Assembly (NCBI GenBank): GCA_040757775.1
Contig: JBFLWQ010000023.1
Coordinates: 1 to 55,863 of the forward strand
From: Thermodesulfobacteriota bacterium
GTDB lineage: Bacteria; Desulfobacterota; UBA8473
Direction of reading: 5' to 3'
DNA length: 55,863 bases
Position numbers and translations under genes: made by a program. Positions within the stretch are counted from its first letter, which is position 1, and every line of letters begins with the position of its first letter. The notes beneath the pieces are model-generated. The model was not told the DNA's origin, searched no databases, and saw only the letters and a list, made by a program, of their open reading frames with translations. Below, in pieces: positions 1-55,863 of this stretch.

Positions 1-48
1 TTCAAATCGCATCTTCCGAACCTCCTGTAATATCTCTGTCCGTCCCAT
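1..48 (-). CDS. Transposase N-terminus (partial, cut by window edge)
   Basis: The minus strand from position 48 to the window edge encodes 16 residues beginning MGRTEILQEVRKMRFE. A strong ribosome-binding site (GGAGGTGA) lies just upstream, at about 52-59. From memory this start matches the N-terminus of ISNCY-type integrase-core transposases. The sequence upstream of the gene looks like an insertion sequence end, which agrees. Only the start is visible, so neither the family nor the intactness of the element can be confirmed here. Confidence 0.6.
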   Translation of the reverse strand, partial: MGRTEILQEVRKMRFE

Positions 49-114
49 ACGTCACCTCCACTGGTGACCATTGTAAACCGGACAGATTATGTGCTACAAT
101 ACAGGACAGTTTAT
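1..114 (-). mobile_element. Left end of an insertion sequence (partial)
   Basis: Upstream of the partial transposase are two related blocks, CCGGACAGATTAT (78-90) and CAGGACAGTTTAT (102-114), spaced 24 bases apart. They look like the repeated subterminal transposase-binding sites found at IS ends. The outer boundary is probably near 110-114, because the sequence beyond it belongs to the toxin-antitoxin promoter region. The other end of the element lies outside the window, so target duplications cannot be checked. Confidence 0.5.
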
Positions 115-217
115 TTGTTTCTGACATGTGTCAAATATTGTATTGCAATCGAGTCTATTGTTTAGTAAACTATTATTGGCACAATGAATGATCACTTTTT
201 GAGTATGGAGGTACATC

Positions 218-445
218 ATGCCTGCCACTAAGAAACTTGTCGATGAAGCCCTTTCTCTTCCAGTCGAAGATCGGGCGCTTATCGCAGATTCCTTATTGAA
301 AAGCCTTAACACGCCCGACCCTGACATTGATAAAAAATGGATAGAGTTAGCTAAACGGCGCCTTGGGGAACTTCGTTCAGGAAAAGTCAAACCGATTCCA
401 GGTAATAATGTATTTGACAGGATTCATGAACGGTTTGCCAAATGA
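218..445 (+). CDS. Antitoxin, addiction-module (Unstab_antitox) family
   Basis: A 75-residue protein of the putative addiction module component family (PF09720 type). Family hallmarks are the N-terminal pattern with LPVEDRALIADSLLKSL, the acidic DPDIDKKW segment and a basic C-terminal part that wraps the toxin. It would neutralise the toxin encoded immediately downstream and probably repress its own promoter. A GGAGGT ribosome-binding site sits at 207-212. Its stop overlaps the toxin start (ATGA, 442-445), so the two are translationally coupled. The palindrome GTTTAGTAAAC at 160-170 next to a TATTAT hexamer (171-176) could be the operator; that is inference. Confidence 0.85.
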   Translation: MPATKKLVDEALSLPVEDRALIADSLLKSLNTPDPDIDKKWIELAKRRLGELRSGKVKPIPGNNVFDRIHERFAK

Positions 446-732
446 GATACTTTTTTCACCCTGAAGCCGAGGCCGAGTTTGACGCTGCTGTAGACTACTA
501 TGAAGATTGTGAGCCAGGTCTCGGTTACGATTTCGCAGTTGAGGTGCATGCCACCCTTGAGAACATTCTCAGTTTCCCAAAAGCTTGGCCTATACTTGAA
601 GACGATATCCGGCGCTGCCAGACTCGACGTTTTCCTTTTGGCATTATCTATGCAATCAACGAAGATGTTATCTTCGTCCTTGCCGTTATGCACCTGCACA
701 GAGATCCTGAATACTGGAAAAGTAGATTGTAG
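442..732 (+). CDS. RelE/ParE superfamily toxin
   Basis: A 96-residue toxin of the RelE/ParE (plasmid stabilisation) superfamily. It has the usual N-terminal helix region with FHPEAEAEFDAAVDYYE, a central GYDFAVEV segment, a RRFPFGIIYAI beta-hairpin and a C-terminal strand with VMHLHRDPEYW. The length is normal for the family. The HRDPEYW ending is common in ParE-like proteins paired with this antitoxin type, so gyrase or ribosome-dependent mRNA cleavage are both possible targets; the sequence does not decide. It overlaps the antitoxin by four bases. The pair next to an IS end suggests horizontally acquired DNA. Confidence 0.88.
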   Translation: MRYFFHPEAEAEFDAAVDYYEDCEPGLGYDFAVEVHATLENILSFPKAWPILEDDIRRCQTRRFPFGIIYAINEDVIFVLAVMHLHRDPEYWKSRL

Positions 733-761
733 TAATTGGCAGAACCTGTCATTCAACCTGA

Positions 762-783
762 CCTGTGCCATGGCAGGCTTTTT
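762..783 (+). terminator. Weak rho-independent terminator after the TA module
   Basis: CCTG (762-765) can pair with CAGG (774-777) around an eight-base loop, followed by C and five T (779-783). The stem is short, so this is only a plausible terminator for the toxin-antitoxin operon. Confidence 0.3.
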
Positions 784-888
784 GCAACTATTGAATGCAT
801 AACAATGTAGCTTCTCCTTAAGAGATTTGTAGTAAGTAATTTCCTTCAAGCCCGACAACATTCAGGAAAGGGGACAGGAAAACTTTCT

Positions 889-1857
889 ATGTCTGATAAT
901 CTTGTGGTTCTGAATAATTTGAAGAAATACTTCTTTATAAAGGAGGGGTTTTTTTCTGGAAAAGAAGTTGTCGTAAAGGCTGTTGATGGTGTAAACCTTC
1001 AAATCAAAAGAGGTGAAATCCTGGGATTGGTGGGAGAGAGTGGATGCGGAAAGTCAACTATGGGAAGATTGGTGCTCAAATTGGAAGAACCCACAAGGGG
1101 AGAGATATACTTTGATGGTGAAAACATCACCTCCAGCAACGGAGAGAGAATGAGGGAATTGCGAAAAGATATGCAAATCATCTTTCAGGACCCTTATTCT
1201 TCTCTGAATCCTCGTAAGACGGTGGGTAAGATTATTGAGGAACCCTTTATTATTCACAATGTTGGAAATAAAAAAGAGAGGAAGGAAAGGGTTAAATATC
1301 TGCTGGAAGTAGTGGGGTTAAGACCCGAATACATAGACAGGTATCCCCATGAATTCAGCGGAGGGCAGCGACAGCGCATCGGGATAGCAAGGGCACTTAG
1401 TTTAAACCCAAAGTTGATAGTAGCTGATGAGCCGGTCTCTGCTTTGGATGTTTCTATTCAAGCGCAGGTAATCAACCTTCTGGAGAAGCTTCAAGAGGAT
1501 TTTAATCTGACTTATCTGTTTATTGCCCATGACCTGAGTGTAGTTGAATATGTGAGCAATAGAGTAGCAGTTATGTATCTAGGAAGGATAGTGGAGTTAT
1601 CAGATAGTCACGTTCTTTATAATGATCCGGAACACCCCTATACAGAGGCATTGTTATCCGCTGTGCCTGTTCCTGATCCTACCCTTAAGAAAGAGAGGAT
1701 TATTTTGGAAGGAGATCCTCCAAGCCCGATAACTCCGCCCTCTGGCTGTCATTTTCATACCAGATGTCGTTATAAAACAGAGGTCTGTAAAGAGGAATAT
1801 CCTGTTTTTAAAGAGGCAGCTCCCGGACACTTTGTTGCATGTCATCTCAGGGGCTAA
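889..1857 (+). CDS. Oligopeptide/dipeptide ABC transporter ATPase (OppF/DppF-like)
   Basis: A 322-residue ATPase that energises uptake of peptides (or nickel or other small solutes) through an inner-membrane permease. Visible motifs are Walker [10 protein letters not shown] (about 49-57), the Q-loop in [13 protein letters not shown], the signature [15 protein letters not shown], Walker [13 protein letters not shown] and the switch His in FIAHDLS. The C-terminal oligo_HPY extension carries four cysteines at 287, 293, 300 and 318 (C-x5-C-x6-C-x17-C), a pattern proposed to bind an Fe-S cluster in some family members. No permease, binding protein or partner ATPase is adjacent, so this is an orphan subunit or the last gene of a disrupted operon. 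Weak ribosome-binding site (AGGAAAGG, distant). Confidence 0.9.
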
Positions 1858-1865
1858 AAATTTCT

Positions 1866-1885
1866 GGGAAGGGGATACTTTTCCC
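1866..1885. terminator. Candidate bidirectional terminator hairpin
   Basis: GGGAA (1866-1870) pairs with TTCCC (1881-1885) between two convergent genes. Read on the minus strand the hairpin is followed after five bases by a run of T (1856-1860). The short stem keeps confidence low. Confidence 0.3.
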
Positions 1886-1891
1886 GGGCCC

Positions 1892-2893
1892 TCAAATCAT
1901 TAACTCTTCAAGCTGGTTTCTTTCCAGGGGCAATACCTGAAAGATCCCTGTCCTGCCGGAGGGGTATTCTTTATAACTGACGGAAATCTCCTTTTCATTC
2001 TTTGCTTTGCTATACCCTGCTGTTATACATGCGGGCAGTTTGCTCAAAGAATCTTCCAATTCTCCCCTAACGATAGTTAGTGGTCCTGGAAAATCCAAGA
2101 CTTTGTAAATAAAATCACCTTTCCGGGCAAAACTCAAGACTTTTTTGTTCTCCTTTTCGTTCCTCCCTACTATGGTTTTTGCCCTAGGAGACAGGCGGAA
2201 ATGCCTTCCTATTTTCAAAAGATGAACGTCATTCAGGGTAAAGTCTGGATTATGATCCATCAGATCCCGCATCCTTTTTGCGAAACCGGGGTCAGTGAGT
2301 AAACACCCACCGGCAGGGCACGGATAATCATTGATCCCCAATTTCTCTGCCAGGGCAATCTGTGGTTTTCTGGATCGTCCCTGAATATCCAGCAGCTTAT
2401 CTCTGTCTATCAACCCCTCACTTTCGGGTATAGTTGGTGGTAGCAACTTAGCGGAAAGGGGTCTCAGAATCAAACCATCAAAGCCTGAATCCCTTTCGAT
2501 GATCCTCATGGCATCTCTCCTCTGGGACATGGGTCTTTCTCCCAATACTTCACCTGTTATCAAAAAAGATGCCCCTTGCTTCCTCATATACTCCCCGGCC
2601 TTTTTGAATGTAAATATACGACAGTCCAAACATGGGTTCATGTTTCTGCCATACCCGTATCTGGGATGTTTGACCAGCTCTAATATCTCTCTTGAGATGT
2701 TAACGACCTTGAGTTTAATCCCCAATTTATCTGCTGCTTTTTTCCCTTCCAGACAGCCACTGTTGGAGGATGTGCAGGTACAGAAAGCCGATATAAAATT
2801 TATTGCCCCGACCTCTATGCCCATATCCAAAATAAGCTTAACTGCCAGTGTACTATCCAGCCCACCGGAAAGAAGGGCAATGGCTTTAGTCAA
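1892..2893 (-). CDS. PP-loop ATPase, ThiI/MnmA-like tRNA thiolation protein
   Basis: A 333-residue protein that starts with a PP-loop (SGGLDS, residues 9-14), the ATP pyrophosphatase signature used to adenylate tRNA uridine before sulfur insertion. Cysteines at 38, 40, 47, 88 and 91 (NPCLDC) and 192 and 197 (CPAGGC) could bind an Fe-S cluster or carry sulfur. There is no rhodanese domain. This architecture occurs in proteins annotated as ThiI-like 4-thiouridine synthases or as DUF814/NFACT-R-containing thiolases in anaerobes. The start is TTG at 2893, overlapping the stop of the small upstream gene by eight bases, which implies translational coupling. Neighbouring genes also use sulfide, so sulfide may be the donor; that is inference. 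Confidence 0.75.
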   Translation of the reverse strand: MTKAIALLSGGLDSTLAVKLILDMGIEVGAINFISAFCTCTSSNSGCLEGKKAADKLGIKLKVVNISREILELVKHPRYGYGRNMNPCLDCRIFTFKKAGEYMRKQGASFLITGEVLGERPMSQRRDAMRIIERDSGFDGLILRPLSAKLLPPTIPESEGLIDRDKLLDIQGRSRKPQIALAEKLGINDYPCPAGGCLLTDPGFAKRMRDLMDHNPDFTLNDVHLLKIGRHFRLSPRAKTIVGRNEKENKKVLSFARKGDFIYKVLDFPGPLTIVRGELEDSLSKLPACITAGYSKAKNEKEISVSYKEYPSGRTGIFQVLPLERNQLEELMI

Positions 2894-3026
2894 GATTAAC
2901 CTCCATATGCTCTATGACCCTGGTATGTTTTTCACAAAACTCATACTCGCTATTGATTTGGGCATGGATGACCTCTTCCTGCCAATGGGCGTTATATAAC
3001 CTCCAGGTATATCCTTTGTAAGTCAA
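2886..3026 (-). CDS. Small protein (46 aa) coupled to the PP-loop ATPase
   Basis: An open frame of 46 codons fills the gap between thi4 and the PP-loop ATPase. It begins at TTG 3026 after a purine-rich AGGGGTGG ribosome-binding site and ends at TAA 2886-2888 inside the start of the next gene. The peptide is rich in aromatic, acidic and His/Cys residues (for example YKGYTWRLYNAHW near the start, FCEKHTRVIEHME near the end), which looks like genuine protein rather than noise. The open frame also continues upstream of the TTG without a stop into the thi4 3' end, so a longer form with a non-standard start is possible. No family was recognised. Position and coupling suggest a helper of the tRNA-thiolation enzyme. 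Confidence 0.55.
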   Translation of the reverse strand: MTYKGYTWRLYNAHWQEEVIHAQINSEYEFCEKHTRVIEHMEVNLD

Positions 3027-3085
3027 TGCAGCACCACCCCTGCTCCCTTCTTCATGGAGAGTAATATTGTAGCAATGTTTATGTC

Positions 3086-3871
3086 CTACACTGAAGATGC
3101 GAGCTCCTGCACGAGCATGGTTGCTGCTTTCTTGCCCGAAAGGAGCATGCCGCCAAAGATTGCGCCCATGCGGGGGCCGCCAAAGGTAGCATTTGCTGAC
3201 ATCCCGGCGACGTACAATCCAGGGAAGACCTCTTTGGTATTCTCCAGCGTAAGCGTCTCTGCCCGTTCAGACCACATAGATTTCTCGCCCTCGATCTTCC
3301 CGCTTGCCGTTTTCAGTTTCCCAGGGACCTTCTCCTGAACTACCTTGACAACCTCAACGGGGTGGCCAGAGGCATCCAGCACGAATCGAGCTCGAACAGC
3401 CAGTGGGTCGACATGCAGGCCGGCGATTTCCACCGCAGACCAGTTTAAGACTACCCCTACTACTCTGTCGGGACGCATCAGCACATCCTCCACACTAACG
3501 CAATTAAAGATCGTCAGTCCAGCTTGGACGGATTTAGACGCAAGAGTTGAAATTGCTTCAACGGAATCCGCAGTGTAATAGCCTGTCTCATACGGTTGAT
3601 ACCGAATGGAGAACTCGTCGAGAATGGGGAGTGCGGATTCCTGTACAACGATTTCGTTGTACATCATACCGCCGCCCCACATACCGCCCCCTACGCTGAG
3701 TTTACGTTCGTAGAGCGCCACTTTCTTGCCTGCCTTTGCCAGGTAGTACCCAGCTACTAAGCCAGCCGGGCCACCACCAGCGATAGCAACATCTAATTCC
3801 AGATTATCGAGGAGCTTCCGTGAGAATCGCTCGATTATCGCCCTTGAGATTACCACTTCGTCCAGTTCCAT
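3086..3871 (-). CDS. thi4: Thi4-family thiazole synthase, sulfide-dependent type
   Basis: Makes the adenylated thiazole precursor of thiamine from NAD and glycine. Seen: the FAD/NAD-binding GGGPAGL motif, a [10 protein letters not shown] segment, and the C-terminal [24 protein letters not shown] region typical of Thi4. At the place where suicidal yeast-type Thi4 carries its sulfur-donor cysteine, this protein has AGLHVDP with histidine (about residue 153 from the chosen start). This is the pattern of archaeal/anaerobe Thi4 enzymes that use free sulfide catalytically. An ATG at 3886 is also in frame. The ATG at 3871 is preferred because GGAAG lies four bases upstream of it and nothing suitable precedes the first. 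Followed by the small gene and the PP-loop ATPase. Confidence 0.88.
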
Positions 3872-3990
3872 ATTGCTTCCTTTCATTTTACTGTTTTATT
3901 GGCATAATGCCGGAGCTAACACGCTGGAAATGCACAGTCGTTTTCCCATTGATTCTCCAGCAATTTCTTATGCCCATTTTTTGAGTATTA

Positions 3991-4398
3991 TTAGAAATGA
4001 ACTTCAACAGCACGATAGGGACAGATAGGAATACATAACTCACAGGCTATACATTTTTCCTTTCTGAAAGATACTGACATATCCTTTCTGTCCACAACGA
4101 ATGCCCCTGAAGGACATATGGATATACAGGCAGTGCACTGGGTACAACGGTCTTTATGCCACCCTACTTCCTGGGTTAATGGCTGTACGTGTACCCCGAT
4201 TTCATTCAGGTAATTCATTCCTGATTCCATATCCTTTTTATTGCCACCAATCTCTATTACTAATCTGCCTTCTTCTTTTGGAGTCACATTTGCCCGTAAT
4301 ATATTTACCATTAAATTGTGGTCCTTAATCAGATGGTATGTAATTGGTTGATCAACTAACCTGCCTGGAAAGGTTAAAACTATTCTCTTTTTTGACAT
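3991..4398 (-). CDS. NIL domain plus 2[4Fe-4S] ferredoxin, homocysteine biosynthesis partner
   Basis: 135 residues. An N-terminal NIL domain (about 1-75, the small ACT-like domain also found in MetN) is followed by two 4Fe-4S motifs: Cys 85, 88, 91, 95 and Cys 116, 119, 122, 126. Proteins of this architecture are genetically linked to the DUF39 protein in methanogens and sulfate reducers (MA1822 with MA1821 in Methanosarcina acetivorans), where both support homocysteine formation from aspartate semialdehyde and sulfide. The role is probably electron supply for the reductive sulfide transfer. It lies 24 bases downstream of the DUF39 gene in the same transcript. Confidence 0.88.
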   Translation of the reverse strand: MSKKRIVLTFPGRLVDQPITYHLIKDHNLMVNILRANVTPKEEGRLVIEIGGNKKDMESGMNYLNEIGVHVQPLTQEVGWHKDRCTQCTACISICPSGAFVVDRKDMSVSFRKEKCIACELCIPICPYRAVEVHF

Positions 4399-4422
4399 AC
4401 TGCACCTCCAATTTACCCTTTA

Positions 4423-5655
4423 CTATCTCATTCTCTCTGAAGAACCTGCTTTTTTTATCGGTTTTGATGGCATGGGCTTGAAGGTTATCCCGGATTCAAC
4501 AGATGGTAAGGCTGCAACAGGCTCAGTCAATAGAAAATCGCCCCTTTTTATTAAACCCTTAAGTATTTCAGCTATCTCTCTAGCCTTTGCATAACTGGAT
4601 AGTCCGGCGGTCTTTACCTCTTTCCCCTTAACATTTATCTTCCCACTCTTTAGCTCGGCATAATTGACTTCTCCAAGGGTGTCCGGCTTTCTTTGAGGGT
4701 ATGCATCGCTGTAATCTACAATCTGCGTGAAGATATCTTCATCTCTGACAGTAGTGTATTTGAGTATCTCTTCGTCGAGGATAGGAATTGGTATACCTAT
4801 TCCTACTGTTAAGGTAGCCCCATAACCTGTAAAGGTAGTTCCTCTAAGCCAGTTAGGATTCATTTGTTTAAGGTCGCCAATTACAGCAATGGTACCTGCA
4901 GGTGCCCTTGGAACTCCATTCTTACTTCTTGACACAGACGGATTGTGTTGGGTACCATTCCAGATTATGTAGCCGATCCCGCCTCCCATGAATATCCTGG
5001 TTCCAATGCCAATGGTTTTATAGTAGGGGTCATTTAAAAGAGGACTGAGTTGTCCTGCGCTGCAATAATTAGCATTCCCCAATTTTGGCTGTAATGTTCC
5101 CATATAGGTATATATTACTTTGTCTGAAAGGTTCACAGCAACGTTGTAGTTCTGATAGGAATTTCTTGGGTTGAACAGAACCGCTTCATTTATATCCTTA
5201 ATATTGATAGTAGTTTCAACAATTTTTCTGGGATAACAGTCTGTCCCGTAAGCCGTAGCTGTGAGCTTAACATCCTTACCTGCTACCAATTCCTCTATTA
5301 CATGTCCGCCCCCGTATCTGAACTCTCCGGGGAATACGGTGTTTCTTGGATCATCATCTGGTATGGCTGTTGCTCCAATATATACATCTACTGCCGCAAT
5401 GCCGGTATAAACCGGTATATTATTCAGATACGCCTTGCCTCCACCTATCTTTATCCGTGGTTTAGAATGTCCCAGGTTGAGATATGCGCCGGAACTGCAC
5501 ATAGGGCCGAAGGTACCGGTAGTAACTACGTCTATTTCACGAACAGCCTTTTTTGTCCCCTTTTCTTTTACGATATCGATTATCTCTTCAGCAGTGACAA
5601 TAACTGCTTTACCTTTCTTTATTTTTTCATTAATCTCAGCAATTGTTCTTGTCAT
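4423..5655 (-). CDS. DUF39 (COG1900) homocysteine biosynthesis protein
   Basis: 410 residues, DUF39 over nearly the full length, without the C-terminal CBS pair that methanogen homologues carry. Characteristic segments are VTTGTFGPMCSSGAYLN (Cys 53), the glycine-rich IKIGGGKAYLN, and AYGTDCYP (Cys 140). The two cysteines sit where the essential cysteines of characterised homologues are expected. The enzyme converts aspartate semialdehyde and sulfide to homocysteine in anaerobes lacking the classical O-acyl-homoserine route. Good ribosome-binding site (GGAGGT, six bases upstream). Heads the sulfur block and is preceded by a long structured leader, which suggests regulation by a sulfur or methyl metabolite. 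Confidence 0.88.
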   Translation of the reverse strand: MTRTIAEINEKIKKGKAVIVTAEEIIDIVKEKGTKKAVREIDVVTTGTFGPMCSSGAYLNLGHSKPRIKIGGGKAYLNNIPVYTGIAAVDVYIGATAIPDDDPRNTVFPGEFRYGGGHVIEELVAGKDVKLTATAYGTDCYPRKIVETTINIKDINEAVLFNPRNSYQNYNVAVNLSDKVIYTYMGTLQPKLGNANYCSAGQLSPLLNDPYYKTIGIGTRIFMGGGIGYIIWNGTQHNPSVSRSKNGVPRAPAGTIAVIGDLKQMNPNWLRGTTFTGYGATLTVGIGIPIPILDEEILKYTTVRDEDIFTQIVDYSDAYPQRKPDTLGEVNYAELKSGKINVKGKEVKTAGLSSYAKAREIAEILKGLIKRGDFLLTEPVAALPSVESGITFKPMPSKPIKKAGSSERMR

Positions 5656-5693
5656 AACTTACCTCCAAATTTAGGATTCCCCCCTTTTTGTTT

Positions 5694-5763
5694 GTGGTGG
5701 GGATAATGCCTGGCTAACCCCTTAATGGGGCATAACATTATCCATAGCATAAAACCCACCACC
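5694..5763 (-). promoter_or_regulatory. Structured leader RNA upstream of the homocysteine operon (candidate riboswitch)
   Basis: On the minus strand GTGGTGGG (from 5755-5762) pairs with CCCACCAC (from 5694-5701). Directly stacked inside, GGATAATG (from 5736-5743) pairs with CATTATCC (from 5701-5708). An 11-base unpaired segment (5744-5754) bulges from the 5' side only, and an inner CCCC/GGGG hairpin (5718-5721 with 5727-5730) caps the fold. The structure lies between the predicted transcription start (about 5815) and the DUF39 start. It does not match SAM-I/II, THF or TPP riboswitch core motifs as I remember them. It is seen by eye only and no covariation is available. Confidence 0.5.
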
Positions 5764-5821
5764 TCCTTTCTGTACTTTGCCCTAAAATTAGAGGACTGTA
5801 TGAAAAAAATAAAAGTGCTAT

Positions 5822-5850
5822 TTTATATCACAGCTGCTATTCTCATGCAA
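5822..5850 (-). promoter_or_regulatory. Promoter of the DUF39-NIL-thi4 block
   Basis: On the minus strand, -35 TTGCAT (5845-5850) and -10 TATAAA (5822-5827) are separated by exactly 17 bases. This predicts a start near 5815 and a leader of about 160 bases that contains the structured element at 5694-5763. Confidence 0.6.
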
Positions 5851-5860
5851 AGAAAAAATC

Positions 5861-6844
5861 CTAACTTACACTCTCAAAGACTATTCCGGCTGTCCCTATA
5901 ATTCCGGCATCATCTTCAAGACTGGCATTAACTATAACTTCCTCCTTTACAGGAAGATTTATAGCTCTTTTAAGAATCTCTTCCCTGGCAGGTTTTAATA
6001 TTAAATCTCCAGCGCCGGCAACTCTTCCACCAATAACAAACCTGTAAACATTCAGTATATTTATGAGACTTGAGACAGCTATGCCTAAGTATTTCCCTGC
6101 CTCTTCCATTATGTTAAGGGATAGTTTATCTCCGGCTACAGCTTCTTCAAAGACCATCCTGGATGTGATAAGGTTAAAATTTCCCTCTATCCTGTTTAGT
6201 AAAGATGAATTTATCCCCTTTTTTAATGCCATGACAGCCCTGTTGACTATTCCTGTTCCAGAGGAATAGCTCTCCAGGCATCCGTATCTGCCGCATTGGC
6301 ATTTAAGTCCAGAGGGTTCCACTACCATATGGCCTATCTCTCCTGCCGCGCCATCTTCTCCTGACCATATCTTTTTATTCAATATCAACCCTCCGCCTAC
6401 TCCAGTACCCAGGGTAATGCCTACCATACTGTTGTAGCCCTTTCCTGCTCCTCTCCACCACTCACCATAAGTAAAACCATTGGCATCATTTTGGATTGAG
6501 ATTGAAGGGAAGGGCATTCTCTTTTGTATCTCCTCCCCCAATGCCACATCTTTCCAGCCCGGCAAGTTTGGAGACTCTCTGATTATTCCCCTCTTAATAT
6601 CGAGAAATCCTGGGGTTCCTATACATATCCCTTTGACCTCTCCGGAAAGTTGGTTTGAAATTTCAACTAGTTGTGTTAACAGGTCTACTATGCGATTGAT
6701 TACTTCATCCTTTCCGTCTTCAGCCAGGGTAGGCATTTTTAGACTCTTTAGGATTCTCCCCTCTTGGTCTACTATTCCTCCCCTTAGATTAGTACCTCCC
6801 AGATCTACGCCTATAGCGGTAGCTTTAATATTTGATTTGTTCAT
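5861..6844 (-). CDS. ROK family sugar kinase (glucokinase-like)
   Basis: 327 residues. N-terminal ATP-binding loop GVDLGGTNLRGGIVD, the sugar-binding segment with NDANGFTYGEWWRGAG, GTGVGGGLIL, and the ROK zinc motif GHMVVEP...CQCGRYGCLE. No N-terminal helix-turn-helix, so it is a kinase rather than a ROK repressor. Glucose, N-acetylglucosamine or mannose-type sugars are the usual substrates; the sequence suggests glucokinase but does not prove it. It ends just upstream of the promoter for the homocysteine operon. Ribosome-binding site AGAGGT is very close to the start. Confidence 0.88.
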   Translation of the reverse strand: MNKSNIKATAIGVDLGGTNLRGGIVDQEGRILKSLKMPTLAEDGKDEVINRIVDLLTQLVEISNQLSGEVKGICIGTPGFLDIKRGIIRESPNLPGWKDVALGEEIQKRMPFPSISIQNDANGFTYGEWWRGAGKGYNSMVGITLGTGVGGGLILNKKIWSGEDGAAGEIGHMVVEPSGLKCQCGRYGCLESYSSGTGIVNRAVMALKKGINSSLLNRIEGNFNLITSRMVFEEAVAGDKLSLNIMEEAGKYLGIAVSSLINILNVYRFVIGGRVAGAGDLILKPAREEILKRAINLPVKEEVIVNASLEDDAGIIGTAGIVFESVS

Positions 6845-6985
6845 GAGACCTCTTATTTCTTTTAACCTGGTGAGCAGGACTCACACAAATCAAAATTCTA
6901 TTCCATATATGATTGAGGGTCAAGAACTTTCAATAACAGAACTTTCGATACCATAAAACCGAATACTGCTTTCGACATTTTTTTA

Positions 6986-7023
6986 TTGACAAATTGAATT
7001 AAATATTCAAATAAATGTTTAAT
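6986..7023 (+). promoter_or_regulatory. Promoter/operator region of the beta-oxidation operon
   Basis: A consensus -35 TTGACA (6986-6991) is followed, 18 bases on, by a weak -10 AATAAA (7010-7015). An inverted repeat, ATTAAATATT (6998-7007) and AATGTTTAAT (7014-7023), one mismatch, six-base spacer, covers the -10 area and would be a natural site for a TetR/FadR-type repressor responding to acyl-CoA. The remaining 216 bases to the acyl-CoA dehydrogenase start show no credible gene: a 60-codon frame at 7015-7197 lacks a ribosome-binding site. Confidence 0.45.
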
Positions 7024-7239
7024 CCGCTGGATATATTTCTTACAACGTCTTATAATAGTACTTCTTGCCTTTTTTATAGCCCTGATGGCTATTCAGCAGA
7101 GACAAAAGATGTGACAAAGCCGATCATCGCAATAGTCTTACCCGAAAGTTGGTTAAAGCTCCCAAAAAAGACATATGTTTCAGGCATTTTACCTTAAAAC
7201 TTTTGACGAAACAGACTTTATTGAAGGAGGTAGACAGGT

Positions 7240-8382
7240 ATGTATTGTGGGTTTACTGAAGAGCAGGAGATGTGGAGAAAGACAGTTAACGATTTTATGG
7301 ACAAGGAGGTAGGCAGGGAGTACTGCCGGAAGGTTTATCAAGAGAGACAGTATCCTTATGAGTTCTATGAGAAGGTTGTAAAACAGGGTTGGCTGGGTTT
7401 GATGATACCTGAAAAATATGGAGGAGTAGAAACAAGTGTGGTGATGTATACTATAATGAATGAAGCCCTGGCTAAGTTTGGGGTGGACCTTGCTACCTCT
7501 GTAAGTGTATGTGCTTTTTCAGCGATGAACATTGTCCATCATGGCACAGAAGAGCAGAAGGTCCGATATCTCTCCCGGGTAATAAAGGGTGAAGTAAGGT
7601 TCTCAATCTCGATCACCGAACCGAACGCAGGCTCTGATGCAGCTTCTCTTGTTACATCGGCAAGGCTTGACGGGGATTGTTTTGCCGTTAACGGTCAAAA
7701 GGTCTTTGCCTCCGCTGCCCACGCCAAAAACAATATTATGTGCATGGGGGTGAGAACAGACACATCCCTGCCGAAACACAAAGGGATATCTGTTTTGCTG
7801 GTGCCGAACGACCTTCCCGGGATCGAGATGAGGCGTCTTGACACTTTAGCCAGGCGGGCGACCGGAACCAATGAGGTCTTTCTCGATAACGTAAAGGTCC
7901 CGAAAGAGAATTTACTCGGTGAGATCAACGGTGGCTGGAAGATCCTTACCGGTCATTTGGAGATAGAGAGGGCGGCTGTTGCAGGGATGAACGTTGGGAA
8001 TGCCCAGACAGCGGTTGACGATGCCATACGGTATGCGAAAGAAAGGGAGCAATTTGGTAGACCAATAGGTCAATTCCAGGTCATAAAGCACATGCTTGCC
8101 CAGATGCAGTTAGAGGTGGATGCGGCAAGGCTTTTGACATATCGGGCTGCAGCAATGACAGACATGGGAATCCCATGCAGGAAAGAGGTGTCTATGGCAA
8201 AGCTTTTTGCATCAGAGACCCTTTTCAAGGTAGCAACCCAGGGCATGCAGATTATGGGAGGCTATGGTACCATGCCAGAATACGATATGGAGAGGTACTT
8301 TAGGGAAGGTAAACAGGCAACCATAGGAGGCGGAACATCACAGATACAGAGAGGTATTATCGCCAGAGAGTTAGGGTTGTAA
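7240..8382 (+). CDS. Acyl-CoA dehydrogenase, isovaleryl/branched-chain-like active site
   Basis: 380-residue flavoenzyme catalysing alpha,beta-dehydrogenation of an acyl-CoA. FAD/substrate motifs ITEPNAGSDAASL and QFGRPIGQFQ are present. The MCAD-type catalytic glutamate near the C-terminus (in YEGT) is glycine here (GGGTSQIQR, about Gly364), while a glutamate is present on helix G (LEIERAAVAG, Glu243). That is the arrangement of isovaleryl-CoA dehydrogenase, so a branched substrate is plausible. GGAGGT ribosome-binding site nine bases upstream. First gene of an operon with MaoC, AtuA, crotonase and thiolase. Confidence 0.9.
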   Translation: MYCGFTEEQEMWRKTVNDFMDKEVGREYCRKVYQERQYPYEFYEKVVKQGWLGLMIPEKYGGVETSVVMYTIMNEALAKFGVDLATSVSVCAFSAMNIVHHGTEEQKVRYLSRVIKGEVRFSISITEPNAGSDAASLVTSARLDGDCFAVNGQKVFASAAHAKNNIMCMGVRTDTSLPKHKGISVLLVPNDLPGIEMRRLDTLARRATGTNEVFLDNVKVPKENLLGEINGGWKILTGHLEIERAAVAGMNVGNAQTAVDDAIRYAKEREQFGRPIGQFQVIKHMLAQMQLEVDAARLLTYRAAAMTDMGIPCRKEVSMAKLFASETLFKVATQGMQIMGGYGTMPEYDMERYFREGKQATIGGGTSQIQRGIIARELGL

Positions 8383-8437
8383 TGAAATAGTTTATCCTGC
8401 ATGGAGATATGTATATTTTTTAAAGAAAGGAGAAAAC

Positions 8438-8875
8438 ATGATCTACAAGTACTTCGATGATCTGGAAATAGGGGAGAAGACGGTATCAGAGAGGGCGAGG
8501 ACCATTACTGAAACAGACGTAGTATTCTTTTGCTACTTTACAGGTAACTGGTATGAACTCCACTCCAATGTAGAATATGCCAGAAAGACTCAATTTGGTG
8601 AGAGACTGGTACAGGGTTCTCTAACCTTTGCTATTGCTGCCGGCTTGCAGATGGTGAGACATGATGTGGTTATGGCGTTCTACGGTCTTGATAAGATGAG
8701 ATTCCCGGCGCCTGTGAAGATTGGGGATACCCTGCGTGCAGAGGCAGAGGTAGTCGATAAAGAGGTGAAAGGGGATGATCGTGGGGTTGTAACAATAAAA
8801 CAGACCATCCACAACCAGAGGGATGAGACGGTAGCAATTATGTTTTGGAAGTTGTTGGTTAAAAGGAAACAGTGA
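8438..8875 (+). CDS. MaoC-like hotdog-fold hydratase
   Basis: 145 residues with the single hotdog fold of MaoC-type dehydratases: an N-terminal FDDLEIGEKTVSERARTITETDV segment, the hydratase region FTGNWYELHSNVEYARKTQFGERLVQGSL, where the usual Asp-His dyad is represented by N/E-LH, and a C-terminal RAEAEVVDKE strand. It probably hydrates an enoyl-CoA in the same pathway as the upstream dehydrogenase. Good ribosome-binding site (AAAGGAG). The active-site Asp is not obvious (YELHSN rather than the more common NPLHxD), so substrate and direction are uncertain. Confidence 0.82.
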   Translation: MIYKYFDDLEIGEKTVSERARTITETDVVFFCYFTGNWYELHSNVEYARKTQFGERLVQGSLTFAIAAGLQMVRHDVVMAFYGLDKMRFPAPVKIGDTLRAEAEVVDKEVKGDDRGVVTIKQTIHNQRDETVAIMFWKLLVKRKQ

Positions 8876-8923
8876 AGACTGAAAGCTGAGCGCCAAGGGC
8901 TTACTTTTTAAGGAGGATGTGAG

Positions 8924-10288
8924 ATGAAAAAGGTAAGGATCGGATCTGGTTCGGCGTATTGGGGTGATATGCTGGACCCTGCTGTTGAGTTGGTAAAAAA
9001 TGGGGATATAGGCTATATTGGGTTTGATCATCTTGCAGAATTGACAATGGCTTTATTGCAAAGGGCAAAGACCAAGGATCCTACAACAGGATATATTCCC
9101 GACATAATCCCATGGATGAAGGCGATACTGCCTACCTGTGCTGAGAAGGGTATAACGGTGATTTCCAACGGTGGCGGCGCCAACCCCGAAGCGGGAGGAG
9201 ATGAAGTTGTAAAGCTTGCAAAAGATCTGAATTTAGCAGGGTTAAAGGTAGGGGTGGTAGTTGGGGATGATATATTCGGCAAACTGGATGAGATGAGGGC
9301 AAAAGGTATAAAGTTTAAGAACATGGACACAGGGGAAGAAGACATTAACAGGATTCGGGACAAAATCGTGGCTGCTAACGCTTATGTTGGTGCTGATTCC
9401 ATCATAGAGGCTCTTCAGGAAGGAGCGAAAGTCATAGTCGCCGGTCGGGTCTCTGATAATGCCCTCTATGTAGGTCCGTTGATGTATGAGTTTGGCTGGA
9501 GTTTTAATAATCCGGATTGGGATTTGATCGGGGCTGCGATAACTGTAGGTCATATAATTGAGTGCGCAGAGTGCTGTACAGGTGGTATGTCCAATATGTG
9601 GAAGGTTGCCCCGAGGCTTTGGGATATTGGCTTTCCTATAGCAGAGGTATACGAAAACGGTGATGCGATCATAACCAAGACCCCAAACTCTGGGGGATTG
9701 GTTAATCAATGGACCATTAAGGAGCACCTGATCTACGAGGTACACGACCCGTCCAATTATCTTATGCCCGATGGGATAGCCGATTTTACTGCATTAAAGC
9801 TGGAAGAGATAGGAAAAGATCAGGTCAGGGTAACTAACATGAAGGGCAAACAGAGGCCTTCTGAACTCAAGGTGTGCATTGGCTACAGAGATGGTTTTAT
9901 CGGGGAAGGTCAGGTGTTTTTCCCGTGGCCGGATGCCTATGAAAAGGCAAAAAAAGGCGCCGAGACAGTGAGGGAAAGGCTAAAAAAAGTGAACCTCGAT
10001 GCCGAGGAACTTCGAGTAGACTATATCGGTATCAATACGCTTCACGGAGAGGTAGCCCCTGAACCTACCTCGGAACTAAACGAAGTGGGGTTGAGGGTCG
10101 TTGCCAAGACGAAGACGAAGGAGGAAGCAGAAAAAGTAAGAAGGGAGGTAACCCATCTCTGGACAATAGGTTCAGTAGGGTCAAGCTTTGGGGTTCCCCT
10201 CCCTATTAGGCCTGTGGTTTCCCTCTGGCCTACTCTGGTACCAAGAGAAGAAGTTCCGACCAGGGCTATTATAAAGGAGGTCAGGTAA
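8924..10288 (+). CDS. AtuA-like protein, acyclic terpene utilization family (DUF1446)
   Basis: 454 residues of the AtuA/DUF1446 family (PF07287), named from the acyclic terpene utilisation operon of Pseudomonas, where its catalytic role is not established. Typical segments are GSGSAYWGD, YIGFDHLAELTMALL, SNGGGANPEAG, the central IVAGRVSDNALYVGPLMYEFGW, and the C-terminal LHG...EVGLRVVAKTKT. In many homologues a C-terminal ferredoxin-fold domain is fused; here that domain is a separate gene two bases downstream. Placement between MaoC and crotonase genes ties it to breakdown of an unusual, perhaps methyl-branched, acyl-CoA. Confidence 0.87.
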   Translation: MKKVRIGSGSAYWGDMLDPAVELVKNGDIGYIGFDHLAELTMALLQRAKTKDPTTGYIPDIIPWMKAILPTCAEKGITVISNGGGANPEAGGDEVVKLAKDLNLAGLKVGVVVGDDIFGKLDEMRAKGIKFKNMDTGEEDINRIRDKIVAANAYVGADSIIEALQEGAKVIVAGRVSDNALYVGPLMYEFGWSFNNPDWDLIGAAITVGHIIECAECCTGGMSNMWKVAPRLWDIGFPIAEVYENGDAIITKTPNSGGLVNQWTIKEHLIYEVHDPSNYLMPDGIADFTALKLEEIGKDQVRVTNMKGKQRPSELKVCIGYRDGFIGEGQVFFPWPDAYEKAKKGAETVRERLKKVNLDAEELRVDYIGINTLHGEVAPEPTSELNEVGLRVVAKTKTKEEAEKVRREVTHLWTIGSVGSSFGVPLPIRPVVSLWPTLVPREEVPTRAIIKEVR

Positions 10289-10290
10289 GG

Positions 10291-10608
10291 ATGAAAAAAG
10301 TCAGATTAAAGGATCTGGCCTATGCCAGATCCGGTGACAAGGGTGATGTGAGTAACATTGGGTTGATGGCATTCAATAAGGAGAATTATAAAATAATTAA
10401 AAGAGAGGTAACCCCTGAAAAAGTAAAAAAACACTTTAAAGGGATGGTAAAGGGTGATGTGAAGATTTATGAAATGCCCAACCTCGATTCCCTCGAGATA
10501 GTTCTTTACAATGCTTTGGGTGGAGGTGCGACCCGTACCCTCCGTCTGGATCAGACAGGGAAGTCCATGGGACAGGCATTGCTGTGGATGGAAGTGGAAG
10601 TTGAATAG
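10291..10608 (+). CDS. AtuA C-terminal-like domain protein
   Basis: A 105-residue stand-alone version of the C-terminal domain of AtuA-type proteins. It carries the characteristic LAYARSGDKGDVSNIGLMAF start and an LGGGATRTLRLDQTGKSMGQALLWMEVE ending. It begins two bases after the large AtuA part ends, so the two subunits are almost certainly co-translated and act as one enzyme. The ribosome-binding site (AAGGAGGTCAGG) lies inside the end of the upstream gene. Confidence 0.85.
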   Translation: MKKVRLKDLAYARSGDKGDVSNIGLMAFNKENYKIIKREVTPEKVKKHFKGMVKGDVKIYEMPNLDSLEIVLYNALGGGATRTLRLDQTGKSMGQALLWMEVEVE

Positions 10609-10707
10609 TTGTAAACTGAAGTGGCATTAACTACCGTTGGAGTATTTGCTAACAAGCGGCCAGAGGTGCGCTAATGATATAGATAAAGTAAAAAAGGAGA
10701 ATTAGAT

Positions 10708-11502
10708 ATGGGGTATCAAGATATAATATTCAGGAAAGAGGATCGAGTTGCCACTATAGTGCTCAACAGACCTGATAGTCTCAATGCATTGGGTGGTAGT
10801 ATGCGAGAGGATATAATCGATGCCATTCAAGACGTAAAAGGCGACAAAAACATAGGGGCATTGGTTATAACAGGTGCGGGGAGGGCATTTTGTGCTGGCG
10901 GAAATATTAAAGAGATGGAGAAGATGAGTCTGGAGGTACCTCTCGTAGAGAGAAGGGCATTTGTTCGTAGTGTCTCCCATAGGATAATAACTGAGATCAG
11001 AAACCTGGAAAAACCTGTCATTGCTTCTATAAATGGCCATGCCATAGGGGCAGGGTGTAATATCGCTCTTGCTTGTGATATGAGGATTGCCTCTGAGAAT
11101 GCCAAACTGGGAGTGAGTTTTATAAATATGGGATTGGTTTCTGACTACGGTGGTCTCTATTTCCTTCCCAAACTGGTAGGTACAGCAAAGGCTCTGGAAC
11201 TCTATTTTACCGGAGATGTGATCGACGCGAAAGAGGCAGAAAGGATAGGAATGGTAAATAAGGCTGTGCCCCCTGAAGAGCTGGAAAAGGTCACCTATGA
11301 TCTGGCGGGTAAGATAGCGAGAAAGGCTCCCATAGCCCTGGGCATGATAAAGGAGGTACTGTACAAAGGGCTTAACATGGATCTGGCGAGCGAATTAGAT
11401 TTAGAGGCAAATGCCCAGAGTATCTGCCTAAAAACAGAGGACCATAGGGAAGGAGTGAGGGCATTTTTAGAAAAGAGGGAAACGGTATTCAAAGGGCTGT
11501 AA
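10708..11502 (+). CDS. Enoyl-CoA hydratase/isomerase (crotonase family)
   Basis: 264 residues with the crotonase oxyanion-hole segments GAGRAFCAGGNIKEM and GHAIGAGCNIALACDMRIAS. The third active-site region reads MGLVSDYGGLYFLPKLVG. An Asp in this position (SDYGG) is typical of the PaaG/isomerase branch rather than of the two-Glu hydratases, so double-bond isomerisation is at least as likely as hydration. The MaoC protein could then be the hydratase of the pathway. Strong ribosome-binding site (AAAGGAG). Internal operon gene. Confidence 0.9.
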   Translation: MGYQDIIFRKEDRVATIVLNRPDSLNALGGSMREDIIDAIQDVKGDKNIGALVITGAGRAFCAGGNIKEMEKMSLEVPLVERRAFVRSVSHRIITEIRNLEKPVIASINGHAIGAGCNIALACDMRIASENAKLGVSFINMGLVSDYGGLYFLPKLVGTAKALELYFTGDVIDAKEAERIGMVNKAVPPEELEKVTYDLAGKIARKAPIALGMIKEVLYKGLNMDLASELDLEANAQSICLKTEDHREGVRAFLEKRETVFKGL

Positions 11503-11577
11503 TCAGTATAATTTGTATGTGGGAGGTGATGTCTATGGCGGGATGAATAGAAATGCTGAATTCTTAAAGTGGACAAT

Positions 11578-11607
11578 TTGAAATAGAGGGTATTTACAAG
11601 GTATAAT
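11578..11607 (+). promoter_or_regulatory. Promoter upstream of the solute-binding protein gene
   Basis: TTGAAA (11578-11583) and a perfect TATAAT (11602-11607) are separated by 18 bases, giving a start near 11614 and a 36-base leader with an AGGAGG site at 11640-11645. Internal to the beta-oxidation gene group, it would allow separate expression of the binding protein and thiolase. Confidence 0.5.
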
Positions 11608-11649
11608 AAAAACTTTTGACAATACTGAGTAAGATATCAGGAGGATACC

Positions 11650-12858
11650 ATGGAGAAAAGGAATCTTTTTATAGGCATGGGTATTTTGATTGTGGTTCTA
11701 GTCCTTTTTACTGGTGTGTCATCTTACCCTGAAGAAGCTAGAGGTGTAACAGGGAAATCGGTTAAGATAGGTTTAATGGCTGACTTGACAGGACCAATTG
11801 CTGATGTCTGGAATCCTGTTGCCCATGGGATTAAAGCATATTTCAAAATGATAAACGATAGAGGGGGAATCCACGGTAGAAAAATCGAATATGTCTTCGA
11901 AGACGATAGGTATTCCATACCTCTTGCTTTGTCCTCTTTTAAGAAGTTAGTCTATAGGGATAAAGTCTTTAACCTTCTGGGAGCTTCAGGCGTTGGCCAC
12001 ACCGCAGCAATTATTCCCCTTGTAGAAAAAGAGAAGATACCGCTTATCGCACTAACAGCGGAAAAGAGGTTCTATTATCCAGCAAGAAAGTACATATTCT
12101 GCCCGATTATCTGGTATAGTGACCATGCAAAGTTGTTCGTTGAATATGTCTTTCATGATCTGAAATTGAAGGACCCTACCATTGTCCTTATGTATCCAGA
12201 TGCGGCTTCCGGCAAGGATACCAGAGATACCATTCGAGAATTGGTTAAGGCATATCCTGTAAAAAACTATGAAGAGAGCGTCTTTTCTATGGTGGCTGTG
12301 GATTTTACCTCAGAGATAATGCGCCTTAAGCAGTTGAAACCTGACATTATTTATATTCATGGATTTATTGTTCAGTCCGGTTCAATTGTGAAGACTGCAC
12401 GAAGGTTTGGGCTTTCTGCGCCTATCATAGTGTCTCAGTATGCTTGTACCAATGAAACTATAAAAATAGCAGGCGAAAAAGCCAGTGACCTTGTTGGTAT
12501 TAACAGTTTTGGCACATGGGATGATGATAGCCCCGGTGTTAAGGAACTGAGGAAGGCCTCTCTGGCGTATGATCCGGGTGTCCATTATCAGGGTTCCAAC
12601 TTTTTCCAGGGCTGGTTTATGGCGATGCTCTTCTGTAAAGGTTTTGAGAATGCTGGAAGGGATCTAAACAGAGAGAGTTTTGCGAATGGCCTGGAGGCTA
12701 TGAAAGACTTTGATACTCAGGGGATTTGCGGGGTAGTGAGCTTTGGAGCCAATGACCATAAGTCTATAGAAAGCGCTAGATTTCTTAAGGCAGATATAGG
12801 TAAAAAGCTATTTGTCCCCATTACCGGGTGGAGAGTACCTAAAAAATATGATTTTTAG
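11650..12858 (+). CDS. Periplasmic solute-binding protein, branched-chain amino acid type
   Basis: 402 residues. An N-terminal Sec signal (hydrophobic stretch about residues 8-25, no lipobox cysteine) precedes a type I periplasmic-binding fold of the LivK/Peripla_BP_6 class: IGLMADLTGPIADVWNPVAHGIKAYFKMINDRGG, then the two lobes with GASGVGHTAAIIP and DFTSEIMRLKQLKPDIIYIHG. Members bind branched-chain amino acids, amides or aromatic and fatty acids. No Liv permease or ATPase genes are nearby, so transport partners are elsewhere. Its place between crotonase and thiolase suggests it captures the acid degraded by this operon. Confidence 0.88.
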   Translation: MEKRNLFIGMGILIVVLVLFTGVSSYPEEARGVTGKSVKIGLMADLTGPIADVWNPVAHGIKAYFKMINDRGGIHGRKIEYVFEDDRYSIPLALSSFKKLVYRDKVFNLLGASGVGHTAAIIPLVEKEKIPLIALTAEKRFYYPARKYIFCPIIWYSDHAKLFVEYVFHDLKLKDPTIVLMYPDAASGKDTRDTIRELVKAYPVKNYEESVFSMVAVDFTSEIMRLKQLKPDIIYIHGFIVQSGSIVKTARRFGLSAPIIVSQYACTNETIKIAGEKASDLVGINSFGTWDDDSPGVKELRKASLAYDPGVHYQGSNFFQGWFMAMLFCKGFENAGRDLNRESFANGLEAMKDFDTQGICGVVSFGANDHKSIESARFLKADIGKKLFVPITGWRVPKKYDF

Positions 12859-12957
12859 GTATATATTTGAATTTAGTATAGGGGTGGTTTTATTTTTGGT
12901 AATTAGTTAAGCCCAGGTACTATGGGCGATTCATTCAACTAGGAGGAAACAAATGAA

Positions 12958-14130
12958 ATGAAGGACTGTGTCATTGTGGATGGCGTAAGGACAGCAAACT
13001 GCAGGGCCCATTCAGAGAAGGGTTGGTTTAGGAATGTTTTGCCGGATGAACTTTTGAAGACAATATATCTTGCACTCTTTAACAGGAATCCTCAGATAAA
13101 ACCTGAGGATATAGAGTCAGTGTTCTGTGGAACAGCCAATCAGAGTGGTTATACCAATGACATTGCCCGTTTTGGGTGGCTTGCCGCTGGGCTGCCTGAA
13201 GATATCGCAACCAACGGTATCGGTCAGCAATGCGCTTCGGGGATGGCGGCGGTTGAACATGCTGCCAGGGCTATCATGTGCGGTGAAGGGGATATTTACA
13301 TAGCCTCTGGTGTTGAGGATATGCAGCATGTGCCTATGGGCTCGGGAAGAGAATGGCTCCCCCTATTTTTAAAACTATATAAACCTGAGGAAATCCGGAT
13401 GGGAATGACTGCTGAAAAAGTAGCGGAAATCTACCAGGTTAACAGAAAGGAAATGGAACTTCATGCCTATTACAGCCATAAACGGGCTGCTGAAGCCAGG
13501 GATGGAGGTAAGTTTGCGGATGAAATTATCCCTCTAGAAGGTGAAAGGGAGGATGGAACGAAATTTATGGTGGACTCTGACCAATGGATAAGGAACGGAA
13601 TCAATCTTGAGGAGATGTCCGTTATGAAGCCTTCCTTTAAAAATGACGGGGTAGTTACCGCTGCTACGTCTTCTCCTCTTACTACCGGTGCCTGTGCATT
13701 GCTCCTCATGAGCCGAAACAAAGCAGATCAACTGGGATGTCCCTATCACCTTAAATACAGAGGTGGTGTGATGGTTGGGTGTGACCCTACAATTATGGGT
13801 ATAGGGCCTATTTTTGCTGTAAGAAGACTTTTAGAAAGAACAAAAATCACAGTAGACGATATCGATGTAGTTGAGATAAATGAAGCCTTTAGTAGTCAAG
13901 TACTGGCATGTGTACGGGAACTTGGCATCGAAATGGACATTCCTTTTAAGAAGACCAACCTTTGGGGAGGAGCCATCGCTCTTGGACACCCTCTGGGAGA
14001 ATCTGGAGCAAGGATTATTGTAACCCTGAATAGTATTATGAAAAAGGAGAAAACCAAAGCAAAGTATGGTCTTGCCACCCTGTGCGGTGGTTTTGGGAAT
14101 GCCAGTGCTTCCCTTTGGGAAAAGTGTTGA
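12958..14130 (+). CDS. Thiolase (acetyl-CoA C-acyltransferase)
   Basis: 390 residues. It carries the thiolase active-site cysteines Cys92 (GQQCASGMAA) and Cys376 (TLCGGFGNA) and His344 (GHPLGESGAR), with the INEAF loop. It cleaves the 3-ketoacyl-CoA made by the upstream enzymes, or condenses acetyl-CoA. The ATG at 12958 overlaps a two-codon reading frame (ATG AAA TGA, 12953-12961) that has the better spacing to the AGGAGG site at 12941-12946. Last gene of the plus-strand block; a convergent SDR gene follows. Confidence 0.92.
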   Translation: MKDCVIVDGVRTANCRAHSEKGWFRNVLPDELLKTIYLALFNRNPQIKPEDIESVFCGTANQSGYTNDIARFGWLAAGLPEDIATNGIGQQCASGMAAVEHAARAIMCGEGDIYIASGVEDMQHVPMGSGREWLPLFLKLYKPEEIRMGMTAEKVAEIYQVNRKEMELHAYYSHKRAAEARDGGKFADEIIPLEGEREDGTKFMVDSDQWIRNGINLEEMSVMKPSFKNDGVVTAATSSPLTTGACALLLMSRNKADQLGCPYHLKYRGGVMVGCDPTIMGIGPIFAVRRLLERTKITVDDIDVVEINEAFSSQVLACVRELGIEMDIPFKKTNLWGGAIALGHPLGESGARIIVTLNSIMKKEKTKAKYGLATLCGGFGNASASLWEKC

Positions 14131-14151
14131 TAATCTCTAGGATGACAAGAA

Positions 14152-14169
14152 CTGGTTCCTTTTAACCAG
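14152..14169. terminator. Hairpin between convergent thiolase and SDR genes
   Basis: CTGGTT (14152-14157) pairs with AACCAG (14164-14169) around a CCTTTT loop, overlapping the SDR stop codon. There is no clear T run, so termination is only suggested by position between convergent genes. Confidence 0.25.
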
Positions 14170-14953
14170 GGAAGCATAACCCCCCATTAACACTAATAGT
14201 CTGGCCGGTAATCTGGTCAGAAGCCTCTGATGCCAGGAATAGAGCAGCTTCTGCAATATCATTTGCCCTCAGGGGGAATGGCTGTTTTTCCATAGCCTTT
14301 TGAAATACTTTTGCTGCGGGTCCACAGGAAAGTACAAGTTCTATGCCTGGTGTATCCTTTGTTACTGTAGTTGAAATGGTATTAATCCTTATTCCCCACC
14401 TGGCAAACTCACTGGCAAGAACCTTTGTAGTCAGAACCAGAGCAGCCCCTGCCCCACCAGGCAGAGATTCTCCTGGGGTAGGCCATCGTCCTGCATCGGT
14501 TCCTATAAGTACGATTTTCCCTGATTTCCTTTCAATCATGTGATCCAGGACAGATCTGACACAGTACAACCTGCTGAAATATTGACTGTTGATAAAATCT
14601 ATATAGGTATCAGGGTTGATATCCCTGAAGAAATTAGGGGTAATTAATGGTTTTCCACGGCTACTGGTTCCTCCGCTGACAACCAGTATATCTATCCTGG
14701 ACATCTTCTCCAGTACACGGGTTACCATCTCTTTAACTTCATTATAGATAGTTAAATCGGCTTTTTCAAATATTGCCTGTTTTCCCATATCCTTTATCTT
14801 GTTTACCGTTTCCATCCCTGACTCTGGAGTTCTCCCATTAATGACCACATCTGCCTCATTCTCGGCAAATTTGAGGGCAATGGTCTTCCCTATACCTTCA
14901 CTGGAGCCTGTAATCAAAGCGACCTTACCCTTTAACTTTGAATTTGTTCCCAT
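14162..14953 (-). CDS. SDR-family protein lacking the Ser-Tyr-Lys catalytic residues
   Basis: 263 residues with a clear short-chain dehydrogenase/reductase fold: the cofactor loop GSSEGIGKTIA, VINGRTPES, VVSGGTSSRGKP, ARWGIRINTISTT and a SVNGGLCFPG ending. Where active SDRs have Ser and YxxxK, this one reads LIGTDAGRWPTPG followed by ESLPGGAGAALVLTTKVLA. By eye the Tyr position is proline and the Lys position glycine, and the Ser is absent. It may be a non-catalytic or differently acting SDR. Its gene lies between thiolase and sugar phosphomutase genes, and its substrate is unknown. Confidence 0.8.
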   Translation of the reverse strand: MGTNSKLKGKVALITGSSEGIGKTIALKFAENEADVVINGRTPESGMETVNKIKDMGKQAIFEKADLTIYNEVKEMVTRVLEKMSRIDILVVSGGTSSRGKPLITPNFFRDINPDTYIDFINSQYFSRLYCVRSVLDHMIERKSGKIVLIGTDAGRWPTPGESLPGGAGAALVLTTKVLASEFARWGIRINTISTTVTKDTPGIELVLSCGPAAKVFQKAMEKQPFPLRANDIAEAALFLASEASDQITGQTISVNGGLCFPG

Positions 14954-14967
14954 ATTCTACCTCCCTT

Positions 14968-16332
14968 TCAATTAAAATCGTTTTCTATTTGATCTATCAA
15001 TTTTATTATTTCGTCTTGTTTTTCTTCCATAATTTCCTTAGCTTTGGCTTCTAGATTTAAACGCAATAAAGGTTCGGTATTAGATGACCTCAAGTTGAAC
15101 CTCCAATCAGGATATTCAATGGAGAGTCCATCTATGTGCTCTACTATAGCCTCTCTATATTTTTTCTCTATAATTTCCAATATCCTTTGTGTATTTCTGG
15201 CCTCTCTATTTATCTCCCCAGAGACAAAGTACCTGTTTTTCAGAGGAGCTACCAGTTCTGATAGTGTCTTTCCAGAGGCAGAGAGGATTTCCAACATTAC
15301 CATAAATGGTATCATCCCATTATCAGCATAGTAGTTGTCTCGAAAGTAATAATGGGCACTCGTCTCACCTGCGAATACCGCATCCTCGCGCCTCATTCTG
15401 TCCTTAAAAAAAGCATGACCGCACTTGTTGATTATCGGGATGCCACCGTTTTCTATGACTGTATCAATATTGGCCCAGGTAAGCCTTGGATCGAAGATTA
15501 TCTTACCTCCCGGGTGTCTCTTTAAGAAGGTTTTGGCCAAAAGGGCAGTAATAAAGTATCCCTGAATAAATTCCCCTGTCTCATCGAAGAAAAAACAACG
15601 GTCAGCATCAGCATCCCAGGCAACACCAAAATCGGCCCCTGTTTCTTTTATTCTGCTTATAGTTTCGTGACGATTCTCCGGTATAAGAGGATCAGGACGC
15701 CCTTTGGGGAAGCTTCCATCAGGAGTAAAATTGACCCCGATTATATCCAGTGGCATATCACCGGTTAATTTCTTAGCGACCTCTCCAGCTAGACCAAAGT
15801 TAGCATTGGCTACAATCTTTAGCGGTTTAACCTTATCAACGTCAATAAATGAGCGGACATGGACCATATAGTCTTCCATAATGTCTTTTGCAATTATCTG
15901 ACCTTTTTTCTTTGCAGATGTCTTTTTAGATTTAAGGACAATCCCCAGAATATCCTGAAGACCTGTATCAGAAGAGATAGGGATGGCTTCTTCTCTCACC
16001 ACCTTCATTCCATTGTACTGCGCCGGGTTATGAGAAGCCGAAATGGTAATTCCTCCGTCAAATCCATATGTTGCTACAGAAAAGTAAAGCATGTCAGTGG
16101 AGATGGTGCCGATGTCAATCACGTCAACCCCGATATCGTTTATTCCCTGGGCAGCAGCTCGCCATAGAGATGGAGATGAAAGCCGGACATCCTTTCCCAG
16201 GACTACCTCTTTAGGTTTCACGAACTCCACATATGCCTGAGCGATTCTGTAGACTGTTTCTTCATTGATCTCTTCGGGATATATCCCTCGAATGTCATAT
16301 GCCTTGAAGATTCGCTGAACAATATCAACCAT
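14968..16332 (-). CDS. Phosphomannomutase/phosphoglucomutase
   Basis: 454 residues of the alpha-D-phosphohexomutase family. The phosphoserine loop TISASHNPAQYNGMK (Ser100), metal loop DADADR, sugar-specificity loop GETSAHYYFRD and phosphate-binding RSSNTEP are all present and in order. It interconverts the 1- and 6-phosphates of mannose or glucose for polysaccharide and nucleotide-sugar synthesis. The specificity loop has GETSAH instead of the common GEMSGH, a modest deviation. Starts with ATG 16332; the 225 bases upstream hold a MITE-like inverted repeat. Confidence 0.9.
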   Translation of the reverse strand: MVDIVQRIFKAYDIRGIYPEEINEETVYRIAQAYVEFVKPKEVVLGKDVRLSSPSLWRAAAQGINDIGVDVIDIGTISTDMLYFSVATYGFDGGITISASHNPAQYNGMKVVREEAIPISSDTGLQDILGIVLKSKKTSAKKKGQIIAKDIMEDYMVHVRSFIDVDKVKPLKIVANANFGLAGEVAKKLTGDMPLDIIGVNFTPDGSFPKGRPDPLIPENRHETISRIKETGADFGVAWDADADRCFFFDETGEFIQGYFITALLAKTFLKRHPGGKIIFDPRLTWANIDTVIENGGIPIINKCGHAFFKDRMRREDAVFAGETSAHYYFRDNYYADNGMIPFMVMLEILSASGKTLSELVAPLKNRYFVSGEINREARNTQRILEIIEKKYREAIVEHIDGLSIEYPDWRFNLRSSNTEPLLRLNLEAKAKEIMEEKQDEIIKLIDQIENDFN

Positions 16333-16409
16333 AGCTTTTTCCTTTACTCAGTGAAAGCTTTGGAAAAGTATCCCTTTTCGCTTCAGCATACATTGAGACC
16401 TTTGAAAAA

Positions 16410-16510
16410 TACGCAGTTTGTCATTTCGACTGGAAGGAGAAATCTTATAACTTATTGATAAATAATAAGATTGCCACGTCGCTTCGCTCCTCGCAATGAC
16501 AGTTTGTATA
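16410..16510. repeat. MITE-like imperfect inverted repeat (type A)
   Basis: GTTTGTCATTTCGA (from 16410) and AGGAGAAATCTTAT on the left mirror AATAAGATTGCC and GCAATGACAGTTTG on the right. The right arm contains the module CACGTCGCTTCGCTCCTCGC (16475-16494), which I recall as a very common dispersed repeat in bacterial genomes. The element fills most of the gap between the phosphomutase and queuosine transporter genes. No coding sequence is seen in this gap. Confidence 0.55.
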
Positions 16511-16558
16511 GATTTTAAAGCTCTCACGTTGTTTCATTCCTATTAATCTATAAGAATT

Positions 16559-17239
16559 TTATCTTTTATATAGAATAAATCTGTTCAGGTACATGAAGGG
16601 AATATCAACAAGCCCCACAAGCCATTTTATTACAATAAGACCTGTGATTATTGGTTTGACTGGTTGAATCCCCCAGAAAGCAATGGTCACAAATAACATA
16701 GAGTCAACGATCATTGATGGCAATGAACTGAGTGCATTTCTCATCCATAGATGTTTCCCTCTCGTGACTCGCTTAAACAAATCATAAATATAAGCATCAA
16801 GGTTTTCACTAACCAAAAAAGCGATCCATGATGCCAAAATTATTCTTGGAACCAAACCAATAATCGAAGACAATGCCTTTTGATCTGTCCAGAAAGGTGC
16901 TGCAGGCAGGGAGAGTATTAACCATGAAAAGATAGCGACAGCAACGTGGGCAAAGAACGTGATAAATATCATTCGATGCGTTTCCCTTCTTCCAAATTTT
17001 TCGTTAACAATGTCGGTCAGAAGGAAGGTTACTGAAAAAATAAGCACTACTGCAGGTGCAAAGAAATCTGCAAAGCCCAAATGAAATGTTGCAATCTTTG
17101 AAGCAGCTAAATTACTAAATATTGTAAAAACAGCAAACAGCACTATTAGGAAATCCGGCTTATTGCACCTTTTCGCATACCAGGAACCCATCAAGGTTAA
17201 AGCGCTAACCAGAATAATCCACATAAATATTACTACCAT
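16559..17239 (-). CDS. Queuosine precursor transporter (YhhQ/DUF165)
   Basis: 226 residues with about six membrane-spanning segments and the family marks NLAASKIA, LTDIVNEKFGRRETHR, ASWIAFLVSENLDAYIYDLFK and SLPSMIVDSMLFVTIAF. The YhhQ/QPTR family imports queuine or preQ precursors used to make the tRNA wobble base queuosine. Its 5' neighbour at 17256 ends 16 bases before the start, so they may be co-transcribed. The start ATG at 17239 gives the usual family length. Confidence 0.88.
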   Translation of the reverse strand: MVVIFMWIILVSALTLMGSWYAKRCNKPDFLIVLFAVFTIFSNLAASKIATFHLGFADFFAPAVVLIFSVTFLLTDIVNEKFGRRETHRMIFITFFAHVAVAIFSWLILSLPAAPFWTDQKALSSIIGLVPRIILASWIAFLVSENLDAYIYDLFKRVTRGKHLWMRNALSSLPSMIVDSMLFVTIAFWGIQPVKPIITGLIVIKWLVGLVDIPFMYLNRFILYKR

Positions 17240-17255
17240 AGCGAGATACTACCTT

Positions 17256-17762
17256 TCAGACATCCATTTCTTCAAAGAATATCTCACAACAGCTATCACC
17301 TGCTGTCATCAATCTGCCGTGAGATACCCTGATCTTTGGGTTAACCAACTCTGCTGCCGTCTCTTCAAAACTAGCCATAGCTTCACAGAAAGTGTGGGGA
17401 ATATCCAGGTCAGGGAACCACAGGCATGGTGAGAACAATCTATAGGCTACTTTTTTGGGTGACATCCTCTCCAATTCAACTTTGTAACCTATTATATCTC
17501 CGGTGGCTAACTTAAAATAGCTGGCAAGCGACCAGGCATCGTTGCCTGTTATCCCAAATGCCTTCATCGCCGGTCTAACAAACTTCTTTGCGTTCTCTTT
17601 CATAAAGTCTGATAGAATCTCACAGGTTTTCTCTTCCCCCAGGTTTTTATACATAGCTTTTACCAGGTTTTCAAAATACCTCCAGCCGGTATTATTTGAT
17701 GCCTTAATCTTCCTGATTTCAGGCCAGTCTTTTTCCGACAGCTTCGGCATTTCCTTTTCCAT
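17256..17762 (-). CDS. L-2-amino-thiazoline-4-carboxylic acid hydrolase-like protein
   Basis: 168 residues resembling the ATC_hydrolase family (PF14196): helical N-terminus, a central FGITGNDAWSLASYFKLATGDIIGYKVELE segment, and a cysteine-containing C-terminus (LVNPKIRVSHGRLMTAGDSCCEIFF) comparable to the GDxxCEF ending of the family. In Pseudomonas such enzymes open the thiazoline ring to S-carbamoyl-cysteine. In anaerobes the family is broad and mostly of unknown function, so the reaction should not be assumed. ATG at 17762 with an upstream GGAGG ribosome-binding site. Confidence 0.65.
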   Translation of the reverse strand: MEKEMPKLSEKDWPEIRKIKASNNTGWRYFENLVKAMYKNLGEEKTCEILSDFMKENAKKFVRPAMKAFGITGNDAWSLASYFKLATGDIIGYKVELERMSPKKVAYRLFSPCLWFPDLDIPHTFCEAMASFEETAAELVNPKIRVSHGRLMTAGDSCCEIFFEEMDV

Positions 17763-18210
17763 GATTCTTACCTCCTTCTAGGGATGTTCTTTATTCTTTA
17801 TCCAACCCCTCTACATATTGCCTCTGTCAATACCTGTAAGCGTTCAAGCGGAGCGGCATTTTGGGTATCGGGCTGGCGGACGTATGACCAATTTTCAAGT
17901 AGCTACAAAATATTCCTCATTTTGAATAAAATTGAAGGTGATTGTAAAGGATAGACTCGGTCTAACAAGCTGATTGAATGACATTCCTAATAGTTCGGAC
18001 ATATTTTTACCACATAGTCGAAATTGCACCTAACGGGCTGGTGGATGAGCGAAGTGCCCCTTTAGAGGCATTTGGGTTTCAGCCGTTTATTAGGTTGATA
18101 GCTTTTATGGCTTGATTATTGATTAAAACCCTAGTGGTGTCAAGGATTTTCTCATGTATGTTCCTTCCTGTTCCGCGATGGACTGGTGGAATAGAAAAAA
18201 ATAAAACCCT
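17763..18210. other. Gene desert with degenerate, possibly attC-like or cassette-derived sequence
   Basis: No credible gene is seen. Three fragments recall integron recombination-site arms: AGCGTTCAAGCGGAGCGGC (near 17839), GTCTAACAAGCTG (near 17960) and CACCTAACGGGCTGG (near 18027). AACGGGCTG (18032-18040) pairs with CAGCCGTT (18080-18087), one bulged G, enclosing TGCC/GGCA. The right-hand consensus GTTRRRY is not clear, so a functional attC site is not claimed. Confidence 0.25.
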
Positions 18211-18212
18211 CC

Positions 18213-18298
18213 ACCGTCATTCCTGCTGAGGCGGGAATCTAGCACTTTTAAATGTATTCACCTGCTTTCTGGATTCCGGATCAAGTCCGGAATGACAA
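18213..18298. repeat. MITE-like inverted repeat (type B, copy 1)
   Basis: GTCATTCC near 18216 and GGAATGAC near 18290 form the ends. Inside are GCGGGAATCTAG and CTGGATTCC. A longer relative lies at 34126-34237 with the same ends and internal modules. From about 18299 to 18500 the sequence continues with repeat-like GAATGAGGGTTTCCC and GGCGGGAAACC pieces and no convincing gene. Confidence 0.55.
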
Positions 18299-18525
18299 AA
18301 GAGATGTGTAATTACTGCGAAAGTGGAAACAACCAGGTTATTTTCATGCTTCGTGATGCCCCACGGGGAATGAGGGTTTCCCACATAGGCGGGAAACCAG
18401 TAAAATCAGGTAGCTGGATTCCTGTTTCCTGCTTTCGTGGAGATAAATCTACTCCAAGCGGAAGCAAGGGCAGGGAAGGCTGATTATTAGCCTAGCAAAA
18501 AAATAAAAATTATTTTAATTTTTTC

Positions 18526-18554
18526 TTGACATCAAGAATATAAGAATGTATATT
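18526..18554 (+). promoter_or_regulatory. Promoter of the dcw (division and cell wall) operon
   Basis: Perfect -35 TTGACA (18526-18531) and -10 TATATT (18549-18554) are separated by 17 bases, giving a start near 18561. It is the strongest promoter visible in the window and precedes mraZ. Confidence 0.8.
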
Positions 18555-18562
18555 CGTCCCAC

Positions 18563-18580
18563 AAAGTGGTATAAAGTGGT
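18563..18580 (+). promoter_or_regulatory. MraZ-binding boxes
   Basis: Two direct repeats AAAGTGG (18563-18569 and 18573-18579) have a ten-base period, with a degenerate third (around 18585-18590). AAAGTGK boxes at ten-base spacing are the reported MraZ operator type. Position at the predicted +1 fits autorepression of the operon. Confidence 0.65.
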
Positions 18581-18618
18581 ATTGTATGGTAAGTATAGGC
18601 ACAGGGGGGTGTGTTGTC

Positions 18619-19059
18619 GTGTTTCGTGGTAGATACGAGCATACTATAGATTCAAAAGGCAGGGTGAGTCTTCCGGTAAAATTTAGGGAAGTCCTAAACG
18701 AGAGATACGATGATAGGTTGGTTATTACCAACTTTGATGGCTGTCTAGTCGCCTATCCTTTTGATGAATGGCGACTTTTAGAAGATAAGGTTAGTTCTAT
18801 GTCAATAGTAAAAAAGGATGTTAAATCCTTTCAACGCTTCTTTATCTCTGGAGCAACAGAATGTACCATAGATAAACAGGGAAGGATACTCCTGCCCCCC
18901 ACTTTAAGGGCGTATGCTAAATTGGAGAAAGATATTGTCTTTGCAGGGATGACAAAGAAGATCGAAATCTGGAGTAAGGAAAAATGGGAACAGGAGATTG
19001 CTAAGGCTAAAGAAAATTTTGATGAGATAAGTGATGCCTTGGGGGAATTGGGTTTATAG
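18619..19059 (+). CDS. mraZ: Transcriptional regulator MraZ
   Basis: A dimeric-repeat AbrB-fold DNA-binding protein that controls the dcw operon. Family core FRGRYEHTIDSKGRVSLPVKFRE starts the first half, and ATECTIDKQGRILLPPTLRAYA the second. Both carry the DxxGR DNA-contact signature. The GTG at 18619 is chosen: it gives the normal VFRGRYE start and lies eight bases after AGGGGGGT. The in-frame ATG at 18586 would add 11 residues with no homologous counterpart. The 3' end overlaps nothing, and the STAS gene starts 22 bases later. Confidence 0.93.
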   Translation: MFRGRYEHTIDSKGRVSLPVKFREVLNERYDDRLVITNFDGCLVAYPFDEWRLLEDKVSSMSIVKKDVKSFQRFFISGATECTIDKQGRILLPPTLRAYAKLEKDIVFAGMTKKIEIWSKEKWEQEIAKAKENFDEISDALGELGL

Positions 19060-19081
19060 TCTGCCGTCAGGAGAGAGACTT

Positions 19082-19423
19082 GTGTTAACCCAAAGATATA
19101 TAAATGACATTTTGATCATCGATGCTAATGGAGATGTTGGCATTGAAGAGATGGAGGAAATAAAGAATGTTATTTCATCTCTTATGGATAAGGATAAGCA
19201 CAAGGTTGTACTTAGTTTAAAAAATACCAAACATATCAATTACTTGACTATCAACATTCTTGTAGAAAGACTCCAAAGATTAAGACAGTATCACGGTGAT
19301 TTAAAATTAGTTGGAGTGAGTGATTATCTGAGGAATATTTTCAAGGTAGCAGATGCTGATAAAGAATTTAATAGTTATGATTTCGTAGAGAATGCGGTAA
19401 AGAGCTTTGGGGAAGAGGAGTAA
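19082..19423 (+). CDS. Single-domain STAS protein without canonical phosphoacceptor
   Basis: 113 residues from GTG 19082, eight bases after AGGAG (19069-19073). An in-frame ATG at 19031 lies inside mraZ and is less likely. The fold is that of SpoIIAA-like anti-sigma factor antagonists: INDILIIDANGDVGIEE, VVLSLKNTKHINYLTINILVERLQRL, LKLVGVSDYLRNIFKV. In SpoIIAA-type proteins the loop contains DSSG with the phosphorylated Ser. Here the loop is INYLTIN, so partner-switching by phosphorylation of that Ser is not possible in the usual way. It sits between mraZ and rsmH, a place normally without a gene. Confidence 0.8.
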   Translation: MLTQRYINDILIIDANGDVGIEEMEEIKNVISSLMDKDKHKVVLSLKNTKHINYLTINILVERLQRLRQYHGDLKLVGVSDYLRNIFKVADADKEFNSYDFVENAVKSFGEEE

Positions 19424-20354
19424 GATTGAACATCTTCCAGTAATGGTAAAAGAAGTAGTCAGATACCTGAACTGCCAGCAGGACGGGATTTATATAGATG
19501 GGACATTGGGCAGTGGAGGCCATTCATTAGAGATATTAAAGTGCAGTTCACCAAATGGCAGATTGATTGGAATAGATTGGGATGAAGATGCAATTACAGT
19601 TGCCAAAAACAGATTAAATCATTTTCAGGGTCGGGTAACGATAATCTATGATAATTTTAAGAACATTGGAAGCATTGTAAAAAATCTAAAAGTAAATGAG
19701 GTTGATGGGATATTACTTGATTTAGGGGTATCTTCAATTCAACTGGAGAATGAAGAGAGGGGTTTTAGCTTTAAACTTGAAGGCCCAATCGATATGCGCA
19801 TGGACAAAAGCTCCATACTCAAGGCATTTGATTTGGTCAATTTCCTTTCCACACCTGAACTTGAACGGATGTTGTGGAACTATGGTGAAGAACGTTTTGG
19901 GAAAAGGATTGCGCGATCTATTGCAGATTACAGAAAACACAAACCGATATCTACAACCGTAGAATTGGCAGATATTGTTAGCGCTGCAATTCCATCCGGA
20001 TTTCGTCCAAAAAGAATCCATCCGGCTACTAAGACCTTCCAGGCTATTAGGATTGCTCTCAATGATGAATTGAGAAACCTTGAAACTGCTATTCAGGTAG
20101 GTGTTGATCTCCTAAAAAAAGGGAGTAAGTTTTGTGTCATATCCTTTCACTCCCTTGAGGATAGGGTCGTCAAACAGTCCTTTAAAGCACTAGAGAAAAG
20201 ATGCATCTGTCCCCCTGATATGCCGGAATGTAATTGTCAAAAGGAGAGTAAGGTCAAAGTATTGACAAGAAAGCCAATCCTTCCATCGGAGGATGAGGTA
20301 AGGAAAAACCCCAGGTCTAGAAGTGCAAAGTTAAGGGTTGCTGAAAGGGTATAA
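19407..20354 (+). CDS. rsmH: 16S rRNA m4C1402 methyltransferase RsmH (MraW)
   Basis: About 315 residues. SAM-binding DGTLGSGGHS, IGIDWDEDA, LDLGVSSIQL, ERGFSFKLEGPIDMRMD, and the C-terminal FCVISFHSLEDRVVK and NPRSRSAKLRVAE are all classic RsmH motifs. It N4-methylates C1402 of 16S rRNA. The reading frame opens at TTG 19407, overlapping the STAS gene by 17 bases with a poor ribosome-binding site. The homologous region starts at IEHLPVMVKEV, and the AGGAG at 19415-19420 is ideally spaced for an ATT codon at 19425, a possible rare AUU start. Confidence 0.93.
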   Translation: MGKRSKIEHLPVMVKEVVRYLNCQQDGIYIDGTLGSGGHSLEILKCSSPNGRLIGIDWDEDAITVAKNRLNHFQGRVTIIYDNFKNIGSIVKNLKVNEVDGILLDLGVSSIQLENEERGFSFKLEGPIDMRMDKSSILKAFDLVNFLSTPELERMLWNYGEERFGKRIARSIADYRKHKPISTTVELADIVSAAIPSGFRPKRIHPATKTFQAIRIALNDELRNLETAIQVGVDLLKKGSKFCVISFHSLEDRVVKQSFKALEKRCICPPDMPECNCQKESKVKVLTRKPILPSEDEVRKNPRSRSAKLRVAERV

Positions 20355-20376
20355 CTTTTTATTTTAAGGAGGTTTT

Positions 20377-20736
20377 ATGCAAGGCACAATTGCAGAAAGG
20401 CTTATCTTCAACAAATTCGACAAGAGTATTTCAAAGAAACTGTCTCCAAATGGGCGCATAAATACAAAGGATTCAAGTACGATTGGAATGTCTCTGATTG
20501 TTGCTGCTGTCTTGATTTTTTCTTCTCTATTTTATGTATGGCCCCATGTCCAGGTTGTCAACCTGGGCTATGAAATCAGTCAGGCAAAAAAAGAGAAAAA
20601 CGAACTACTCCAAATGAATAAGAAATTGAAATTAGAGATAGCTACTCTGACATCGCCATACCATGTTGAAGATATAGCAAAGAAAGAGCTAAGACTGACA
20701 TCTCCTAAACCAGACCAATTGGTTATAATAAGATGA
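20377..20736 (+). CDS. ftsL: Cell division protein FtsL
   Basis: 119 residues, a bitopic inner-membrane protein. A cytoplasmic N-terminus of about 35 residues precedes one membrane helix (about 36-56, MSLIVAAVLIFSSLFYVW). A periplasmic coiled-coil segment follows (YEISQAKKEKNELLQMNKKLKLEI), ending with the conserved IAKKELRL pattern. It forms the divisome complex with FtsB and FtsQ and activates FtsWI. Identified from architecture and its position between rsmH and ftsI. AGGAGG lies seven bases upstream. The stop overlaps the ftsI start (ATGA). Confidence 0.85.
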   Translation: MQGTIAERLIFNKFDKSISKKLSPNGRINTKDSSTIGMSLIVAAVLIFSSLFYVWPHVQVVNLGYEISQAKKEKNELLQMNKKLKLEIATLTSPYHVEDIAKKELRLTSPKPDQLVIIR

Positions 20737-22748
20737 CTGATAAGGCAAAAAAATGGTTGAAATTTAGAATATTTATTATTTTCGTAGTTTTTATTATGAC
20801 AACTGTTGCAATCTCAGTCAAGGCTTATCAACTCCAGATAGTGAAAAATCAAAGGCTTAGTCAGCTGGCTGAAAGACAGTATCGGAAGGTTATATCTGTA
20901 GTCCCCAAAAGAGGGGTCATATATGATCGAAATAGAGAAGAAATTGCAATAAGTATCGATGTAGATTCTATCTACGCTGAACCTGTAAAGATAACAGACC
21001 CATATAAAACTGCAAAAGAATTGTCACCAATTCTCAAAGTGAGCGAAAAAGAACTGGAAAGAAAATTAACTGTTAAAAAACCCTTTACCTGGGTTAGTAG
21101 AAGGGTATCTCCAGACCAATCAATAAAGGTGAAGAACCTGAGCCTTAGTGGTATCGATTTCATTAAAGAAGCCAGAAGATTTTATCCGAATCGTGAAACA
21201 GCCGGAAATATTATCGGATTTGCTGGATTGGATTCCAGGGGATTGGAAGGTCTGGAACTTCAATATAACGATTATCTTAAAGGAGAGACCACATCCTCAG
21301 TTGTAGAAAGGGATGCTCTGGGAAGAGTAATATTGAGCCACGGTCTGAAACAAGGGAATGAAGAAGCGGGTAATGATTTAGTACTTACTATAGACAAAAC
21401 TATTCAGTACATAGCCGAAAAAGAACTAAAAGAGGCAGTTGCCAGAGCCAGAGCTAAGAGCGGGGTTATTGTTGCGATGAATCCTAAAACTGGCGAGATG
21501 CTGGCTATTGCTATTGAACCTCAGTTTAATCCAAACATCTTCGGGAAGTATCCCCCCTCTTTTTGGAGAAATAGAGCGGTTACTGACTGCTTTGAACCTG
21601 GTTCAACCTTTAAGGTTTTTTTAGCATCAGCGGCATTAGAAAAAGGTATTGTGTCCCCAAAAGACACCTTCTTTTGTGAAAATGGTTCATACAATGTGGC
21701 TAGAAGAACTATTCATGATACTCATTCCTATGGTTGGTTGAGCTTGCAGGACATAATAAAATTTTCCAGTAACATAGGTGCAGGCAAGATAGGGGAAAGA
21801 CTTGGAAGGGAAACATTATATGAATACATAAGGAAATTTGGTTTTGGAGAAAAAACAGGTATAGATTTGCCAGGGGAAACTTCGGGACAGGTTCGTCCGA
21901 CCAATGAGTGGTCCCAGATTGCCGTTAATACAATTTCTTTCGGGCAGGGGGTCTCAGTTTCTGCCATTCAATTAATCAGGGGGTTGTCTGCGATTGCTAA
22001 CAAAGGGGATTTAATGAAACCATACATAGTGAAACAGATTGTTTCTCCCGAAGGTAAAATTATTAAAGAGTTCAGCCCGCAGGTAGTAAGGAGGGTCATT
22101 TCCGAAAAAACAGCCAGAGATGTTACATCTATCATGAAAACTACAGTGCTCCAGGGCGGAACAGGTACCAAGGCATCTATGGACGGATATGAGGTCGCTG
22201 GCAAGACTGGAACAGCCCAGAAGCCCAATCCATCTTTAGGTGGTTATTTTAACGATAAGTATATAGCACTGTTTATGGGATTCACCCCTGCTGATGATCC
22301 TAATGTAGCAATATTGGTGTTGATTGACGAGCCCAGAGGGCTTTTTTATGGGGGTGATGTTGCTGCGCCAGTGTTTAAGAAAGTTGCGGAAGAAACTCTG
22401 CATTACATGGGGGTACTTCCTAGCAAGGTTGTTGCCCAGGATAATCATACCCCTTCTGAAGTATTAAGTAAACTCAAGAAATCTGATGGCTTAAAAAAGG
22501 ATGCAGCCATTAAAGAGGAAGGAACGGTTAAATCCAGTACTGAATCAGTGCGGGATAAATCTGAAAAGTTTGTTATGCCTGATTTTACCGGGATGAGTAT
22601 TAGACAGATACTTAGAGTAATACACGATTCTAAAATAGATATCAGAATCATAGGAAGTGGCAGGGCAGTTGAACAGAGTTTAAAGCCAGGAAGCATAGTC
22701 AATGATGGGGAAAAGTGTTGGGTTAAATTCCAGCAGCCATCGTCGTAG
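20733..22748 (+). CDS. ftsI: Penicillin-binding protein 3 (FtsI), PASTA-bearing
   Basis: 671 residues. One N-terminal membrane helix (about 11-31) is followed by the dimerisation domain (RGVIYDRNREEIAIS) and a transpeptidase domain with the active-site STFK (Ser291-Lys294), SSN (345-347) and KTGTAQ (491-496). A PASTA domain occupies about 610-668 (VMPDFTGMSIRQILRVI). It crosslinks septal peptidoglycan with FtsW. The PASTA tail is more typical of Gram-positive PBPs and spore-type SpoVD but also occurs in Desulfobacterota. The stop codon is embedded in a perfect 13-bp inverted repeat. Confidence 0.94.
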   Translation: MTDKAKKWLKFRIFIIFVVFIMTTVAISVKAYQLQIVKNQRLSQLAERQYRKVISVVPKRGVIYDRNREEIAISIDVDSIYAEPVKITDPYKTAKELSPILKVSEKELERKLTVKKPFTWVSRRVSPDQSIKVKNLSLSGIDFIKEARRFYPNRETAGNIIGFAGLDSRGLEGLELQYNDYLKGETTSSVVERDALGRVILSHGLKQGNEEAGNDLVLTIDKTIQYIAEKELKEAVARARAKSGVIVAMNPKTGEMLAIAIEPQFNPNIFGKYPPSFWRNRAVTDCFEPGSTFKVFLASAALEKGIVSPKDTFFCENGSYNVARRTIHDTHSYGWLSLQDIIKFSSNIGAGKIGERLGRETLYEYIRKFGFGEKTGIDLPGETSGQVRPTNEWSQIAVNTISFGQGVSVSAIQLIRGLSAIANKGDLMKPYIVKQIVSPEGKIIKEFSPQVVRRVISEKTARDVTSIMKTTVLQGGTGTKASMDGYEVAGKTGTAQKPNPSLGGYFNDKYIALFMGFTPADDPNVAILVLIDEPRGLFYGGDVAAPVFKKVAEETLHYMGVLPSKVVAQDNHTPSEVLSKLKKSDGLKKDAAIKEEGTVKSSTESVRDKSEKFVMPDFTGMSIRQILRVIHDSKIDIRIIGSGRAVEQSLKPGSIVNDGEKCWVKFQQPSS

Positions 22749-22775
22749 GGGCAAACCTATGTGTTTGCCCCTACG
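22744..22775. repeat. Perfect 13-bp inverted repeat containing the ftsI stop codon
   Basis: CGTAGGGGCAAAC (22744-22756) and GTTTGCCCCTACG (22763-22775) are perfectly complementary around a CTATGT loop. The ftsI TAG (22746-22748) is inside the left arm. It could be a dispersed repeat that landed at the gene end, or a partial terminator or RNA-processing site that tunes murE. No T run follows. Confidence 0.7.
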
Positions 22776-22792
22776 ATTCACGAGGCAGACAA

Positions 22793-24328
22793 ATGAAACT
22801 GAATGATCTGATAGGGGTTATAGAGGATAAAGAGGTCATAGGAGAGAGATCACTGGAGGTGGCTGGTGTCTCCTATAATTCTAAAAGGATAGCCAAAAAC
22901 TTTTTGTTTGTAGCTATAAAGGGAACCAAGTTCGATGGTCATAACTTTGTTAAGGAGGCAATTGATAAAGGTGCCAGGGCGGTTGTAGTTGAGCAGATGC
23001 AGGAGGGTATAAAGGATGCCATAATTATTCTAGTCCCGGATTCTCGGGTGGCGCTGGCACGGATTGCCGCACGGTTTTATGGAGATCCATCTTCAAAACT
23101 AACTCTGATCGGCATTACTGGCACCAACGGGAAGACGACTACTTCCTATCTTGTTGGATCAATATTCAAAGAGGCAGGTTTTAAAACAGGGATCATGGGG
23201 ACAATAAATTACTGTTACGGAGGTAAGTCAATTCCCGCATCAATGACTACACCGGAATCCCTTGATCTCCAAAGGATGTTAGCTGAAATGGTGGAAGATG
23301 GGGTTACCCATGTTGTTATGGAGGTATCTTCCCATGCATTGGATTTAAGACGGGTAGAATCCCTCAACTTTGATGCAGGTGTGTTTACCAACTTTACTCA
23401 AGACCATTTGGATTATCATCGAACCATGGAGCATTACTTTAGCAGCAAGGCTAAACTATTCGACCATCTTCTGCTTGAGAGTAACAAAAAAAAGGGTTCT
23501 TGTGCCGTAATAAATGCGGATGATCCCTTTGGTGAAAATCTTGCTTTAAACACCATACCAAATATCATTAAATACGGAGTTAAAAACAGATTTCAGGTTT
23601 TCCCTGAGCATGTTAAGCTCACTTTAGAGGGGACAAGTGTCAGGATAAACACCCCCGAGGGCAGTTTAAATGTTAAGTCTCCCCTTGTTGGAGAATTCAA
23701 TCTCTATAACATCCTGGCTGCTACAAGTGTGGCGATAAGCCAGAGTATCTCATTCCCGGATATAGAAAAGGGCATAGAAAGTCTGGATAAAGTCCCGGGC
23801 AGATTCGAGTTCATAGAAAACGGAGAAGGTGTTAACATCATAGTTGATTATGCCCATACCAGTGACGCATTGGAAAGGACTCTGGCAACTATAAAAAGCC
23901 TTTCCAAAGGAAAGATAATCACGGTGTTTGGGTGCGGGGGAGATCGTGACAGGTTAAAGAGGCCTCTTATGGGGGCAGTGTCGGGCAAATACAGCGACCT
24001 GTCCATAATAACATCGGATAACCCCAGAACAGAAAATCCCAATAGTATAATCAGGGGAATCGAAGAAGGAATTAAAAGATTGGGTATAAGAAAGTATTGT
24101 GTGGATGATTTGACAGTAAATTCCTATAAAAAAGGGTATGTAACCGTTGTAGACCGTCTCCAGGCAATAAGGCTCGCTATTGATATAGCAAAATATCAAG
24201 ATACGGTTTTAATTGCTGGTAAAGGGCATGAGGACTATCAGATTGTGGGAAACAAAAGAATACCTTTTGATGATCGGCAGGAAGTCAGGAATGCAATATC
24301 TGAAAAGGGGAAGGTGAGGTCCCTATAA
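22793..24328 (+). CDS. murE: UDP-MurNAc-tripeptide ligase MurE (meso-diaminopimelate type)
   Basis: 511 residues. Three Mur-ligase domains: the N-terminal UDP-binding domain (VSYNSKRI...FVAIKGTKFDGHNF), the ATP loop GITGTNGKTTTSYL, SSHALDLRRV and the C-terminal ligase domain with DNPRTENP. The DNPR motif specifies meso-diaminopimelate, as expected for a Gram-negative wall. It starts 17 bases after the inverted repeat that ends ftsI. Its stop is immediately followed by the murF ATG. Confidence 0.95.
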   Translation: MKLNDLIGVIEDKEVIGERSLEVAGVSYNSKRIAKNFLFVAIKGTKFDGHNFVKEAIDKGARAVVVEQMQEGIKDAIIILVPDSRVALARIAARFYGDPSSKLTLIGITGTNGKTTTSYLVGSIFKEAGFKTGIMGTINYCYGGKSIPASMTTPESLDLQRMLAEMVEDGVTHVVMEVSSHALDLRRVESLNFDAGVFTNFTQDHLDYHRTMEHYFSSKAKLFDHLLLESNKKKGSCAVINADDPFGENLALNTIPNIIKYGVKNRFQVFPEHVKLTLEGTSVRINTPEGSLNVKSPLVGEFNLYNILAATSVAISQSISFPDIEKGIESLDKVPGRFEFIENGEGVNIIVDYAHTSDALERTLATIKSLSKGKIITVFGCGGDRDRLKRPLMGAVSGKYSDLSIITSDNPRTENPNSIIRGIEEGIKRLGIRKYCVDDLTVNSYKKGYVTVVDRLQAIRLAIDIAKYQDTVLIAGKGHEDYQIVGNKRIPFDDRQEVRNAISEKGKVRSL

Positions 24329-25735
24329 ATGTCTGAGCCTGATTACAAATTCTCAGCTGCCGATATTTTAAAGATCACTGGGGGGAGACTCATCCACGGC
24401 TCTCTTTTTGCCTCCTTCAAAAATATCTCTACTGATTCCCGAACCATCAAACCAGAAGATCTCTTTATAGCCCTAAATGGTGAGCACTTTGACGGACACA
24501 ATTTTATTCCCGATGTCTGTGAGAAGGGTGCCAATGGCGCAATAGTAAAGAGAGGCTTTTTAGTAGAAAAGGGATGGAATGGCGAAGAAACTATTATAGA
24601 AGTTGACGACACTTTAAGGGCACTGGGTGATATTGCCCATTATTGGAGGATGAAACACCCTATTCCGATTGTGGGTATTACCGGCAGCAACGGAAAGACT
24701 ACCACCAAAGAGATGATCGGCAGTATACTGGGAATCCCCTTTAAGGTGTTAAAAACAGAGGGGAACTTCAACAATCTGATAGGTCTCCCCCTGACCCTGT
24801 TGAGACTCAGCGGGAAAGATGAGATAGCGGTTCTGGAAATGGGTACAAACGCCAGGTACGAGATAAAAAGGTTGTCTGAGATTTCTGTGCCAGATGTGGC
24901 TGTTATAACCAATATCGGGCAGGCGCATCTTCAGGGACTTCTGAGTGTGGAAGAGGTGAGAGAAGAAAAAGGGGAACTCTTTAATATTTTGAAAGAAGAC
25001 AGCTTTGCCATAATCAATCAGGATGATCCCATGGTTCTTAAACTGGCTGCTGAATGTAAATGCAGAAAGATTGGTTTTAGTGTGATTAAAGATGCTAACC
25101 TTATAGCAAGGGATTTATCAATATCCGATTCGGGTAAAGTTAGCTTTCGGCTCGCTGTTGAGGATAAAGATACTATTATCAATCTGCCGCTCTATGGGGT
25201 TTTCAATGTCTATAATGCATTGGCAGCAGCCGGGGTTGCTCAGGCTCTGGGTGTGGGATTGGAGATTATTAAAGAAGGATTGGAGAGATTTAAACCTCTG
25301 CCTGGTCGTATGGAGATTATGGAATTAGATGGGTATACGATAATAAACGATACTTACAATGCAAACCCAAACTCTATGGCCCAAGCCCTCAAAACCCTGA
25401 CAGGGTTTAAGAGAACGGGAAGAACAATAGCAGTTTTGGGAGACATGTTGGAGTTAGGCGAATTTACTGAATCTGCTCATATTCAAATCGGAAATATGGT
25501 TTCGGAGTTAGGGATTGATTACCTCTTTACATTGGGTAAGGATTCCGTAAATATTGCCCTGGCCGCCTCTGAGGGGGGAATGAATGAAAAAAACATTTAT
25601 GTAGAAAAGGAACATCAGGATATTACAGCAAAACTAAGAACCATAATCACTAAAGGAGATTGCATTTTAGTGAAAGGTTCGAGAAGTATGAAGATGGAAT
25701 TGATTGTAAAAAAGCTTACCACAAGGGAAGAGTAA
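24329..25735 (+). CDS. murF: UDP-MurNAc-tripeptide D-Ala-D-Ala ligase MurF
   Basis: 468 residues. The N-terminal domain has STDSRTIKPEDLFIALNGEHFDGHNF, the ATP loop is GITGSNGKTTTKEM, EMGTNARYEIKRL follows, and the C-terminal part has INDTYNANPNSM and AVLGDMLELGE, all diagnostic for MurF. It adds D-Ala-D-Ala to the tripeptide. The start codon abuts the murE stop with no gap, so translation is coupled. The gene is followed by a 265-bp spacer filled by a MITE-like element. Confidence 0.95.
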   Translation: MSEPDYKFSAADILKITGGRLIHGSLFASFKNISTDSRTIKPEDLFIALNGEHFDGHNFIPDVCEKGANGAIVKRGFLVEKGWNGEETIIEVDDTLRALGDIAHYWRMKHPIPIVGITGSNGKTTTKEMIGSILGIPFKVLKTEGNFNNLIGLPLTLLRLSGKDEIAVLEMGTNARYEIKRLSEISVPDVAVITNIGQAHLQGLLSVEEVREEKGELFNILKEDSFAIINQDDPMVLKLAAECKCRKIGFSVIKDANLIARDLSISDSGKVSFRLAVEDKDTIINLPLYGVFNVYNALAAAGVAQALGVGLEIIKEGLERFKPLPGRMEIMELDGYTIINDTYNANPNSMAQALKTLTGFKRTGRTIAVLGDMLELGEFTESAHIQIGNMVSELGIDYLFTLGKDSVNIALAASEGGMNEKNIYVEKEHQDITAKLRTIITKGDCILVKGSRSMKMELIVKKLTTREE

Positions 25736-25757
25736 AAGACGGCCAGATTAGCCTGAA

Positions 25758-25903
25758 ATATATGTAACTAGATCAGGCACAAAGTGGCAAAGGCACATAG
25801 GTATAAAGCAGAGTGGAGCAGGGTCGTTTCGTTGTTTTTCCCTACTTTGTGCCTTTGGTGCTCTGTGCCTCTGTTCCTATCTGAATAGTTACTAACATAT
25901 ATA
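25758..25903. repeat. MITE-like inverted repeat in the murF-mraY spacer (type C)
   Basis: Outer arms ATATATGTAACTA (25758-25770) and TAGTTACTAACATATAT (25887-25903) are inverted relative to each other. Inner arms GGCACAAAGTGGCAAAGGCAC and TTTGTGCCTTTGGTGC also pair imperfectly. The element splits the dcw operon between murF and mraY. The remaining spacer (25904-26000) shows no gene. Confidence 0.5.
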
Positions 25904-26000
25904 AAGATCCGCAAGTTGAACCGTCAGTATAAATTTTTTAGTTTAATGAGAAGTAAGTTAGCCTTGTGGTTAAGAGGCAATAATTTAAAGGGTTATAGAC

Positions 26001-27077
26001 ATGCTTTTTCATTTACTTTATCCACTTCATACTACATATGCCTTCCTGAATGTCTTCAAATACATTACCTTCAGAACTATCTATGCAACCTTGACAGCCC
26101 TTATAATCAGTTTCTTTTTGATGCCCTGGTTTATCAGGAAAGTCAGCTCGCTCAAGATTGGTCAGCAGATTCGTGAAGACGGCCCTGCCTCTCATATTCA
26201 GAAACATGGTACCCCCACTATGGGGGGAGCACTGATACTTTTTGCTCTGACTGTATCTATTTTACTATGGGGGAACCTGACAAATTCCTATCTTTGGATG
26301 GTCATACTCAGCACTCTGGGATTTGGGATTATTGGGGTAATCGACGATTATAAAAAACTGGCAAAGAGGAATTCTACCGGGTTAAGGGCTAAGTACAAGA
26401 TGGGGGGACAGATACTAATTGGTTTGCTTATAGGGTTGTTTCTTTACTTGTCTCCTAACTTCAGTACATCTATTAGTGTTCCGTTTTTCAAAGGTATACA
26501 TCCCGACTTAGGCATGTTTTACATTCTCTTCGTCATTTTTGTTGTGGTTGGTACTTCAAATGCAGTTAACCTGACAGATGGATTGGATGGGTTAGCCATA
26601 GGTCCTGTGATGATTGCAAGTGCCACTTACCTTCTATTTTCTTACTTTTCAGGTCACATTAAAATCGCCAATTATTTACAGATACCCTATGTAGCTGGCA
26701 CTGGAGAGTTAACAGTCTTTTGTGGCGCAATGCTGGGTGCAGGTATGGGATTCCTCTGGTATAACACCTATCCGGCACAGATATTTATGGGAGATGTTGG
26801 CTCCCTTTCGTTAGGTGGGGCGTTGGGAACAGTAGCAGTAATTACTAAACAGGAGATGCTCCTTGTTATTGCTGGGGGGCTGTTTGTAATTGAGGCCCTT
26901 TCTGTAATATTTCAGGTTGGATCGTACAAGTTGAGAAGGAAACGTATATTTCGCATGGCACCTCTCCATCATCATTTTGAGCTAAAAGGTTGGGCAGAAC
27001 CAAAGGTTATCGTAAGGTTTTGGATTATAGCAATCATACTTGCCCTTGTTGCAATAAGTACGTTGAAGATTAGGTAG
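26001..27077 (+). CDS. mraY: Phospho-MurNAc-pentapeptide transferase MraY
   Basis: 358 residues, about ten membrane segments. Signature loops: [11 protein letters not shown], the aspartate motif [41 protein letters not shown] and the histidine loop [12 protein letters not shown]. It transfers phospho-MurNAc-pentapeptide to undecaprenyl phosphate to make lipid I in the inner membrane. The start ATG at 26001 gives the normal family N-terminus; an AAAGGG precedes it. Confidence 0.95.
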
Positions 27078-27113
27078 GGTCATTACTGAAGAATTGCAAT
27101 TACAGGAGAGAAC

Positions 27114-28487
27114 TTGATTACCATAAAAGATAAGAAATTTCTGGTAGTTGGTCTGGGGAAAAGCGGTGTAGCCTGCGCTCGTTTTTTGAGGGAGAGAGGA
27201 GGGGTAGTAACAGCTACGGATGGGAAGTCAATCGATGACTTGGGTGAAGATGCTCAAAAGCTGAAGGATTTAGGTATCAGGGTAGATGCAGGAGGACACA
27301 ATATAGAGAGCTTTCTGGAGTGCGATCTCATCGTTTTAAGCCCAGGAGTTCCTATGTCTATCGAGCCGGTCAAGGAAGCAAAGAAAAGAGGGATAGAGGT
27401 TATATCTGAAATAGAGCTGGCATATAATTTTATTAAAACTCCGATTGTTGCAATTACTGGAAGCAACGGAAAAACCACTACTACAACCCTGGTAGGTCAG
27501 ATCCTTAAAAGGGCAGATAAAGAGGTCTTTGTTGGAGGCAACATCGGTAATCCCCTAATCGAGTATATAGAGCTTGAGAGGGAAACAGAATATGTAGTTG
27601 CGGAGATTAGCAGTTTTCAGCTGGAAGGTATCAGGAGTTTCAGACCAAAGGTTGCTATGATGCTGAATATTTCTCCTGACCATTTAGATCGATACCCTTC
27701 ATACGAGGATTACATTGCAGCTAAGGCAAGGATATTCCTCAACCAGAGGGAAGGGGATTTCGCTGTTTTAAATGCCGATGATTCTGTAGTTTCAGAGATG
27801 GCAAATTCATTCAAAAATGTAAGAAAGATATATTTTAGCCAAAAAAAGAGGATGAATAAGGGAATCTATCTGGATGGAAATTCCATTATCTCAGAAATCA
27901 GCGGGCAAAAACATTGTTACAGTACAGAGTTTTTCAAGATAAGAGGGGTACATAATATTGATAACTTTATGGCATCCATAGCTGCTGCGGAAATATGTGG
28001 ATGTAATCATGGGGATATCTATGAGGCTTTAAATAGTTTTGATGGGCTTGAACACCGCATGGAATTTGTAGAAGAGATCTCCGGAGTGAAATACTATAAT
28101 GATTCCAAGGCAACCAATATTGGTGCCGTGGAGAAGGCTTTAGAGAGTTTTAAACAACCCATAATTCTTATCGCAGGAGGAAGAGACAAAGGGACAGGAT
28201 ATGAAAGCCTGAATGAGTTGGTCAAAAGAAGGGTTAAGAAACTAATACTGATAGGAGAAGCCAGGGAGATAATCTTCAAGTCCTTAGGCTCTATGACCCA
28301 ATCCCTTAAAGCAGACACACTGGAAGAAGCTGTGGAACTGGCATGGCTGCAATCTTCCAATGGAGATGTTGTCTTATTGTCTCCTGCCTGTTCAAGCTAT
28401 GACATGTTTAATAACTATGAAGAAAGAGGGGAAGTATTTAAGGCGACTGTCAGGAAGCTAAAATCTAAGGCAAATCAAATTGGATAG
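27114..28487 (+). CDS. murD: UDP-MurNAc-L-alanine--D-glutamate ligase MurD
   Basis: 457 residues from TTG 27114, placed six bases after AGGAG. The N-terminal Rossmann domain reads FLVVGLGKSGVACARFL, the ATP loop is GSNGKTTTTTL, then LNISPDHLDRYPSYEDYIAAK, the C-terminal NDSKATNIGAVEKAL and LLSPACSSYDMFNNYEERG, all diagnostic for MurD. It adds D-Glu to UDP-MurNAc-Ala. The TTG start is supported by the fit of the following residues to the family start. The end is next to, or overlaps, the ftsW start. Confidence 0.94.
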   Translation: MITIKDKKFLVVGLGKSGVACARFLRERGGVVTATDGKSIDDLGEDAQKLKDLGIRVDAGGHNIESFLECDLIVLSPGVPMSIEPVKEAKKRGIEVISEIELAYNFIKTPIVAITGSNGKTTTTTLVGQILKRADKEVFVGGNIGNPLIEYIELERETEYVVAEISSFQLEGIRSFRPKVAMMLNISPDHLDRYPSYEDYIAAKARIFLNQREGDFAVLNADDSVVSEMANSFKNVRKIYFSQKKRMNKGIYLDGNSIISEISGQKHCYSTEFFKIRGVHNIDNFMASIAAAEICGCNHGDIYEALNSFDGLEHRMEFVEEISGVKYYNDSKATNIGAVEKALESFKQPIILIAGGRDKGTGYESLNELVKRRVKKLILIGEAREIIFKSLGSMTQSLKADTLEEAVELAWLQSSNGDVVLLSPACSSYDMFNNYEERGEVFKATVRKLKSKANQIG

Positions 28488-28494
28488 GGAACAG

Positions 28495-29595
28495 ATGAGT
28501 GTAAAGTCGAGGTTTGACTACATATTGCTGCTTTCCACTTTATTGCTGGTCGGTACTGGTATTGTTATGGTCTATAGCTCCAGTGCCATAATGGCATCAG
28601 GAAAGTTTAATGACGGATACTTTTTTCTGAAAAAACAGATTCTGTTTGCAGTAGTTGGTGTTTTTATGATGATCGGTGTAGCGAAAATAAATCATCAGAT
28701 TTACAGGAAGATTGCATATATAATTCTGGGGATAAGTTTACTCTCTTTAATTGCGGTATTGATACCTGGAATCGGAGTTAAAGTTGGAGGGTCAACAAGG
28801 TGGTTGAAGATGGGCCCTTTTTCAATCCAGCCCTCTGAATTTGCCAAACTTGCCCTGATAATCTACCTGGCATCCTCTCTGGCAAAAAAAGAGAAGAATA
28901 TCAAAAAATTTTCTGTAGGGATTCTTCCACACCTTATTATTACTGGCATTTTGCTCTCTTTAATCCTTAAACAGCCAGACATGGGGACAGCCGTGTGTAT
29001 TGGCGCTGTTGTATTTACATTGTTGTTTGCCGCAGGTGTGCGATTGTCCCATCTTTCCCTGATATTATTGTCGGCTGCCCCTGTTGTTTACTTTCTGATA
29101 GCAAATATAGACTATCGTCGCCAAAGAATCCTGTCATTTCTGAATCCCTGGGGAGATCCCTCTGATTCAGGGTTCCAGATTATCCAGTCTTTTTATGCCT
29201 TCGGTTCAGGGGGGTTATTTGGACGAGGATTAGGGGAGGGAAAGCAAAAGCTATTCTACCTCCCGGAACCTCATACAGATTTTATCTTTTCCGTCATTGG
29301 TGAAGAATTGGGATTAGTAGGGATATTATTGATCCTGGTTGCTTTTTTCATATTTGTCTATCGGGGTATCACTACAGCCATTCGCTCTTCAGACCTGTTC
29401 AGCACCTATCTAGCCCTTGGTATAACTGTATTAATAGGGTTACAGGCAACCATACACATGGGGGTTACTGTAGGACTTCTTCCAACAAAGGGAATTCCTC
29501 TTCCCTTTATTAGCTATGGGGGATCGTCCTTGGTAATTAATTTAATAGGCTTGGGAATCTTACTAAACATATCCTCACAGACTAAAAGGAGATAA
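28495..29595 (+). CDS. ftsW: Septal peptidoglycan polymerase FtsW (SEDS family)
   Basis: 366 residues, about ten membrane helices. SEDS signatures: GSTRWLKMGPFSIQPSEFAKLALI, LKQPDMGTA, GSGGLFGRGLGEGKQKLFYLPEPHTDFIFSVIGEELG and LPTKGIPLPFISYGGSSL. It polymerises septal glycan together with FtsI. The ATG at 28495 is preferred because AGGGA lies five bases upstream. The alternative TTG at 28480 would overlap murD by eight bases. Confidence 0.94.
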   Translation: MSVKSRFDYILLLSTLLLVGTGIVMVYSSSAIMASGKFNDGYFFLKKQILFAVVGVFMMIGVAKINHQIYRKIAYIILGISLLSLIAVLIPGIGVKVGGSTRWLKMGPFSIQPSEFAKLALIIYLASSLAKKEKNIKKFSVGILPHLIITGILLSLILKQPDMGTAVCIGAVVFTLLFAAGVRLSHLSLILLSAAPVVYFLIANIDYRRQRILSFLNPWGDPSDSGFQIIQSFYAFGSGGLFGRGLGEGKQKLFYLPEPHTDFIFSVIGEELGLVGILLILVAFFIFVYRGITTAIRSSDLFSTYLALGITVLIGLQATIHMGVTVGLLPTKGIPLPFISYGGSSLVINLIGLGILLNISSQTKRR

Positions 29596-29599
29596 TTCA

Positions 29600-30679
29600 A
29601 TGAGGGTTTTAATTGCTGGAGGAGGTACAGGCGGTCATCTTTTCCCTGGTATAGCCCTGGCAGAGGAGTTTAAGAGAAGAAACCCGGAAAGTATCTGCGT
29701 CTTTGTTGGGGTAAGAGGGGGCATAGAGTCAAAGGTTATCCCGAGGGAGGGTTTTGGACTCAGGAGTATAGATATTAAAGGGCTAAAGGGAAAGCCCTTC
29801 AAAGAAAAGGTGTGCAATCTGCTCCTTATCCCTCAAAGTATATATCAGTCTATGACTCTGATAAAAGAGTATAATCCAGAGTTGGTTATTGGCATGGGAG
29901 GATATGCTTCGGCTCCGGTGGTCTTTGCAGCCTTATTAATGGGAATTAAAAGGGTAATCTGTGAGCAGAACACCATCCCTGGAATTACCAATAGGATTTT
30001 GGCCAGGTTTGTAAACAGTATCTTCATTTCATTTTCGGAGACCAGGTATCTTTCGTCGATGAAGAAAGCCCGATTCACTGGTAACCCCATAAGAAAGAAA
30101 TTAATAGATGGTTCCTTAAAGGGTAAAGAACATAAAGGAAAGTTTACCCTGCTTATTTTGGGTGGAAGCCAGGGAGCACATTCGCTGAATGAAAAGATAC
30201 TGGAAGCTCTGGACTATCTTGTGCCTGTGAGGGAGTCTTTAAATATCATACACCAGACCGGAGAAGCAGATCATCAATGGGTTTGTCAGGTATATAGAGA
30301 AAAAGGGTTTACTTCAGAGGTAACAGGATTCATCGATGATATGGCAACAGTATACAGAGATGCTGACCTTGTTATATGCAGGGCAGGAGCGACTACTATT
30401 TCCGAGCTAACACTCTATGGTAAAGCATCAGTATTAGTCCCTTATCCTTTTGCAGCCAACAATCATCAGGAGATAAATGCAAGGGTATTACTGGATAAGG
30501 GGGCTGCTAAAATGGTCTTAAACGGAGATTTAACCGGGGAAAATCTGGCAGAGATGATAATTGATTTGACTGCTGATCCGATAGCTATCTCCAGGATGCG
30601 ACAGGAGTCTTTAAAACTGGGTAGGCCCGGTGCTGCCGAAGATATAGTTGACAGTTGTTATGAGCTTTTGGGTTCATAG
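29600..30679 (+). CDS. murG: Lipid II glycosyltransferase MurG
   Basis: 359 residues, two Rossmann-like GT-B domains. Motifs: GGGTGGHLFPGIALAEEF, VIGMGGYASAPVVFAA, EQNTIPGITNRILA, LGGSQGAHSLNE, and RAGATTISELTLYGKASVLVPYPFAANNHQ. It adds GlcNAc to lipid I on the cytoplasmic face of the membrane. GGAGATAA precedes the ATG. The 79-base spacer to murC contains a direct repeat and an 18-base palindrome. Confidence 0.95.
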   Translation: MRVLIAGGGTGGHLFPGIALAEEFKRRNPESICVFVGVRGGIESKVIPREGFGLRSIDIKGLKGKPFKEKVCNLLLIPQSIYQSMTLIKEYNPELVIGMGGYASAPVVFAALLMGIKRVICEQNTIPGITNRILARFVNSIFISFSETRYLSSMKKARFTGNPIRKKLIDGSLKGKEHKGKFTLLILGGSQGAHSLNEKILEALDYLVPVRESLNIIHQTGEADHQWVCQVYREKGFTSEVTGFIDDMATVYRDADLVICRAGATTISELTLYGKASVLVPYPFAANNHQEINARVLLDKGAAKMVLNGDLTGENLAEMIIDLTADPIAISRMRQESLKLGRPGAAEDIVDSCYELLGS

Positions 30680-30680
30680 C

Positions 30681-30720
30681 GACAACAGCGCATAGTGACA
30701 ACAGCGCACTTAAGTGCGCT
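30681..30720. repeat. Direct repeat plus 18-base perfect palindrome in the murG-murC spacer
   Basis: GACAACAGCGCA occurs twice (30681-30692 and 30698-30709). The second copy merges into the perfect palindrome AGCGCACTTAAGTGCGCT (30703-30720). In RNA this makes a strong eight-base-pair stem with only TA in the centre, or the DNA may be a protein site. Confidence 0.6.
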
Positions 30721-30758
30721 GTTTAAAGGGACATTCCACCAGAAATTCAGGGACTTAT

Positions 30759-32144
30759 ATGTACAAAAAGATAAAACACATTCACTTTGTTGGAATCGGT
30801 GGTATCGGAATGAGCGGTATTGCCGAGGTCTTATTGAATTTAGGGTATAAGGTTAGTGGATCAGATGCTCAGGAGACCGAGATTACCAGACGACTGAGTC
30901 ACCTGGGTGGCAATATCAGTTATGGACATAGCAAAGAGAACTTAAAGGATGTGGACGTAGTAGTAATATCTTCAGCTATAAGACCCGATAACCCTGAAGT
31001 AATCGGGGCTAATGAAAGGCTTATTCCAGTTATACCCCGGGCAGAGATGCTTGCAGAACTAATGAGAATGAAATATGGCATAGCCGTATCAGGTACTCAT
31101 GGAAAAACCACTACTACATCAATGATAGCAACTGTCCTGGCACATGGAGGTATGGATCCTACAGTGATAATTGGAGGCAGACTGAACAGCATAGGAACCA
31201 ATGCGAAACTTGGGCAAGGGGAGTTTCTGGTAGCTGAAGCAGATGAGAGTGATGGCTCCTTTCTAAAACTTTCCCCGACTATTGCAGTAGTTACAAACAT
31301 TGATCAGGAACACATGGATCATTACAGGGATATGGAAGAGGTAAAGAATGCCTACTTAGACTTTATAAATAAGATACCTTTTTATGGTTTGGCAATTGTA
31401 TGCCTTGATCACGAAAATATCCAGAGTTTAATCCCGAAGATAAAAAAGAGATATGTAACCTATGGACTTTCGAGCCAGGCAGATATTCAGGCAAGAGGTC
31501 TAGCATTTATGGGAGCTAAGACAACATTTGAGGTTTTACAAAGCAGAGATGTCCTGGGCAAGATTACACTTCAAATACCAGGTATTCACAATGTCTATAA
31601 TTGCCTGGCTACCGTAGCTGCAGCCCTTGAATTAGACCTTGATTTTAAGACTATACAGGAAGGGCTTAATGAGTTTACTGGTATACAGCGGAGATTCCAG
31701 ATAAAGGGAGATTATAATGGCATATTGATTGTAGACGACTATGCCCACCATCCTGTAGAGATTAAAGCTACCCTGAGCGCGGCAAAGACCGGATGGGGAA
31801 GACGGTTAGTTGTTGTTTTCCAGCCTCACAGATTTACCAGGACCAGAGATCTATATGAAGATTTTCTGGTTGCCTTCTATCAGGCAGATGTATTGATAAT
31901 TACGGAAATTTATCCTGCCGGTGAAGACCCCATACCCGGGGTTGATGCAAAGGCTCTGTTCGAGGGAATCAGGGAACATGGGCACAAAAATGTATCATTC
32001 ATTGATGATAAGGACAGGATTGCTGCTCATCTGGTGGATGTACTGAAAGAGGGCGACATCCTGATTACTCTTGGGGCAGGGGATATATACAAAGTCGGAT
32101 ATGAATTGATAGAGAAGATTTCGCCGGTGAATGGTGAACGGTGA
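30759..32144 (+). CDS. murC: UDP-MurNAc--L-alanine ligase MurC
   Basis: 461 residues from ATG 30759, six bases after AGGGA. Motifs: [58 protein letters not shown] and [14 protein letters not shown]. The ligase adds L-Ala to UDP-MurNAc. An in-frame GTG at 30714 lies inside the upstream palindrome and would add 15 unrelated residues, so it was rejected as the start. The stop is within a tract of degenerate repeats that continues into murB. Confidence 0.94.
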
Positions 32145-32218
32145 AGGGTAAGCGGTTAAGGGATAATGGTAAACAGTAAAAGGTAAAAAGTGAACGGTAA
32201 ACGGTCAACGGTAAACGG
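32126..32218. repeat. Degenerate short tandem repeats (GGTGAACGGTAAACGGT-like), murC-murB junction
   Basis: A run of variants of GTGAACG, GTAAACG and GTTAAGG fills the 45-base spacer and extends into both flanking genes. Similar tracts occur at 34057-34110 (variants of GTGAATCGTAAATCG) and 36413-36470 (variants of GTTTACGGTTTGCAG), all inside the dcw cluster. Confidence 0.6.
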
Positions 32219-33119
32219 AAGGCAAATAGAGGAGCTAAGGAAGATAGTAAGGGGAGACCTACTTACAAATCAGCCAATGAAGGAATACACATCCCTTAGA
32301 GTGGGTGGGCTGGCGGATCTGATTGTCTTTCCTGAGGACATAGAGGATCTAAGAGGTACGATTAAATACTTAAGTAGAGAACACATACCGTGTTTTATCC
32401 TGGGCAATGGAACAAACCTCTTAGTTAGAGATGGAGGGATTGGGGGTGTAGTAATAGCTCTGCACCATGGCTTTAAAAGGGTTGAATTACTTGGAGAAGA
32501 CGGGATTTTTGCTGAAGCCGGCGTAACATTGGTGTCATTGATTAGATTTGCTACAAAACACAGCCTTTCTGGTCTTGAATTTGCAGCTGGAATACCTGGA
32601 ACAGTAGGCGGTGGCATTATTATGAATGCAGGGGGCAGTATGGGAGAGTTAAAGGACGTGACCGAATCGGTCACCATATTGAACCCCGGGGAAGAGATCA
32701 CTGCAAAAAAGCGGGAGGATTTGAGATTTTCGTACAGAAACTTACAACTTCCCAAGGATAGTGTCATACTGAGTGCGGTCTTCAGATTAAAGATCGATAA
32801 TCAGTCGCACATTAGAGAGAGGATACAGAAGATATTGCTTAAGAGAAAAGAGACACAGCCCCTGGATTTACCGAATGCTGGCTCGATATTCAAAAACCCT
32901 GAGGGTGCCTCAGCCGGCAAGCTGATTGATGAGTCTGGACTTAAGGGAATGCAAATAGGAAATGCCAGGGTTTCAGAACTCCATGCGAATTTCATTTTAA
33001 ACATTGGAAATGCTACCGCTCAGGATATACTGAGTTTAATGGAAAAAATCCAACAAGAGGTATATCAAAAAACAGGAGTTATGTTGGAGACGGAAATTAG
33101 AATTGTTGGTGAGAACTAG
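32190..33119 (+). CDS. murB: UDP-N-acetylenolpyruvoylglucosamine reductase MurB
   Basis: 309 residues, a flavoenzyme that reduces UDP-GlcNAc-enolpyruvate to UDP-MurNAc. FAD-binding segments YTSLRVGGLADLIVFP and CFILGNGTNLLVRDGGIGG, LEFAAGIPGTVGGGIIMNAGG, the catalytic serine region LPNAGSIFKNPEG and the C-terminal Glu in TGVMLETEIRIVG are present. The GTG at 32190 lies within a degenerate tandem-repeat tract, so the first dozen residues (NGKRSTVNGR) are repeat-encoded. No better start exists before the conserved core. AAGG five bases before is the only ribosome-binding hint. Confidence 0.92.
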   Translation: MNGKRSTVNGRQIEELRKIVRGDLLTNQPMKEYTSLRVGGLADLIVFPEDIEDLRGTIKYLSREHIPCFILGNGTNLLVRDGGIGGVVIALHHGFKRVELLGEDGIFAEAGVTLVSLIRFATKHSLSGLEFAAGIPGTVGGGIIMNAGGSMGELKDVTESVTILNPGEEITAKKREDLRFSYRNLQLPKDSVILSAVFRLKIDNQSHIRERIQKILLKRKETQPLDLPNAGSIFKNPEGASAGKLIDESGLKGMQIGNARVSELHANFILNIGNATAQDILSLMEKIQQEVYQKTGVMLETEIRIVGEN

Positions 33120-33122
33120 TCT

Positions 33123-34067
33123 ATGAGGAATGAAAAAAAGATCGGTGTCTTGATGGGTGGATTATCAGCAGAACGAGAGATCTCTCTTTTGAGTGGTAAT
33201 GCTATACTTTCTGCCTTAAGGGAGAAAGGGCATAATGCGTGTTCTATATATGTGGACAGGGATGTTCCTCAAAGAATAATTGAAGAAGGGATTGATGTAA
33301 CATTTATTGCACTCCATGGTCGATGGGGAGAGGATGGAACTATCCAGGGAATGCTGGAGATTATGGGAATCCCTTACACTGGTTCTCCTGTACTGGCAAG
33401 TGCCTTGGCTATGAATAAACCTATGACCAAAAAGGTTTTAAATTTCCATAAACTGCCGACTCCCAACTTTCAGGTTTTAAATAAAGCGGAGATAGCAAAA
33501 GGCAAACTGAAGAAAAGAATAGAGTTAAAATTCTCATTGGTGGTTAAACCTGTATCAGAAGGTTCTAGTGTTGGGGTTAGTATTGTTGAAAGTGAAGAAG
33601 GATTGGCAAATGCTGTCGGGAAAGCAAGCAAATATACGGACCAGATAATGATCGAAGAGTTTATCCATGGTTCAGAGATTACAGTAGGGATTTTAAATGG
33701 GTGCCCCCTCCCAGTTATTGAGATTGTTCCCAAAGGTGGATTATATGATTACAAATCAAAGTACACCAAAGGGATGACGGACTATATCTTACCTGCCAGG
33801 TTGAGCGGAGAGCAGCTATTTAAAGTGCAGGGTATTGCATTGAAGGCTTATCAGGCTATAGGCTGTCATGGAGTTGCCAGGGTAGATATGGTGCTGGATT
33901 TAAAGGGCAATCCCTACATTCTTGAAATTAATACCATCCCTGGCATGACCCATACCAGCCTGATACCAAAGGCTGCTGATTATGCCGGGTTGAGTTTTAA
34001 TACTCTGGTAGAAGAGATACTAAAGAGCGCCAGGCTGCATTCAGGAATCATAAATCGTGAGTCGTAA
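33123..34067 (+). CDS. ddl: D-alanine--D-alanine ligase
   Basis: 314 residues, ATP-grasp fold. LMGGLSAEREISLLSG, ALHGRWGEDGTIQGMLE, the ATP-binding VVKPVSEGSSVGVSIVE and the C-terminal YILEINTIPGMTHTSLIPKAA are diagnostic. It makes the D-Ala-D-Ala dipeptide used by MurF. It starts three bases after the murB stop. Its 3' end runs into degenerate repeats and then a MITE-like element that separates it from ftsQ. Confidence 0.94.
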   Translation: MRNEKKIGVLMGGLSAEREISLLSGNAILSALREKGHNACSIYVDRDVPQRIIEEGIDVTFIALHGRWGEDGTIQGMLEIMGIPYTGSPVLASALAMNKPMTKKVLNFHKLPTPNFQVLNKAEIAKGKLKKRIELKFSLVVKPVSEGSSVGVSIVESEEGLANAVGKASKYTDQIMIEEFIHGSEITVGILNGCPLPVIEIVPKGGLYDYKSKYTKGMTDYILPARLSGEQLFKVQGIALKAYQAIGCHGVARVDMVLDLKGNPYILEINTIPGMTHTSLIPKAADYAGLSFNTLVEEILKSARLHSGIINRES

Positions 34068-34117
34068 ATTGTAAGTTGTGAATCGTAAATCGCAAACCAT
34101 TCACGATTCACGACGGT

Positions 34118-34262
34118 CTTGTAAAAAGTTCCAAAAGCCGTCACTCCGGCGAAAGCCGGAGTCTAGAAGTGCTTGAAATTACTGGATTCCAGTGCTTGCC
34201 CCGTACTTGATACGGGGTCCGCCGGAATGACAAGAAAGAGGATTTCCTGACTTTTTACGAAT
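34118..34262. repeat. MITE-like composite inverted repeat in the ddl-ftsQ spacer (type B, copy 2)
   Basis: Outer arms GTAAAAAGT (34121-34129) and ACTTTTTAC (about 34250-34258) enclose an inner element bounded by GTCACTCCGGC and GCCGGAATGAC, with TCTAGAAG and CTGGATTCC inside. It shares ends and modules with the element at 18213-18298. Flanking it are copies of GATTCACGA. The remaining spacer (34068-34299) contains no gene. Confidence 0.6.
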
Positions 34263-34299
34263 TCATCAATCATGATTCACGAAAAAAGGGGAGGATAGG

Positions 34300-35169
34300 A
34301 TGAAAGATTTAAAGACCGGAAAGCTCAAAAATGGCAGACGGATATCCCGACAAAAAAGGAAGATTAAGCTTAATTACACCAGGATACTTTTAAAGTTGTG
34401 TAAAGGGGGCAGTTTTCTGCTGTCGGTTGGTATATTAGGGATATTAGTGTATATCTTTTTTGGGTATCTCTATACATCCCCTTATTTTCGGGTTGAACGA
34501 ATCGTCGTAAGTGGTGAGAACAGACTTTCTGAAATAGAGGTTTTAAATCTGGCAAGAATCGACAAGGGGAGTAATATACTTGGGATAGACCTTAGAAGAG
34601 TAAGCGATAGGATAGAACGACACCCCTGGGTACAAAAGGCTTTTGTAAAACGGGAATTGCCTCAAAGGATAATAATTAATGTCACTGAAAGGGTCCCTGT
34701 TGCCATGATTAACCTGGACAGATTATACCTGGTGGATAAAAAGGGTATTATCTTTAAGGAAGTAGGTCCTGAAGATACTTTCGATGTTCCTGTTTTAACA
34801 GGATTAGAATCGGAAGATTTGGCAACCAATGAGCGTATTTCAAGGAGCCTCATAGAGAAGGCACTGACTATTATAGATGAGGTGAACAAAAGAGGGACTT
34901 TGGGTGTAGATCAAATATCAGAGATCAATATGGACCCATATGCCGGGTTAACCATATTCACATTGGAAGATGGGACTCAGGTAAAATTAGGGTTTGATGA
35001 TTATGAACAGAAGCTGGATCATCTTAAGAAGGTTATAGCTGATTTGCAGGAAAGAGGTGAAAAGGCAGAATACATTAACTTAAACTATGGTGAAAAGGTT
35101 TATGTAAAGCTGGATAAAACAGATTTGCCAAAAACCTTAATGGCTTCACATGAGACAGAAAGGAGGTGA
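34300..35169 (+). CDS. ftsQ: Cell division protein FtsQ
   Basis: 289 residues. A basic cytoplasmic N-terminus, a membrane helix (about 40-62, GGSFLLSVGILGILVYIFFGYL) and then the POTRA domain (YFRVERIVVSGENRLSEIEVLNLA...IERHPWVQKAFVKRELPQRIIINVTERVPVA), followed by the beta domain with VDKKGIIFKE. It scaffolds FtsB/FtsL in the divisome. A good GGGGAGG ribosome-binding site lies upstream. The stop overlaps the region of the ftsA ribosome-binding site. Confidence 0.93.
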   Translation: MKDLKTGKLKNGRRISRQKRKIKLNYTRILLKLCKGGSFLLSVGILGILVYIFFGYLYTSPYFRVERIVVSGENRLSEIEVLNLARIDKGSNILGIDLRRVSDRIERHPWVQKAFVKRELPQRIIINVTERVPVAMINLDRLYLVDKKGIIFKEVGPEDTFDVPVLTGLESEDLATNERISRSLIEKALTIIDEVNKRGTLGVDQISEINMDPYAGLTIFTLEDGTQVKLGFDDYEQKLDHLKKVIADLQERGEKAEYINLNYGEKVYVKLDKTDLPKTLMASHETERR

Positions 35170-35174
35170 AAAAT

Positions 35175-36404
35175 GTGGGTAAGAAACATAATAACATAAT
35201 AGTTGGTTTGGATATAGGTACTACAAAGATTTGTGCCATAGTAGGAGAAGTGAACAACGGAAGCGTTGATATTGTTGGATTTGGTTCTTGCCCTTCAGAA
35301 GGGCTTCGAAAAGGGGTGGTTGTAAACATTGAAAGTACGGTGAACTCCTTAAAGAAGGCAATTGAAGAAGCAGAGTTAATGGCAGGTTTTGAGATCAGTT
35401 CTGTCTATTCAGGGATTTCAGGTGCTCACGTAAAAGGATTTAACAGCCAGGGAATCATCCCTATTAAAGATAGAGAGGTTAGCGAAGGCGATGTAAAGAA
35501 GGTTATAGATGCAGCTAAAGCTGTAGCTATTCCTTTAGACAGAGAAGTCATTCATGTTTTACCCCAGGAGTTTATTGTCGATGATCAGGATGGGATTCAG
35601 GAACCTATTGGTATGATTGGTGTAAGGTTGGAAACCAAGGTTCATATTGTAAGCGTGGCTGCAACTTATGCTCAGAATATTATAAAATGTGCCAACAGGA
35701 CAGGGTTAAGTGTTTCTAATATCATCCTGGAGCAATTGGCATCAAGCGAGGCGCTCTTAAGTCCTGACGAAAAAGAGCTGGGTGTTTTATTAATGGATAT
35801 TGGTGGAGGTACTACGAATATTGCGATTTTCTCCAAAGGCAGCATTAAGCATACATCAGTGTTACCCTTGGGGGGGAACCATATTACCGGCGATATAGCA
35901 GTGGGGTTAAGGACTCCTGTAGTAGAGGCAGAAAAGATAAAAAAGAGATATGGATGTGCGTTCCCCTCAATAGTTGATCGGAGTGAGACTATTGAAGTTC
36001 CCAGTGTGGGGGGGAGGGAAGCGAGAGTTATTCCACGGAGACAGTTATGTGAGATTATTGAACCCCGGGCAGAAGAGATTTTATCATTGGTTAGAAGAGA
36101 GTTGGTTAAATCTAATTGTGAGGAATTAGTAGCTTCAGGTATAGTTATTACTGGCGGTACCGCGCTGCTGGAAGGCCTGCCAGAGCTTGGAGAAAAAGTG
36201 TTTAACCTTCCAGCCAGGGTAGGTTACCCAACGGGGATAGGTGGGTTAAGCGATGTGGTCAATAACCCAATGTACAGTACTGGAGTCGGGTTGGTTCTAT
36301 ATGGCAGCAAAAACCATTACAGAGGAGAATCTCAGGATAAAAATGGAAGTATATTCGGAAGACTAACCAACCGGATGAAAAGATGGTTTGAAGAAGCATT
36401 TTAG
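35175..36404 (+). CDS. ftsA: Cell division protein FtsA
   Basis: 409 residues, actin-like ATPase that tethers FtsZ to the membrane. Motifs: GLDIGTTKICAIVGE, EHE-like segment HVLPQEFIVDDQDGI, LLMDIGGGTTNIAIF, GGTALLEGLPELGEKVF, and a C-terminal amphipathic helix (FGRLTNRMKRWFEEAF). The GTG at 35175 is preferred, eight bases after AGGAGG (35161-35166). The GTG at 35166 overlaps the ribosome-binding site itself. Confidence 0.94.
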   Translation: MGKKHNNIIVGLDIGTTKICAIVGEVNNGSVDIVGFGSCPSEGLRKGVVVNIESTVNSLKKAIEEAELMAGFEISSVYSGISGAHVKGFNSQGIIPIKDREVSEGDVKKVIDAAKAVAIPLDREVIHVLPQEFIVDDQDGIQEPIGMIGVRLETKVHIVSVAATYAQNIIKCANRTGLSVSNIILEQLASSEALLSPDEKELGVLLMDIGGGTTNIAIFSKGSIKHTSVLPLGGNHITGDIAVGLRTPVVEAEKIKKRYGCAFPSIVDRSETIEVPSVGGREARVIPRRQLCEIIEPRAEEILSLVRRELVKSNCEELVASGIVITGGTALLEGLPELGEKVFNLPARVGYPTGIGGLSDVVNNPMYSTGVGLVLYGSKNHYRGESQDKNGSIFGRLTNRMKRWFEEAF

Positions 36405-36429
36405 ATATTTGTGTATCTGTTTACAGTTT

Positions 36430-36462
36430 ACGGTTTGCAGTTAACAGTAGAATACAAACCGT
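36430..36462. repeat. Inverted repeat in the ftsA-ftsZ spacer
   Basis: ACGGTTTG (36430-36437) and CAAACCGT (36455-36462) are perfect complements with a 17-base loop, inside a tract of GTTTACGG-like repeats. They precede the ftsZ ribosome-binding site (AAGGAGG, 36479-36485) and could influence ftsZ translation. Confidence 0.5.
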
Positions 36463-36492
36463 TAACGCTTACTAGATAAGGAGGTATTAACC

Positions 36493-37644
36493 ATGGTGTT
36501 TGAAATTAGTGAAAATAGTAAACAGCCGGCTAATATTAAAGTTTTTGGGATTGGCGGCGGCGGATGTAATGCCGTAAACACTATGATCCATTCAGAACTG
36601 GATGGAGTAGATTTTATTAGTGCCAATACGGATGCCCAGGCTCTAAGGGTTTCCAAAGCCCCATTGAAATTACAATTGGGGCAGAAGTTAACCAAAGGTC
36701 TGGGGGCTGGAGCAGACCCCGGGATTGGTAAGAATGCGGCTGAGGAAGATAGAAATCGGATAAGGGATGTACTGACAAACTCGGATATGGTCTTTATTAC
36801 TGCCGGTATGGGAGGTGGTACTGGAACCGGTGGAGCCCCTGTGGTGGCTGAAATTTCCAAAGAATTGGGAGCACTCACAGTGGCTATAGTCACCAAGCCC
36901 TTTCTTTTTGAAGGTAGAAAGAGACAGAAGGCAGCGGAAGAAGGGATAATGGAATTGAAAAAGGCAGTGGATACCTTAATAATTATCCCTAACCAAAGAC
37001 TCCTGTCGATTACCGGTAAAAACACCCCTCTCCTTGAGACATTCAAGATGGCTGACGAGGTTTTGCTCCACGCCGTCAGAGGGATATCTGATTTAATTAT
37101 GGTCAATGGTTTAATCAATCTGGACTTTGCTGATGTAAGAACAATAATGTCTGAAAAGGGTATGGCACTTATGGGAACAGGAACCTCTAATAGTGAAAAT
37201 AGAGCTGTGGAGGCTGCACAGTATGCCATATCCAGTCCGCTTTTGCAGGATATAAGTATAAAAGGGGCCAAGGGTCTATTGATTAATATCACTGGAGGAC
37301 CTGATCTGACTCTGTACGAGGTCAATGAAGCAGCCACATTAATCCAGGAACAGTCCCATGAAGATGCGGATATAATCTTCGGAGCAGTAATAAATGATGC
37401 TATGAATGATGAAATTCGTGTTACTGTTATTGCCGCTGGATTCAACAATGGTGCAGAAGAGGTTAAATATGGGACAACGGATGTTTCATCTCTGGCAACA
37501 CCTTTCAAAAAGATAAGAAAGGAAGATTATGATATTCCTGCCTACATAAGAAGAGATTATACAGATGGGGGAGTGATACGGTTGGATAAAATACTTCCAG
37601 AAGATGACGATGAATATGATATTCCAGCCTTCGTGAGAAGATAG
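36493..37644 (+). CDS. ftsZ: Cell division GTPase FtsZ with duplicated C-terminal peptide
   Basis: 383 residues. Tubulin-like GTPase: [14 protein letters not shown], the nucleotide loop [15 protein letters not shown], the T7-type [15 protein letters not shown] and core end VTVIAAGF. The core ends near residue 319. The tail carries two copies of the conserved FtsA/ZipA-binding peptide: YDIPAYIRR (346-354) and YDIPAFVRR (375-383, the extreme C-terminus), separated by a 20-residue acidic linker. One copy is the rule in the family. Strong ribosome-binding site. Confidence 0.96.
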
Positions 37645-37664
37645 GTCAGGGAACAGGTATAGGT

Positions 37665-39347
37665 ATGTCGTGGAGCTTGATTAATAATGCCAGAAAGGTT
37701 CTTATTCAAGAAAGGGGGACTATTAAGAAAGCCCGTGGAGGGAAAATAACAGTTGCAATAGCCTATCCCAACCTCTACTATATAGGGATGTCAAATCTTG
37801 GGTTTCATACCATCTATTATCACCTGAACAGTTTACCAGACGTACTCTGTGAAAGGGTATTCCTTCCTGACAAAGATGAATGTCTGATATATAGCAGTAC
37901 GAATACCGCCCTCTTTACACTGGAATCACAAAAGCCTCTCTACCAGTTTGACATCATTGCCTTTTCCATTTCCTTTGAGAACGATTATATAAATATCTTA
38001 AAAATACTGGATCTGGCCAGGATACCTCTGGAAAGAAGAGAAAGGAACAATGGCTACCCATTAATTATTGCAGGTGGTGTTGCATCCAGCCTGAATCCAG
38101 AACCTGTTTCGGATTTTATAGATATATTTGTGATTGGCGAAGGTGAAGAGGTCGTTCCGGAACTCTTTGTATCATACAAAAAAGGGGTAGAGAACGGGTA
38201 TAAGAAGGATGAAATTTTAGAGGGTATGGCTGATATAGTGGGGGTTTATGTGCCTGGCTACTACACGGTGGATTACAAAACCGACGGCACGATCATGGAC
38301 TTTGAGCCAAAAGGCAGGTTTCCCAAAAAGATAAAGAAAAGATGGGTGAAAGGTATTGATAAATTTAAAACCCATTCTGTTATTCTGACCCCCAACACGG
38401 AATTTAGCAACATGTTTTTAATAGAGATAAGCCGTGGATGCAAGTGGAGCTGCCGGTTTTGCGCTGCCGGTTTCATATATCGTCCTTACAGGAAAAGGGG
38501 ACTGGGGAATCTTGGAGAGACAGCTATCAATGGGTTAAAGGATAAGGATAAAATTGGGCTTGTAGGAGCAGCCGTTTCAGATTATCATATGCTCCCTGAA
38601 CTGTGTGAGTTGATTCTAGCCAGGGGTGGAAAAGTCTCGCTGGCTTCCTTAAGAGCAGACTCCCTTGACGATAGAGTTGTGAGATGCCTGAAGGCGAGTG
38701 GTCATAAAACCATCTCCCTTGCCCCGGAAGTTGGTTCAGAAAGGTTACGTGAGGTTATAGGCAAGAAGATTACTGAAGAGGATGTCCTGAGGGCAGCTGA
38801 GACTATAATAAGAAGTGATATATTAAACCTTAAACTCTATTTCCTGATAGGATTGCCTGCAGAAACCCTCGAAGATATTGAAGAGATAATTCATCTCGTA
38901 AAGAAGATAAAGCATCGTATATTAGAGACAAGTAGGGGTAAAAAACGACTGGGGAGGGTTACACTCAGCATTAACTCTTTTATCCCAAAGCCGGCTACAC
39001 CCTTTCAGTGGCATCCTTTCGATGATATAAAATCCCTGAATAACAAGCTGAAGGTTATAAGAAACGCCTTAAAGAAAGAAGGTAATATTACTGTTATTTC
39101 TGACTTGCCAAAATGGGGTTATGTCCAGTCTTTGCTGAGCAGAGGAGACAGAAGGGTTGGCAGAATCATCCTGGCTGCTTATAAATTCGGCGGAGATTGG
39201 AAAAGGGCATTTCGAGAGACAGACATAAACCCGGACTTTTACGTTTATAGACAGAGATATTTTGAGGAAATCTTTCCATGGGATTTTATAGACCATGGAA
39301 TAAGGAAAGAACACCTCTTTGCAGAGTATCAAAAGGCGTTAAGGTAA
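37665..39347 (+). CDS. B12-binding-type radical SAM protein of unknown substrate
   Basis: 560 residues. The N-terminal part (about 1-230) resembles a degenerate cobalamin-binding domain (IAYPNLYYIGMSNLGFHTIYYHLN, IAGGVASSLNPEPVSDFIDIFVIGEGEE). The radical SAM core has the CxxxCxxC cluster motif in ISRGCKWSCRFCAAGF (about 260-275), followed by LAPEVGSERLREVIGKK. This arrangement belongs to the large B12-binding radical SAM group near the YgiQ/TIGR03960 families. The substrate is unknown. It follows ftsZ by 20 bases and is probably the last gene of the transcript, ending before the hairpin at 39462. Confidence 0.8.
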   Translation: MSWSLINNARKVLIQERGTIKKARGGKITVAIAYPNLYYIGMSNLGFHTIYYHLNSLPDVLCERVFLPDKDECLIYSSTNTALFTLESQKPLYQFDIIAFSISFENDYINILKILDLARIPLERRERNNGYPLIIAGGVASSLNPEPVSDFIDIFVIGEGEEVVPELFVSYKKGVENGYKKDEILEGMADIVGVYVPGYYTVDYKTDGTIMDFEPKGRFPKKIKKRWVKGIDKFKTHSVILTPNTEFSNMFLIEISRGCKWSCRFCAAGFIYRPYRKRGLGNLGETAINGLKDKDKIGLVGAAVSDYHMLPELCELILARGGKVSLASLRADSLDDRVVRCLKASGHKTISLAPEVGSERLREVIGKKITEEDVLRAAETIIRSDILNLKLYFLIGLPAETLEDIEEIIHLVKKIKHRILETSRGKKRLGRVTLSINSFIPKPATPFQWHPFDDIKSLNNKLKVIRNALKKEGNITVISDLPKWGYVQSLLSRGDRRVGRIILAAYKFGGDWKRAFRETDINPDFYVYRQRYFEEIFPWDFIDHGIRKEHLFAEYQKALR

Positions 39348-39417
39348 ACTTTTAGCCATCTTTAAACCCGTCTGATAAGGTAAACGTCTGGTTAACAGGC
39401 AAGTTTTAATATGTAAC

Positions 39418-39433
39418 CTCCTCAGCTGAGGAG
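39418..39433. promoter_or_regulatory. 16-base perfect palindrome upstream of the PAS-LuxR gene
   Basis: CTCCTCAGCTGAGGAG is fully self-complementary. It lies about 100 bases upstream of the regulator start and could be an operator; in RNA it would be a tight hairpin. Confidence 0.4.
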
Positions 39434-39461
39434 TAGGCATGGATTCAAGATTATAATTTAG

Positions 39462-39499
39462 CCCCTGCTAGAATAGATTTTCTCCTAGTGGGGTTTTTT
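39462..39499 (+). terminator. Rho-independent terminator after the dcw-radical SAM transcript
   Basis: CCCC (39462-39465) and CTAG (39468-39471) pair with CTAG (39485-39488) and GGGG (39490-39493), with a small internal mismatch, followed by six T (39494-39499). Located 115 bases after the radical SAM stop and 30 before the regulator start. Confidence 0.6.
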
Positions 39500-39513
39500 G
39501 TTCTTAAGAACAA
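39498..39513. promoter_or_regulatory. 16-base perfect palindrome adjoining the regulator ribosome-binding site
   Basis: TTGTTCTTAAGAACAA (39498-39513) is perfectly palindromic and touches the AGGAGG at 39515-39520. It may be an autoregulatory operator of the LuxR-type protein, or a hairpin limiting its translation. Confidence 0.4.
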
Positions 39514-39528
39514 AAGGAGGATTTTTTA

Positions 39529-40767
39529 ATGACCAGAAAACCAACATATAGAGAATTAGAAAACAAATTAGAGAGCATCGAGGCAGAAATAAGAAAACTA
39601 AGTTCTGCTGTTGAGCAATCTATAGATGGCATAGCCATAAGTGACTTAGAACTAAAACTGACATATGTGAACGATGCCTTTGCCAGAATGCATGGTTATT
39701 CTCCTGAACAGATTGTTGGAATGGACGCGTTGAGTCTGTTTGAAGATGGACAGGCAGATGGACATAAATTTGCTGTTGATCAAATAAAAACACATGGCTC
39801 GTGGAAGGGTGAGATAAAACATGTAAGAAAAGGTGGAGCCGCTTTTATCACACACATGTCTGTGATTTTATTGAAAGACGCTGCTGAAAAGCCTACAGGA
39901 GTTTTGTGGATCGCAAGGGACATTACCAAGCAAAAGCAGACAGAAGATGCAATGATGATAAGGGATAATGCTATAGCCTCGTCCATTAACGCGATCGTTT
40001 TATCTACCTTTGATGGATATATTATGTATGTAAATGATTCTTTTTTAAAAATGTGGGGATATGATGATGAAAAGGAGATTCTGGGAAGGCATAATGACGA
40101 ACTGTGGGCGATGGAAGAGGATACTGTGGAGACTGTAGAAGCTCTGATTTCTGAAGGGAGCTGGATAGGAGAACTAAAAGGGAAAAGGAGAGACGGTTCA
40201 CTGTTTGATGCCCAGGTTTCGTCAAGCTTTGTTAGGGACAAGGCAGGTAAGCGAATATGTTCGATGGGTTCATTTTTGGACGTTAGTGAAAAAAAAAGGG
40301 CAGAGCAGGCGCTAAGACAAAGAGAGGCAGATTTACAGATTAAGACTAAGAATCTTGAGGAGATGAATACTGCTTTAAAAGTCTTGCTGAGAAGGAGAGA
40401 GGAAGACAGAACGGAGATTGAAGAAAAGATATTGGTCAATGTGAAAGAGCTGGTATCCCCATTTTTAGAGAAGTTGAAGAGTACTAACTTGCATCCCAGG
40501 CAAATGGCATACATAGACATCCTTGAATCAAATCTTAAAGATATTGTTTCGCCATTTTCCCGCAAGTTGTCATCTGCATATTTAAGCCTTACCCCAGCAG
40601 AGATTCGGGTAGCTAATCTTGTGCAACAGGAAAAGACTGCAAAAGAAATAGCAAAATTGCTGAATGTGTCCACACGGACAATTGAGGCTCACAAAAAAAA
40701 TTTAAGGGTGAAGCTTGGAATAAAAAACAAAAAGGCAAACCTTAAGTCCTACCTCTTGTCTCTATAA
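39529..40767 (+). CDS. PAS-PAS-LuxR-type sensor/regulator
   Basis: 412 residues, soluble. PAS domain 1 (about 15-130: SIDGIAISDLELKLTYVNDAFARMHGY), PAS domain 2 (about 135-265: INAIVLSTFDGYIMYVNDSFLKMWGY), a coiled-coil/helical linker (about 266-345) and a C-terminal LuxR helix-turn-helix (LTPAEIRVANLVQQEKTAKEIAKLLNVSTRTIEAHKKNLRVKLG). No receiver or kinase domain, so it should sense a ligand or redox cue directly and bind DNA. Such regulators are frequent in Desulfobacterota beside catabolic operons. It is the obvious candidate controller of the dehydratase/mutase operon 150 bases downstream. Confidence 0.88.
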   Translation: MTRKPTYRELENKLESIEAEIRKLSSAVEQSIDGIAISDLELKLTYVNDAFARMHGYSPEQIVGMDALSLFEDGQADGHKFAVDQIKTHGSWKGEIKHVRKGGAAFITHMSVILLKDAAEKPTGVLWIARDITKQKQTEDAMMIRDNAIASSINAIVLSTFDGYIMYVNDSFLKMWGYDDEKEILGRHNDELWAMEEDTVETVEALISEGSWIGELKGKRRDGSLFDAQVSSSFVRDKAGKRICSMGSFLDVSEKKRAEQALRQREADLQIKTKNLEEMNTALKVLLRRREEDRTEIEEKILVNVKELVSPFLEKLKSTNLHPRQMAYIDILESNLKDIVSPFSRKLSSAYLSLTPAEIRVANLVQQEKTAKEIAKLLNVSTRTIEAHKKNLRVKLGIKNKKANLKSYLLSL

Positions 40768-40808
40768 TTCGTATTTTATATAAGTATTTTATACCCAATA
40801 ATTTAGTA

Positions 40809-40849
40809 TTGACTTTTGTTTCCAATGGGCTATTCTTGCTTAGGAAACA
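40809..40849 (+). promoter_or_regulatory. Promoter and dyad operator of the dehydratase/mutase operon
   Basis: TTGACT (40809-40814) and TATTCT (40831-40836) are 16 bases apart, predicting a start near 40843. The inverted pair TGTTTCC (40817-40823) and GGAAACA (40843-40849) flanks the -10 and start site, a plausible operator for the PAS-LuxR protein or another regulator. Confidence 0.5.
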
Positions 40850-40934
40850 GTTATTCAAGGATAGAGAAGGCCTGACCTAAGGAAAGGTTATTTAAGAGAA
40901 GAACCACAATAACTAAACAATGAAGGAGGGTAAC

Positions 40935-42062
40935 ATGGCGGCATTAGAGGAGTTAACAGATTTATCGAAGGCTATTGAAAATACTTCTGTCTCTAAGTGG
41001 AAAGCACAGGGTAAGCCTATAGTTGGATATTTTTGTTCTTACGTGCCTGAGGAGATTATTCATGCAGCAGGTATCTTACCTTACCGTATCAAAGCAAGAG
41101 GATGTACTAAAACTACTGCGGCAGATACCTATTTATCCTCTGCAATGAACTGTTCGTTTACCCGGAGCTGTCTGGATCTAGCGCTTGAGGGGGAGTATGG
41201 ATTTCTCGATGGGGTGGTATCCATGAACAGTTGTGAGCACATTCGGCGGGCGCATGATGTCTGGAAGCGTAAGATAGATATTCCCTATTTTCATTTTCTC
41301 AGTGTTCCACATAAGACTGATGAAGACGCAGTGGAATGGTATAGAGATGAGCTTCATAAGTTCAAAAAAAGTCTGGAGAGCGCCTTCAATGTTGTTATTA
41401 CAGATGAAGCACTTGCGGATTCGATAAAGGTCTACAATGAGACACGGGATCTTCTCAAGAAGCTATACGGATTGCGTCGAGGTGATTCTCCTTCTATAAC
41501 TGGTTCGGAAACCCTTGACGTTGTTGTGGCTGCCACTTCGGTTCGTAAGGAGGACTATAATGGGTTAATAAAGAGGCTGCTGGAAGAACTCAGTATTCGT
41601 AAGGGTGTCCCTAACCATAGATCAAGGTTGATGGTTATAGGGAGTGTAGTTGATGATCCTTCATATATAAAGCTTATTGAGGACCTTGGTAGTGTTGTGG
41701 TTGCTGATAACCTGTGCTTTGGCAGCAGGTATTTTTGGGAACCCGTTGACACTGGTAGTGATCCACTCGAGTCTTTGGCCCGCTCGTATCTGAGGCGTCC
41801 TGTATGTCCCCGTATGGCTGACGAGATTGTTAAGCTCTATACTTATACGCGTGACATGGCAGAGGAATTTCGTGTTGATGGTGTTATCATGGAGAGGATT
41901 CGCTGTTGTGATCTCTGGGGTGGAGCGACACTTCTTTTGGAAAGGAGACTGGGGGAGGACGGTATTCCTTTCTTGGTTATTGATCGCGAGTATGCAATGA
42001 GTGGAATGGGACAGATTAACACAAGGGTAGCAGCATTCTTGGAAATTATAGGGAGGGACTAA
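40935..42062 (+). CDS. 2-hydroxyacyl-CoA dehydratase (HGD-D) family subunit, type D, copy 1
   Basis: 375 residues from ATG 40935, six bases after GGAGGG; an in-frame ATG at 40920 precedes the ribosome-binding site and was rejected. Family marks: IVGYFCSYVPEEIIHAAGILPYRI, MNCSFTRSCLDLA, VVSMNSCEHIRRAHDVW, VVADNLCFGSRYFWE, and RIRCCDLWGG near the end. The conserved cysteines are candidates for ligating a [4Fe-4S] cluster at the active site, as in 2-hydroxyglutaryl-CoA dehydratase and ATP-dependent benzoyl-CoA reductase. Clearly paralogous to the gene at 48381. Pairs with the next gene, one base away. Reaction (dehydration versus ring or enoyl reduction) cannot be told. Confidence 0.85.
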   Translation: MAALEELTDLSKAIENTSVSKWKAQGKPIVGYFCSYVPEEIIHAAGILPYRIKARGCTKTTAADTYLSSAMNCSFTRSCLDLALEGEYGFLDGVVSMNSCEHIRRAHDVWKRKIDIPYFHFLSVPHKTDEDAVEWYRDELHKFKKSLESAFNVVITDEALADSIKVYNETRDLLKKLYGLRRGDSPSITGSETLDVVVAATSVRKEDYNGLIKRLLEELSIRKGVPNHRSRLMVIGSVVDDPSYIKLIEDLGSVVVADNLCFGSRYFWEPVDTGSDPLESLARSYLRRPVCPRMADEIVKLYTYTRDMAEEFRVDGVIMERIRCCDLWGGATLLLERRLGEDGIPFLVIDREYAMSGMGQINTRVAAFLEIIGRD

Positions 42063-42063
42063 G

Positions 42064-43323
42064 ATGGGAGAAAAGAACATACGTGAAATAGAGAAGATCC
42101 ATAAAAACATGCAAGGGATGCTAGCGCATGTTGGGAAGAAATATCCTGAACAGAAATGGATGTACGAACCAATCGTAAAGTGTATTGAGCTTCTATATGA
42201 AGACTTGTTAAAAAACAAACCGGTAGCATGGTACTTCTTTCTTCTGACCCCGGAGTTGTTCCGTGCCATGGATATAGCCCCCTTCTCGGGGGAAGTTATA
42301 GGCTCGGTAATGGCGTCATATCCCGAAGGGGTCGTTAAATATGTTAATATTGCTGAAAAATGGGTTCCAGAGACCCTCTGTACCATAAACAAGTACACCC
42401 TTGGGGCTGCATTGTCTGGAGATTTTCCTGCTCCGGATATGCTCATCCATACGACAGCCCATCCCTGCGATTCTGCTAGTATCGTATATCCGGTTGTTTC
42501 TGATTATTTGCAGGTGCCTCAGTTCAGTTTGGATACACCTTACGGGGATGATGAGAGGAGCTACAAATATTATTCTCGTCAATTTTTAAAGTTGATCTCT
42601 TTTCTGGAAGAGCGCACAGGGCGGAAGTTAGACTTTGACAGGCTAAGGGAGGCAGTGGAATATTCTAACCAGGCGCAGGAGTATATGTTAAAGATCAATG
42701 AGCTCAGAAAAATAGTGCCCTGTCCTTGTCCCAGCCGTTCTTCTGCCACTGCCTTATCAGCGATTATGGGACTGGCCGGGACGCCCTTCCTGGTCGACTG
42801 GTACAAGAAGCAGTATGAAATGGTCTCTGAGAGGGTAGAGAAAAAGGAGGGAGTCGTTCCTGATGAGAAAATCAGGGTAGCCATGGTCTGGATAACTACC
42901 TTTTTCGACCTGGGAATTCTGGAGTGGATGGAAAAGGAGTATGGAGCCGTAGTTGTAATGGATCTGATATGTACGTGGACCGCTCAGCCCATAGAGGACA
43001 CCTCGAGCCTGTCCAAGATAGTAGATGGTTTGGCGGCCAAGACATTGAGTGCCCCTATGGGAAGACACGGTCGGGGCCCCGTAGAGCCTTTGCTGGAAGA
43101 GGTTGTTGGAATATGCAGGGACTATAAAGCGGATGTAGCCATCTTTGCAGGGCATATTGGTTGCAAGTATGGCTGGGCGTCGGCAAAGCTGGTAAAGGAT
43201 GTGATCCAGGAAGAGGTGGGGATTCCGAGTCTGTTTTTTGATTTTGATGCTTTCGATCCCAGGGTAGCGTCATCGGAGACGATTAAGTCTAAAATTGGGG
43301 AGTTTTTCGAGACGTATCTGTAA
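42064..43323 (+). CDS. 2-hydroxyacyl-CoA dehydratase (HGD-D) family subunit, type A, copy 1
   Basis: 419 residues. Family segments: PVAWYFFLLTPELFRAMDIAPFSGE, the cysteine regions ETLCTINKYTLGAALSG, TTAHPCDSAS and AGHIGCKYGWAS, and a C-terminal GIPSLFFDFDAFDPRVAS. Three conserved cysteines are compatible with cluster ligation. Paralogous to the gene at 47095 (same cysteine positions). Starts one base after the type D copy, so the two probably form a heterodimer like HgdA/HgdB or BcrB/BcrC. Cys720-type runs (IVPCPCPSRSS) are specific to this copy. Confidence 0.82.
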   Translation: MGEKNIREIEKIHKNMQGMLAHVGKKYPEQKWMYEPIVKCIELLYEDLLKNKPVAWYFFLLTPELFRAMDIAPFSGEVIGSVMASYPEGVVKYVNIAEKWVPETLCTINKYTLGAALSGDFPAPDMLIHTTAHPCDSASIVYPVVSDYLQVPQFSLDTPYGDDERSYKYYSRQFLKLISFLEERTGRKLDFDRLREAVEYSNQAQEYMLKINELRKIVPCPCPSRSSATALSAIMGLAGTPFLVDWYKKQYEMVSERVEKKEGVVPDEKIRVAMVWITTFFDLGILEWMEKEYGAVVVMDLICTWTAQPIEDTSSLSKIVDGLAAKTLSAPMGRHGRGPVEPLLEEVVGICRDYKADVAIFAGHIGCKYGWASAKLVKDVIQEEVGIPSLFFDFDAFDPRVASSETIKSKIGEFFETYL

Positions 43324-43371
43324 AGGGTAGGGTATCGCGAATAAATTCTAAAGTGTGAAAACAAAAGGTTT

Positions 43372-43413
43372 TGCCCCAATATGGTCAGGAACAGGATATG
43401 GCGGATTGGGGCA
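43372..43413 (+). repeat. Nine-base-pair hairpin between two dehydratase-like genes
   Basis: TGCCCCAAT (43372-43380) and ATTGGGGCA (43405-43413) are perfect complements around a 24-base loop in the 121-base gap before the third dehydratase-like gene. There is no T run, so it is more likely an RNA stability or processing element than a terminator. Confidence 0.5.
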
Positions 43414-43444
43414 TTTGTTAAGATATTGATTAAGAAACTTAGTC

Positions 43445-44857
43445 TTGAAGGCTATATTAAGGAGGTGGACCATGTACACAGATTTTTTGAAATTATGTGG
43501 GTATGAGGATACAGAACTAAAGAAGCAGATGCCCAGGATAGAAAAGGCATTTGGTATCCTTGGGATAGATGAGGAGGACATAAGCCGGGCAGAAAAACGT
43601 GTTCGGGAGAGCTTTAATGTTGATCTCGAGGGTATACGAAGGCTGCTTCGGGTATGGATGGAGGAGCTTGTATCATTGCCCCTGTGCCGGGAGGAGTATA
43701 AGAAAGTCATCTATAGTGACTGGCCTTTCCCCGGTGCGATGATGATGGCAGCCCACAGGCTGTCAGAGGATGTGTATATTGGTTCTATAGGAGAAATTAT
43801 GAACGTCGGTATGGGGATGATCTTTGATAAACTCAGCCCTCTTCTAGAGGCAGGTGAGAAGACCGGGCTGGGGGTGGGAGAGGCACACTGTGCCCTATGG
43901 CAAACCCACATAGGCGCTATTGAAAAGGGGATGATACCCATACCTGATTTGATGATATCCTCTGGCTGGTATTGTGATCAGCCTGCGGAGGCTGACCAGC
44001 TTCTGGCTGAACTCTATGGTATTCCTACCGTCTATATGGACGGGGTCCTTGATGGCCAGTGGGGAGAATGGCCTAAAATAAACGAGAGGCTAACCAGATA
44101 CGCAGGACGTCAACTGGAGAAAGTTTTTAAAAAGATCGAAGATGTGACGGGTTGTACGTTTACAGAAGAGGCGCGAAGAGATGGTCGTAGAGACCAGGCA
44201 AAGATTTTTTTCAATTTTAATACACTGGTAGAAACAGTGGGGAAAAGTGATCCCCAGGCTATCAGCCAGGCGGATGTTAACCTTCCGTTTTGGCTGACCG
44301 GTACCCCTATAAGGAAGAGGGAGGAGGCAAATAATGCCTTAACTATATTGATAAGAGAAACGAAAGAACGGGTGGAAAGAGGTGAAGGGGTTGTTGAAAA
44401 GGGTGCTCCCAGAATATACTTTGGACTCCGGATGGCGGTTGATGCCTCTATACTCAAAATGGTCGAAAGTTTGGGACTGGCTATGTCGGTTGTCTTTGTT
44501 GATTGGTTGACCCCCAGGGAACGAACAGAGAAAGGGAATGCCACCGAATATGGTCAAAAAGTTATGGAAGGTTGGTTTAGACGTGGCTGCCTCTATTCAG
44601 CGCAGGGAGCGATCGACTATTTTGCAGAGTACTGTAGAGAATGGAAGGTGGATGGGGCAATACTCTGTTATCCCTATTCATGTCGTCCGTATACTATTCC
44701 TCCTCTGATGTCAAAGAAGACACTTAAGGACAGGCTGGGTATCCCTGTGTTAGTCCTGGAGGGGGATGCCTACGATACCCGCAATTACAGTGCCGGCCAG
44801 TTAAGAACCAGGGTTGAAACATTTGCTGAACTGTTGAAGATGAGGAAGGCTTCTTAA
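43445..44857 (+). CDS. 2-hydroxyacyl-CoA dehydratase (HGD-D) family protein, third type (470 aa)
   Basis: 470 residues, related to but distinct from the other four copies. Cysteine regions: GEAHCALWQTHIGAIEKG, SSGWYCDQPAEAD, and AILCYPYSCRPYTIPP. The C-terminal GIPVLVLEGDAYDTRNYSAGQLRTRVETFAELL matches the family ending (LEGDxxDxRxYS). It is longer than its neighbours, with an N-terminal helical addition of about 80 residues. AAGGAGG precedes the ATG. Followed after 40 bases by the mutase large subunit. It has no second copy in the window, so it may be a partner common to both pairs or a separate enzyme. Confidence 0.8.
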   Translation: MKAILRRWTMYTDFLKLCGYEDTELKKQMPRIEKAFGILGIDEEDISRAEKRVRESFNVDLEGIRRLLRVWMEELVSLPLCREEYKKVIYSDWPFPGAMMMAAHRLSEDVYIGSIGEIMNVGMGMIFDKLSPLLEAGEKTGLGVGEAHCALWQTHIGAIEKGMIPIPDLMISSGWYCDQPAEADQLLAELYGIPTVYMDGVLDGQWGEWPKINERLTRYAGRQLEKVFKKIEDVTGCTFTEEARRDGRRDQAKIFFNFNTLVETVGKSDPQAISQADVNLPFWLTGTPIRKREEANNALTILIRETKERVERGEGVVEKGAPRIYFGLRMAVDASILKMVESLGLAMSVVFVDWLTPRERTEKGNATEYGQKVMEGWFRRGCLYSAQGAIDYFAEYCREWKVDGAILCYPYSCRPYTIPPLMSKKTLKDRLGIPVLVLEGDAYDTRNYSAGQLRTRVETFAELLKMRKAS

Positions 44858-44897
44858 AATTGACAGGACTCTAATTACAGGAATGGGAGTAGACCGG

Positions 44898-46544
44898 ATG
44901 GAAAAGGAAGAATGGACGAAGGGTTACGAAGCCTCTTTGAAGAGATGTCCCGAGAGAAGGAGGGAATTTAAGACACTTTCAGGGATAACGAGGAAACCTA
45001 TTTATACTGCGGAAGACCTGAAAGATTTTGATGGATCCAGAGACTTGGGATTGTCGGGTGAATATCCATACACCAGAGGTATTTATCCTTCCATGTATAG
45101 AGGGAGATTATTTTCAAGCAGATTCCTTGTTGGGATTCAAAGTCCTGAGGCATTCAATATTAGACAGAGACAGATGCTTGAAGCAGGGCAGAACGCTATC
45201 AATTTTGTTCCTTGCAGTTCGTATATTCGTGGTTATGATTCCGATGAAGTCGATCTGGAATTGGTTGGGAGAACAGGTACCCCAGTTGATTCTATGAAAG
45301 ATATGGAGATTGCATTTAACGGTATCCCTTTAGACAGAGTGAGCTTTGCATTTCAAGAGCCTGGCCCGTTCATGTTAATAGCCTCAACATTTGCTATGGC
45401 AGAAAAACAGGGCATACCTCTTTCAAAAATACAGGGAACTACCGGTCAGAGCGATTTTTTATCCCATTATGTTGGTGCTCATCAGCTATTGAGATATAGT
45501 CTGGAAGGACATTTAAGGATACTGGTGGACCATGTAATATTTTGTACGAAGAATGCGCCTAAATGGAATCCTATTAGTATCATAGGCCAGCATTACTCAC
45601 AAACAGGCGCAACGCCGGTTCAGGCTGTGGCATACGCATTGGCAAGCGCCATATTTAGCATTGATACACTTATAAAATCGGGGCTGGATGTGGATGATTT
45701 TGCTCCGAGAGTTTCTTTTGCTTTCGATGTGAGTGGTGATTTATTTGAAGAGGTGGCAAAATTTAGAGCAGTCAGAAGGATGTGGGCTAAGATAATGAAG
45801 GACAGGTTTCATGCCCGAAATCCGAAGTCCTGGTTAATGAGGTTTCACGCCCAGACGAGTGGTACGGAGTTGGTTCGACAGCAGCCGTTGAACAACGTAA
45901 TTCGTGCATCTCTTCACACACTGGCGGCTGTGCTTGGAGGAGCCCAATCGATCCACACTGATGCCTATGATGAACCCTTGTGGACCCCTACTGAGCAATC
46001 ACAACGAATAGCGGTAATGACACAGAACATCATAGCTGAAGAGAGTGGTGCAGCGGATGTTATTGATCCTCTGGGTGGTTCCTATTATGTTGAATCACTT
46101 ACGAACGAAGTGGAAGATAGAGCCTGGGAATACATCAGAGCAATCGAGGAAATCGGGGGTATGTTTGAGGCTGTAAAGAGTGGATATATTCATAAAGAGA
46201 TCGCAAAATCATCTATTGAATATCAACAGGAAGTTGAAAACGGTGAAAAAGTTGTTGTTGGTTTGAACAAATATCGTATTGAAGAAGAGGAATTGTCCGT
46301 ACCGCAGAATAAGTTAAATTTAGAGGACGTTCAGAGACATATTAACAGGACAAAAAAGATGAAGGAGACAAGGGATCAGAAAAGGGCAAAAGATGCTATT
46401 AAAAGATTACGCAAAGCGGCGCTCGATCCTGAAAAGAACATATTTGAATCTGTAGTGGATGCAGTTAAAAATGATGTTACTAATTCTGAGATTGCTTCTG
46501 AGCTGAGGGATGTTTTTGGATATGGCAGACCCTTACCAATCTGA
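44898..46544 (+). CDS. B12-dependent acyl-CoA mutase, large (substrate) subunit, divergent pocket
   Basis: 548 residues from ATG 44898 (GGGAG eight bases upstream; ATG 44883 has no properly spaced site). Methylmalonyl-CoA mutase TIM-barrel family: GIYPSMYRGR, IIGQHYSQTGATPVQ (the catalytic His of the family), FAPRVSFAFDVSGDLFEEVAKFRAVRRMW, LRFHAQT-like RFHAQTSG, GGAQSIHTDAYDE, and ESGAADVIDPLGGSYYVE. The substrate-contact segments differ strongly: RPWTxRQYAGF is RLFSSRFLVGI, the GLSVAFDLPTxxGYDSD loop is AINFVPCSSYIRGYDSD, and the GTIQNDILKEY strand is GTTGQSDFLSHY. No B12 domain is fused; the next gene supplies it. Substrate unknown. Confidence 0.85.
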   Translation: MEKEEWTKGYEASLKRCPERRREFKTLSGITRKPIYTAEDLKDFDGSRDLGLSGEYPYTRGIYPSMYRGRLFSSRFLVGIQSPEAFNIRQRQMLEAGQNAINFVPCSSYIRGYDSDEVDLELVGRTGTPVDSMKDMEIAFNGIPLDRVSFAFQEPGPFMLIASTFAMAEKQGIPLSKIQGTTGQSDFLSHYVGAHQLLRYSLEGHLRILVDHVIFCTKNAPKWNPISIIGQHYSQTGATPVQAVAYALASAIFSIDTLIKSGLDVDDFAPRVSFAFDVSGDLFEEVAKFRAVRRMWAKIMKDRFHARNPKSWLMRFHAQTSGTELVRQQPLNNVIRASLHTLAAVLGGAQSIHTDAYDEPLWTPTEQSQRIAVMTQNIIAEESGAADVIDPLGGSYYVESLTNEVEDRAWEYIRAIEEIGGMFEAVKSGYIHKEIAKSSIEYQQEVENGEKVVVGLNKYRIEEEELSVPQNKLNLEDVQRHINRTKKMKETRDQKRAKDAIKRLRKAALDPEKNIFESVVDAVKNDVTNSEIASELRDVFGYGRPLPI

Positions 46545-46567
46545 AACATTGAATGGAGATGATAAGC

Positions 46568-46972
46568 ATGAAAAATATAAGAGTCTTGCTGACCAAGATA
46601 GGATTTGACGGGCATGACAGGGGTTTAAGGCTTGTGGCTTCGGCATTGAGAGATGGGGGAATAGAAGTAATTTATACAGGCCCCTGGCAGACGATTGAAC
46701 AGGTTACAGAGACTGCCCTACAGGAGGATGTTGATGTAGTTGGCATAAGCAGTCTGGGGTATGATCATGTATTGATACCGAAGCTGTTAGAGCTTTTTAA
46801 AGAGAAGGAGATGGATAATATACTGGTTATAGTCGGGGGGATAATTGCCCCGGATGAGGTACCCGCCTTAAAGGATGCAGGTGTTGCCGAGGTATTTCAT
46901 CCTGGTACAAAGCTGAGCAGCATTGTTGAATTCGTGAAGGAAAATGTGAGTATAAAGGAAGCCAATGGATAA
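46568..46972 (+). CDS. B12-binding small subunit of the acyl-CoA mutase
   Basis: 134 residues from ATG 46568 (an upstream in-frame ATG at 46553 would add MEMIS). A stand-alone cobalamin-binding Rossmann domain with the base-off/His-on motif GFDGHDRG (Asp14, His16, Gly19), SSLGYDH in place of the usual SILSGAH (SxL retained) and the VVGGIIAPDEVP loop. It holds adenosylcobalamin over the active site of the large subunit encoded 23 bases upstream. Split large/small arrangement matches isobutyryl- and 2-hydroxyisobutyryl-CoA mutases rather than the fused methylmalonyl-CoA mutase. Confidence 0.9.
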   Translation: MKNIRVLLTKIGFDGHDRGLRLVASALRDGGIEVIYTGPWQTIEQVTETALQEDVDVVGISSLGYDHVLIPKLLELFKEKEMDNILVIVGGIIAPDEVPALKDAGVAEVFHPGTKLSSIVEFVKENVSIKEANG

Positions 46973-47094
46973 TTTAGGGCAAGGAGCAAGCGGTACTTAG
47001 AAGCCATCAAAAATAGCCGTCCATTCGATATTGTGGTTCAGTTAATGTATGTCGGTTTAAGACTGTCAACAAAATAAGGAGGCTTAAAAGAGCC

Positions 47095-48357
47095 ATGGAT
47101 ATAGAGAAAATGGTGGAAGAATTTCGGCAGAGATTAGACTATCTGAGGAGCAAGCCCTCACGGGTAAAGAGTAAGGAGCAGTTTGCCCAGATTAAGCTTG
47201 ACTACTTTGAAGAGCTGCGTGATGCCAGGAAGGAGGGTAAGCCCATAGTCTGGGTGGTCTGGTCTGTTCCCTCGGAGCTGATTGTCGCTATGGATTTAGC
47301 TGTTTTTGTACCGGAACAATATTCAATACAGATGTCCACAGTGAGTACTGACCTTACGCTAAATTACATTCAACTTGCTCAGATTCATGGTATGGCGGAG
47401 GAGATTTGCAGACCTCACCAGTCCACTACTGGTATGGCTATAGCCGGTGAGATAACGCCTCCTGATTGTCTGATCAGCTCAACAGTCCCCTGTGACAGCT
47501 ATCTGATGCTGTTCGAGGTCTGCAGCAATATCTACAAGCGACCTGCCTATTATCTTCACATCCCTATGGATACTGGAGAGAAACTGCGTGATGAAGCGAT
47601 TGTAGGCTATTACCAAAAACAGCTTGAAGGGTTAATAGAGTTTTTGGAGAAACACACAAATCGAAAAATGGATTATAGAAGGCTTAAGGAAACGGCCGAG
47701 CTATCACGAAGAACGCATAACTATCATGTCAGGATACAGCAAGAGTTAAGAAAGGTTGTTCCAGCGGCGCTCACCGGGAGGGAGGGGATATCGTTTTTTG
47801 GGATTTTGTACCACTGCCGGGGGCGTCAGGATGCGCTGGAGTACTATGAAACCCTGTATCAAGAGAGAAAGGAAAAAGCAGATAGAAAAGAAGCGCCTCT
47901 TGCCGAGGAAAAATACCGCATCGGCTGGATAGGTGCTCTACCTTATTGGAATTTGACACTGCTCGACTGGATCAAGAAAGAACACAACACAGAGGTTGTC
48001 TTGGATCTTAATAACTTTCTCCCTGAACCGATGATCGAGGAGGATACCGAGCCATTACGGATCATAGCAAAGAGGGTTTTGGGTTATCCTGGTTTAAGAG
48101 TGTGTTGGCCTTATAATACTTGGAGGGAGGAGTTCCTCAATAGCTGTAAAGAGTTTAAACTCGATGCATTCATCATATATAACCACTTCGGCTGCTCTAA
48201 TATAGGGGGCGTATGTGGCCTGATGAGGGATGACCTGAGGAAGCAGATAGGCATTCCCACCTTAATCATGGATGGAGATCCCATAGACCCACGGGTAGTT
48301 TCCATCGAGGAGCAGAAGAGTAAAATCGAAGATTTTCTGGTTACTCTAAAGAAATAA
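47095..48357 (+). CDS. 2-hydroxyacyl-CoA dehydratase (HGD-D) family subunit, type A, copy 2
   Basis: 420 residues, paralogue of the gene at 42064. Corresponding segments: PIVWVVWSVPSELIVAMDLAVFVPEQ, EEICRPHQSTTGMAIAGE, SSTVPCDSYLML, NHFGCSNIGGVCG and IPTLIMDGDPIDPRVVS. Cysteines at the three family positions are kept. AAGGAGG lies upstream with slightly long spacing. The 122-base gap before it holds no gene. It would dimerise with the type D copy 2 that follows. Confidence 0.83.
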   Translation: MDIEKMVEEFRQRLDYLRSKPSRVKSKEQFAQIKLDYFEELRDARKEGKPIVWVVWSVPSELIVAMDLAVFVPEQYSIQMSTVSTDLTLNYIQLAQIHGMAEEICRPHQSTTGMAIAGEITPPDCLISSTVPCDSYLMLFEVCSNIYKRPAYYLHIPMDTGEKLRDEAIVGYYQKQLEGLIEFLEKHTNRKMDYRRLKETAELSRRTHNYHVRIQQELRKVVPAALTGREGISFFGILYHCRGRQDALEYYETLYQERKEKADRKEAPLAEEKYRIGWIGALPYWNLTLLDWIKKEHNTEVVLDLNNFLPEPMIEEDTEPLRIIAKRVLGYPGLRVCWPYNTWREEFLNSCKEFKLDAFIIYNHFGCSNIGGVCGLMRDDLRKQIGIPTLIMDGDPIDPRVVSIEEQKSKIEDFLVTLKK

Positions 48358-48380
48358 AACTATGGTTCAGGAGAGTGCTA

Positions 48381-49493
48381 ATGACTGATAAATTCAGGAA
48401 TATACTTGAGAACAGATATGACGTCATAAAAGAAGAAGGGAAAGAGAAAAAGATTATCGGGTGGGTTTGCAGTTATGTCCCCCAGGAAATAATTTATGCT
48501 GCAGGGATGCTTCCGGTAAGGGTTGTGGGTGCCAGCATGGCAACTCCTAAAGCAGATGCAGTCCTTCACTCTAACGCGTGTTCTTTTATCCGTAGCTACA
48601 TTGAAGAAGGGCGCAAAGGGTGCTACGATTTTCTGGATGGTTTCGTTGCCGCAGATGGCTGTATGCAAACCAGGCGTGCTTATGATATCTGGGCCAACTA
48701 TGTGAGAACTCCCTTTGTTCACATTCTCAATCTGCCAAATTCAATTTCAGAGGTAACACTTGGCTTCTTCAAGAATGAACTGAGCGTATTTAAGGATAGG
48801 CTGGAGCATTTCTTTAATGTGAACATCTCAGAAGAGTCTTTAAATCAGGCTATTGATGTTCACAACAGGACGAGGTCTCTCCTGAAAAAATTATCTCTGC
48901 TGAGAATGGCTGATCCCCCTCCTATCTCAGGGGCAGAGGCTATGGCTGTTTTCATGGCGGGAGTGTTTATTAACAGGGCCCGGTATAATCGGCTTCTGGA
49001 AGAACTCCTGGAGCAGTTGAGTGCCGGACACGCCAAGCAGGTGAAGGATGGAAAGGTGAGGCTTTTACTTATAGGCAGTGAGCTTGACGATTTGGGGTTT
49101 ATCAGGCTTGTTGAGGATTCAGGTGGTGTTGTAGTTGCAGATGACCTGTGCACAGGGACAAGGTATTTCTGGGAGCAGGTGAGTGAAACTAAAGCCCCTT
49201 TGGATGCACTAGGTGAATACTATCTCACCCGCAGTCCCTGTCCTCGTGTATCCCCGGCAGAAGGTAGGCTTAGGCATCTCAGGGAAATGGTAAAGATGTT
49301 TAAGGTCGACGGCGTCATTTTTCAGAAGATTAAGTGGTGTCACATTCATGGTGGGAGCTGTCCTGTAATCAAACAGGATATTGAGGATTTGGGCATCCCA
49401 TTTCTGATGCTGGAGCGGGAATACATTGTGAGTCCGTCCGGTCAGCTGAGTACTCGGTTAGAGGCATTCTGCGAACTCATCAGGGGAATATAA
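48381..49493 (+). CDS. 2-hydroxyacyl-CoA dehydratase (HGD-D) family subunit, type D, copy 2
   Basis: 370 residues from ATG 48381 (AGGAG seven bases upstream; GTG 48375 is too close to it). Paralogue of the gene at 40935: IIGWVCSYVPQEIIYAAGMLPVRVV, SNACSFIRS, VAADGCMQTRRAYDIW, VVADDLCTGTRYFWE and KIKWCHIHGG align segment by segment with conserved cysteines. Last gene of the operon; purC follows on the opposite strand after 27 bases. Confidence 0.85.
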   Translation: MTDKFRNILENRYDVIKEEGKEKKIIGWVCSYVPQEIIYAAGMLPVRVVGASMATPKADAVLHSNACSFIRSYIEEGRKGCYDFLDGFVAADGCMQTRRAYDIWANYVRTPFVHILNLPNSISEVTLGFFKNELSVFKDRLEHFFNVNISEESLNQAIDVHNRTRSLLKKLSLLRMADPPPISGAEAMAVFMAGVFINRARYNRLLEELLEQLSAGHAKQVKDGKVRLLLIGSELDDLGFIRLVEDSGGVVVADDLCTGTRYFWEQVSETKAPLDALGEYYLTRSPCPRVSPAEGRLRHLREMVKMFKVDGVIFQKIKWCHIHGGSCPVIKQDIEDLGIPFLMLEREYIVSPSGQLSTRLEAFCELIRGI

Positions 49494-49520
49494 TAAGTAC
49501 TAAATTCATACCCTTTTATC

Positions 49521-50411
49521 CTACTTTTGCACAACCAGCCTTTTTAAAGCCTCCAGATACTTTTCCCTGGTTTTTTCTATTATGTCTTCCGGCAATTCAG
49601 GGGGAGGGGGGGACTTATCCCAATTTATAGAAAGCAGGTAGTCTCTCAGGAACTGTTTATCGAAACTCTTCTGAGCTCTCCCTGGTTTATACTCATCTTT
49701 AGGCCAGAAACGGGAAGAGTCCGGGGTGAGGAGTTCATCTATCAGCATTAATACGCCGTTGAAAATTCCGAATTCAAATTTGGTGTCTGCAATGATTATT
49801 CCCTTGTCTTCCGCTACCATACTTCCTTTTTTATATATCTCCAGGCTTATCCTGGTTACCTCATCTGCAAGCCTATCCCCTATAATTTTTTTAATCTCTT
49901 GAATAGTTATATTCTCGTCATGGTGCCCTTTTTCTGCCTTGGTGGATGGGGTAAATATGGGTTCGTTCAGTCTGGAGGATTCCAGGAGCCCGCGAGGAAG
50001 CTGTATGCCACATACAGTATTTCCCTGCTGATACTCCTCCCATGCAGAACCTGCCAGATAACCACGGACCACGCATTCAACAGGCAAAGGTCTGGCTTTT
50101 TTTACTAACATACTTCTGCCTTCTAAAATATCTTTATATTCCTGACATTCTTGAGGAAAATCTCTAACATTGGCAGATACCAGATGGTTAGGCACTATAT
50201 CGTTCATAACTTCAAACCAGTATTTCGAAATCCGGGTTAGCGTTTTCCCCTTATCGGGTATGCCGTTTTGCATAATTACGTCAAAGGCAGAAACCCTGTC
50301 CGTTGCTACTATCAATAGATGTTCACCCATATCATATATGTCTCTGACCTTCCCTCTTCCCAAAAGTTTGAGTCCTTTTAAATTCGTTTCAACTGTTACC
50401 TCTTTGGTCAT
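49521..50411 (-). CDS. purC: Phosphoribosylaminoimidazole-succinocarboxamide synthase
   Basis: 296 residues, SAICAR synthetase of de novo purine synthesis. [58 protein letters not shown] and [37 protein letters not shown] are diagnostic. It joins carboxyaminoimidazole ribotide to aspartate with ATP. It is the eukaryote-like longer form (about 300 residues), common in proteobacterial anaerobes. AAGGGG precedes the ATG. Single-gene housekeeping unit at the end of the accessory cluster. Confidence 0.94.
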
Positions 50412-50527
50412 CTAATAACCCCTTTCTTTGAAGATATTCTGCAAAAATGTATCTGTTTAAAAGAGTATCCCTGAGATGGAATTAATACCGAAGCGGAAAT
50501 GGATACGCCTTCAAGGTTCTCACTGGG

Positions 50528-51874
50528 TTATGATTCCAATGATAGAAGAGAATCCACCACTCGTTCCAGGTGATGCACTGTATTGCATTCTCTGGCAAGA
50601 TGGCAGCAGGGGAGGTATTTTTTCATCTCTGAATCGCCTGTGCCCCAGAACGACCGGGGCTCCGGGTTCAACCAGATAAGCCTCTTGCTCCTTTCATGCA
50701 TCGATTTCAGGATGCCGGTTTGAGGGTCGCCGTAATTGTTCCGTGCATCTCCCAGGATAATTATTGTTGTCTTATTGGTGATAAGGGGAGACCAGTTTTC
50801 GTCGAAATCGCGTAATGCCTGCCCATAATCTGTTGGACCAAGTACGATACCCAGACCTATACCGCTTTGTAGCTTTACCAGTGCCTCTCCAACAGGATAT
50901 TCATCGAAAATATGGGTTACCTCTATGAGATTAGAGCAGAAAATAAATGTCCGTATCCTTGCGAGTGACTTATTCAGGCTGTATAGAAATAATAACAGAA
51001 ACCTTGCCACGGTTTCAACCGAACGACTGACATCACATATGGCAACAATATCCGGGCGGTCTACCTTCTTCTTTTTCCAGTGAATATCAAAAAGGATGCC
51101 TTGATAACTGATGTTGTTTCTCAGGGTTTTTCTGAAATCAAGGTGACCTCTTTTAGAGGTTTTCCTTCTTCTTGAATGAATGTCGTTAAGGCGTTTCACC
51201 ATCTTCTGGATAATGGAATGCATGCGGTAAAAGTCTCTCTGCTCTAAATTGGACAGCTTGATACTTTTCAGGTAATCTTCAATCAAGTTTTCTGTTGCTG
51301 AAGGTGAATACAAGGCAAATTGCTGCTCTACAAAATCCTTTACATTTTCAAAGAGGTAGTCTTTGCCCTTCTCCAGTTTCTCCGCCATTTGTCTGGAGGA
51401 AAGAGTGTTCTTATGAAAAAGACGTTTGATGTCTTGATTCAGTCCATTCAATCCCATATGACGTAGAATTCTGTGAATGTAGAGTCCTTTCTGTGTAAAA
51501 AACTGCATCCCTGTGATACGGACTTCCCGTGCCGCCTCTCTTATTGAAGAAGCAAGCCCTCCAAGATCACCAGAGAGTATCATCTGAGAAAGGAGAGAAT
51601 TCTCTTCCATTATATCTGGGGCAAGATTCTCTGGAAAATCACCTGTAGTTTCTGAGAAGGTGTCAAAGGAAAAAAACCTATAGAAACACTCCTCAAAGAT
51701 TTCCTTTTCGTGAAGGGATTTTGCCAGGACAGCAGACAGGGAATCTTTAAAAACTTCCCTGTCATGATAACCTGTCAGCTTCACGGTATTCATAGCATCA
51801 ATAGTCTCTGGTACTGATATTCTGGCTCCGGAACTGCGAAGTGCCAGGATAAAATCTTTCAGAATTTGTTCCAT
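50528..51874 (-). CDS. VWA-domain protein (CoxE/ViaA-like)
   Basis: 448 residues. A helical N-terminal half (about 1-250) precedes a von Willebrand factor A domain with the MIDAS start VAICDVSRSVETVARFLLLFLY, CSNLIEVTHIF and ILGDARNNYGD. Such proteins act with MoxR-type AAA ATPases as chaperones that insert or remodel metal cofactors (CoxD/CoxE for CO dehydrogenase, RavA/ViaA for respiratory complexes). The partner ATPase lies directly upstream with a three-base gap. Neighbouring Fe-S enzymes in this window are possible clients, but that is inference. Confidence 0.85.
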   Translation of the reverse strand: MEQILKDFILALRSSGARISVPETIDAMNTVKLTGYHDREVFKDSLSAVLAKSLHEKEIFEECFYRFFSFDTFSETTGDFPENLAPDIMEENSLLSQMILSGDLGGLASSIREAAREVRITGMQFFTQKGLYIHRILRHMGLNGLNQDIKRLFHKNTLSSRQMAEKLEKGKDYLFENVKDFVEQQFALYSPSATENLIEDYLKSIKLSNLEQRDFYRMHSIIQKMVKRLNDIHSRRRKTSKRGHLDFRKTLRNNISYQGILFDIHWKKKKVDRPDIVAICDVSRSVETVARFLLLFLYSLNKSLARIRTFIFCSNLIEVTHIFDEYPVGEALVKLQSGIGLGIVLGPTDYGQALRDFDENWSPLITNKTTIIILGDARNNYGDPQTGILKSMHERSKRLIWLNPEPRSFWGTGDSEMKKYLPCCHLARECNTVHHLERVVDSLLSLES

Positions 51875-51877
51875 TTT

Positions 51878-52828
51878 TTAGATTGCAGCTTCTTTTATAG
51901 CTTTCCTGGTCATATCATAGAGATGTTCTTCAGCTACTTTAATATCTCCTTCAAATTTCAGGATGATATGGAGAGTTTCACTGATCAAATCCGAACTCAG
52001 TTTATCTGCATGAAGAAGGAGCATTACTCTTGCCCAATCAATAGTTTCGCTTATAGAAGGAATTTTCTTTAGATCCAGTTCTCTCAGTTGTTGGATGAAG
52101 GAAACCAGCTGGATCCTGAGCTTTTCTGAAATGCCGGGCACCCGAATACGGATGATCTCTCTTTCGAGTTCTGGGGCAGGGAGCGGGATAAAGAGGTGTA
52201 GACAGCGCCGTTTCAGTGCTTCACTCAGTTCTCTGGTATTATTGCTTGTCAGAAACACGAATGGCCTGGTTTCTGCATGGATGGTATCGATCTCCGGAAT
52301 GGATACCTGAAAGTCTGAAAGAATTTCCAGCAAAAAAGCCTCGAATTCGTGGTCTGATTTGTCAATTTCATCTATCAGCAGCACAGCGCCGTCTTTTTGT
52401 TGTAGTGCCTTCAGTAGCGGTCTTGGCTCCAGGAAGGAGCGGGAAAAGAAGATGTCATTGTATTGATGAAGCTTGTCAATGGATGCTGAAAGTCCCTTTG
52501 CCCCCTTTAAGACATCATTGAGTTTATCCTTCAGCATCTGGGTATAAAGTAACTGCTTCCCATATTTCCATTCGTAGAGTGCCTTTGATTCGTCAAGCCC
52601 TTCATAGCATTGCATACGGATTAAAGGGGCGCCAAGAAAAGTTGCCGCCGTTTTAGCCAGTTCGGTTTTACCAACACCGGCCGGTCCCTCGACAAGGATA
52701 GGTTTCTCTAAATGATACGCAAGATATACAGTGGTAGCAATCTTTTTGCTGCAAATGTACTCTGCATTTTTAAGACCCTGCCGAACGTTTTCGATAGAGG
52801 CAAATTTTTTATCATGGAGCAAATTCAT
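51878..52828 (-). CDS. MoxR-family AAA ATPase
   Basis: 316 residues. Walker A GPAGVGKTELAK (about 39-50), Walker B LLIDEIDKSD, sensor FLTSNNTRELSEALKRRCL with arginine finger. Typical of the MoxR/CoxD subfamily, including the lid domain at the C-terminus. It forms a functional pair with the downstream VWA protein (gene end and start almost touch). Upstream, 55 bases separate it from the ferritin-like gene, so the MoxR-VWA pair may be transcribed separately or by read-through. Confidence 0.9.
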   Translation of the reverse strand: MNLLHDKKFASIENVRQGLKNAEYICSKKIATTVYLAYHLEKPILVEGPAGVGKTELAKTAATFLGAPLIRMQCYEGLDESKALYEWKYGKQLLYTQMLKDKLNDVLKGAKGLSASIDKLHQYNDIFFSRSFLEPRPLLKALQQKDGAVLLIDEIDKSDHEFEAFLLEILSDFQVSIPEIDTIHAETRPFVFLTSNNTRELSEALKRRCLHLFIPLPAPELEREIIRIRVPGISEKLRIQLVSFIQQLRELDLKKIPSISETIDWARVMLLLHADKLSSDLISETLHIILKFEGDIKVAEEHLYDMTRKAIKEAAI

Positions 52829-52883
52829 CAGATTCCTTTCGTGGGAGGGGCTTTGCCGATGCCTACTTCCGTTTCGACTTTTT

Positions 52884-53375
52884 CTATTTTATGCCTCTGG
52901 AGTAATTAATCATTATCGTGAGGTGTTTTTTAGTGGCATTCTCAATCTGTTGTATCTTTTTGGTAAATTCCGTATCATTGATTTTAATTTTCCTGAAAAA
53001 ATTGGACTCATCAAGGTCGCCTTCAACAGATGCGCCAAATTTATAGGCTTCTGACTCATTTTTATAAATTTCTAACTCGTTTGAGTCTTTTCCCCTTAGT
53101 TCTTTCAATAAGCTGTTAACCTTGTTAACAAAAAGTTTTAGCTGATTGTTGTCGATAAGAATCTTAACCTGAAACGACTTCTCAATACTGGCTTTTGATC
53201 GAATATCATTAAATACTTTGGCATGTGTTAGTTCTTCTTTTGTTATTGTTTCCCAAAACTTCTTGACAGGATTCGTAAAATTATCGCATTCAGAGAAACA
53301 TTGATATATCTTTGAAAGTCCAACTTCGATTTTAGCTAAATTTGCTAAAACCAGATCATGCTCTTTTGATAGCAT
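52884..53375 (-). CDS. Ferritin-like/rubrerythrin-related protein
   Basis: 163 residues, predicted all-helical. Spaced carboxylates and histidines resemble a di-iron four-helix bundle: NLAKIEVGLSKIYQCF (Glu17), ITKEELTHAKVF (ExxH), a second half with ESEAYKFGASVEGDLDESNFF and QIENATKKHLTIM (E and H). There is no C-terminal rubredoxin domain. A role in iron or peroxide handling is plausible, but the match is weak and rests on pattern only. It is the third gene of a transcript with the MBL protein and adenylate cyclase. Confidence 0.5.
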   Translation of the reverse strand: MLSKEHDLVLANLAKIEVGLSKIYQCFSECDNFTNPVKKFWETITKEELTHAKVFNDIRSKASIEKSFQVKILIDNNQLKLFVNKVNSLLKELRGKDSNELEIYKNESEAYKFGASVEGDLDESNFFRKIKINDTEFTKKIQQIENATKKHLTIMINYSRGIK

Positions 53376-53421
53376 TTGTCCTCCTTTCTATAGACCTTCT
53401 TTTGTGAATTGGTTGAGATTT

Positions 53422-54231
53422 TTAAAGGATTGAATCAATTCCTACCTGTTTCAGGTGTTCTAATTTCTGTATTAAGAAATAAATGTCCCTCCTGTTTGGC
53501 AATATACTCCCGTGTTGTGGCGCAATCATATTAATATCAAGATTTTTTATTTCACTCATTGCGTGCCTGAGTGATTTTTCACATGGCATTACTTTCCTAT
53601 GAAATGTAAGGATATCTAGTAAAGGACAATAATCCTTTTCGTTTTTACAATTACTATAATCAGCACAAGTTATACAATCATTATCCAATTTAAGGAAGAG
53701 GTCCCATTTTGTCGAAAAACTGCCGAAAAGATCACTGGTAAATAGAGTTTTTGTTTTTACATCATACGTAACAAAGCTTCCTTGTGTATGGGCATAAGGG
53801 GTTTTTATGAATAGAAATGTCCGATTATTAAATGTGAAAGCGTAATTTCGGTTATCAATAGAGTCCAAGAGATAGTGTTTTTCTCTGTCAATATAATAGT
53901 TGATAAAGAAATTGCTGTTTATTTCAGAAAAGATTTTAAGATTTTTATTTTCACATATGTCGATCATATTTTGCATTGATCCACATAGATCAGGGTCATA
54001 ATGTTGATAAATCAGCCCTACTATTTGATTTGGATCAACACCTGCCTGTAAGATCTTCCTTAAGACTATAGCAAAATCCGGACGGCTTCCTCCATCTATT
54101 AAAACTGCTTTGTCATCCTCAACAATCAGATACGGATTGCAGTGCAGATTTGATTTCTCTTCATAAAAGCCAACCCAGTAAATGCCTTCTTCTATCTTGA
54201 TAGGTCTGTCATATTTTTCATGACTGTTCAT
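53422..54231 (-). CDS. MBL-fold ODP (oxygen-binding di-iron) domain protein
   Basis: 269 residues, single metallo-beta-lactamase-type domain related to the di-iron domain of flavodiiron proteins. Segments: GIYWVGFYEEKSNLHCNPYLIVEDDKAVLIDGGS, the metal loop YQHYDPDLCGSM, PYAHTQGSFVTYD, TLFTSDLFGSF and MIAPQHGSILP. In flavodiiron proteins the loop is HxExDH; here it reads H77-Y-D79-P-D81-L82, so one glutamate is aspartate and the last histidine is leucine. No flavodoxin domain is fused. Oxygen or redox sensing rather than reductase activity is likely. The gene is 30 bases downstream of the adenylate cyclase. Confidence 0.78.
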   Translation of the reverse strand: MNSHEKYDRPIKIEEGIYWVGFYEEKSNLHCNPYLIVEDDKAVLIDGGSRPDFAIVLRKILQAGVDPNQIVGLIYQHYDPDLCGSMQNMIDICENKNLKIFSEINSNFFINYYIDREKHYLLDSIDNRNYAFTFNNRTFLFIKTPYAHTQGSFVTYDVKTKTLFTSDLFGSFSTKWDLFLKLDNDCITCADYSNCKNEKDYCPLLDILTFHRKVMPCEKSLRHAMSEIKNLDINMIAPQHGSILPNRRDIYFLIQKLEHLKQVGIDSIL

Positions 54232-54261
54232 CTGTTTCCCATAAATGTTTAATGTGTTATA

Positions 54262-55050
54262 TCACAGTTCTTTTATAACAAAATAAGCCTTCATACTATC
54301 CTTGTTCTTTAAGCCTATTTCCCCTCTTTCCTCGAATTCAAAAAAATCACGGGTTTGCAGATATGTTTCCTCTGATATATTAACCTTTCCTTTCTCTCCC
54401 GATGATTCAAATCGTGAAGCTATATTTACATTGTCACCAAAGACGTCAAACTGCATCCGTTCTTTCCCTACTACCCCTGCCATTACTTTACCTGTATGAA
54501 TACCTATGCGTATCTGAAACTCTTCCTCGCTTTCTCTGTTTAATGTTTCAACAACTTTTAGCAAGGCAAGCCCCGCTCTTACTGCCATAACAGCGTGTTC
54601 TTCAAATTCATCCGGAGCGCCAAAAACAGCCATATAGGAATCACCGATAGTCTTTATTTTTGTACCTTTAAAACGAGCTATTATACCATCAAAGTCAGAA
54701 AAGAGTTTATCCAATATCCCTATCAATACTTCACCTGAAATTCTTTCAGCCAGACGGGTAAAGCCCACAAAGTCAGAAAATAATATAGTACAATTATACA
54801 ATCTAGGAGCAAACTGCCCTTCATATTTTATCTCTTCTGCAACCTTTGCTGGCAGGGTATTCTTTAGCAAAGAGTCTACCTTTCTTTCTAAAATAACATA
54901 TTTTTGAATTACCTCTTTTAGAAGTTTCTTTTGTATACTATCATCTTCAATTATAGCAAGGGAATTCAAATAATCCATTACAATGCTGTTCGTTGATTCT
55001 GACTCGAGATTATTTTCTTTATATAGAGTCAATATTGTTTTTGTTTTCAT
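54262..55050 (-). CDS. Class III adenylate cyclase
   Basis: 262 residues. A short N-terminal helical region (about 1-75) precedes one cyclase homology domain with both metal aspartates (ILFSDFVGFT and KTIGDSYMAVFG), the purine-selecting Lys (KIKTIGD) and Asp (QFDVFGDNVN) of the adenylate type, and the transition-state Asn and Arg in NIASRFES. All catalytic positions are present, so cAMP synthesis as a homodimer is expected. No membrane segments or sensor domain are fused. A separate ODP-domain gene lies immediately downstream, which may be the sensory partner. Confidence 0.88.
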   Translation of the reverse strand: MKTKTILTLYKENNLESESTNSIVMDYLNSLAIIEDDSIQKKLLKEVIQKYVILERKVDSLLKNTLPAKVAEEIKYEGQFAPRLYNCTILFSDFVGFTRLAERISGEVLIGILDKLFSDFDGIIARFKGTKIKTIGDSYMAVFGAPDEFEEHAVMAVRAGLALLKVVETLNRESEEEFQIRIGIHTGKVMAGVVGKERMQFDVFGDNVNIASRFESSGEKGKVNISEETYLQTRDFFEFEERGEIGLKNKDSMKAYFVIKEL

Positions 55051-55063
55051 TATATGCCGTTCT

Positions 55064-55660
55064 TTACAGCCCTAACTCCTTATCAATTCCCTGCATGGCT
55101 TTGAGACTCAGCTCTGCAAATTCCTCCAGGGGGATATTGAGCTTTTCACACTCTCTGATAAGCTCCCTGTCAACACTTCTGGCAAATTCCTTTTGTTTCA
55201 TCCTTTTTAGTATGGATTTGGCTTTAACGCTGGTGATCTTCTTGTCAGGATAAACCAGGGTTGTCGCAACGATCAAACCGGTTATGCACTCGGCACAGGT
55301 CAGGGCAAAGTCGAAATCTGTATCACGTTGTATGCCCAGTGCGTCCCCATTGTGGGCTTTGATGGCCTGGATTATCTCGTGGTCAATACCTTTCCCCTCT
55401 AGTATCCTTGCTGTTTCCAGTGCATGCCTGGAAGGGGTGTCTTTTGTCTCTTCGTAGTCCAGATCATGTAAAAGCCCTGCAATACCCCAAGCATCAGCAT
55501 TATAACCCAGTCTTTCCGCCAATGCCCTCATAATTACCTCTGTAGCAAAAGAGTGTTTTTGCAGGTTGTCCTTCTTCAGATATTCGCCCATAAGTGAAAG
55601 GGCACCTTCTCTATCAATACCTAAATCTTTTCTTCTTTCCATCTGATCTTCCCCGACCAT
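55064..55660 (-). CDS. HD-domain (HDIG-type) phosphohydrolase
   Basis: 198 residues with an HD motif: QKHSFATEVIMRALAERLG, LLHDLDYEE (the HD pair), RHALETARILEGKG and IKAHNGDALG, followed by a helical region with CAECITGLIV. Proteins of this size in the family act on nucleotides, 2',3'-cyclic phosphates or similar substrates; the sequence does not specify. ATG 55660 is used; ATG 55642 has a somewhat better GGGGA site and would shorten the protein by six residues. It ends 13 bases before the cyclase start, so both may be in one transcript. Confidence 0.8.
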   Translation of the reverse strand: MVGEDQMERRKDLGIDREGALSLMGEYLKKDNLQKHSFATEVIMRALAERLGYNADAWGIAGLLHDLDYEETKDTPSRHALETARILEGKGIDHEIIQAIKAHNGDALGIQRDTDFDFALTCAECITGLIVATTLVYPDKKITSVKAKSILKRMKQKEFARSVDRELIRECEKLNIPLEEFAELSLKAMQGIDKELGL

Positions 55661-55734
55661 CCTTACCTTTTCTGCTCTATTAGTTATTGTTTCAATTTTA
55701 TTTAGGTCTTTATTTATAGCCGAAGTTCAGGGGG

Positions 55735-55759
55735 GAGAGTTCCGGGGAGAGAGTTCCGG
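55735..55759. repeat. Tandem GAGAGTTCCGG repeats next to the partial Y1 transposase
   Basis: GAGAGTTCCGG occurs at 55735-55745 and 55749-55759, 14 bases apart, between the partial transposase and the HD gene. Such short repeats beside a REP-associated transposase could be its recognition elements. Confidence 0.45.
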
Positions 55760-55770
55760 AGACAGTATAC

Positions 55771-55863
55771 CTAACTGCCCGTGTCTTTCTTTTTCGGCCC
55801 CGGCTTTTGCCGCCGCAAAACAAGGGAGACCAATCCTTCCACTCTCTCCAAAAAGGCTTCATC
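55771..55863 (-). CDS. REP-associated (Y1, IS200-like) transposase C-terminus, partial
   Basis: The last 30 codons plus stop (TAG 55771-55773) of a reading frame that enters from the window edge. It ends with DEAFLERVEGLVSLVL followed by RRQKPGPKKKDTGS, the usual basic tail of REP-associated tyrosine transposases. The gene is cut by the window edge, so domains and intactness are not visible. Confidence 0.6.
   Translation of the reverse strand, partial: DEAFLERVEGLVSLVLRRQKPGPKKKDTGS

Follow-up and report, generated by a model that had tools for sequence, protein, structure and literature searches.

A previously undescribed, very short leader reading frame before the HcyBio homocysteine biosynthesis gene in at least four bacterial phyla

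Attenuator and arrest-peptide leaders are the described systems that the element reported here would work most like, and we place it in neither class. Leaders of the translational attenuation type (MsrDL, with the peptide MYLIFM, ErmCL and cat-86) share with it a strong ribosome-binding site and a very short conserved hydrophobic peptide; an RNA structure able to hide the downstream start, as in that type, is also predicted in the window's genus but is not general in the element. Those leaders serve antibiotic resistance, whereas the element precedes a biosynthetic gene and has a hairpin fixed at +20 and a fixed out-of-frame AUG. In trpL and the uORFC-8-2 cysS motif (PMC8632094), a leader ORF carries codons for the amino acid of the pathway, as in the element; however, the element conserves Met1 and Met5 only, and no intrinsic terminator or antiterminator was found in the leader of our window. 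A true Met-rich attenuator, akin to the trpL type, does occur among other HcyBio leaders (L327). The odc1 uORF motif (PMC8632094) likewise combines a conserved short-peptide uORF with an RNA structure and was predicted by comparative genomics, but its peptide has 11 aa, it belongs to another gene and phylum, and its structure lies largely upstream of the uORF. In the model proposed for the toiL uORF of topAI (PMC12121999), stalling of a ribosome uncovers a ribosome-binding site that is otherwise hidden, although that system senses antibiotics in E. coli and is unrelated in sequence. The HcyBio element is absent from Rfam and was not found in the literature searched, and neither was any regulation of the DUF39/HcyBio route, which leads from sulfide to homocysteine without homoserine. 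Homocysteine synthesis in Desulfovibrio requires HcyBio/NIL genes (PMC5764234). The very short leader reading frame before HcyBio, present in at least four bacterial phyla, is previously undescribed.

The window, i.e. the whole 55,863-nt stretch of DNA analysed, has a gap of ~205 nt (5860-5656, minus strand) between a ROK gene and HcyBio/DUF39, with the following features:

5861-6844, minus strand: ROK gene, upstream neighbour of the leader.
5822-5850, minus strand: likely promoter, TTGCAT (5850-5845), 17-nt spacer, TATAAA (5827-5822) and an extended -10 TGA; direct reading, moderate.
5781-5794, minus strand: CCUCUAAUUUUAGG, 5' partner in a potential helix with the HcyBio Shine-Dalgarno region (MFE/centroid).
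5760-5771, minus strand: AGAAAGGAGGUG, extended Shine-Dalgarno of the leader ORF; a Shine-Dalgarno is present in nearly all homologous leaders.
5750-5652, minus strand: leader ORF MLWIMLCPIKGLARHYPHHKQKGGNPKFGGKL, 32 codons, its TGA stop overlapping the HcyBio ATG; read from the sequence, with an open frame in homologues.
5736-5750, minus strand: core AUG CUA UGG AUA AUG (M-L-W-I-M), conserved across homologous leaders.
5717-5731, minus strand: hairpin GCCCC-AUUAA-GGGGU, whose 5' arm starts at +20 in the leader ORF, a position that recurs in homologues.
5662-5675, minus strand: CCUAAAUUUGGAGG, Shine-Dalgarno region of HcyBio, which the predicted fold pairs with 5794-5781 (MFE/centroid; accessibility 0.17).
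4423-5655, minus strand: HcyBio/DUF39 homocysteine biosynthesis gene, the presumed regulated gene (PF01837, E 3.1e-158).
3991-4398, minus strand: NIL/ferredoxin partner gene (PF09383 NIL and 4Fe-4S domains).

The PF01837 match (3.1e-158) bears out the assignment to a DUF39 homocysteine operon made in an earlier, sequence-only reading. The promoter, which that reading called near-perfect, is moderate instead, with three of six consensus bases in TTGCAT and five of six in TATAAA, and went unflagged in a consensus scan. Behind HcyBio and NIL (1892-3886, minus strand), the window encodes a sulfide-dependent ADP-thiazole synthase (TIGR00292) and, in the same sulfur-themed run, a PP-loop protein that resembles ThiI/MnmA and carries an NFACT-R_2 domain. 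A small gene pair at 218-732 (plus strand) resembles a toxin-antitoxin module (addiction-module component and ParE-like) and is a candidate for one.

Across homologous leaders, the consensus consists of an extended Shine-Dalgarno (GGAGGUGAU-like), AUG NUA UGG AUN AUG, four free bases and the hairpin, and the start of the leader ORF is kept in same-genus and same-family relatives of the window. Among 37 less redundant members, codon 1 is ATG in 32, GTG in 2 (L086 and L316), TTG in 1 (L055) and another codon in 2; in L076, the ATG has moved upstream, still in frame. Codon 2 is always NNA, of the form [L/V/I] ending in A. At codon 4, where the frame stays open, 30 members encode Ile, 2 Leu, 1 Val, 2 Thr and 2 Ser, while codon 3 is UGG in 34 and UGU in 3 (L302, L310 and L316) and codon 5 is AUG in 37 of 37, the counts for codons 3 and 5 being partly dictated by the search pattern. 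Conserved Met codons are Met1 and Met5 only, the latter being the single elongator Met codon. The leader frame is open to +33 in 32 of 33 homologues, compared with 14 and 19 of 33 for the other frames. Given that the peptide after codon 5 is not conserved and ORF length varies from 7 to >45 codons, conservation is confined to the five codons. L327 has its LWIM codons within a longer in-frame ORF, and there too the hairpin is at +20. A function of the long peptide was considered and rejected, as substitutions after codon 5 among L057, L102 and L120 are mostly non-synonymous (by eye). A Shine-Dalgarno, a start codon, a selectively open short frame and a fixed position before one gene mark the element, on sequence grounds, as a leader ORF.

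Constraint is also visible below the level of amino acids. Base 6 is A in 34 of 34 L/V/I codons, and in 33 of 33 in the set found without requiring A, compared with third-base A at 23% of L/V/I codons in the same HcyBio genes. This fixed A creates an invariant out-of-frame second AUG (5745-5743 in the window, where the in-frame AUG lies at 5738-5736), and Trp or Cys at codon 3 is what a fixed UG without a stop would permit. The out-of-frame AUG at +6 may thus act at the nucleotide level. The AUGGA of the core, which we take to be a form of the CsrA motif ANGGA, was rejected as a CsrA site because the GGA is broken in L056, L083, L089, L302 and L310. In L268 (G117), the leader MIWSM is joined almost directly to the HcyBio start, and the hairpin and spacer of its relative L201 (G145) are missing, which reflects either a natural deletion or an assembly effect.

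In most of 42 homologues, the 5' arm of the hairpin starts between +19 and +21, ~4 nt past codon 5. The arms differ in sequence (GCCC/GGGC, GCUCC/GGAGC, CCCC/GGGG, UUUGUCCC/GGGACAAA and UAUAUA/UAUAUA), the loops vary freely, and the mean hairpin score is 11.6 versus 5.3 for dinucleotide shuffles (Wilcoxon p 2e-11); folding energies give further evidence. In the CM alignment, which leans to structure, the arms covary, with four of four pairs changed on both sides.

A pattern derived from the leader ORF (TGNNNTGGATNATGNNNNNCCCN{3,12}GGG) was scanned in 395 Desulfobacterota genomes. Matches of the form NTATGGATNATG precede HcyBio, the other matches look like chance occurrences inside other genes, and a reversed control pattern gave one match. 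In the first scans, W3, M5 and an NTG/NTA codon 1 were required; allowing one mismatch added only L072 (W to C), and a start-free scan added L324 and L327, where the element lies at internal positions. Of 164 distinct HcyBio leaders taken from several collections, a sample skewed towards relatives of the window, 34 have the element. Using a covariance model trained on 27 of these 34 leaders, we searched ~920 genomes (326 Desulfobacterota, 151 Chloroflexota, 50 Atribacteria-type, 384 Omnitrophota and a few more). All matches >27 bits lay directly upstream of HcyBio and none before other genes; the remaining matches were no better than chance. Core and hairpin precede HcyBio in ~40 distinct genomes of Desulfobacterota, Omnitrophota, Chloroflexota and an Atribacteria-type phylum, and are missing from some relatives, such as L007 and L008 of the window's own family.

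Sister HcyBio leaders carry devices linked to methionine. In family f20 (L017, L211, L214, L217, L319, L320 and L321), a SAM-I riboswitch (RF00162, 87-91 bits) lies upstream of HcyBio at five loci; L319, truncated by its contig end, and L320 gave no RF00162 match. After SAM-I, f20 leaders have a conserved ORF that is acidic and contains Met (MDRES[NDG]M..xDMxM), and downstream of it lies an anti-Shine-Dalgarno sequence. In L327 (136-280), the ORF MNDQFNTHTGFMMSMMHTRGAPMD, closed by a stop, is followed 26 nt later by a terminator hairpin (at 237; -21 kcal/mol, T7) and then by the LWIM element, an arrangement that reads as a textbook Met attenuator before HcyBio; only L327 has a terminator between leader ORF and HcyBio. 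A second, Met-rich leader ORF, MEMDMQDPGDMW, is present in L057, L102 and L150, with a close variant in L152, and is preceded in this group by a TTGACA/TATAAT-like promoter. This ORF (MEMDMQDPG[DN]MW...KTDFG and stop; L102 3525, L057 2958, L150 1152) lies ~340 nt before the MVWIM/MIWIM start. Counting short ORFs only, Met-rich ORFs were found in 2 of 129 leaders without the element versus 1.2 expected, and in 15 of 164 versus 1.9 expected when longer ORFs and element-bearing leaders were included, so it is their own conservation that supports the cases of f20, L327 and f73/f95. Two single observations are a Met- and Cys-rich ORF running into HcyBio in L019 (G033; MSDMSHMCKMCHWKCFFVM) and a c-di-GMP-I-GGC riboswitch (63 bits) at 128-247 of L102, far upstream of HcyBio. 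Given the SAM-I riboswitches, Met attenuator and Met-rich ORFs of sister leaders, methionine-linked control is likely, and the signal is most likely methionine or SAM status.

As for the readout, the helix between 5794-5781 and the HcyBio Shine-Dalgarno is kept in five family members, with no double changes. Predicted Shine-Dalgarno accessibility is low in the window (0.17), L013 (0.00) and L136 (0.02), and similar hiding is predicted in L006, L013, L136 and L057. Over 27 leaders, however, mean accessibility equals that of shuffles (0.49 vs 0.49), and sequestration was rejected as a shared mechanism. A long helix hiding the HcyBio Shine-Dalgarno is, on these predictions, a likely readout in the window's genus, and other lineages presumably use a different one. 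The leader ORF is open to the HcyBio start in 9 of 27 leaders versus 7 and 3 in the other frames, which is not decisive for translational coupling, and no conserved coupling distance from leader ORF to HcyBio was found.

We lean, with somewhat more confidence than doubt, towards a translated leader ORF (uORF) dedicated to HcyBio that would tune HcyBio to methionine supply via leader ribosomes. Ribosomes would initiate at the leader-ORF start, and, by general ribosome geometry, the hairpin at +20 would first reach the mRNA entry site when the P site holds codon 4 and the A site Met codon 5. The ribosome would slow at Met codon 5, becoming methionine-sensitive through charged Met-tRNA or the nascent MxWIM peptide, and a leader occupied or cleared by ribosomes would set HcyBio expression. 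Several observations sit less easily with this model: a peptide does not need the invariant A of codon 2 or the out-of-frame AUG, the Trp to Cys change (UGG to UGU; L302, L310 and L316) fits a nucleotide constraint, conservation extends to a single elongator Met codon, the HcyBio Shine-Dalgarno is not generally sequestered, and no terminator or conserved coupling distance was found.

Less likely, the nascent fMet-x-Trp-Ile-Met might itself halt the ribosome as a metabolite-sensing arrest peptide, the small molecule involved being Met, SAM, homocysteine or a sulfur species. The five conserved residues are the only ones and are hydrophobic or aromatic, the L311 leader has just 7 codons (MLWSMCI), and xLWIM is retained in an open frame at the internal positions of L327 and L324. 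There is also a precedent in MsrDL, whose MYLIFM, with erythromycin, stalls with Met6 in the P site (PMC10314930). However, Cys stands for Trp and Ser/Thr for Ile in some members, and peptide sensing leaves the fixed wobble base of codon 2 unexplained. It is possible, though we would not count on it, that a five-residue chain, paused by a fixed-distance hairpin, acts within the ribosome as a direct sensor of methionine, SAM or homocysteine and so controls HcyBio in several phyla; if true, fMet-x-Trp-Ile-Met would rank with the shortest arrest peptides known to sense a metabolite. The three AUGs (in two frames) and the hairpin could also form an RNA-level signal, with initiation choice or ribosome occupancy regulated without a peptide and the +6 AUG as a possible second start. 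In favour of such a signal, which we hold to be unlikely, the invariant bases are A6U7G8 and A13U14G15, the L324 Shine-Dalgarno is spaced for the +6 AUG (AAGGAG-8 nt-AUG), and the hairpin lies right next to where an initiating ribosome would have its footprint. Against it, Shine-Dalgarno spacing suits the +1 start in most leaders, and in 14 of 33 a stop ends the +2 frame within 11 codons.

The earlier reading had proposed a structured leader or riboswitch. Its wider claim, a methionine-linked cis-regulatory leader of the HcyBio operon, is well supported by the occurrence of the element only upstream of HcyBio, in several phyla, and by the SAM-I or Met-rich attenuators of sister leaders. Of the structure itself, the leader is real and the named stems can form, but the strand is minus and the fold is only modestly above shuffles:

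5762-5756 with 5700-5694, minus strand: stem 1, GUGGUGG/CCACCAC.
5743-5736 with 5708-5701, minus strand: stem 2, GGAUAAUG/CAUUAUCC.
5730-5727 with 5721-5718, minus strand: cap stem, CCCC/GGGG.

Against dinucleotide shuffles, the window fold has a z of about -2, with 6-8 of 200 shuffles equally good, and its inner part is paired otherwise in the MFE. What had been taken for an 11-base bulge (UUUUAUGCUAU) makes up, together with the beginning of stem 2, the predicted ribosome start site for the leader ORF, preceded by AGAAAGGAGGUG, whose 3' part pairs with CCACCAC (5700-5694) in stem 1. The conserved parts of the window leader are the leader-ORF start and the cap hairpin, whereas the long two-stem fold is limited to the window's family among the homologous HcyBio leaders compared, and none of 32 pairs in its long stems changed on both sides in an alignment of five family members. 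Rfam scans at gathering and relaxed thresholds gave chance snoRNA matches only and no family above the gathering threshold; the search does work on HcyBio leaders, since SAM-I matches those of f20. Although conserved unpaired bases, the hairpin, the gene context and SAM-I in the element's place in f20 would suit a small-molecule aptamer, the leader is probably not a riboswitch. We hold the aptamer reading to be very improbable because there is no Rfam match or multi-stem core, the stacked stems are family-specific and without double changes, the loops vary freely, and what is conserved is a site for ribosome binding, five initial codons in an open frame and a short hairpin.

Through a leader ORF that serves HcyBio across phyla, it would become possible to approach directly how these anaerobes adjust methionine synthesis to their needs. 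The presence of SAM-I or Met-rich attenuators at the same place in sister lineages makes this a case of interchangeable regulators, and with a core as small as five codons and a hairpin set at a constant distance, it can be tested directly how short a ribosome-based sensor can be.
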